Assembly: GCF_026151205.1 (NCBI RefSeq) | Contig: NC_087074.1 | Coordinates: 13,125,182 to 13,189,181, forward strand | DNA: 64,000 nucleotides | Direction: 5' to 3' | Source: Bolinopsis microptera | Lineage: Eukaryota; Ctenophora; Tentaculata; Lobata; Bolinopsidae | Shown: one piece after another, positions 1 through 64,000 of the stretch | Layout: every line of letters starts with the position of its first letter | Numbering within the stretch: position 1 is the first letter of the stretch | Position numbers and translations under genes: made by a program | The notes under the pieces: generated by a model | What the model was told of the DNA's origin: nothing | Databases searched by the model: none | What the model saw: only the letters and a program-made list of their open reading frames with translations

Positions 1-2238
1 CCACAATAATATGTAAAGTTCCACAGAAATCCACCAGATGGAATTTGGGCTAGGAGTATTTGGACTAAGAGTACATACATCTATCTAAAATTGTATACAT
101 GATTTTTGTATCACTATTATTTAACCAGTTCTTATTATAATGCATAATATAATGCCTTCTCGAACACGCATGTACTCAGTACTGTATATTGGATACCAAA
201 ATTCCCTCTAGTTCAGAATAACCAGATAACTATTAAGTAGACATATCCACGATAAACGTCACATAATGGGTTTTCGCTTTTGCATGCTACACGGCTATTT
301 CATTCAATAAGTCAAGCATGAAAAATGGTATGAAATGGCAGACACGGACATCTTTAGGGCACTCGTTCGCTTTAAACTGTGGTCACGTGCTCTCTTCCAT
401 GTCTCTATCACTCATTAAATGAACAATTATATGAACATATTCATTATTCAAGTTGTCCTTTACCGGACACAGATGGCATTCCATGATCTACTGCTTAGCA
501 AATAGCAGTAACATTTTGTAAGAAATACTCCGCTAACATACATTATTCTGAGGAGAAAAATGACTGTCCAGTTTCGAGAATAACAAGCTTTTTAATTAGT
601 TTAATAGTACACTAAGTAGTTTATAATGTTTATATATAACATCGTTACTACATACTAAGTTACTATTACACCACACATACATATTGCCTAAAATAAATGC
701 TCCTCTATTTCGTTACACTGGATCATGACAAGTACTGTATATATCCAGCCATTTCATAAGCTAGCTCACCTTAATAACTTAATGTGTCATCAATGGCTGC
801 CTTGACAACACCACCTAGGTGCTGTATAGTGTATACAATATGTAGTAAGTCTATCAGACAAATACGGGACACCTGTGCAGTGCGCGTGCATCGCCTCCGA
901 TATAGTAGTATAGAACACATGGTGAACATTTTACACTGGTGCAGCTATCCCTGTTATTTTATTCATTGAAAACTCTGAGATGAGGCGGCTGTAATCAGGT
1001 TTTAATTAGAGGGAAATGTGAAACTGATAGTGTAATAGTTCACATAGAATCGTACTGTAAAATACACTGTGAACAGTATTCTAAGAATCTAAATTTTGTG
1101 GTGCGTGTGTCTGTACGTGGCTGGTATGCAGATTTTACTGGTATGCAGATTTTACTGGTTTACTGCTTATCTTCAGGACTAAGAATGTTGGATAATTTCT
1201 TTACTTGCAATTGAGAGGTCGACCAATTGCTGTAATAAATGATCATGTCTAAGTTAATTTATCGTGGAAGTCCAATGAATCACCGGTAAATTTACCCAAT
1301 TTCCTTATTAAAGTCTGCATCAATAAACTAAACGGTTACTTGTTATAAATGACTCCAAGTTAACTTCAGGTCAGCTTAATCCCCAAACTTGTTGGAGAAC
1401 TTTTTAGAGAACTTAACTCTTTAATATAAGTTAATATAATTTAATATCCAAGACTCAGGACCCCCTTTCTGTTATTCATATTATTGTCTTACGGAAAAGG
1501 GCTGGCCTTTAACAGCTAAACGTTCAAAAGGGGTACACATATAACTCATTAAATCTATTTATAGGCCTCCATTTAAAAAGATATTATATATGATAATGGC
1601 ATTTAAACAAAAGCGCCCTAACATCTTTAACTTAAAACCTTCTATAGAGTAACTTATCATTCGTCTAAATAATAAATATATTACACTACACGGGGGAGGC
1701 CGGTGGGTTGGATAACAACCTTAACAGTCTTAACTGAGACCAGTTCATTACTATATATACTAGTTACTACACTCCCATGTGTTTTTCATTAAGGGTATTA
1801 ATATTATATTTGCGTTGGACTGGCTGACCATCCATCACATGATGGTATCCAGTATCCACACTACTATTATATTACATATCTTAGAATATTTCTGTTATTA
1901 CTTATAATGATACTACAGAGAACCTACTGATAATAGTGATACGTTACTTCACGGTAATGAGTGATGATAACGTGCATTACAAACCAAGCTCGTAACAATA
2001 GTCACGTGTGACCGTGGCCAGATATATTTGATGAGATTCAATGTATGCGGTATGTCTAGTATATATATTTCTCCCAGGTTATTGGACTGTAATATCATTA
2101 TACGTGACCTTTTAATGCATATAAAGTTCAATAAAAGATCGATATTATAGCCGTTGTCGATGTATGTATTACAACACAAATCCTTCATTTAAATTATCCA
2201 TAACCGTCCTTAATTCGACAGATCCTGCAATTCTGCAG
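1..2238. other. No gene recognised; AT-rich non-coding DNA
   Basis: No reading frame here looks like a protein I know. If the SERCA gene continues leftward, this is probably part of the intron that follows its last visible exon. A 17-bp direct repeat (TGGTATGCAGATTTTAC) sits near 1,121-1,156. I searched this stretch on the minus strand for the expected next SERCA exon and did not find it. Confidence 0.5.
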
Positions 2239-2522
2239 ACCGAGCTGGAATTCTCCTATTTCGGAATGCGACAAATTTCTGTAAGTTATGAAGACTTGCA
2301 CGGTTAATGCTTTTATCCGGGAATTAAAAGTATTAAATATGTGACGGATGATTGTAATATTTGCAGGATGAAGCGGACTCCTGGTACTGGTACAACAAGC
2401 CGCCGGGACACGTGAAGTGGATAGGACTGGCTACACGAGGCAGGATATATTCATTAACATTACCGAAGATTTACGAGATTATTTGCCTTAACCAAGCTCC
2501 AGGGCAAACCTGGATCATTTAA
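2239..2522 (+). CDS. Possible two-exon 3' end of an unrecognised plus-strand gene
   Basis: A 42-base stretch at 2,239-2,280 is bounded by a good acceptor (TTCTGCAG) and a strong donor (GTAAGTTATG). It is in phase with a second stretch at 2,367-2,522 that follows TTTGCAG and stays open for 51 codons to a TAA. The joined peptide begins TELEFSYFGMRQIS and then DEADSWYWYNKPPG, and is rich in aromatic residues. I do not recognise it. No upstream exon was found, and the frame could be chance. It would lie antisense inside or just beyond a SERCA intron. Confidence 0.2.
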
Positions 2523-2709
2523 TTAACCGATTATTAAATTACACGCCTTCATTAGACAATTAGCCTGCAGAGAGTTTTGAGATGGAAGGTTAGTGGAAAT
2601 GGTTTAGGGAAAGAGGACATGTCAGGTCGCGTCTGGCTCGACAGTAGATCGAACTACGTGATGTAGTGGACAGTATGATAGCTCTGAAGGTACAGGGCTG
2701 TACACTGTA

Positions 2710-2781
2710 TAGGCATCCCTCCCTCTGTCTCTCTCTGTCTCTCCCTTTCTTTCTCTCTCTCTCTCTCTATCTCTCTCTCTC
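2710..2781. repeat. CT-rich microsatellite
   Basis: A run of CT dinucleotides with TTTC/CCCT interruptions, followed near 2,865 by a short GA run. It lies just downstream, in gene direction, of the last visible SERCA exon. Confidence 0.9.
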
Positions 2782-2938
2782 AGCTCTACAGCCTACCTCT
2801 GCAGAGCCTGAGTCTAGTCTACTGCAGTTGCAAAATACTTAATTGTTAAGAAGAAACGCGCGAGAGAGAGAGAGAGAGCTAATGAAAAGAAAATGTACAG
2901 GAGTTCTAACTAGCTCAACAAATTATTAAACATCTTAC

Positions 2939-25097
<22,159 letters not shown>

Positions 25098-25950
25098 GAT
25101 ATCAAATACTCCTTCGTGCGCCCTTTGTGAGGTAGACTTGCTAGATAGCTATATCTGAACATGTCAATCGTCAGGAATAATTATTGGATTTCACCAAAGT
25201 CACACTATCTAAATAAAATAATTGAAAACCGTTACATTATTTACACGTCCAGATATTATATATACTGATTACAATTTCAGATATCATTTGACACATAAGC
25301 AGTCACTGCACTGTATACTCCTTAAAGTCTTACACATACAGGATTATTAGTTTGGACCAGATGTACCTGCATTATGCATCTTGAAGCAGTAGTATGTTTC
25401 ATAAGTTTAAATTGGCCTTTATGATAATGCATTTCTAAGTCAGACAAAATATGATCATATTTTTTCACACAGTAAACAACAGTTTTTTATGAAACACAGT
25501 AAGAAATAACAGATAAATATTTGTCAAAAATAAGAAATTACAAACACTGAAATATCAAACGCTATTGTTATAAAATTCATACATTACGCAGAAAATGAAC
25601 AATTATTTATTTATCATCTTTAAAAACTTTTAAGATTTACACAGTAAATACACAATACATGTAACATAAAATCTAAATTAAATTTCGTAATGTTTTATAA
25701 ATTTATCCTTGCAAGAGAATTACAAATTCATCAAGCTTAGATGAACATTATGAAGGAGTATAACTAAACAAAGGGATCTTTCAATAAAAAATGATATGAA
25801 AAAAGAATCGAGATAATAAGTTAGAAGTTTTAAAACAAATTTCCTTTTAAGGTATCAAATTAGTCATAACTGTCTTTTTCCTATCTAACGAGTAACGTGT
25901 TACAACATGGAGACAATTGAACTTTTGAAGAGTTTTGGGAATCTAAAACA
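25098..25950. promoter_or_regulatory. SERCA-NAXD intergenic region; probable SERCA 5' flank and NAXD 3' flank
   Basis: This is about 850 bp of AT-rich DNA between two minus-strand genes. It should contain the SERCA promoter or a non-coding first exon and the NAXD poly(A) site. A minus-strand AATAAA (plus-strand TTTATT) occurs near 25,607. No TATA box could be assigned with confidence. Confidence 0.4.
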
Positions 25951-26871
25951 TTACCCCCGGCCAAAAACATCAGAAAAAGCTTTATTGAGATGTTCAACCA
26001 TGTCTGATGTTATCATTGACCTTCCTCTGCTTAGCTTGTCCGATTTAACATGGTGGAATCCTTCATAATTGGATCGTTTAACAACAGCACATGCAGCATA
26101 AGCAGCAACATTTTGATATGGAATGTAACATGGCAGTGAATCTTTAGAATCTTTTGCCCAGTGAGCAAATAATCCAAGAGCACCTGACAGAAGATCACCT
26201 TGCCCTCCTACTCTTCTATTAGAGCCTTCCACATCACACTCAACAGTAATTCCATTAGTAGATATCTTGTCAACTTTACCTTTACATACGATAGTACATT
26301 CTAATACCTTGGAGAGTGTTGATATATCCGAAGGCATTAGAATAGGCTTCTGCGGCTGCTCACTGTTCATAGCATGAAACAGTCTAGAGAATTCTGCTAT
26401 ATTGGGAGTAAGGATAGCATCTTTGTAGCCCTTAATCAAGTGAGGCTGCTCAGTGATCAGATGAAGACCATCAGCGTCAATAATAACTGGAATATTTTGT
26501 TCTTTTATTATTTCAATCCACTTGGAAACAATATCTTTGGTTTCCGGATCACGTCCAAGACCAGGGCCAATAACAACGCAGTGTAGACGTTTGATCCAAT
26601 TGCTGAACTGTGGAGCTTTTTCTTTACAAAGGATAGGCATGACCATTAGATCAGGGCAGTATGATTTGATGGGAATAGCTGCACTTGGGGTACACATGAT
26701 ATGCACCAAATCAGCACCAAGCCTCAGAGCTGCTATTCCAGCAAAGTAAGGGGCTCCAGTATATTCCTCACATCCGCCTACTATACCAATACGACCAGCT
26801 TGTCCTTTGTGCAAAGCTGGTGTCAAAGCTGGAACAATGAGTTTGCACAAGTCTTTGCATAGGTCTTTCAT
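25951..26871 (-). CDS. NAXD: ATP-dependent (S)-NAD(P)H-hydrate dehydratase
   Basis: This metabolite-repair enzyme uses ATP to dehydrate damaged NADHX/NADPHX back to NADH/NADPH, working with the NAXE epimerase. The 306-residue product is a ribokinase-like fold of the YjeF C-terminal type. Visible motifs are HKGQAGRIGIVGGCEEYTGA near the start, VVIGPGLGRD near residue 98, PVIIDADGLHL near 130, LTPNIAEFSRL near 153, and the catalytic and nucleotide-binding stretch RRVGGQGDLLSGALG near residue 221. Length and order match animal NAXD without its targeting peptide. The ATG at 26,871 is preceded by TTTTTAG|GGCAACGCC, a plausible acceptor, so an upstream non-coding or targeting exon may exist. The coding body is one exon, unlike its intron-rich neighbours. 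Confidence 0.96.
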   Translation of the reverse strand: MKDLCKDLCKLIVPALTPALHKGQAGRIGIVGGCEEYTGAPYFAGIAALRLGADLVHIMCTPSAAIPIKSYCPDLMVMPILCKEKAPQFSNWIKRLHCVVIGPGLGRDPETKDIVSKWIEIIKEQNIPVIIDADGLHLITEQPHLIKGYKDAILTPNIAEFSRLFHAMNSEQPQKPILMPSDISTLSKVLECTIVCKGKVDKISTNGITVECDVEGSNRRVGGQGDLLSGALGLFAHWAKDSKDSLPCYIPYQNVAAYAACAVVKRSNYEGFHHVKSDKLSRGRSMITSDMVEHLNKAFSDVFGRG

Positions 26872-27764
26872 GGCGTTGCCCTAAAAATGTAGCTATAAAT
26901 ACAAAATTACAATAAACATAGGCATATACAAAATGTTTGTTTGTCTAAATTTGCGTTTAATAGAAATTTGATCTTGCTAACAGAATAACCATCTAAAAGT
27001 GGGTTGCACAATTACATTGTTACAAAGGGGAGTTTTTCGAAACAAAGGGGATTTTTAAAAAATTTCTGTGAATAGAACTTTTACTGAGGCATATTTAAGA
27101 TTTTAAGGATAAATTGAATACAGCTACAGGGCATAATTTTTGGGGCTGCAACCAGAATCCCTGCTATATCCTGTCAACTAAAAATTGGCCAAAACAAAGG
27201 ATTTGCAAGTTATGTGGCAAATTCGAGATGCTGCGATGCTGCATGAATCATGTTCAATGAAGGCTGATGAAACTGAGGGATCTACAGGAGTGTAACCTGG
27301 TGTTTTTTTTGTAAGTTAACAGTACGCGCCAAGAGTATCCTACAAGATTCAAGATCTTTTTGCAGGTCCATTCCTTGTTTAAACCTCAATCATGGTTCTC
27401 CTCATAACTCGGCTGAACCACAGGATGGGGCTTACACATACTATATAATGAGAAAATACTTTTAATTTTGAAAAAGAAATTTAACCAAGGCATAGGCTTA
27501 CAACCAACTGGTGCATGAATTATGCATAAGTTGAACGGCTGCTTACTGAAGTACTTATGATTTGGGTATATACCAGTAAGATTTGGTGATTATGTATCAT
27601 GGGCACTGTCTAAATAACCCAAGACCAATATGTCTACTGTGAACTAAACGAAGTTATGCAGGTACTGCTGAATGAGGACTCCCCAATTTCTTAAAACTGA
27701 ATGAAAATGATATATAATAGTAACAATCATGTGAATGAATCAGGAGAAAGGATAATAAGGATGA
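26872..27764. other. NAXD upstream region, nothing recognised
   Basis: AT-rich DNA between the NAXD start and the LINE fragment. No exon for a mitochondrial leader could be picked out. It may include the NAXD promoter. Confidence 0.5.
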
Positions 27765-28412
27765 ATATAGGGATGGCAGATAACTGTGAGCACAGTTAAG
27801 AATCTTGGGATACATATGGACTCTGGGCTTACTATGAGCAACCATGTTGTTGAGTTGAAGAAGAAATGTTTCCTAACACTACGCAACCTCACTAAGATAC
27901 GGTTTCTGCTGACTACAAAACAGCTTAAGACAATTGTTAATAGCCTCGTTGTTTCCTGTTTGGACTACTGTAACGCCATGTTTTACGGCATCTCCAAGTA
28001 CCTCATACATCAACTACAGCTTATTCAAAATGCCTGTGCAAAAGCAGTAACTGGAAAATATAAATTTGATCACCTAGGCGATGATCTTGATAAATTGCAC
28101 TGGCTTAATATACCTAAAAGAGTGATTTTTAAAATATGTCTCCTATCTTTTAAGGCTATTAATGGAATAGCGCCACTGTACCTTCAAGATATGTTTAAGT
28201 ATGCTCACCATGGACACACTGTTAGGCTCATAGTCCCTTATCGTTCAACCAAGGGTTTTGGTGATCGTAGTTTTAGTGTGGTTGGTCCACGAGTTTTTAA
28301 TGCACTACCAGACTCAGTTAAACAATGTTATTCTGTTGAGGCGTTTAAGTCCGCACTGAAGACTTATTTGTTTACTTTATCTGACACTGAGGTAGCAAAA
28401 ATGTTTTATTAA
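27765..28412 (+). mobile_element. LINE (CR1/L2-like) 3' fragment: reverse transcriptase C-terminal region
   Basis: An open frame of over 200 codons reads VKNLGIHMDSGLTMSNHV, VSCLDYCNAMFYGISKYLI, LHWLNIPKRVIFKICLL, APLYLQDMFKYAHHG and FSVVGPRVFNALPDSVKQ. These are the standard post-catalytic segments of CR1/L2 reverse transcriptases. The YxDD palm and the endonuclease are absent, so the copy is 5'-truncated, as LINE insertions usually are. The stop is at 28,410-28,412 and the probable 3' tail runs to about 28,620. It is longer and more open than the other LINE remnants here, which suggests a younger insertion. Confidence 0.9.
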
Positions 28413-28667
28413 TAATTTTAACCCTCTCTTTGACTTATCTAAATTATATTAGCTTTTTGGAAGTTTTATGAACGAATTTATACATAGAACTTTATTTTGC
28501 TTTTGATATATAGTTTTAAAAGTATTTTTGTAAACTAGTTGTAGTGACACTGCTGAGTAAAAGTGTACGCTTAATAGTGGTGTTTTTAAATTTCAATTTT
28601 AATTAATTTAATTAATATACTAAAGAAATGAAGAAATGGGGGAGGGAGTGGTGTAATCCTAAAAATT

Positions 28668-28943
28668 TCAATTTAACAAGTAAACTCCATGTGCAAAACC
28701 AATACTGTGATGAAGTGTTTGCACTAAATGTTCCTCAACTGCCTTTAAAACATCATTAAAGACAAGAGTTGTAACTTGCACAATCTCATTCACAGATATA
28801 ACTGCAATATCTTCAACTCTATCCTTAGCTCTTTGGTCAAATATAAAAAGCATTCGGTGTAAGTAATACAATGTATAGTCGAATGACGAAGAAAGCGACA
28901 AATAAAAGTTATTAAGTAGTATTATTATTTTGATAAACCACAA
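28668..28943 (-). CDS. Unrecognised minus-strand exon or short gene
   Basis: The frame is open for about 91 codons to a TGA or equivalent at its low-coordinate end. An internal ATG gives MLFIFDQRAKDRVEDIAVIS followed by an amphipathic stretch with VTTLVFNDVLKAVEEHLVQ. Composition looks protein-like, but I cannot assign a family. A weak resemblance to the OSCP1 start (MLYILDQR) is too short to use. It could be a last exon of a minus-strand gene whose other exons lie to the right among the transposons, or part of an old mobile element. Confidence 0.3.
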   Translation of the reverse strand: MWFIKIIILLNNFYLSLSSSFDYTLYYLHRMLFIFDQRAKDRVEDIAVISVNEIVQVTTLVFNDVLKAVEEHLVQTLHHSIGFAHGVYLLN

Positions 28944-29229
28944 AACCGTGCGTAAGAATTGCGTCTCGATTTCGGTGCAACCAATATTGAATATTTACGG
29001 ATATCATTTAACAATTTTTGTAGGTTTATAACCAACAAGGCGCGCGCGAAGCTAAATTTAAATACAACACTTTGATACAAAATTAAAGTTAAACTTTTTG
29101 CTTTTGAAATTTAAGTCATGAAAATGGTTAAGTGATTTCACTTTCATGTTTTAATAAAAGTTACTGGACAGAACTTTACCGGGCACACCAGTCCCTGCGC
29201 GCGGCGCTCTTTTCAAGCTTCATGCGTCG

Positions 29230-29500
29230 CGACGTGATACAAATATTGCTCTAACCAGAGCCCTCTCGCTTGCAGTAGCGCGCGACCGCCGAAACAAGCG
29301 CGTGCCCCATTGTCTACCCCCTTTAGCGCTTTTACGATACAGGGGAACCCTGTACTCGTACGCGGCGCGGGTCATACTTGTCATACGTTTTATGACCCGC
29401 CGCGCACGAGTGCGCGGCTCCCCTGTATCGCGTCGAAACTCCACAGTGAAGCGACAGTGGGGGTCACCACGTGATACAATGTCATACAACGTATGACAAT
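29230..29500. repeat. GC-rich inverted repeat related to 44,540-44,880
   Basis: GATACAGGGGAACCCTGTAC..GCGGCGCGGGTCATAC (29,331-29,380) faces GTATGACCCGCCGCGCACGAGTGCGCGGCTCCCCTGTATC-like sequence (to 29,430), forming a strong hairpin. The same blocks occur again at 44,540-44,880 in a different order: TTGCTCTAAC..AGCCCTC.CGCTTGCAG, GATACAGGGG, GCGCACTCGTGCGCGG and GTCATACAACGTATGAC. This is a dispersed, rearranged foldback-type repeat. Predicted arginine-rich frames across it are repeat translations. Confidence 0.8.
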
Positions 29501-29517
29501 CATGTATTGAGAAAAGC

Positions 29518-29592
29518 TTACTGGGCCGCGCTCAGCCTGTCATTCCGCCGAATCTCTAATGAACATGATAGCCTGATGAGGTCCCCAGGTAA
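29518..29592 (+). mobile_element. Miniature DNA transposon, family M1, copy a
   Basis: A 75-bp element runs from TTACTGGGCCGCGCTCAGCC to GGTCCCCAGGTAA and is flanked by the 8-bp direct repeat AGAAAAGC (29,510-29,517 and 29,593-29,600). The ends form a short imperfect inverted repeat (TTACTGGG versus TTACCTGGGG). An 8-bp target duplication suits hAT-like mobilisation, but the parent transposase is not in this window. Confidence 0.88.
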
Positions 29593-29644
29593 AGAAAAGC
29601 GAACATAAACTAGCCTTAATAATTGACGGTGCCAATTCTTTGTC

Positions 29645-29852
29645 ACATGGGGACCTCAGGCTATTATGTTCATTAGAGATTCGGCGGAATGACAGGCTGA
29701 GCGCGGCCCAGTATTGACCATTGTTAATGATCTGGCCCGGCGCGCGCTACTTCGTAGCTAGTTCTTGCCATCGGGCCTAACATTTCGAGAAGAAAGCGGC
29801 GCGCGCTACTTCGAAGAAATTTAGACGAGTAACATCCGTCAAGGCCCAGTAA
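29645..29852 (-). mobile_element. M1 copy b with an M3 element inserted at its end
   Basis: An M1 copy in reverse orientation (GGGGACCTCAGGCTATTATG to GCGCGGCCCAGTA, up to 29,713) is interrupted one base before its terminus by a 129-bp M3 element (29,714-29,842). M3 starts TTGACCATTGTTAATGATC and ends ACATCCGTCAA. The 9-bp direct repeat GGCCCAGTA flanks M3 on both sides, at 29,705-29,713 and 29,843-29,851, and the last A of M1 follows. Together with M1 copy a, this makes a ~195-bp foldback (29,519-29,713). Confidence 0.85.
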
Positions 29853-29980
29853 GGTTTTGTGAACACTCTGTCCGGGTCCCTAACTTCAGTACAGCTCCTA
29901 ACTAGATAAAGAAATCATTTCAGTGAAGTGTTATTCTGTGGGAATAAGTTTAAGAAGTTAATTAAAGTATGTTAAATTGT

Positions 29981-30182
29981 TTGACCATTGTTAATGATCT
30001 GGCCCGGCGCGCGCTACTTCGTAGCTCGTGTTACCTGAGGACCCCAGGCTTATTATGTTCATTAACCGAATAAAGATTTGGCGGAATGACAGGCTGAGCG
30101 CGGCCCAGTAAAGCTCGTGCCGTTCGAGAAGAAAGCGGCGCGCGCTACTTCGAAGAAAATTAGACGAGTAACATCCGTCAAG
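29981..30182. mobile_element. M3 copy 2 with an M1 element inserted in it
   Basis: An M3 element (TTGACCATTGTTAATGATC to ATCCGTCAAG) is flanked by AAATTGT on both sides (29,974-29,980 and 30,183-30,189). It is split by an M1 copy in reverse orientation at 30,031-30,111, itself flanked by the perfect 8-bp duplication AGCTCGTG (30,023-30,030 and 30,112-30,119). M3 monomers contain two GGCGCGCGCTACTTCG blocks. Confidence 0.85.
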
Positions 30183-30297
30183 AAATTGTAAAATGTGAAT
30201 GTGACTTGTATTCTGTAATTGTAACTTGTAAGTGTATGTACTTAGTATAGTGGTCTGATCACTGATTACGTGATTCAACTTATATATTAGTAAAGAT

Positions 30298-30382
30298 TTA
30301 CTGGGCCGCGCTCAGCCTGTCATTCCGCCAAATCTTTATTCGGTTATGTTAATGAACATAATAGCCTGGGGTCCTCAGGTAA
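30298..30382 (+). mobile_element. Miniature DNA transposon M1, copy d
   Basis: From TTACTGGGCCGCGCTCAGCC to GGGGTCCTCAGGTAA. It carries the AATCTTTATTCGGTTATG variant also seen in the copy at 30,031-30,111. Flanking duplication is not clean (TAAAGAT on both sides with extra bases). Confidence 0.8.
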
Positions 30383-31670
30383 AGTAATATAAAGATAAGA
30401 TTTCGATTAGCCGTAAGCTGGTGCAGATAAAACATGGTTCGTATACTGTACAATTCTTAGTAGATTAATAATTTTGTCCAAATTTTCGATATAATATGTT
30501 TGTACTTTGTCGATTGTATTGGTGGCGATTACGTTATTCCCTCTTGAGGGAATGCTACGCATGTTGTTGGCTGTCAGACTTTGGACAAGAATATGTTCTC
30601 GCGCCGTACGTTTATAGTAAAGCATGTTGGTACAATTTGGTACAGAAAGTCAAACTCTTTACTTAGACTTTATGCTAGAAGTCGTTTACATATTACGTAA
30701 TCATCCGAGGGGAGGGAGTTTCCAAAATATGTGAACGACTGCTTGTACGTTTATAATAGTTAAATGCACACAGTTCTGTGAAACCTAAACTTCTAAAAGC
30801 TTTAAAAGTTTTTACTTAGAGTCAAAAATATGAATTGAACCTTAAATGCATATAAAAATTGCTAAAAACGTAATAAACGTATAAAAGTGGTAAAAACGTA
30901 GTAAACGTATAAAAAAGTATTATAAAAATTTCTGTACTTATTAAAAATATTAATACGTGGTACTTTTTTATTCATTAAGATCAAATTTTTCCCTTGGTCG
31001 GTAGCATTTAACAACTACACATGTTCATATTCAAACACCATAATTTAACCGGTGGTAACAGGCTGGCTGACAGTTTCATATCACTGGGAGCACTCTCCCG
31101 TCTCCGCCTTATTAGTCTTAAAAGTGCTGGGAATTCTGCCAGCTTTTAAGAAGTCTTGAACAAGGTAACAAAGTTCAGGTAACCAATTTTTCTTGATCAC
31201 GTGACAATTTAGAATAAATAAACGTGTGGGATGTTCGTCGGAAAAGTTCCAGAAACGCAGTCTTGACTCGGTTCGGTTCTTGGTCGTCGGTTCTTCTGAT
31301 GTTGTTCTTAATTGGCTTCTTTCGTTCTCAGTTGATTTGCAGTCATCTCCTGAAACGATTTTACATATCATTCAATTTGCAAAAGTAAGGGCTGCTCTCG
31401 AAAATCTCAAAATTCCAGCATCAAACTCCCATTTAGCTTTAAAAAGACACAAATAATTAAAGAATAATTCGACAATGAAGATTATTAGCATAAGCTATGA
31501 GCTATCTAGATTTTATAATTCTATGTAGATTGTAGAAACCAAACGATATTAGGAGAGGACAATATGTTCACTTCGGTCAAAGTCTTGAAATTTGTATTTC
31601 AAATGCATACTGCACTGTGTTTTAAAAGATTTCAATTGACCTTTATAAAACTTTAAGTACATGATATTGT
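30383..31670. other. No gene supported
   Basis: A short copy of the ATATTACGTAATC..GAGGGGAGGG repeat family (30,685-30,745) is present. A minus-strand frame at 31,081-31,371 follows a fair acceptor (TTTCAG|GAGATGAC) and reads STENERSQLRTTSEEPTTK. Its phase does not match the SWIM-gene exon upstream of it, so I do not call it a coding exon. Confidence 0.5.
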
Positions 31671-34600
31671 CTAGTCATTGACAACTGATTGCTCAATTAT
31701 AGAAAACCTTACAGTTACAATGTGCAAATTATAGACAATTACCCCAACGCTTGCGAGCATCGAATTAATGATTGATGTGCACTTAGACAGCTCAGCTTCT
31801 GATTTAGAGCCTCCTGACTCGCGTAACTCAGGGACCAGATTCATTGAAATCTGTTTGCTCATAGCAAGCAATCTTAGAGCCAAAATCTCATGTTGGGGTA
31901 AGGGGGCTGGCTCGACAGAATTGTCCAGTCCTGTGTTTTCAACGTCAAACTCGATGGGCAGGTCATCCTTTGGCAGGTCATGATCGTTTGGAAGATTTAT
32001 TTCGAAAACATCTGCTGAATTCTGTGCAGTTATTCCTGAAAAAGATACATAAGTATAAGTAATAACTTGACAATTCTTTCAGAAAATATGATTCATTAAA
32101 ATATTGCCGGATTTAATTTATTCTCATTTTTGTCGGGGAACACCTTTTTATAGTTATTAGTTGATTAGTGATTAGCTACTAACTACCGTAACTATAAATC
32201 ATAAGGATAATTCGGGTTCGGATCAGGAGGCAGTGCTCCCAAGGAGGCATACTCCCTCATTCCTATGGAACCTGGTAGTCGATAATCTCCTTGCTTGTAC
32301 AGCTATGAAAGATAACCAAGTTACCTGCAGGTATTTGCAGATGATGTGGGCCCTCTACGAAAGGAAATGATTTATATATCATCTGGGACAGAATATGCAA
32401 AACTATCAACACGATAGAGAAACAGTGTAAAACTCAAATAGCCATGTTCACCTGGGATGGAAAGCCGAGAGATCTATCAATACCAACCATGATTGATTCT
32501 GGAATGGCACTTAACATAACAACTCCTAGTGCAAACAACACTGAATTTTAATACCGAGACGATTACTTGTTACACAGATGGGTCAAGCACAGACTCAGGA
32601 AGTGGGACTGGCTATATCATTACCACTGACAACATTAATAGCACTCTAGAGGAAAGACCGCTCCTGCAATTTTATCTATAATCGTTGCACATAAAAACCA
32701 CAAAAATTACTTTATATAATTGATGAATGTTTATAGATGAAAATTGTACATTCAAAGGCCTGTATGCCCATATTTGGACATTATGCCAAATAATCGGCTT
32801 TTTATGGAGCTGGAAATCGTTCCCTTTGAAGTTTTGACTATTCCGACATGAATTGACACCAAAAAATTACCCCGTTGTTAACATGGCCCCAAATTATCTA
32901 TTGATTGAGAATTTCAAATACGGAAATTTCGATTCGTGCAAAGATTTTGTGATTGGTCTTCTAGTAATTTGCCCTTTGTGGGACAAGTGTCCAACAGATT
33001 CCAAATACGTTTTATAGTACTATTAGAAATAGGTGAAGACTTACTAGTTGGAGAGTTGATAGAATATCAGATATTTAAAAAATGTAAGCATCCTGTATAT
33101 TATGTGGAGCTTGATTGAAGTTATAACCCTTACTTATTATTCGTGTTTTTAGCAATCTTCCCAATTTACAGTTTTTACAGACCATTTATTGAACACCCGA
33201 TTTTATGCGTTTAACATCTTTTGATCTACCAAGTCAAATATCGACTCAAAGTCAAAGTATCACCTTGCCCGAGGGAAATTGCGTTTTATCACATATTCAG
33301 CCATCATTGATAAAAATACCACAATCTTTCGTCAGCTCTCCAATATCCACCTTGAAGCTGCATTTTATATCCTTGAATTACACAATATAAACTAAAGCAT
33401 GTTTTAGTGTAGACTTTTTGTCACAGCAAGACTGCAACCTATAGTAACAACTATAAACAGAACCCCCAATGTCTGCTAACAATTTTTCACTAACTTATAA
33501 CACCACGCCTCAATTCAACCGCCAATTTCCTCCATCTTCTACACATAGATGTCTCCGGCAACCCTTTACAGGGTTGCCACACCCCAGTGGCAGGCAAAGC
33601 ATCCTTATGCTGTCCTGCTGTGGACCATATAGGTTATGGTCAGCCTATCTATAAACATTCAAGATTTTTAAAATATAGTTCAAACTGTCGATCGAAATTT
33701 TGGTGGAGATATTGATACACTTTAACACTTACCAACTTCCATGTCCTTGTTAAAATAGGGCAGGTTCTGGTAGCCGGTCGGCAGGTCCTTCCATTTTATA
33801 CTGCCTTCCTCTAAAAGGAAGAAGAAGTGCCGGCAAGGTAGCCGGGTAGCATAAAAGCTTCTACAGCTACAACAGGGCACGCTAACATCAATTTTGTGGT
33901 AGATGTCTTCGAAGCCACTACTGATCATGAACACTGACCCATCATTTCGCAGGATTTTTCTCGTTGTTGTCAGCCCTGTAAAATAGTACATATTGTTTCA
34001 ATCTCACATGAAAGATCTTGAGAACTTGAGTTTTTCTTCTTCTGGTCAGCGTCCTAACTGTCTAATGTCTAATAGCCTTCAGATAAGATTGTTCATTGTG
34101 CAATTTCTACTCAACTGGACATTATGTACTATGTCCAGTGGACATAGTACAAAGAAAAGTCTGGATACAAAGATGTTGCGTATGGTGTTGTCATCTTATG
34201 GAAGGATAAGGTAAGACATTTTTTGAGAGAATTTTTATTTATTACTGCATCAGATACAGGGTCGATTAAAACAAAACTATTTGTAAAATTTTACTAAATT
34301 TTTACCTTTTTCTTCTTTCAACTTCTCTTTGTACTTGCTATCCAAACATTTCTCCTCTTTCCACCGCTTCTGGAACAGGATCGGCCGGTCAGTGAGGTAA
34401 TCAGGAACATCTGAGTTCAACCTTTAGGTTTGCTGACATGGAGACATTGCTGGTCACATAATATTTTTCTCTCTCCGGCAAATATCGCAGCAGTAAAACC
34501 TGTTTATGATAGGGGTTAGTCGTAACCAATAGTTGAATTCATCCAGTGACAACATGCTCGACCGGCGGTACCGCGACAATTGACCCCCCGACAATTGACC

Positions 34601-36891
34601 CCCGACAATTGACCCCCGACAATTGACCCCCGACAATTGCCCCCCCCCCCCCCCCCCCCCCCGACAATTGACTTATTGACCCCCCGACAATTGACCCTCT
34701 ATGTAATTACACCGGGGTCAATTGTTTAGGGTTTAGTACAAAAATTGACCCCCGACAATTAACTCCCTGACAATTGACACCCGACAATTGACCCCCTATG
34801 TTATTACACTGGGGTCAATTGTCGCGAAATCTAGGGCTTTGTACGGCAATTGACCCCCCCCCCCCCCCCGACAATTGACCCCCGACAATTGACCCCATGA
34901 CAAATGACCCCCATGTACAATTACACTGGGTTTAATTGATCGGGTTAGGGTTAGGGTTAGGGTTAGGGTTAGGGTTAGGGTTAGGGTTAGGGTCAAGATC
35001 AGGGTTAGGGTTAGGGTTAGGATTAGGGTTAGGGTTAGGGTTAGGGTTAGGGTTAGGGTTAGGGTTAGGGTTAGGGTTAGGGTTAGGGTTAGGGTTAGGG
35101 TTAGGGTTAGGGTTAGGGTTAGGGTTAGGGTTAGGGTTAGGGTTAGGGTCCTTTCGGTTAACGATGGTGGCCAATTGAGGAAGTCTCCGATACATTATAG
35201 AGTCTTCCTGATCTATCAACATCTTTTGTATCTTTTGATAGTCTTTTCGTTCTGTAAACAGAGATCCATTTGTAAGACCCAAAAGTCGGTTCAAGAAAGA
35301 GCCGACAGTTGGTATTATCTCACAGTGTTAGTCAAAACATCTTACACAATTATATAAAGGCTCCATCTAATCGAGACATGATTAGAATCTGACTACGCCT
35401 GGTTAGCATTAGTAAGCATACTTACGGCCGAAGCCGGCAACATGTAGTCAGAGTGGAAGAGTGGTGACGTAACATAATGTCACAAGGTTCGGTAAGTCCC
35501 CACCAAATAGGTGACACTTTATCTCAAAGAGAGCTTATAGAGTTAGATTAATTTCAATCACAATTTTTAGAGTCCGGTGCAACCGGCTGTACTTTAGATT
35601 AGTTATGGTTATTCCTTAATTCATCTGACTCAAGTTTGGAGAACTTTTGGTAGAGGCTAAAGCCACGGTAGTCATATTACTTTTAGCAGTCTATAACTTA
35701 ACAAATGATAGAGTCACATAATTAGGCCGGCAGAATGTCCGGTATTGGGTTTAAAAGAGTAATATATTGTAACTATTGACCAAGGGAACTGACCCGGGAT
35801 AGGATAGGAGATCCGTTAGGTGGAGAGGTTCCAGTGCGTACTGGATAGCGGATATCCAGGACAGTCTGCATCGAGATCGACTGTAGGTCTAGTCAGAGGT
35901 CGAGAGAAAGTACTATGTCCGCCGTCGTGTCCAGTGAGAGGTTCCAGGTCCAGCAGCAGGAGAGAGCGAGAGCGGGAGAGAGTGAGTCCAACCTTTTGTT
36001 GGAGTGAGATAAGAATGAATGTCCAACCTTTGAACGGGGTTCTGGTGGGGGTTATATCAAAGAATCTTCCTGTGAATCAGAACGATTCAAAATAAGGGGG
36101 AAGTCCAAGTCCAACCTTTGAATGAGGTTCTGGTATCCAACCTCTGAAGGGGGTTCTGGTATGAGTTATATACTCCATCGTTGATGGGCTTTTAATGAGT
36201 TCGTTGTTATCTTTTGACGCGTGTCGGTGAGAGGTGCCACGTCAATGCGTTCCCAGCCTAATCTAAATTACTTTGTAACACCTCCGCTCCGTCCCGGTGA
36301 TTCGAAGCAAAGCAATCATCTTTGAATTTCCTTGTCAATATTCAAGTGTGAGAGGAGTGTACGTAATCACAGCCTTGCAACTTCGACTGGAACAGAAGAA
36401 AAATAGGTGGGCCATGTATCTTACAGTAAGGGTTAAGGTTAGGCCGTTAGGGTTAGGGTTAGGATTAGGATAAGGATTAGGATTAGGATTAGGATTAGGA
36501 TTAGGATTAGGATTAGGGTTATGGTTAGGGTTTAAGGGTTAGGGTTATGGGTTAATTGTATTAAATTTTATTGTCGGGGGGTCAATTGTGGGGGGGGGGG
36601 GAGGGGGTCAATTGTGGGGGGAGGAGGGTCAATTTTCGGGGGGTCAATTATCACCCACCCTCGACCGGCACCCGAACGTTCGCGTTTGCACACTCACGTA
36701 TGACCACCTCTATTTATAATTAATATATAATTATAACAAACTTAAACACTTACCCTCACAGCCTGACCCATGGTACTCTTTTCCTTCTTGGTGAGTCCCA
36801 TATTTGTTTTTATTTGAGAATTCATTCCTTCTACTGCGTTGTTAGTCGAAGCTGGATCTACCAGCTTAGACCTATAGCAAACTGCCCACAT
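31671..36891 (-). CDS. SWIM zinc-finger, MULE-like transposase gene (partial; domesticated or relic)
   Basis: Exons in gene order are 36,754-36,891, about 34,306-34,421, 33,733-33,975 and 31,671-32,035. The first encodes MWAVCYRSKLVDPASTNNAV then EGMNSQIKTNMG, typical of the C-terminal part of MULE/ZSWIM transposase domains. The second contains VPDYLTDRPILFQKRW. The third carries the SWIM zinc finger, CCSCRSFYATRLPCRHFFF, a CxC..CxH pattern used in nucleic-acid or protein binding. The fourth adds an acidic linker (DVENTGLDNSVEPAPLPQHE) and a helical tail to a TAG. Phases agree from exon 2 to 4. Exon 1 to 2 does not join in frame, so an exon is missing or lost among the repeats. The DDE catalytic exons were not found; they may lie beyond the satellite at 37-42 kb. 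It could be a broken Mutator-like transposon or a host ZSWIM-type gene. Confidence 0.7.
32225..32660 (+). mobile_element. Degenerate LINE with reverse transcriptase and RNase H (I/Loa-like)
   Basis: In different plus-strand frames one reads CSQGGIL (compare GCPQGGVLSPLLWNLVVDDLL), then QVFADDVGPL, the RT catalytic YADD-type box, and about 200 bases on CYTDGSSTDSGSGTGYI, the first acidic motif of RNase H. RT followed by RNase H without an integrase or protease fits I/Loa-type non-LTR elements. The copy is frameshifted, has several stops and is missing both ends. It sits in an intron of the SWIM gene. Confidence 0.75.
34573..34930 (+). repeat. GACAATTGACCCCC minisatellite with C tracts
   Basis: Repeats of 13-15 bp built on GACAATTGACCCCC, including C runs of about 23 and 17 bases. 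Two larger ~110-bp blocks containing ATGT..TTACA..GGGGTCAATTG are also visible. The complementary words (GGGGTCAATTGT) recur at 36,565-36,655. Confidence 0.92.
34943..35150 (+). repeat. Interstitial telomeric repeat (TTAGGG)n
   Basis: About 34 units of TTAGGG run in one orientation, broken once near 34,992 by GTCAAGATCA and once by a GATTAGGG variant. The array lies between exons of the SWIM gene. It points to a past telomere-repair insertion or fusion and does not show a chromosome end here, since unique genes lie on both sides. The long Gly-Leu and Pro-Asn frames are repeat translations. Confidence 0.98.
35151..36420. other. Unassigned stretch between telomeric tracts
   Basis: No gene recognised. 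A ~30-bp word (GTCCAACCTTTGAAYGRGGTTCTGGT) recurs three or four times between 35,988 and 36,160. A plus-strand frame at 35,820-36,095 is arginine-rich with no family resemblance. Confidence 0.5.
36428..36655 (+). repeat. Degenerate telomeric repeat plus GGGGTCAATTG minisatellite
   Basis: (GTTAGG)n and (GATTAGGA)n variants at 36,428-36,552 are followed by GGGGGTCAATTGT units and a G-run at 36,565-36,655. The pair mirrors the order at 34.6-35.1 kb in opposite orientation. Confidence 0.9.
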
Positions 36892-36965
36892 CTGAAGAAA
36901 AAAAAGGTTAATAGAATTATTAAATCACATTGTAATTATGCAGACCTGGATTGTAGGACTGAATC

Positions 36966-39900
36966 CCATCAAGGGGAATTAAATTGAATTATTGGTTGCT
37001 AGGAACTAGAAATAAATATACTGGAATACTGTGTTTTCCTGAAGAGGTCTAATTCTAATTGGAACCATCAAGGGGAATTAAATTGAATTATTGGCTGCTA
37101 GGAACTAGAAATAAATATACTGGAATACTGTGTTTTCCTGAAGAGGTCTAATTCTAATTGGAACCATCAAGGGGAATTAAATTATTTATATTGGCTGCTA
37201 GGAACTAGAAATAAATATACTGGAATACTGTGTTTTCCTGAAGAGGTCTAATTCTAATTGGAACCATCAAGGGGAATTAAATTGAATTATTGGTTGCTAG
37301 GAACTAGAAATAAATATACTGGAATACTGTGTTTTCCTGAAGAGGTCTAATTCTAATTGGAACCATCAAGGGGAATTAAATTGAATTATTGGCTGCTAGG
37401 AACTAGAAATAAATATACTGGAATACTGTGTTTTCCTGAAGAGGTCTAATTCTAATTGGAACCATCAAGGGGAATTAAATTGAATTATTGGTTGCTAGGA
37501 ACTAGAAATAAATATACTGGAATACTGTGTTTTCCTGAAGAAGTCTAATTCTAATTGGAACCATCAAGGGGAATTAAATTGAATTATTGGTTGCTAGGAA
37601 CTAGAAATAAATATACTGGAATACTGTGTTTTCCTGAAGAGGTCTAATTCTAATTGGAACCATCAAGGGGAATTAAATTGAATTATTGGCTGCTAGGAAC
37701 TAGAAATAAATATACTGGAATACTGTGTTTTCCTGAAGAGGTCTAATTCTAATTGGAACCATCAAGGGGAATTAAATTATTTATATTGGCTGCTAGGAAC
37801 TAGAAATAAATATACTGGAATACTGTGTTTTCCTGAAGAGGTCTAATTCTAATTGGAACCATCAAGGGGAATTAAATTGAATTATTGGCTGCTAGGAACT
37901 AGAAATAAATATACTGGAATACTGTGTTTTCCTGAAGAGGTCTAATTCTAATTGGAACCATCAAGGGGAATTAAATTGAATTATTGGCTGCTAGGAACTA
38001 GAAATAAATATACTGGAATACTGTGTTTTCCTGAAGAGGTCTAATTCTAATTGGAACCATCAAGGGGAATTAAATTATTTATATTGGCTGCTAGGAACTA
38101 GAAATAAATATACTGGAATACTGTGTTTTCCTGAAGAGGTCTAATTCTAATTGGAACCATCAAGGGGAATTAAATTGAATTATTGGTTGCTAGGAACTAG
38201 AAATAAATATACTGGAATACTGTGTTTTCCTGAAGAGGTCTAATTCTAATTGGAACCATCAAGGGGAATTAAATTATTTATATTGGCTGCTAGGAACTAG
38301 AAATAAATATACTGGAATACTGTGTTTTCCTGAAGAGGTCTAATTCTAATTGGAACCATCAAGGGGAATTAAATTGAATTATTGGCTGCTAGGAACTAGA
38401 AATAAATATACTGGAATACTGTGTTTTCCTGAAGAGGTCTAATTCTAATTGGAACCATCAAGGGGAATTAAATTGAATTATTGGCTGCTAGGAACTAGAA
38501 ATAAATATACTGGAATACTGTGTTTTCCTGAAGAGGTCTAATTCTAATTGGAACCATCAAGGGGAATTAAATTGAATTATTGGTTGCTAGGAACTAGAAA
38601 TAAATATACTGGAATACTGTGTTTTCCTGAAGAGGTCTAATTCTAATTGGAACCATCAAGGGGAATTAAATTGAATTATTGGCTGCTAGGAACTAGAAAT
38701 AAATATACTGGAATACTGTGTTTTCCTGAAGAGGTCTAATTCTAATTGGAACCATCAAGGGGAATTAAATTATTTATATTGGCTGCTAGGAACTAGAAAT
38801 AAATATACTGGAATACTGTGTTTTCCTGAAGAGGTCTAATTCTAATTGGAACCATCAAGGGGAATTAAATTGAATTATTGGCTGCTAGGAACTAGAAATA
38901 AATATACTGGAATACTGTGTTTTCCTGAAGAGGTCTAATTCTAATTGGAACCATCAAGGGGAATTAAATTGAATTATTGGCTGCTAGGAACTAGAAATAA
39001 ATATACTGGAATACTGTGTTTTCCTGAAGAGGTCTAATTCTAATTGGAACCATCAAGGGGAATTAAATTATTTATATTGGCTGCTAGGAACTAGAAATAA
39101 ATATACTGGAATACTGTGTTTTCCTGAAGAGGTCTAATTCTAATTGGAACCATCAAGGGGAATTAAATTGAATTATTGGCTGCTAGGAACTAGAAATAAA
39201 TATACTGGAATACTGTGTTTTCCTGAAGAGGTCTAATTCTAATTGGAACCATCAAGGTGAATTAAATTGAATTATTGGCTGCTAGGAACTAGAAATAAAT
39301 ATACTGGAATACTGTGTTTTCCTGAAGAGGTCTAATTCTAATTGGAACCATCAAGGGGAATTAAATTGAATTATTGGCTGCTAGGAACTAGAAATAAATA
39401 TACTGGAATACTGTGTTTTCCTGAAGAGGTCTAATTCTAATTGGAACCATCAAGGGGAATTAAATTGAATTATTGGTTGCTAGGAACTAGAAATAAATAT
39501 ACTGGAATACTGTGTTTTCCTGAAGAGGTCTAATTCTAATTGGAACCATCAAGGGGAATTAAATTGAATTATTGGCTGCTAGGAACTAGAAATAAATATA
39601 CTGGAATACTGTGTTTTCCTGAAGAGGTCTAATTCTAATTGGAACCATCAAGGGGAATTAAATTATTTATATTGGCTGCTAGGAACTAGAAATAAATATA
39701 CTGGAATACTGTGTTTTCCTGAAGAGGTCTAATTCTAATTGGAACCATCAAGGGGAATTAAATTGAATTATTGGCTGCTAGGAACTAGAAATAAATATAC
39801 TGGAATACTGTGTTTTCCTGAAGAGGTCTAATTCTAATTGGAACCATCAAGGGGAATTAAATTGAATTATTGGCTGCTAGGAACTAGAAATAAATATACT

Positions 39901-42424
39901 GGAATACTGTGTTTTCCTGAAGAGGTCTAATTCTAATTGGAACCATCAAGGGGAATTAAATTGAATTATTGGTTGCTAGGAACTAGAAATAAATATACTG
40001 GAATACTGTGTTTTCCTGAAGAGGTCTAATTCTAATTGGAACCATCAAGGGGAATTAAATTATTTATATTGGCTGCTAGGAACTAGAAATAAATATACTG
40101 GAATACTGTGTTTTCCTGAAGAGGTCTAATTCTAATTGGAACCATCAAGGGGAATTAAATTGAATTATTGGCTGCTAGGAACTAGAAATAAATATACTGG
40201 AATACTGTGTTTTCCTGAAGAGGTCTAATTCTAATTGGAACCATCAAGGGGAATTAAATTGAATTATTGGCTGCTAGGAACTAGAAATAAATATACTGGA
40301 ATACTGTGTTTTCCTGAAGAGGTCTAATTCTAATTGGAACCATCAAGGGGAATTAAATTGAATTATTGGTTGCTAGGAACTAGAAATAAATATACTGGAA
40401 TACTGTGTTTTCCTGAAGAGGTCTAATTCTAATTGGAACCATCAAGGGGAATTAAATTGAATTATTGGCTGCTAGGAACTAGAAATAAATATACTGGAAT
40501 ACTGTGTTTTCCTGAAGAGGTCTAATTCTAATTGGAACCATCAAGGGGAATTAAATTATTTATATTGGCTGCTAGGAACTAGAAATAAATATACTGGAAT
40601 ACTGTGTTTTCCTGAAGAGGTCTAATTCTAATTGGAACCATCAAGGGGAATTAAATTGAATTATTGGCTGCTAGGAACTAGAAATAAATATACTGGAATA
40701 CTGTGTTTTCCTGAAGAGGTCTAATTCTAATTGGAACCATCAAGGGGAATTAAATTGAATTATTGGCTGCTAGGAACTAGAAATAAATATACTGGAATAC
40801 TGTGTTTTCCTGAAGAGGTCTAATTCTAATTGGAACCATCAAGGGGAATTAAATTATTTATATTGGCTGCTAGGAACTAGAAATAAATATACTGGAATAC
40901 TGTGTTTTCCTGAAGAGGTCTAATTCTAATTGGAACCATCAAGGGGAATTAAATTGAATTATTGGCTGCTAGGAACTAGAAATAAATATACTGGAATACT
41001 GTGTTTTCCTGAAGAGGTCTAATTCTAATTGGAACCATCAAGGTGAATTAAATTGAATTATTGGCTGCTAGGAACTAGAAATAAATATACTGGAATACTG
41101 TGTTTTCCTGAAGAGGTCTAATTCTAATTGGAACCATCAAGGGGAATTAAATTGAATTATTGGCTGCTAGGAACTAGAAATAAATATACTGGAATACTGT
41201 GTTTTCCTGAAGAGGTCTAATTCTAATTGGAACCATCAAGGGGAATTAAATTGAATTATTGGTTGCTAGGAACTAGAAATAAATATACTGGAATACTGTG
41301 TTTTCCTGAAGAGGTCTAATTCTAATTGGAACCATCAAGGGGAATTAAATTGAATTATTGGCTGCTAGGAACTAGAAATAAATATACTGGAATACTGTGT
41401 TTTCCTGAAGAGGTCTAATTCTAATTGGAACCATCAAGGGGAATTAAATTATTTATATTGGCTGCTAGGAACTAGAAATAAATATACTGGAATACTGTGT
41501 TTTCCTGAAGAGGTCTAATTCTAATTGGAACCATCAAGGGGAATTAAATTGAATTATTGGCTGCTAGGAACTAGAAATAAATATACTGGAATACTGTGTT
41601 TTCCTGAAGAGGTCTAATTCTAATTGGAACCATCAAGGGGAATTAAATTGAATTATTGGCTGCTAGGAACTAGAAATAAATATACTGGAATACTGTGTTT
41701 TCCTGAAGAGGTCTAATTCTAATTGGAACCATCAAGGGGAATTAAATTGAATTATTGGCTGCTAGGAACTAGAAATAAATATACTGGAATACTGTGTTTT
41801 CCTGAAGAGGTCTAATTCTAATTGGAACCATCAAGGGGAATTAAATTGAATTATTGGTTGCTAGGAACTAGAAATAAATATACTGGAATACTGTGTTTTC
41901 CTGAAGAGGTCTAATTCTAATTGGAACCATCAAGGGGAATTAAATTGAATTATTGGCTGCTAGGAACTAGAAATAAATATACTGGAATACTGTGTTTTCC
42001 TGAAGAGGTCTAATTCTAATTGGAACCATCAAGGGGAATTAAATTATTTATATTGGCTGCTAGGAACTAGAAATAAATATACTGGAATACTGTGTTTTCC
42101 TGAAGAGGTCTAATTCTAATTGGAACCATCAAGGGGAATTAAATTGAATTATTGGCTGCTAGGAACTAGAAATAAATATACTGGAATACTGTGTTTTCCT
42201 GAAGAGGTCTAATTCTAATTGGAACCATCAAGGGGAATTAAATTGAATTATTGGCTGCTAGGAACTAGAAATAAATATACTGGAATACTGTGTTTTCCTG
42301 AAGAGGTCTAATTCTAATTGGAACCATCAAGGGGAATTAAATTGAATTATTGGTTGCTAGGAACTAGAAATAAATATACTGGAATACTGTGTTTTCCTGA
42401 AGAGGTCTAATTCTAATTGGAACC
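36966..42424 (+). repeat. 99/100-bp satellite array, about 55 copies
   Basis: The unit begins CCATCAAGGGGAATTAAATT and includes GCTAGGAACTAGAAATAAAT, ACTGGAATACTGTGTTTTCC and TGAAGAGGTCTAATTCTAAT. Three variants alternate: TTGAATTATTGGTTGC (99 bp), TTGAATTATTGGCTGC (99 bp) and TTATTTATATTGGCTGC (100 bp). Outside these positions copies are almost identical. A rare AAGGTGAATT variant occurs twice, 1,786 bp apart (39,258 and 41,044), marking a higher-order duplication of 18 units. No long coding frame is present. It lies just upstream, in gene direction, of the first visible SWIM-gene exon. Confidence 0.98.
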
Positions 42425-42448
42425 GATTGTATTTGTATTGCTGTTCTA

Positions 42449-42552
42449 AGGTTTGCTTGTTGCTTGTAGGTTTACAACCTACCAGGACGCGCGCCGAGTT
42501 GGACTCGTCGACGGAACAGATATTTTACGAGTATCACCCGTTAAAGGTTTGC
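42449..42552 (+). mobile_element. Miniature DNA transposon, family M2, copy a
   Basis: The element spans 42,457-42,544 and contains TTGTAGGTTTACAACC, ACGCGCGCCGAGTTGGAC, GAACAGATATTTTACGAG and ends CACCCGTTAA. It is flanked by the perfect 8-bp repeat AGGTTTGC. It starts with an extra TTGTTGC not seen in the other copies. M1 copy e begins 15 bases further on. Confidence 0.85.
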
Positions 42553-42566
42553 CCAATGAAGAAACT

Positions 42567-42648
42567 TACTGGGCCGCGCTCAGCCTGTCATTCCGCCGAA
42601 TCTCTATTCTATGTTAATGAACATAATAGCCTGAGGTCCCCAGGTAAA
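42567..42648 (+). mobile_element. Miniature DNA transposon M1, copy e
   Basis: From TTACTGGGCCGCGCTCAGCC to GAGGTCCCCAGGTAA. No clean target duplication was seen. Confidence 0.85.
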
Positions 42649-42898
42649 CAAAACCTCGCACGTTTTGTAAGGCCTGTTCATGCACAAAGCGCCTAGTCTC
42701 ACACAAGATAAGCATCACTTGTAGTATTTGTTATCAGTTATATAATACGACATATCACCCAAAATGTGCTCACCTAACACCTAGCGACATAACTGAATTT
42801 ACTGGAAAATGGTCTTGCTACAGCTGCATTTCAGAAATTCTTCCAGTGGGCGCCGTCATGCCTCTATAACAATCACGGCCTATACAAATCCCAGTCTC

Positions 42899-42992
42899 CA
42901 ATAAACTTGTAGGTTTACAACCTATAAGGACTACCAGGACGCGCGCCGAGTTGGAACAGATATTTTACGAGTATCACCCGTTAACAATAAAC
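42899..42992 (+). mobile_element. Miniature DNA transposon M2, copy b
   Basis: A 78-bp element (42,907-42,984) lies between two perfect copies of CAATAAAC. It has an internal change CCTATAAGGACTACCAGGAC and a shortened middle. Confidence 0.88.
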
Positions 42993-43159
42993 GAGAAAAA
43001 TGTCACACTTGCACAAAAATTTGGAATATAAGATTATAAGACAAATGACCAAATGTTGCTACTGTGACAACCTATCCCACACAAGATGTTCTGCTGCCTC
43101 AACAGGCTGCAAAGAATGCTTGAGAAAAATTTTCCCAGCATATGATGTCTCCATTGGAC

Positions 43160-43275
43160 AGCTTCACTTAACGGGTGATACTCGTAAAATATCTGTTCCA
43201 CATATTTATATATCGACCGTCGACTAGTCCAACTCGGCGCGCGTCCTGGTAGGTTGTAAACCTACAAAGCTTCAC
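43160..43275 (-). mobile_element. Miniature DNA transposon M2, copy c
   Basis: A 100-bp element (43,168-43,267; reverse orientation, TTAACGGGTGATACTCGT to GGTTGTAAACCTACAA) is bounded by the perfect 8-bp repeat AGCTTCAC. Confidence 0.9.
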
Positions 43276-43342
43276 ATGATAAATTTCAGTAACACTATTA
43301 GTTTTAACCCCTTTAATCGCGACCACCTATCAAATCAAGCAA

Positions 43343-43509
43343 TTACCTGGGGACCTCTTAACGGGTGATACTCGTAAAATATCTGTTCCATATATTGGAC
43401 CGTCGACGAGTCCAACTCGGCGCGCGTCCTGGTAGGTTGTAAACCTACAAGGGACCTCAGGCTATTATGTTCATTAACATATACTTATATAGAGATTCGG
43501 CGGAATGAC
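43343..43509 (-). mobile_element. M1 copy f split by M2 copy d
   Basis: M1 begins TTACCTGGGGACCTC (43,343-43,357), is interrupted by a 93-bp M2 (43,358-43,450), and resumes GGGACCTCAGGCTATTATG until its end is lost at GGCGGAATGAC. The repeated GGGACCTC is the target duplication of M2, so M2 arrived after M1. Confidence 0.92.
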
Positions 43510-44007
43510 TATTCGGGGTTATGGTTAGGGTTCCGGTTAGGGTTGGGATTAGGGTTTATGTAAAACCGTTTTGTACGGCTGCAAAACCAAAAAAATCAAA
43601 GTCACGTGAAATTTTTGGGCGAGCGATTTAGTAAGAGCCGTTCTTTGCAGTACCATTCAACCGTTTATGTAATTCAGACAAAAGCATTTCTTACATTGGG
43701 CCTAAAGCTAAGTTATATAACAAGACGGTCAACATTATCAACAAGGACATAAACAATAAAATACGTCACAACTTGCCTACAAGACAAATTCCTAAATTCA
43801 TTCAAGTCTACAGTCAGCAAGCATGTGCTTACTGCACAAGCACTTAACCCGGATGTGGATTGTGGGATGACAAGGACTGTGGACTGGAACAACTCAAATT
43901 TCGTACTTTTAGAAACTTAAATAATTTGGTACAAAATACGTTGATGATAACGAGCAACAAAACTTTGACCTCATAACAAAATACGACTATCTTCGAGCAT
44001 TTTTACA

Positions 44008-44113
44008 ATGCTATCGTTGTAGGTTTACAACCTACCAGGACGCGCGCCGAGTTGGACTCGTCGTATGGAACAGATATTTTACGAGTATCACCCGTTAACA
44101 GTTAATGCTATCG
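44008..44113 (+). mobile_element. Miniature DNA transposon M2, copy e
   Basis: The element begins at 44,017 with TTGTAGGTTTACAACC and ends CACCCGTTAACAGTT. It is flanked by ATGCTATCG on both sides (a 9-bp match, 10 if the preceding A is counted). Confidence 0.85.
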
Positions 44114-44539
44114 CTACCGCGCAATTTCACTGTCAGTGTCATTTACAAGATAAAAATATCACCGCGCATTCTTCAGACCCTGTGTCGCTGTTCTAACTTT
44201 CTGTCAAGAGATAAGAGTTATTTAGAAATTCTTAATATATTACTATTAAATTCTTAATAGTACTATTTAAATTTGCTAATAGCGTAATCATATTTTATAC
44301 ATTATTCATATTTTATACATTGTGTGCATATATTTATATTTGATTGTAATTAAAGATTTTAAGGCGTTAGTGCCGAGTAATGCCTCTGGGTAGTGCTCCT
44401 CAATCAATCAATCAACCACCAAACCCACCCCCCCCCGTAATTAACCGTTGAAGCATTTAATTGGAAACGTAATATGTGAACGACGTGACCCCTTGGCCTT
44501 ATTAGGGATTAGGATCAGATTATAAAGGGTTAGGTTTTC

Positions 44540-44880
44540 GAATTGCTCTAACGTTTAACCAGCGAGCCCTCACGCTTGCAGGGGGAGGGGGGAGATTCCA
44601 AATGATTACGCTAGTGTAATTCTGACACGATACACGATAGCTATGCAAAACTGATTACGGAGGGAGAGGGGGGGGGGGGGGGGGGCCGGGGGTAAAATTT
44701 GTCTGAAAAGTGATTACGTGATATGTGTCATACGTGAACGATCCTTGTATCACGTAATCATAATGACCCCCACGGTCGTTTCACTATGAAATGAGTTTCA
44801 CTGTATGCTGTAGAGTTTCTACGATACAGGGGCCGGAGCCGCGCACTCGTGCGCGGCGGGTCATACAACGTATGACAAAA
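44540..44880. repeat. Second copy of the GC-rich foldback repeat, with G tract
   Basis: It shares GCTTGCAG, GATACAGGGG, GCGCACTCGTGCGCGG and GTCATACAACGTATGAC with 29,230-29,500. It also contains TGATTACGGAGGG followed by a G run near 44,668-44,684, a signature shared with 46,630-46,745. Confidence 0.75.
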
Positions 44881-45128
44881 CGATCCCTACACCCTATTTC
44901 AATTTGTATTTAAGTTGCAATTCTTAGAATATTCTAATGAATTTACTGCAATATAGTTACACGGTAGGGACGGTAGCGTTAATCAGGTTTTCGAACGTAG
45001 TGGGAACAGTTTAAGCCAGTATCGTCAAGGTTAAGAAAAACAAAAATAAAACGCTATATGATTTTCTAGACGAAACAAAAGGTTCATCCAGCAGTCCTGA
45101 ATGCTGAAGCCAGCCAAAAAATTAAAAA

Positions 45129-45177
45129 AAGTACAAACACGTATATCTATTCTGAATAGATATACGTGTTTGTACTT
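45129..45177. repeat. 49-bp perfect palindrome with one-base centre
   Basis: The left arm AGTACAAACACGTATATC plus TATTC is followed after one T by its exact reverse complement, giving 24-bp arms. It can form a long cruciform or RNA hairpin. Nothing around it looks like a terminator or a gene end. Confidence 0.97.
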
Positions 45178-45604
45178 GAATAGTATTCAAATGGAGATGA
45201 GTTGTTTCTCCCAGCCAGTAGAGTACAGGAATTAAGGGGGAAATGCTGGTATTTATGGACGCTGCTATGAAAACCGGTCAGGCCGTCCTGATCTATTGAG
45301 CCTGGACGGACCTTTTCATCAGCTGGCAGGATCAAGGATCAAGGATGCAGACCTAAGTCCATGATAGAATGGGCCCAAGTTGTTTGTGCAATGGTAGTCT
45401 TAAGGTTAAAGGTACTACTTGAGAAAAGAAGGCTAATGATGACACTTGTGGTATCTTCTTGAGACATGATAAGGCAGCTTTAATTGTACTATCGAACTTA
45501 AACAGTCTACAAGTACAACCATAAAATTAAAAGATGGGTCATGGCATGGACATAATTTTATTACACAAAATTTGACTTAAAGTTAAAGATGAGCGCTATT
45601 TGCT

Positions 45605-45695
45605 TTCGGGAATCCCGATTTTATTCCCCGATTTTCGGGAATCCCGGGATTTTTGTTGCTCGGGATTCCCTTATCCCGGGTTGAATATTTTGATC
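45605..45695. repeat. Cluster of CGGGAATCCCG palindromes
   Basis: TTCGGGAATCCCGATT, TTTCGGGAATCCCGGGA, CTCGGGATTCCC and TTATCCCGGGTTG occur within 90 bp, separated by T-rich bridges. This could be the terminal repeat of a DNA transposon. No transposase is visible nearby. Confidence 0.8.
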
Positions 45696-46129
45696 GGGAT
45701 TGACTTCACTAGTGATTAATCATCATCCGTTCTTTTTGGGGTTATGGTTTTTGCCAAACTTTTAAAGGCCAAATCACGCGATAACTCTTGGGCTTTGGGT
45801 GAGTGATTGTTTGGTTTTCAGCGTGTCGTATTAGGCATAAATATAATATGCAATAACTAGTGTAACCCGTGCCTACGGCCGGGACTTCCCCATCGCAGTT
45901 GAATTGCAATAGTATAAACAGTGCAAAAGTTGAAATTGTGCAAAAGTATAAACTCGCTCTGTTGAAACCGACCGCATTAAAGTAAATTTAATTCTGAGGG
46001 CCAATCACCGATCAGATAACACTAATTTGTAATTGCTAATTCGTATTCAATGGGGAGAGAGTGTGAGAGAGGGACAAAAAGTGAATCACTTTAATATCAC
46101 ATTTGCAATACAAAACTATAGTGCGTACC

Positions 46130-46260
46130 TTAGGGCCAATAAATTTGGTTCACAATAAATTTGGTTACCATAATTTTGGTTGCCATAATTTTAGTCACAA
46201 ATTCCGCAAATTTTTAGTCTACAACAATTTTAGTCACATTTTTCGACTTTTCGAGACCAT
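46130..46260 (+). repeat. Imperfect AATTTTGGTYRCCATAATTT repeats
   Basis: AAATTTGGTTCACAATAAAT, TTTGGTTACCATAATTTTGG and TTGCCATAATTTTAGTCACA are variants of a ~15-20 bp word repeated five or six times. The short frame across it has no meaning. Confidence 0.7.
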
Positions 46261-46627
46261 TTTCCATTCCATTTACCTTAAGAACGACACATTTAGTCTT
46301 CCCCGGCTGAGCATTTCAGATTAAGCTGCAATGCATTACTCAGGAATTTCAATAACATCAGATCCAGAGTTTGTGACTCTGTATCACTAAGTTCTTCAGT
46401 ACACTGTTCAGTTTGAGTTTCTTTTCCGACTTTACCATTTCTGTCGGTACGACATAGTTTAAGTCGATATGATCCTTCAGCCGTTTCAACAGAGCATGCA
46501 TTTGGATGGATCGATTAAAAATGTAATGTCCAAGAGGAGCTCTAACCCTTTAAGTGCAATAGGACTTTAGTACGGTTTTGTGCAGTAGGAATGGTGATGT
46601 CATATATTAATTATAAACATTGTTAGC

Positions 46628-46699
46628 TTAGGGGTCGATCACATATTACGTAATCAGCCGAGGGGGGAGAGGGGGTTTACAAATGCTTACGGTTGATTA

Positions 46700-46735
<36 letters not shown>

Positions 46736-47080
46736 CCGGTCGTTGATTACGTAATCAAAATGTTCTTTTTTACCCTTTAGAATAATAACAATTTGACAAT
46801 ATTTTAATTCAAATTCCACTCAATTTCACTCTGATAGTGATAAAATTTAGAAATTGATCGAATATCCGGCTATAATAGTAAGTAGTTTAGAAGGTGCTTG
46901 GCCGGATATCATAACAATGATTTCGGCTCATCATGAAAATAAAGATAGCATGATCAGGGTAGCATGAAACGTAGAGAAAAGTGTTTTCTAGGAAAAAAGT
47001 CAAGGGGGGGGGGGCCCGGGGGGGGGTCAGCCGTCCGGCCATGATTACGTAATATTGCTGTCAGGAGGGGGGGGGTTGCA
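46628..47080. mobile_element. Miniature-element cluster with TACGTAATC ends and long G tracts
   Basis: GGGGTCGATCACATATTACG, TAATCAGCCGAGGGGGGAGA and TGATTACG followed by a ~35-base G run end in GTTGATTACGTAATCAAAAT at about 46,760. A second block (46,985-47,070) has G runs and GATTACGTAATATTG. Relatives occur at 30,685-30,745 and 44,585-44,760. Ends like this are common in animal miniature inverted-repeat elements. Autonomous partner not seen. Confidence 0.6.
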
Positions 47081-47551
47081 TGGGTCTTGATTACTGTTGA
47101 TATCAAATATATGCATGCAATGGCGCGCGCCATTATGCATCTTCAGTGCAAAATCAATTACACTTACACTCCAGATATTGATTTAGCGCGTTCCATATAA
47201 ATGCGCGGAAGACCGTTTTGACGATATTTTCAAAGCACATGCTAAATTAAATTAAAACTACAAATTTATATAAGAGATGCACAAAACACCACGAATAAAT
47301 TATCAACCCTGATTCTCAAAAGTAACAAAATCAATAAAAGGATCACGACTTGCGGGTTTGGCCCAATTCACTGCTTTCATCTTTGAAAGACACATTTATC
47401 TAAAACGATATCCAACCTATCGCAACAACTAACGGATGCTTCATCATTTCTTCACTCTCACCATAATAATCCAGCAATCTCGTTCGCTCTGTATAAATAA
47501 ATTAAGTAGAAAATTTAAAACTATGTAAAGTTCCACCATTTTCCTATTAAA

Positions 47552-50301
47552 CTAATTAACAAAATCTCGAACATTCTTTAGGAAGTTCACGTAGTTGTGG
47601 TGTTCAAAGGCTGCAGACATCTCAAAGAGAGTGCTCGAAAATTCCGCATCAAGACCTCGTCTTGTCAGATAATTCTCGAACTCTTCTATCAAAACCTAAA
47701 ATGTTTTTAAGTCAAAATTTACATAACGAACGACAGCACACGCTCCCCTGATACCAAGTAAAGATTCAGGATAAACTACAGGGAAATTAGCAAAGCTGCA
47801 AATAAATTATAATAGCAACTGATCATTGATCAAGCATTTACCTGAAAACAGAATTGGCGGACAAGCTTAAAACTGCGATTAACAACAGTTTAGTGTAGCA
47901 TCAAATTTAACAATAATAAAGAACCACTAACGTAATCAAGGTTTCCAAAGTCAGTGGTGAAAGCCACATGGTCATCCTCGCCAGGTCCTGCAAAAGCCAC
48001 CTCACTAATCACAAACTGATCCAGGTTCTGTTCCTCCGTTGTCATGTGATAGTTGCAACTGAAGACCAGTTTACCCTGAAATAAAGGAGGGGGTGAACTG
48101 AGGTATCAACCCGGCAAACAACTCGTCACAGGGCTGTTATTTGTTGTTTGCACCGCATTTGTTTTTATTTATTCGAGAATGCTGAAAGCTGATTGGTTCA
48201 AGTTCGGAAAAACTTCATTCGTGACCAGGAGAATAGTAAGTATTTAGCGATTCCATGAAATAGTTACACGATATTAAACAGCAAATAGACCTGAGGTTTA
48301 GATATTTCTATCTTGAAGGAAGGTAAGTATTGGGGTGGGTTTTCTTCAGGGTCATCTTCAGCTGGGGCCAACTCAGTATTATTGTTTAAATCCAACTCAA
48401 CCTGATATAAGAGAGGAGGTTAATTTACAACAACAAATTTATTGGTCTGAAAACCAAATAAAAATTAAAATAAACCAATTTATTGGATTTTACAGTTTTA
48501 AATTGAAATTACAGTTTTAAATTGAAATTAGTTAACTTTTAAGTTTCAATAATTTACGTTAACAATTATTAGACTGGGATGATGATTACATGTTGTAGAC
48601 TTGTATTACTTATTATTATACTATCAGCTCACTGTTCAATACTACTACTACTACACAGTGGGCTGTGAGTGAGGGTCATGCTAGCATAGGGTATTTTAGA
48701 CCATCACACATGCCCCTAACTTTGTTTCTAAGGTAATTTGGGTACAAAAATACGATTCCAATCATTTACAGGGCCGAAAATGTCTCAGAAAAAATTTTTG
48801 GGCCGATTTTAAGCAATCTTGTAGTCCAAAAATAGGAGGCTGATCCCAGAAAAAGTTGTTTTTTTAGAGGTTTAATCAATTTTAAAGCTCTTTTATGAAC
48901 TGTAAACGAAGGAAGCTATCTTAGGAACTCAAATCTTTTTGAATTATGAAAAAATATTGATCAGAACAAAAGTTGTGCCCATTTATATGACCAAAATTTT
49001 CTGAAACACCAAAATTGTTCCTGTTATTTTCAAAAATTTCGTTTAAAATCACGATTTTTTGGATTTTTATCAATTTTAACTATAATAATTGTGATATTTT
49101 GATTTTTCATCCATATGCATCTGGTCTAGGATGCAAAAAATGCCACAAACATGGAGAATAACAAAAATATGTCAATTTAATAGCAAAATTGAGCTCATAA
49201 ATTATCTAAAAATGCAGCAAATTTTACCCAATTTTTGAGTTTCTTAATTTTGTAAACAGAGTTGCCCAAAAGTTCCCAAAGTGATTCTTATTGCATCTGA
49301 TAGGGAATTGTCTAAGCTTTCTGATGATACCATGCATTATACCGAACTATTGCAAACCAACAACGATTTCTGTCGTTAAATACCCCAAAAATTGCCTAAA
49401 ATACACGCCATAAAAAAGGCGCGGTCAAAAATCAGGTGAAAATGTTAAAGTCACACAGTTTTTTTTAGATGACTGAGTATTCTTAAGTACTATACTGTAT
49501 TTCAATTATTAAAAACTGCCTTGATCAGGCATTTTAGCCCAAAATAATAAATATTAGGCAATTTTTGGCTAAAAAAGGCAAAATTTCTTGACAGTGAAAA
49601 ATGCTATTTTTTCACGCGACGCCATTTTGGCATCTTGCAAAGTTTTTAATTACGGTTTTTTGCATGAAATCGGGCTAGCGTTTTAGAATAAGGAAAGCTT
49701 ATTTTCAAAGAAATTTAAGAAAGTCGATTTTAGGCCTATGCTAGCATGGTAGCCCACTGTGTACTATATACTACTCCATTATGTAAGGTCCTACAAATCT
49801 TACCCGGATAGTCTCATTGTTGTATTGTTTCTGGAGGATGATGGTGGCACCGTTGACAGACCTAGTGAAGTCGGAGGGTTCTGCGCTGGGTGCTGAATCG
49901 TAACTCACAGCACCTTCCTCGTGTAGGATCTCGTTGTTTAGTGCTGACATTAGGGTGGAATCTGGGAGTTTTACCGAGATAAGTGGCACAATTCGGTTTT
50001 AGAGTGAAGGCATTCAGAGATCATAATACTGAACTTAGGTCTCTACTGTGCGTTTTTAATAAAAACCATCAGCGTTTTAAAACAACCATTTGCTGGTTAG
50101 CGTTATAATCTAGAGATACCAAGATGAAAAGAGACGATTAAGAAAGCACTAACCATTAGACATGTGTCTGACTTGAGGAATTGTAGCGACTGAATGCCTC
50201 AGAGTGGAAGGAATCAGATTAGGAACGTTAGATTTAGGCAGTCTACAGAGTTTGTTAGCAAGACCGCTAGCTCTGCACATACTTCGCAACACCGTGTTCA
50301 T
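47552..50301 (-). CDS. C1QBP: Mitochondrial p32 / C1QBP (MAM33 family)
   Basis: p32 is an acidic, doughnut-shaped homotrimer of the mitochondrial matrix, needed for mitochondrial ribosome assembly and translation. Five exons join without phase conflict: 50,154-50,301, 49,804-49,961, 48,291-48,401, 47,932-48,075 and 47,552-47,695, giving 234 residues. The first exon encodes a basic, acid-poor leader (MNTVLRSMCRASGLANKLCR), fitting a matrix-targeting peptide. Exon 2 has the family N-terminal helix and NETIR, joined to exon 3 VELDLNNNTE, matching EVTFNINNS of human p32. Exons 4-5 give YHMTTEEQ, EVAFAGPGEDD and the C-terminal helix FEMSAAFEHHNYVNFLKNVR. Length is close to the family norm. All exons are intact. 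The intron between exons 2 and 3 contains a 1.1-kb transposon-like element. Confidence 0.95.
48655..49760. mobile_element. hAT-like non-autonomous element, ~1.1 kb, in a C1QBP intron
   Basis: The ends are inverted repeats: ACAGTGGGCT..CATGCTAGCATAGG at the left and CCTATGCTAGCATG..AGCCCACTGT at the right. The left side has an extra TGAGTGAGGG. CAGTGG-type tips are typical of hAT transposons. The interior is A/T-rich with no transposase frame. An 8-bp target duplication is not clear. Confidence 0.7.
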
Positions 50302-51652
50302 TGCTATACTGCAGTAGTGCAAAATTTAGGTAATGTCGAGTACAATAATCATATAGAAAATGCTAAGTAAAAATAGCATAAAATATCAGTAATACTAATC
50401 ACAATCTGACTCGTACAAATTAATCAGGTACCAAGTGCCGTACGTGACGTCGACTAAGTGCAACTTTAGAATTTACAAAAAAGACCCACCCACCCCCTTC
50501 GCGGTACTAACTGTTTTTTCGGATAATATTTAGGTCACCCACCCCTTTGGCGGTACTAACTGTTGAGAAATCACGGTACTAACTGTGTCTTGGTATATAA
50601 AATAAGATACCCACCCATACATTGCTTTAAACAGCTCATTAAACATTGGGAAATGGGCAAATTATACCCATTATTTAGTAAGGGTTTTGTATTCAATGTA
50701 GTCGAATTAGATAAAAAGTTACAAAAAAAGGAAATTTAAAAAAAAAACCCAAAAAAAAGAAAAAAAAACCTCCAAATCCATTCCCAAAATTGAAATTAGA
50801 GGTAAAATGGGTTTTTTTGGGGTTGGACACCCCCCTTAGTACCATGTACTAACTGTTTTTCTGGGAAATGAGCAGCAGACCCACCACTTATGATCCTCCG
50901 TCGAGAGTGCAAGTCTATATTTATAGCAACTGATACGAGGTCGAAGCAGATGTCGAAAGAAGATACAAAAAGTTACTTATTCCAATTTTATTTTAATATT
51001 ATTCTAATTCCAGGACAGTTGCAGTGCTGATTTTGCTACAACCCAAAACATCAAAAGAGATATTAATTAGATTCTCGTTAAGTGATCTCACGTGTTAAGC
51101 AAGGTCACGTGATCACCGTGTGATAAAGGCCTCATCAAGAGGGTGAGATACGTCTACTAGGTTGTAAGGGATTACTTACCAACTGCGAAACACATTCGTA
51201 GCCGACACCGCACGATGAGTACTCACAACATTAACTAATAATCAACTAACCCCACCCTAAGTATTTAAGTAATTTCCAATTTAGTGACCTATCTAAGTAA
51301 CATGAAACGAACAAGACGCAGTTTCACTGTCATTATAATTCGACAGTTTTTTGGCGGGGTTTGTTTTCCATTAAGACTTACCCGTGATACGAAACATTCT
51401 ATATATTTTACAGTTTACAGAATAATTGAGTACACGTTTACTGTTTACATTTGGTCCAATTAACTACTCTAATTGTTAAATTGTACGCCGACATCGTGCA
51501 GTGAGGACAATCGCCTATGATAAACAAATGGGACCACTATTCTCACCAGACTAGTAACTCGTAATTAGTACTGCATTTTTCAACGCCCCCGCACTTGATT
51601 ATAGAGAAAATTAGATATACTGTTTTCACCGTTCTTATCTTCAAGTTTAACT
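50302..51652. promoter_or_regulatory. Divergent intergenic region between C1QBP and the secreted-protein gene
   Basis: About 1.35 kb separate the two divergently transcribed genes, so both promoters should lie here. No core promoter elements were assigned with confidence. The middle holds a GGTACTAACTGT repeat block. Confidence 0.4.
50487..50880 (+). repeat. Block with repeated (C/G)GGTACTAACTGT and CACCCACCCC words
   Basis: GCGGTACTAACTGTTTTTTC, GCGGTACTAACTGTTGAGAA, ACGGTACTAACTGTGTC and CCATGTACTAACTGTTTTTC occur at 50,500-50,860, with GACCCACCCACCCCCTT and TCACCCACCCCTTT before the first two and an A-rich stretch in between. It may be a small mobile element; ends are unclear. Confidence 0.6.
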
Positions 51653-52960
51653 ATGATTCACGTCTTAAAAGACTGTACGCCTCTGTTTCTGTTTCGATTA
51701 ATGGAAATTAAGCTGCAATATACCTTTATTCTATTTTTGATGTCGTTTGCGACAATTTCTGCCCAAAATCAGAACTGTGTTGCTGATTTTGATCTTCACG
51801 ACGTGCAAAAATACGATTTTATAATTCCTAACTCGGATCAAGAAAAGAACCCAAATTATTGGGACAATACCCAATTAAACTATTACGTTTTTGGAAAGTT
51901 TGATGACTCTACAAGTGACAAGGAAACCAAAATAACTGCTGGACTCTACAATGGACCGGATCTCATCTACAAAACAGTTATCAACTGCGACAAGGGGACT
52001 TGGGTAAATACAATCTATAATAGAGCCTCCAAAGACGAAAGAATTCTCCATGGAAAGATTGAGGGGAATCATACGTCGTGCAAAGCCGGAGACCCATTTG
52101 ATTTGATCCTAAAAGTTAACAACTTTTATCAAATAAGCTGGATCTTCAATGCTCAGCCACTGCAGTACGGTGTAAGGGAGTTCTGCAAACCTTTAGAGGA
52201 ACCAAAAATATTGCAAGAAGGGGGGAAGACCAGTTTTGTGCGTTGTCGACCAGGAGTAAGACGTCCCAAAGTTAAAGTATCATCAAAACATAACGCATAC
52301 CAAGCAACCAGATTTGTTCTCAAAGCAACTGGCAGAGCTAAATTTGAACGTTTGGCTTTCGGGCAGTGCTCTGCATGGCCCAAAGGAATGGAAAATCAAT
52401 GCCAAAAGGTAAGAAGCTGGGTACATTCGAGAAGCAAAGCTAATCTAACTGAAGAAACTGTTGCTAAACATTTAAAAGAATTCCCTCTAGACGTAAACGT
52501 TACAAGAGGGCTGGGGGTTTTTGGTAACAACAGGATTGTTCATACCCCAACTTGTCTTTCGAAAAAATACTTCAATTTCATACAAATGTTGGTTCACCCT
52601 GACCGAAACATTCCCAATACACATGATTACAGATCCATGAAAGTCTACTGCTGCTGTACCAACATGAGAACTGGCCAGGTTTTTGAGAATAATTTTAACA
52701 AGTATTGCTTGATTTTCGCCGATTGCATTGGGAGGCAAAGATCCTGCTATGAGGCCTACGACAGAATAATAGGCAAGGAGATTGAAGACGAGAAGAAGGG
52801 AAGTGAAGAGGAATCTGACGAGGAGCCACCAGGGGAATTGGAAACTACAGACAATGAACTTGCCGTAGTTTTGACAGTTAACAACACAGATGGCAGAACC
52901 GGGGTTCTTGCAGACATCACCAGTACATCTCATGGTTTGGAACAAGAGCTGGAGATCTAA
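51653..52960 (+). CDS. Secreted protein, single exon, possible galectin-like N-terminal half
   Basis: The 435-codon frame has two candidate starts. Met17 gives a textbook signal peptide (MEIKLQYTFILFLMSFATIS then AQ), so it is the likelier start. Residues ~40-180 show alternating beta-like segments with ERILHGKI, GDPFDLILKVNNFYQISWIF and N-terminal YYVFGKFDD, reminiscent of galectin-type lectins (ER..F, PF.L.I.V....Y.I). This is inference, and key sugar-binding residues cannot be confirmed. A basic middle (RPGVRRPKVKVSSK) is followed by a cysteine-rich part with a CCC cluster (KVYCCCTNMRTG, KYCLIFADCIGRQRSC) and an acidic tail (EEESDEEPPGELE). At least four N-glycosylation sequons (NHT, NLT, NVT, NNT) support secretion. 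I do not know the family. The lack of introns is unusual in this neighbourhood and could reflect retroposition. Confidence 0.85.
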   Translation: MIHVLKDCTPLFLFRLMEIKLQYTFILFLMSFATISAQNQNCVADFDLHDVQKYDFIIPNSDQEKNPNYWDNTQLNYYVFGKFDDSTSDKETKITAGLYNGPDLIYKTVINCDKGTWVNTIYNRASKDERILHGKIEGNHTSCKAGDPFDLILKVNNFYQISWIFNAQPLQYGVREFCKPLEEPKILQEGGKTSFVRCRPGVRRPKVKVSSKHNAYQATRFVLKATGRAKFERLAFGQCSAWPKGMENQCQKVRSWVHSRSKANLTEETVAKHLKEFPLDVNVTRGLGVFGNNRIVHTPTCLSKKYFNFIQMLVHPDRNIPNTHDYRSMKVYCCCTNMRTGQVFENNFNKYCLIFADCIGRQRSCYEAYDRIIGKEIEDEKKGSEEESDEEPPGELETTDNELAVVLTVNNTDGRTGVLADITSTSHGLEQELEI

Positions 52961-53566
52961 AAAGTTGAGGACAGTAAAAATGTAGAATTTTTGAAAGTTT
53001 CAAATTAGAGTATGTAATATTGTTAGTGTCAATTAATGTCGGAACATATTGTGGTGACGTTATTTGTGAAGACTCTTGGTATGTAGGCACATTAGGGGTT
53101 TAAATATATTAGAGTAGATTTAACTAATTATGTAATATTTAGAAGATTTTTCGTGAAAAGTTCGATTTTTCATTGCTTTTTTTATTATCGTAAGAATGTT
53201 ACTCAGAGATCATAGAAAACAATCAATATTGTTTACAAATTAAACGAAATATTGCTTATTAACAGACAAACTAGTTAATGTACGTTAATGTATAAACTGG
53301 TTGATACCGATTTTACTGCAGTCCATATAATTAGCGATTACATTTACGAAGGTACCATTACCAGTTTGGTACTGGCTTCAAAATCTTTAATACTCTTTCA
53401 ACTCCTTTCAATTTCGGTAGAGAAATGAAATTAAAAATGTTGAAAAAAGTCGGATTTTAAAATAACCATGGTGCGCACTGCACTGCACATCACGTCATAT
53501 TTTATGAGATACTTATTCATTCATGGAAAATATATAGACGGAATATTTTGTAATTGATTGGTAATA

Positions 53567-54279
53567 TAGTCCAGTCATATATGGACATTTATGGAAATGA
53601 ACCTGCAAATTTTCAGATACTCACAAAACTTTGCACAGACCTTCCCAAAGGTATGAATAAACAATTTTCGGTTGGAGACATTTTAGGGTACATGTTGCTT
53701 CATAAGTTGTATATAAACATGGCCATTTTGCACAATTTGCACTCATTCAAAAATCTCTAAGGCCTTCATAGCCCAATTAACCAGATAACCATATTTTTGC
53801 ATGATTTATAGAACCGAAAATCAGTTTTTCGCCAATAACTGAAAAAGTAAGCACTTTAAGGCATATGTTTCTTCGTAAGTCATATATAAATATGCCAATT
53901 GCGGTTCTTTTGCAGTCCATCCGAAGACTCTATCACGATCCTATAAAAAGTTAATAAAATGGGCTCAGCGCCACGCCCAAAATGGTTTTTGGCGAATTTC
54001 TCGAAAAGTAAGGATTTTAGGCCATGTGTTGATCAATAACTCCTATATTAACATGCATATGCGGCTTCGTTTAAGCCTATTTTGAAGTCTCTACGACCTT
54101 CAGAAGTTAAGGGTCAGTTACGTTATTTGGTCAATATGGGCGTGGCCCTCCTGGGTTTTCCCCACGGTAAAAAAATGTCTCCAACCGAAAATCGTTTATT
54201 CATACCTTTGGGAAGGTCTGTGCAAAGTTTCGTGAGTATCTGAAGATTTGCAGGCAGCTGTCCTTAAATGACTGGACTA
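53567..54279. mobile_element. Non-autonomous foldback element with TA ends, ~710 bp
   Basis: About 110-120 bp at the left (TAGTCCAGTCATATATGGAC .. AACTTTGCACAGACCTTCCC .. TTCGGTTGGAGACATTTT) return inverted at the right, with few mismatches. The outermost bases are TA on both sides, as for Tc1/mariner-type insertion. The interior has no transposase. A short frame at the left end is a by-product of the repeat. Confidence 0.82.
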
Positions 54280-54544
54280 ATACTAGGAATATGATATGAT
54301 TTATGAAGCCTTATATATCATGATTGTATTTTGATATCTTAAAATTGTTGACGTATCTCATTATATCATGCCGGCTAAAATATACATCGAATTTGATCAA
54401 CTATATTACAATACTCGTACACACTGGAAAAATGTTCATCCCAAACTTAACAATGGATCCATTGTTATCAATACGTGTCTTCTGACTCTGCATCTAAACT
54501 GGATGGTCCCAAATGAACGGCCCTAGAGTCCTATATCATATTAG

Positions 54545-54735
54545 TATAATGAGTAATGACCTGTAAACCTGCAAACCTGTAATTACCAGTAAACTTGTAA
54601 ACCTGTAAACCTGTTAACCGGTTAACCTGTAAACTTGTTAACCTGTAATTACCAGTAAACTTGTAAACCTGTAAACCTGTTAACCGGTTAACCTGTAAAC
54701 TTGTTAACCTGTAATTACCAGTAAACTTGTACACT
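54545..54735 (+). repeat. ~66-bp tandem repeat of GTAAACCTGTAAAC type
   Basis: Two full and one partial unit are built from GTAATTACCAGTAAACTTGT, AAACCTGTAAACCTGTTAAC and CGGTTAACCTGTAAACTTG. The unit itself consists of smaller 7-8 bp words. Confidence 0.92.
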
Positions 54736-55244
54736 TGAAAACTTGTAATATTAAGTTCAGGTTTGCAACTGAATGGCACATTTTGACATTTTCATTACTC
54801 TATATAAGCTATTAAAACATGTTTGCCAGACTCTCAACTGATAGTAAGCTCAGTTGGTCAGGGTTGAGATTAAAAAAAACAACGGGATAGTTTCTCTCCA
54901 TTAATAACATTTACTTGTACACTTAGAACAGTCAACATAAATACAGACCGCATACGTTTCCTCCTGACGCGTTGGTGGCTCAATTTAACTGTTTTATTTG
55001 AAGGAAAAAGAGCAACTATTTGTTTGATTAGGTCATAGAAATTGTATTTAATTGTACATATCATCAACAAATATTTAAAGAGCAATTTAAAAATTAAAGT
55101 CACAAATATTCATTGAAAGTGCATCGATCTTTCCTTATAAAAATACTGAAAATTATACAAATCATGATCACTTTTAACACAACAAATTTCCCAAACTGAA
55201 ATAACAAATCAAATTAGGCGGGCCACTAACTAACACGTAAGATA

Positions 55245-55585
55245 TTAAATATCCGACCATTCACCAGGGTCCATCAACCTTCCAGAAATGTCTCGAATAA
55301 CCCCCCTCAAACCCTCTACCTCCTCACTGAACCTCGTCTCCAGCAGCTCCACGAAACTCCCCTCCTCCCCCACTAATCCCCCAGCTAACTTAGCGACCCT
55401 CACCCCCTCGTGCACTACATGAGCTATCTCCCTGAACTCTGAGGTACCAGCTCCACGTGTCGTGACCGCGCAGCTTCCAAACCTGATGCCTCCAGGCGCA
55501 CCCTCAGGGTCCACATCTCCCACTAGTTCATACCCGTTGGAAGTGAGTCCGACTAATTCTAGGAGCTGATCAACTTTCAGACCGT
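55245..55585 (-). CDS. SHMT: SHMT distal, divergent alternative last exon
   Basis: A 113-codon exon follows CACCTCAG|AC and begins with the same phase (one base carried over) as the canonical last exon 1.1 kb upstream. It shares the layout (D)[28 protein letters not shown] with the conserved carboxylate-binding Arg, then [16 protein letters not shown] and the C-terminal helices. The canonical NKNTCPGD segment, which lies at the active site, is replaced by [13 protein letters not shown]. No stop interrupts it and it ends 2 codons short of the other form. This looks like a tandem exon duplication kept open by selection and usable by alternative splicing. Transcript data would be needed to prove use. 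A decaying duplicate is the alternative. Confidence 0.85.
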
Positions 55586-58500
55586 CTGAGGTGTTATGTT
55601 ACATGATAACTGGGTTTCTGTGTAACATTTTACAGTTATCCAATTACAATGGGGCAATTATCAGGTTCATTTCAATTTAGGACAAGTTGTACATTAATTA
55701 GTAAGACATTATCGTCAACAATCAAATCGGAACATTTGCTAGCTAAGATCATGAATAATTTTCAACTTTGCTTTAATCTTCACAATAAATCAATCCGAAA
55801 GATAATGAAACAGTACGACTCGCTTGTAAAAGCAGTTAAGTGAGGCAACAACAACAAAAAGAAAGTTAGGCAACGAACGATTTTACTGTAATTTTCACGT
55901 CAAAGAATAATTCGTTGTTTGACATACAAATTTAAGTAGGATAATTTACACAACAGAAATCTCATAACACTCGGATATATCTCATTACAAAAACTCTTAT
56001 AAATATTAGACAACTGGCTTCGTTCCATCCTGATATATATCATAATATACACAAATGAAATGAGGGGTCAAGAAAACATATAATTTATATAAACATATTA
56101 TTATTTATAATGTTTATGTTTATTTTTTATATGTATGTATCATGAATTTGATCTATAATGAATGAATTTGATCTATAATGAATGAATTTGATCTATAATG
56201 AATGAATTGGATCTATAATTTCGTTCATACCCACACTAGTCAATTCTAGGTAGGTACAATATAAATAGATTTTAAATAACCTCCTCGATGGTAAAGCAAG
56301 GTTCGCTTTTCAAACAAATTTGTAAAATTTGATAGAGGGTCACGGTGATAATCATAAAAATTCATGCAAAGTTCAATGTTCATGCATATCCTTGGTCACA
56401 TGTATAATTAAAATATTAGAGAAGATTAATCAATTCACATAGAATTACTTTAAACGATAATTTCAACCTAGCAAACAAAAATTCGTTCAACAATCATATT
56501 TGATCTAGTAACTTACATTTTTAAAATCCTATCTCAGTCGTACATGACTCCTAGCATAATACTGTAATTATTCATGCCATCATGTTTAAAATCTATAAAT
56601 CACTAGAGCCTGAAATGGGCCATTTAATAAATGGCCCATAAATGATTAATTCTAGATTATTCTAGAATTCTAAATGTCGCCCTCTCCTCCAGGGAAAGGG
56701 AACTGCTTTGCAAACTCCACGACGCGGCCACCCAGCTCCTTTATCTCCGACACAATCTCCTCGTCAGTTTCTATCAAATTCTTAAACTTCTTCAGTGTCT
56801 TTCCTGCTCGTCCTTTAGCTTTTAGGGCTAACTCCACACCTTCGTCTATTAAACGTGCTACATCTCGGAAATCCTCCTCCATGAAGTTGCGTGATGTGAG
56901 CGCTGGCGTGCCGAGGCGCAGTCCACCAGGGATTAGCGCTGACTTGTCGCCGGGGCACGTGTTCTTGTTGGCGGTCATGTGCGCGTGTCCGAGTAGCGCG
57001 TCAACACGTGCACCATCTGATTAACACAGCAAATGTTAACTAACAAGTACAGGCTACTTTTTAGATATGCGAACTGAGATGGAATTGCGAACTGCTAGTT
57101 ATATCCGCGTGTTCATGTTAATTCTAAAATTAAAGCCATTTTATAGTAAAGAGCTGTTTACATTGCGGTTGTACCAGGAATGTGTCGACAGGATGTGTTT
57201 ATTGTTTATACTGAATTCTTGACGATATATAAACATTGTGCGGTGTTTACATAATCTACCACATTATTAGCAATCAAAATCAGCACAGAACTGACATAAT
57301 TGAAACAAATATTTATGAACAAAACACAGATAACGACGTTTGTAAAACCCCCACACCTAACAATGTCACATACCGATTCCCTTAGGTCTGAGATCGAGCA
57401 GGACAATATGATTATCAGTACCGTCACTCACTAGGGTGTGTCCTAGCTTCTGTAACTCATCTCCTAGCGCTTTGGAGTTTGAGAGAACCTGAAAATACCG
57501 GTTTAAGAAGCACATTTTCCAAAAGATAGTGGAATGTCAGAATGTGCGGTTTCCCACATCCAGAAAGTTTTAAATTTCCTCGCAGATAAAAATCGAAAAG
57601 GTCATGTCTTTTAAAAGTTTACTCTTTGGCACAAAATTTCCTCTAAAATCCAAAATTTCCTCTACCGACTGCGACCTGCCGTTTTTCTGGTTGTGGGAGA
57701 AGTTTATTCAGGATATTATTGGGATACAGAACAGTAGTTATATCAAACTAAATAACACAGTATTTAAACACGTGATAGCTATGACAAAACACACTGGAAT
57801 TGGTGAACTAACCTGTTTCTGATAGTCCTTGAACTCTTGAGACTGGGAGTTCTTCAAAGCTACAGCTAGAGCTGATACTGTGTGCATGTGTGGTCCTCCC
57901 TGAATATGTTCAGCGTGATAACTAACGCGTCAGACCTAACGTGTCAGACCTAATGCTCAACCTGATAACTGAAGCTGGTAAGTGATTCATGGCACATGCA
58001 TCAGATGATTATCAATCATTTTCTAGGGGTTAAAATAAAGTTGGAGTGGGGATGAGATGCTGTTACCTGCAAGGATGGGAAGAGAGCGAAGTCGATTTTA
58101 TCCTTGAGGTCGTATAGAATATCGTTACCCTTCTTGTCCTGTTTCCGGACTCCCTGTCTGTAGAATATCATACCACCTCGGGGACCACGCAGTGATTTGT
58201 GTGTTGTGCACGTGACAATGTCTGAATATTCAAATGGGTCGTTCACTACTCCTGCTGCCACCAATCCTGCCATTGTTTGCGTTATTTTCTGATTTAATGG
58301 TCAAAGTAGGCGGAAGTAGCCTCCTTACATATTATCTTTACTTTATTATCATTTATCACGTATTGTAGTAGCCCCACAAAAAAATACCAGCTCAAACTAG
58401 GAAGTATCAAACCGGTTAATAGTTTTGCACTTGATTATCAAGATCGTTTCAGGTACAAAATTTGTCAAGAAGCTCAAAATGTAAATTATATTCCTTGCAG

Positions 58501-61500
58501 ACCTGTCTATTTGATCGAGAGATAACTGAATTGCTCTAAATTATACAGCTAGCAAGCTAATTCTAGAATAATCTGAGCGAGTGAGCGAGGACCGCAGATT
58601 TTTAAATGAACTTAAGGCCAGAGGGGGGGGGGGGGGGTAAAAGTCGATTTTCCAGTTTTCACATATTTGATTAGAGCTGCTGGAGACGAACAAGAGGAAA
58701 AAAACAGGACCGAAATCTGACCTTGCGTTTTTAAGATATCGCGCGCCAAATATTGAGGTTTACATGTAATTACATGTAAAACTTTAACTTAAACTGTAAA
58801 AAGTTAAAACGCCCTAATACTGTCGAAAAACTGTTGAATTTGGGGTAAAGTTAACCTCATATCTCAAGAACAGAAGCAAATATCAAAATTTTGTACAATA
58901 GAATTGTGTAAAACAGTCTAAGGAACACCTGTGCCAAGTTTCAGCTCCTGGGTGTGGCCAGTCTTCTCAACTAAGGGACGTTTGTATGAAAAAACCTGTT
59001 TTGAGTAAAAAGAGTTTTGGTGTTTTTATTTCACTGCCAAAATCTCAAATTGTGCATTATTTTCCGTATTTAGTAGCGTCTCCATACAATTTTTGCTTTA
59101 AGGTGAGAAGATGTTTATTGAGATACTTTATGTTGGGAAAATCAATATCATAAACCAAAATTTGTCTAAAAATGAGGTTAACTATCACGATATTTTGTAG
59201 TAGTAGTAAAAATATGATTGTTAACCTCACTATAGACCATATAACAATGGAATTGGTTTCTTAATATATTGTTAGACATGTAATGAAACATTTGCCCAGT
59301 GACTGGGCCGATATTCAACAAATGAGAGGTTAACCTCATTTTTTAGCTATTTATGGGTGAACTCTTCTACTTATATATGGTCAGTCCTAATCACCTTTGT
59401 CTCATGATCATATTTGAGGCATTGGAATACAAATAGATACATCACTGAGATATTGTGGTACATAACAAAAGTAAGAATCTTGTGTAAATAATTCTTAAAC
59501 TACCAAATGATATGGTTAACCTCATTTTCAACACTTTCTCGAGATAAAATGAAGTAAATCAGCACTACATCTATTAAGAATTTTGTATGTCGTAATCTTA
59601 CGATAAAAATAACAACTCTATCACCTAATCTATTTTCGCTATTCCTAAATTAAGAGGTTAACCTCATTTAATCACGTTTGGATATTACTTTTTCTGATAA
59701 TTAAGAACCTAAAATTTAGAGTTTACATTTGCTGACCGAAAAAACAAAAAATTATGGAGTGTAATAAAATATTAACCTCAATTTTATTAACCTCAATGTT
59801 GTATAATCAATTTTGTGAAAATCGGTTAACCTCAATTATAAAAAAAGTTAAGCAGCTACAAATATGTGAATAGCAGCAATGTTTTTGTCATCGAAAATTA
59901 AATTGATTTAGAAAATATTATTTTGGTCGATTTTGTTGACCCCTTTCCCCCCCTCTGGCCTTAACACACGTACCACACAATGCTCGCTACACACATATAA
60001 TTATATTTATTATAATTACCGGTAATATGTGCCATGTCACTGTGAAGTAGCGCTCCAACATCGTCACAAATCTCTTTGAAACGTTTGTAGTCCAGAAGCC
60101 GGGGATAAGCACTGTATCCAGCTATTATTATTTTAGGACGAAACAACTTGGCTGTCATGTGTAGTTTATCGTAATCTATTATACCTGAGATTGAGAACAC
60201 GGTCAGACAGGACTTTATTATTATCTTTTGGGTATAATCAAACGTATTATCTTGCTCAAGGCATTGTGGTACAATATCAGATTTCACAACGAACTGAATT
60301 CATGCGGATTTGACATAACTGATAACATAACTGATAAACGGTATTTGAAGTTTACCTTTCTCGGTTACACCATAAGGCATACTCTCGAAGAATATGCTTG
60401 TTGCTGAAATACGTTTCGTGTCGGTCATATACCTACAATTTGGATCATATGTGAATAGGTACATCCATCATATACAGGAATCTGAAATACTAATAATAAC
60501 TAATAAGTATAAACCATCAGATATAATTGTCTCACTAGATGGCAAGTGAAATAATTATGTGATAATAATTATGTTACATATTTTGCACAGGTTGGTAATT
60601 TGAAACTTAAATGTAAACGAACACCAATAATTTAGTGAGTTCGAATAACCTACCCGTGAGTCAAATGTCCACCAGCTGGAAGGTCTAATCCCATAATCCT
60701 ATCGTGTGGTTCCAACACACCCGTAAAGACTGCAAGGTTAGCAGGGGACCCAGAGTATGCTTGTACGTTAACTCCCCATTTAGTAGGGTCTAATCTGAAA
60801 TTGTGGCGAAAATTGTAATACTTATAATAATAACTGGAAATTTATACATCTATAATCGCTTTATAGCCAAAAAGAACTCAAAATCCAAAGATTCAGTTCA
60901 AGCCATCTAAAGCGACTCATGAACATGTACATAAGAACTTAGAATTTTATGAGAAAGGTTTTTATGAGAAAGTTATTATATATAATACTATATATATATA
61001 TGATACTTAATACTTGTATGATGCTTTTGGACACGAAGGGAAACACACAACGTAAGGCTTGAAATCTTCGTAAAACTACACCATTAGAGCCTGTAAAAAC
61101 ATTTAACTTTAAGATAAGCACTCTATCAAGTAAAATTCATATAATTATAATCATAATAGTTTATTAACTCAAACGAAGATACTTATATGAATACTTTTTC
61201 AAAAAGATGAGTCTTTAGTATCTTTTTAAACTATAGTACAATATCGGTCGATGTTCTCAATTGATAATTTTGTTTTACTATAATCTGAGACAGGAGGAAC
61301 ATTTATATATTAGGAGGAAATAGTCTTGTTCAGTTCGTAGTACACGTACAGCTACAGGTTGACTCTTGATGTCAATGCATTTGGTGATATAGTCTGGACT
61401 CTGGAGCTATGTTGTTGACACATTTGAACACGGTTAGAGCAATCTTATACTCTATTCGTTGTCTTATTGGGAGAAAATGGGCCTTTTTCAGGAAGGGAGT

Positions 61501-62349
61501 GACACTGTCCCATTTTTTAATAGCTTTGCCACCAAATAAGAATCGAACACAGGAATTTTGTACCTTCTCGAGTTTCTTTATGAGAAAATATAACATAAAT
61601 TAATCCATATCATTCTGCATTGTGAATTGTAAATACTCAAGAAATATTCGTATCAATTACTTGATCACGTGTCAACTCAAGAACAACACGCACATTGATC
61701 AACATCTTGGTGTAAACTTGTCGGTGGATATAATATATCCACCGACAATTTTACATATTATGGTCAAGATTGATTGTAAGAATGCTATGTATTTTGTATG
61801 CTATGTTTATAACTTGTAAATTTCTCAAACCGGAAAGCATCTAGAGCTCGCTTCTGACATAAGAGTTCAATCTGATCAATATGTTTGCAGCCTCCATAGT
61901 ATCTAGCATTAGGATATCCTTCAGCATATTTGTTGGTAGCACAGCTACTAGAAGCTTCGCGCACATCTCGAGATGTGAAGTTTTCAGAAGCTATCAGCTC
62001 CAGCCCTTCCACCTAGAAATGAAAGTAATTGAAAACAAGACTTTATAATGCAATATTATAAAACTAATGATTTGCTTTGTTCTAGTTTCCCAGAGAGTAC
62101 TCAACTGACAATCAAGGGAAAACGAAAGAGAGATCAGGTTCACACTTCATGTGACATTTATATTTGGAAATACTGTTAGAGTAAAATAAATGAAATCAAT
62201 GATCTGTTATACCGACATACCTGTCTCCTTTTTTCAAGTTTTAGTAGATTATACAGCTCTGGATCGCTGTCTGAAAGTGCTTCATTGCCAGTCCAGAGTG
62301 ATCTTTTGATAAGATCCAAAGTGGAATGCAATCTTCTTATCTTCAGCAT
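55245..62349 (-). CDS. SHMT: Serine hydroxymethyltransferase
   Basis: This PLP enzyme interconverts serine + tetrahydrofolate and glycine + 5,10-methylene-THF, feeding one-carbon metabolism. Exons in gene order are 62,221-62,349, 61,831-62,012, 60,654-60,794, 60,356-60,432, 60,020-60,184, 58,067-58,266, 57,813-57,899, 57,374-57,488, then either 56,670-57,016 (480 residues) or 55,245-55,585 (478). All junctions are in phase. Visible motifs include [89 protein letters not shown], the Schiff-base Lys in [13 protein letters not shown] (near residue 255) and [16 protein letters not shown]. The start ATG at 62,349 has an in-frame stop just upstream. The N-terminus is basic ([19 protein letters not shown]), so mitochondrial import is possible but unproven. 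Introns hold a TTAA-flanked element and a LINE remnant. Confidence 0.96.
56142..56220 (+). repeat. 20-bp tandem repeat, 4 units
   Basis: Four units of TGAATTTGATCTATAATGAA lie between the two SHMT terminal exons, the last with a TTGG variant. Confidence 0.95.
56615..56639. terminator. Hairpin containing a minus-strand ATTAAA behind the canonical SHMT last exon
   Basis: A 25-bp palindrome (arms ATGGGCCATTTA and TAAATGGCCCAT) starts about 30 bases past the stop at 56,670. Read on the minus strand it includes ATTAAA, the common variant poly(A) signal. Its role is inference. Confidence 0.45.
56670..57016 (-). CDS. SHMT: SHMT proximal, canonical last exon
   Basis: A 115-codon exon follows GATTAATCAG|AT. 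It encodes (D)[43 protein letters not shown] and a C-terminal helical domain ending [22 protein letters not shown] and the Arg of GLRLGTPA are the conserved folate/serine-site features of the family, so this exon should give the active enzyme. Confidence 0.95.
58612..59964. mobile_element. Non-autonomous element with TTAA target duplication, 1,345 bp, in an SHMT intron
   Basis: TTAA (58,612-58,615 and 59,961-59,964) bounds an element that starts GGCCAGAGGGGGGG and ends CCCCCCTCTGGCC. Imperfect inverted similarity continues inward (AAAGTCGATTTTCC versus GGTCGATTTTGTTGACC). TTAA duplication is the hallmark of piggyBac-like insertion, although the tips do not start with CCC/CCT. The interior carries at least eight TTAACCTCA words, several as GGTTAACCTCA, and no transposase frame. 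Confidence 0.78.
61372..61600 (-). mobile_element. LINE (CR1/L2-like) fragment in an SHMT intron
   Basis: The minus-strand frame reads [40 protein letters not shown] and VNNIAPE, the segment after the RT palm in CR1/L2 elements. Both ends are lost. Confidence 0.82.
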
Positions 62350-63619
62350 TTTCAACTAGGTATCATAGTTATTATTTATTTAATCTTTTAAATATATTGT
62401 TGTAAATTGTATTATGGTCCCACCTTGCAGTATCATAAATAACTGTGCAATTGTAAAAAAATGGACTACATACATACACATCATACAATAAGTTTGAATA
62501 CTCAAACCACAATAAGGGGTCATAATTGTTTCAATTATGCAACTGTATAGAATTATTATTATTAAGTTCAAGAATGATTTTGTAACATCCTTCCCTGTTA
62601 TTGAAAGATTGAAATAATTTCCCTTTAAAGTCATTATTATTATTGAATCTATAATAGCTAATGATTTACGTAATTCTATTGTGCACGTGATTTCCAACCA
62701 CAATACACCAAAAATTAAGGGGCCATCTACTTAGGAAGTCCGGTAAATAGGGAGGGGGATGGTTTAGGGATTTCGGACAAATCCGGACAGGGGGGCCGGG
62801 GGGGGGGGGGGGGTGTGGTTTCTGAAATTCCTGACCTCCAGAAATTTTGGCAGAATTAACAAAAAAGTCTCATTTATTTCAACTCTTTGACACTAATAGT
62901 AATTACACTGTAAGTTTAGATCCCTGTATTTTGAACGAGTACTTAAACATACTTAAATGTAACTGTGCTAAACTTGTTGGACACTAAATGTATTATTGTC
63001 TATTTTAAGTAACTACACATTTTATTAACAATGAATTTGAGTTGGTTTTATTTGTACGGGTTATTTGTAGGGTTTTCGGCCTACTCTAACTTCTATTGGG
63101 GCTTGTTTACTGCAGATCAATTCAGTTAAGGATCCCAAATAAGTCTGAAGATTCAGTCAAGGCCGAACATTCACGGGTTTTACTAGGGTTACCGATCAAT
63201 TTTCAGGACTTCAAGAAAAGCTAAGTAATTTAAATGAATGATCAAAATGGTGACTGGTGTATTCAATAATGAATAAGGAGCAACTCGAAAAATTGAAAAT
63301 ATGAACGCATCGAATATTTCGAAATGGCCACAACCCCTTTCAATAATTCTGTTTCTTTAATTCCGTCGAATCTTACATCTCTAACAATGCAACCGTAAAC
63401 GATCTTCAAAAAAACCAATTCAACCAATATATAATACAAGGCATGACGAAGATAATAATAATAATAAATACAACATTTATAAACCGCCTTATAGCTAAAT
63501 CATATAACTCGATATAATTTAATCCTGGAGATAAACTCCAGTGCTTTCTAAAGCGGCTCTTACATTAACTGAGCTTAGTTTAATTGAAAATTAGACATGA
63601 CAAGTTCATTTTACCTATG
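62350..63619. other. SHMT 5' flank with a miniature-element relic
   Basis: The SHMT promoter should lie in the first few hundred bases. At 62,718-62,815 is a GGGGCCATCTACTTAGGAAG .. CCGGACAGGGGGGCC plus G-run block, of the widespread GGGGCC[AG]TC miniature-element type. A short AAT run is at 63,452-63,468. No other gene was recognised. Confidence 0.5.
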
Positions 63620-64000
63620 TAAATGCAAAATCAATCAAATGCTAGAGAAAAGAAGTATGTTTTAAGTTTGGTCTTGAAAGATGTAACTGACTCAGCTGAT
63701 CTTATGTCGTATGGCAAGGAATTAAATACTTTAACTGCACAGTGACTAAAAGCTTTCTCTTTGTTTACATAGTTAGGAGAGGGCGGAAAACTAAGGTAAA
63801 AATAATCATTATCAAGACGTACATTTTTAAAACTTTGCTGCCTAGGAGATATCAACTCTTTTAAGTAAGGAGGAGCTATATTATTTAAACACTTGTAGGC
63901 AAGTAGGGCAATCTTAAAATCTATTCTAAATCTAACTGGTAGAAAATGAACTTTCTTAAGTAGTGGAGTAGTGTGTGCCTTTCTTCCTCTCCCGAAAATA
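63620..64000 (-). mobile_element. LINE (CR1/L2-like) 3' fragment, continues past the window end
   Basis: The minus strand encodes KKVHFLPVRFRIDFKIALLA, YKCLNNIAPPYLKELISPR and AFSHCAVKVFNSLPYDIRS, again the C-terminal region of a CR1/L2 reverse transcriptase. It is open from near 64,000 down to the stop at 63,631, so the rest of the element may lie to the right. Confidence 0.85.

Follow-up and report, generated by a model that had tools for sequence, protein, structure and literature searches.

A diverged second terminal exon in a Bolinopsis microptera SHMT gene is predicted to encode a folate-blind isoform

Gene structure of the SHMT locus

The window comprised 64,000 nucleotides of the Bolinopsis microptera genome (contig NC_087074.1, forward-strand positions 13,125,182 to 13,189,181), and coordinates are given as window positions unless stated otherwise. 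A splice model placed nine exons with GT-AG introns on the minus strand, together encoding a serine hydroxymethyltransferase (SHMT) of 480 amino acids. Exon 1 (62221..62349, opening with a 24-letter peptide), exon 2 (61831..62012, with a 19-letter peptide), exon 3 (60654..60794, with a 20-letter peptide) and exon 5 (60020..60184, with the motif DMAHIT) were identified by the splice model and by composition. Exons 4 (60356..60432) and 7 (57813..57899) were placed by the splice model. Exon 6 (58067..58266) was recognised by PF00464, the splice model and composition; it is common to both predicted isoforms and carries the motif TTHK at residues 252-255 of the gene product. K255 of this motif corresponds to the PLP lysine of the SHMT family. 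Exon 8 (57374..57488, splice model) ends in phase 1 at the donor tcg/gtatgt (...GGA ATC G/gtatgt). PF00464 matched exon by exon across profile positions 20-399 in the gene with its canonical terminal exon, 9a.

Exon 9a (56670..57016, minus strand) comprises 115 codons plus TAG, the stop following an 11-letter peptide. A distal alternative terminal exon, 9b (55245..55585, minus strand), comprises 113 codons plus TAA and contains a 13-letter loop. It is located 1.08 kb downstream of 9a across a spacer of 28.6% G+C; the G+C content of 9b is 55%, versus about 30% in its flanks. Both exons begin with ..cag/A(T/C)GGT and both yield D-G behind exon 8, the split codon of exon 8 being completed into Asp. 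An earlier note on this DNA had described two last exons with these coordinates, lengths, shared phase, motifs and clean stops, and each of these features was confirmed.

Candidate poly(A) signals were located by hexamer match. ATTAAA or AATAAA hexamers start at 56628, 56124 and 55777 between 9a and 9b, and at 55052 (ATTAAA) and 54998 on the 3' side of 9b. The AATAAA at 56119..56124 (minus strand) is a candidate signal for 9a transcripts, and that at 54993..54998 (minus strand), approximately 250 nt past the 9b stop, is a candidate for 9b transcripts. Exons 9a and 9b show structural features expected of tandem duplicated alternative last exons: they are homologous neighbours of equal phase, and both possess a stop and poly(A)-signal hexamers of their own. 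The term "mutually exclusive", applied to them previously, is appropriate in this sense of alternative last exons and in no other.

The 3'UTR of 9a contains a perfect 12-nt inverted repeat (56615..56639, minus strand) around the ATTAAA that starts at 56628. A 61-nt stretch including this repeat folded at -17.9 kcal/mol (z -3.62), and one of 200 shuffled sequences was as good. It may be speculated that the repeat masks the enclosed ATTAAA. The highest-scoring acceptor-like AG of the 125 scored (56609, 10.81 bits) lies just past the inverted repeat, downstream of the 9a stop.

Other features of the window were noted in passing. Fragments with a resemblance to C-terminal sequence from reverse transcriptases of LINE type were recognised by eye at 27771-28409, 21601-21939, 61375-61599 and 63634-63999, one of them within SHMT intron 2. 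A 309-codon open frame at 25954-26880 (minus strand) resembles an NAD(P)H-hydrate dehydratase. A search of 52000-64000 with Rfam at gathering score gave no match.

SHMT genes of the assembly

The assembly searched comprised 264.65 Mb in 232 contigs. PF00464 matched 16 exons, every one of which belongs either to the 9a/9b gene or to a second gene on contig C1. A third SHMT gene was not found in this search, in which the best candidates were scored. COX1 gave no match in the assembly. Innexin loci occur in the assembly, and some of them consist of one long open frame. Two pairs of these loci had equal scores (G000:C1:4254005 and 4378223, about 124 kb apart; G000:C7:6754013 and 6935049, about 181 kb apart). 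These pairs are either recent duplications or unpurged haplotypes.

Exon 9a scored 68.5 bits against the Pfam SHMT profile. Against PDB sequences its top match was 7e13 (114.5 bits), and it scored 107 bits with human SHMT2, 96 with mouse SHMT1 and 87-88 with human SHMT1. For the C-terminus of the C1 gene product, the top match was a cytosolic SHMT1, that of mouse (1eji, 104 bits). The N-terminus of the 9a/9b gene product, of which a 19-letter segment was inspected, has one acidic residue among its first 22 by composition and, judged by eye, is basic and looks like a mitochondrial presequence. Judged by 9a, the 9a/9b gene is closer to human SHMT2 than to SHMT1 and appears to be of the mitochondrial type; a mitochondrial location of its products may be expected.

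At the D-G position the C1 gene is uninterrupted; two introns elsewhere divide the region for its C-terminus. Three introns of this gene contain tandem arrays (locus L009, positions 1472-1833, 2099-2168 and 2963-3371; 7.8 x 46, 2 x 35 and 9 x 47 nt). The array units include the 3' end of the upstream exon and its 5' splice site, and one acceptor-side junction also seems doubled. Exon-intron junctions here seem prone to tandem duplication, and the same process could seed exon duplications too.

Homology and divergence of 9a and 9b

Exons 9a and 9b were aligned over their full length by BLASTP with 39/116 identities (E 4e-15). Amino-acid identity was 35% across 111 codon columns, in keeping with the strong divergence of the distal exon reported before. 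Nucleotide identity was 46% overall and 0.43, 0.59 and 0.37 at the three codon positions, third positions being near saturation. As a fragment, 9b scored 25.8 bits against PF00464, just short of the cut-off of 27, and in the assembly search it scored 26.9 bits, or 27.2 when taken with its neighbours; its homology to SHMT was clear by BLASTP and phmmer.

Two other origins were considered. That 9b is an uncollapsed allele of 9a is ruled out by the 35% amino-acid identity. That it is a repeat or mobile element was rejected, since a protein search with 9b found just itself, 9a and the C1 exon. The DNA of 55200-56660 matched itself and, with one 107-base query stretch at 75%, contig C79. No other copy of 9b was therefore found in the assembly by these protein and DNA searches. 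Relatives of 9b were also sought in viral contigs, where 13 pattern matches were obtained and none was confirmed.

Folate and substrate sites

The last exons were compared with bacterial SHMTs, for which 80 of 206 relatives were kept and 79 rows entered the column counts. Thirteen columns of the last exon are fixed in 79/79 rows, and no column past 409 reaches 1.00. Exon 9a retains 11 of the 13, being without S396 and G409, and 9b retains nine, being without K383, N384, P387 and S396. S396 is Gly in both exons, and G409 is present in 9b. The fixed residues gone from 9b yet present in 9a all lie in one loop, where K383 is replaced by Gly, N384 by Tyr and P387 by Val, and where the KSAL stretch is replaced and is one residue longer. 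The reported loss of the NKNTCPGD loop was confirmed: a 16-letter stretch is replaced in 9b, and GG(L/I)R is kept. The near-fixed P403 (0.97) and P472 (0.99) are also altered in 9b. Over the 34 columns conserved in at least 80% of bacterial rows, 9a matches at 22 and 9b at 15. The Arg of GG(L/I)R at column 399 is present in 9a, in 9b and in 79/79 bacterial rows. The net charge of 9b is -11, versus -2 for 9a.

Some of the positions compared correspond to described ligand contacts. Asn347 of the rabbit and E. coli enzymes, the counterpart of N384, hydrogen-bonds 5-formyl-THF, and Arg371 of P. vivax SHMT, the counterpart of the Arg at column 399, pairs with the substrate carboxylate (PMC4257618). 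In soybean SHMT8, N374, also the counterpart of N384, contacts pterin N1 and N8, residues 377-385 form the THF-binding loop, and S381, A382 and L383 hold the glutamate tail; a figure legend of the same source describes positive potential across the folate sites of eukaryotic SHMTs, in contrast to the acidic 9b (PMC11366715). In our own alignment soybean S381/A382/L383 fall on S-A-L of 9a. Among the marks of folate dependence, the pterin Asn and the THF-binding loop are absent from 9b and the carboxylate-binding Arg is present. A changed folate/serine site had been proposed for this exon; the folate half of that proposal stood, the contacts being lost, and the serine site is less changed, with the carboxylate Arg and T-x-R kept. 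From these residues, the 9b isoform is predicted to bind PLP and an amino acid but not folate.

AlphaFold models were built for 9a and 9b, each exon alone, from a 15-row alignment (13 bacterial rows, 9a and 9b). The pLDDT was 76.5 for 9b and 81.1 for 9a, and helix order was nearly identical. Confidence was low in the altered 9b loop (residues 18-25), and 9a also fell below 50 at residues 20-22 and 27-29. With the 9b model as Foldseek query, the best 50 of 116 PDB matches listed were all SHMT (E 0.003-0.033, TM 0.54-0.65, rmsd 6.5-7.9), and none of the matches listed reached E 0.001. Because the models were built on an alignment of homologues, the 9b model indicates compatibility with the SHMT fold and is not independent proof of it.

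Acceptor strength and translation of 9b

Acceptors were scored with a position weight matrix from the 16 acceptors of the two SHMT genes of the genome, known acceptors being scored leave-one-out. The 9a acceptor scored 3.56 bits leave-one-out and ranked 2nd of the 125 AGs between intron 8 and the end of 9b when included in the training set. The 9b acceptor scored 2.23 bits, ranked 13th of the 125, and exceeded one of the 16 known acceptors. The description of the 9b acceptor as good was thus not upheld; it is weak, below 15 of the 16. Which isoform is made would depend on how the weaker acceptor of 9b, lying distally, competes with the acceptor and poly(A) sites of 9a.

The only Met of 9b lies nine residues from its end, at residue 470 of the 478-residue isoform, so a standalone peptide gene using the whole exon is ruled out and 9b is usable solely as a 3' exon. 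Given this Met, the lack of another 9b copy and the two SHMT genes found, 9b in its entirety could be translated only with another exon ahead of it, and the phase of exon 8 suits this role.

Selection and drift

Branch omega was estimated with a three-sequence codon model (9a, 9b and C1), conditional on an open frame, and was 0.15 for 9b, 0.054 for 9a and 0.080 for C1. Fixing omega at 1 on the 9b branch cost 2.08 lnL units (2 dlnL about 4.2; chi-square with 1 df, p about 0.04). Taken on its own, this rejection of omega = 1 for 9b is weak, synonymous sites being saturated.

Drift controls for stops and G+C used 9a as a stand-in ancestor. When 9a was allowed to drift to 46% nucleotide identity, the frame stayed open in 0.3-1.8% of runs (1000 runs each, three compositions). 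Under AT-rich equilibria (30-40% G+C), an open frame together with 55% G+C was retained in 0/2000 runs in each of nine settings. It is very improbable, we consider, that 9b is a neutral duplicate exon that was never used: its strong divergence, lost active-site loop and weak acceptor would suit such a pseudo-exon, but drift would be unlikely to leave the open frame, the G+C or the substitution pattern that 9b has. The view of the distal exon as an old coding exon poorly explained by drift is supported. With synonymous sites almost saturated, the tests cover most of the history of 9b but not its final few percent; within that span, neutral decay fits 9b poorly and is disfavoured.

At 85% nucleotide identity to its parent, a neutral exon still retained its frame in 11-25% of runs. 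An exon that was long functional and has recently gone out of use, its frame still unbroken, would be consistent with this figure, with an acceptor weaker than 15 of the 16 known ones, with the lost folate-site residues and with the long branch of 9b. Against such an exon fossil, the acceptor AG, phase, stop, poly(A) signal and G+C of 9b are all intact, with no drift towards the AT-rich flanks, and we hold it to be rather unlikely.

Origin of exon 9b

A tree was made from nine short rows, with one of six branches starred. Rows L016 and L024 were taken from the alignment without insert residues, 6ccz contributes a fragment of 72 aa, and the remaining PDB rows are truncated at the end. On this small set, in which 9b sits on a branch about 5 changes per column long, an AU test rejected 9a and 9b as sisters (p-AU 0.013). 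The best tree paired 9b with the C1 gene at poor support (47/68), and a pairing of 9b with 6ccz was not rejected (0.36). The top PDB match of 9b was 6ccz (51.6 bits; the next, 31.5), a plant SHMT3 going by the title of 6cd1. Over a 73-column stretch 9b has 33 letters in common with 6ccz and 28 with 9a.

Such results would be expected if 9b had once been the terminal exon of a separate SHMT paralogue, either a tandem gene or one of a third type, that has otherwise disappeared, whether or not the neighbouring SHMT gene had since adopted it. Several observations run the other way. Neither in the spacer nor elsewhere in the window outside the gene did tblastn find a remnant of exons 1-8 at E <0.6, and the PF00464 search had given no third gene among the candidates scored. 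The start of 9b has the exact intron position and phase of 9a; this agreement, at a position where the C1 gene has no intron, speaks for an exon duplication within the 9a/9b gene. T407, G409 and E414 of 9b are also the commonest bacterial letters (0.89, 1.00 and 0.81) and may be ancestral states; 9a carries S, N and D there. On balance a former paralogue seems improbable. Either the duplication would be older than the changes in 9a, or 9b would descend from another SHMT, and long-branch effects are possible.

Discussion

The reading we prefer, at a probability of roughly 0.6, is that an old duplication equipped a mitochondrial-type SHMT gene with two alternative last exons, and that the 9b isoform is a PLP-binding, folate-blind SHMT subunit. 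Of this reading, the gene structure, the homology, the open frame and the non-drift pattern over most of the history of 9b are established. Splicing of exon 8 to 9a, with polyadenylation ahead of 9b, would give the ordinary 480-aa enzyme. Splicing of exon 8 to 9b, with downstream polyadenylation, would give a 478-aa isoform, and this splicing is predicted to operate at present. The 478-aa isoform would have its presequence, large domain and PLP lysine in common with the ordinary enzyme and would keep the substrate-carboxylate Arg within 9b, but would be without the Asn and the loop by which folate is held at its pterin ring and glutamate tail. In the cell it might act as a folate-independent PLP enzyme, as a binding scaffold, or as a partner that regulates the mixed dimers or tetramers it enters; the regulatory, moonlighting or dominant-negative subunit suggested in the earlier note is likewise a hypothesis. 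SHMT2 reportedly has a non-catalytic use when bound to BRISC (PDB 6h3c, 6r8f).

C-terminal exons duplicated in tandem form an established class. For SHMT, neither such a pair nor any alternative last exon was found described in the openly licensed literature searched, a body that misses most subscription papers; the match there for mutually exclusive exons in ctenophores concerned myosin genes. Among human tandem duplicated exon substitutions, 77 of 236 swap the C-terminus, according to the relevant part of PMC9741552; there, as predicted for 9a and 9b, homologous neighbours substitute for each other. For regions that coincide with predicted ligand residues the same source gives 80.6% as kept, three genes having lost most or all of them in one copy (PMC9741552). 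Unlike the human swaps, which mostly keep ligand residues, 9b has a changed folate-binding loop. The phrase "serine hydroxymethyltransferase" has 0 occurrences in the text of that paper.

A folate-impaired SHMT with a biological role has been described in soybean. In the Forrest allele of GmSHMT08 (P130R/N358Y, Rhg4), folate binding is highly impaired and the protein has a role in nematode resistance, as given in part of PMC11366715. The predicted 9b isoform would resemble it in impaired folate use. The soybean protein differs by two substitutions flanking the THF site in a whole-gene allele, whereas in 9b the loop and the pterin Asn differ in an alternative exon.

A possible contribution to the animal is put forward tentatively, as a possibility below even odds. 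By choice of last exon, the comb jelly SHMT gene may yield a folate-blind PLP subunit that mixes with the normal mitochondrial enzyme and so tunes one-carbon flux, or that runs folate-independent amino-acid chemistry; splicing or polyadenylation would then set folate use.

SHMT is an entry point to one-carbon metabolism and a drug target. If the preferred reading is true, a natural subunit with the PLP core but without the folate grip would mean that a single gene uncouples the two halves of the reaction. A metabolic enzyme would then be tuned by last-exon choice, and this among exon swaps in which ligand residues are mostly kept.
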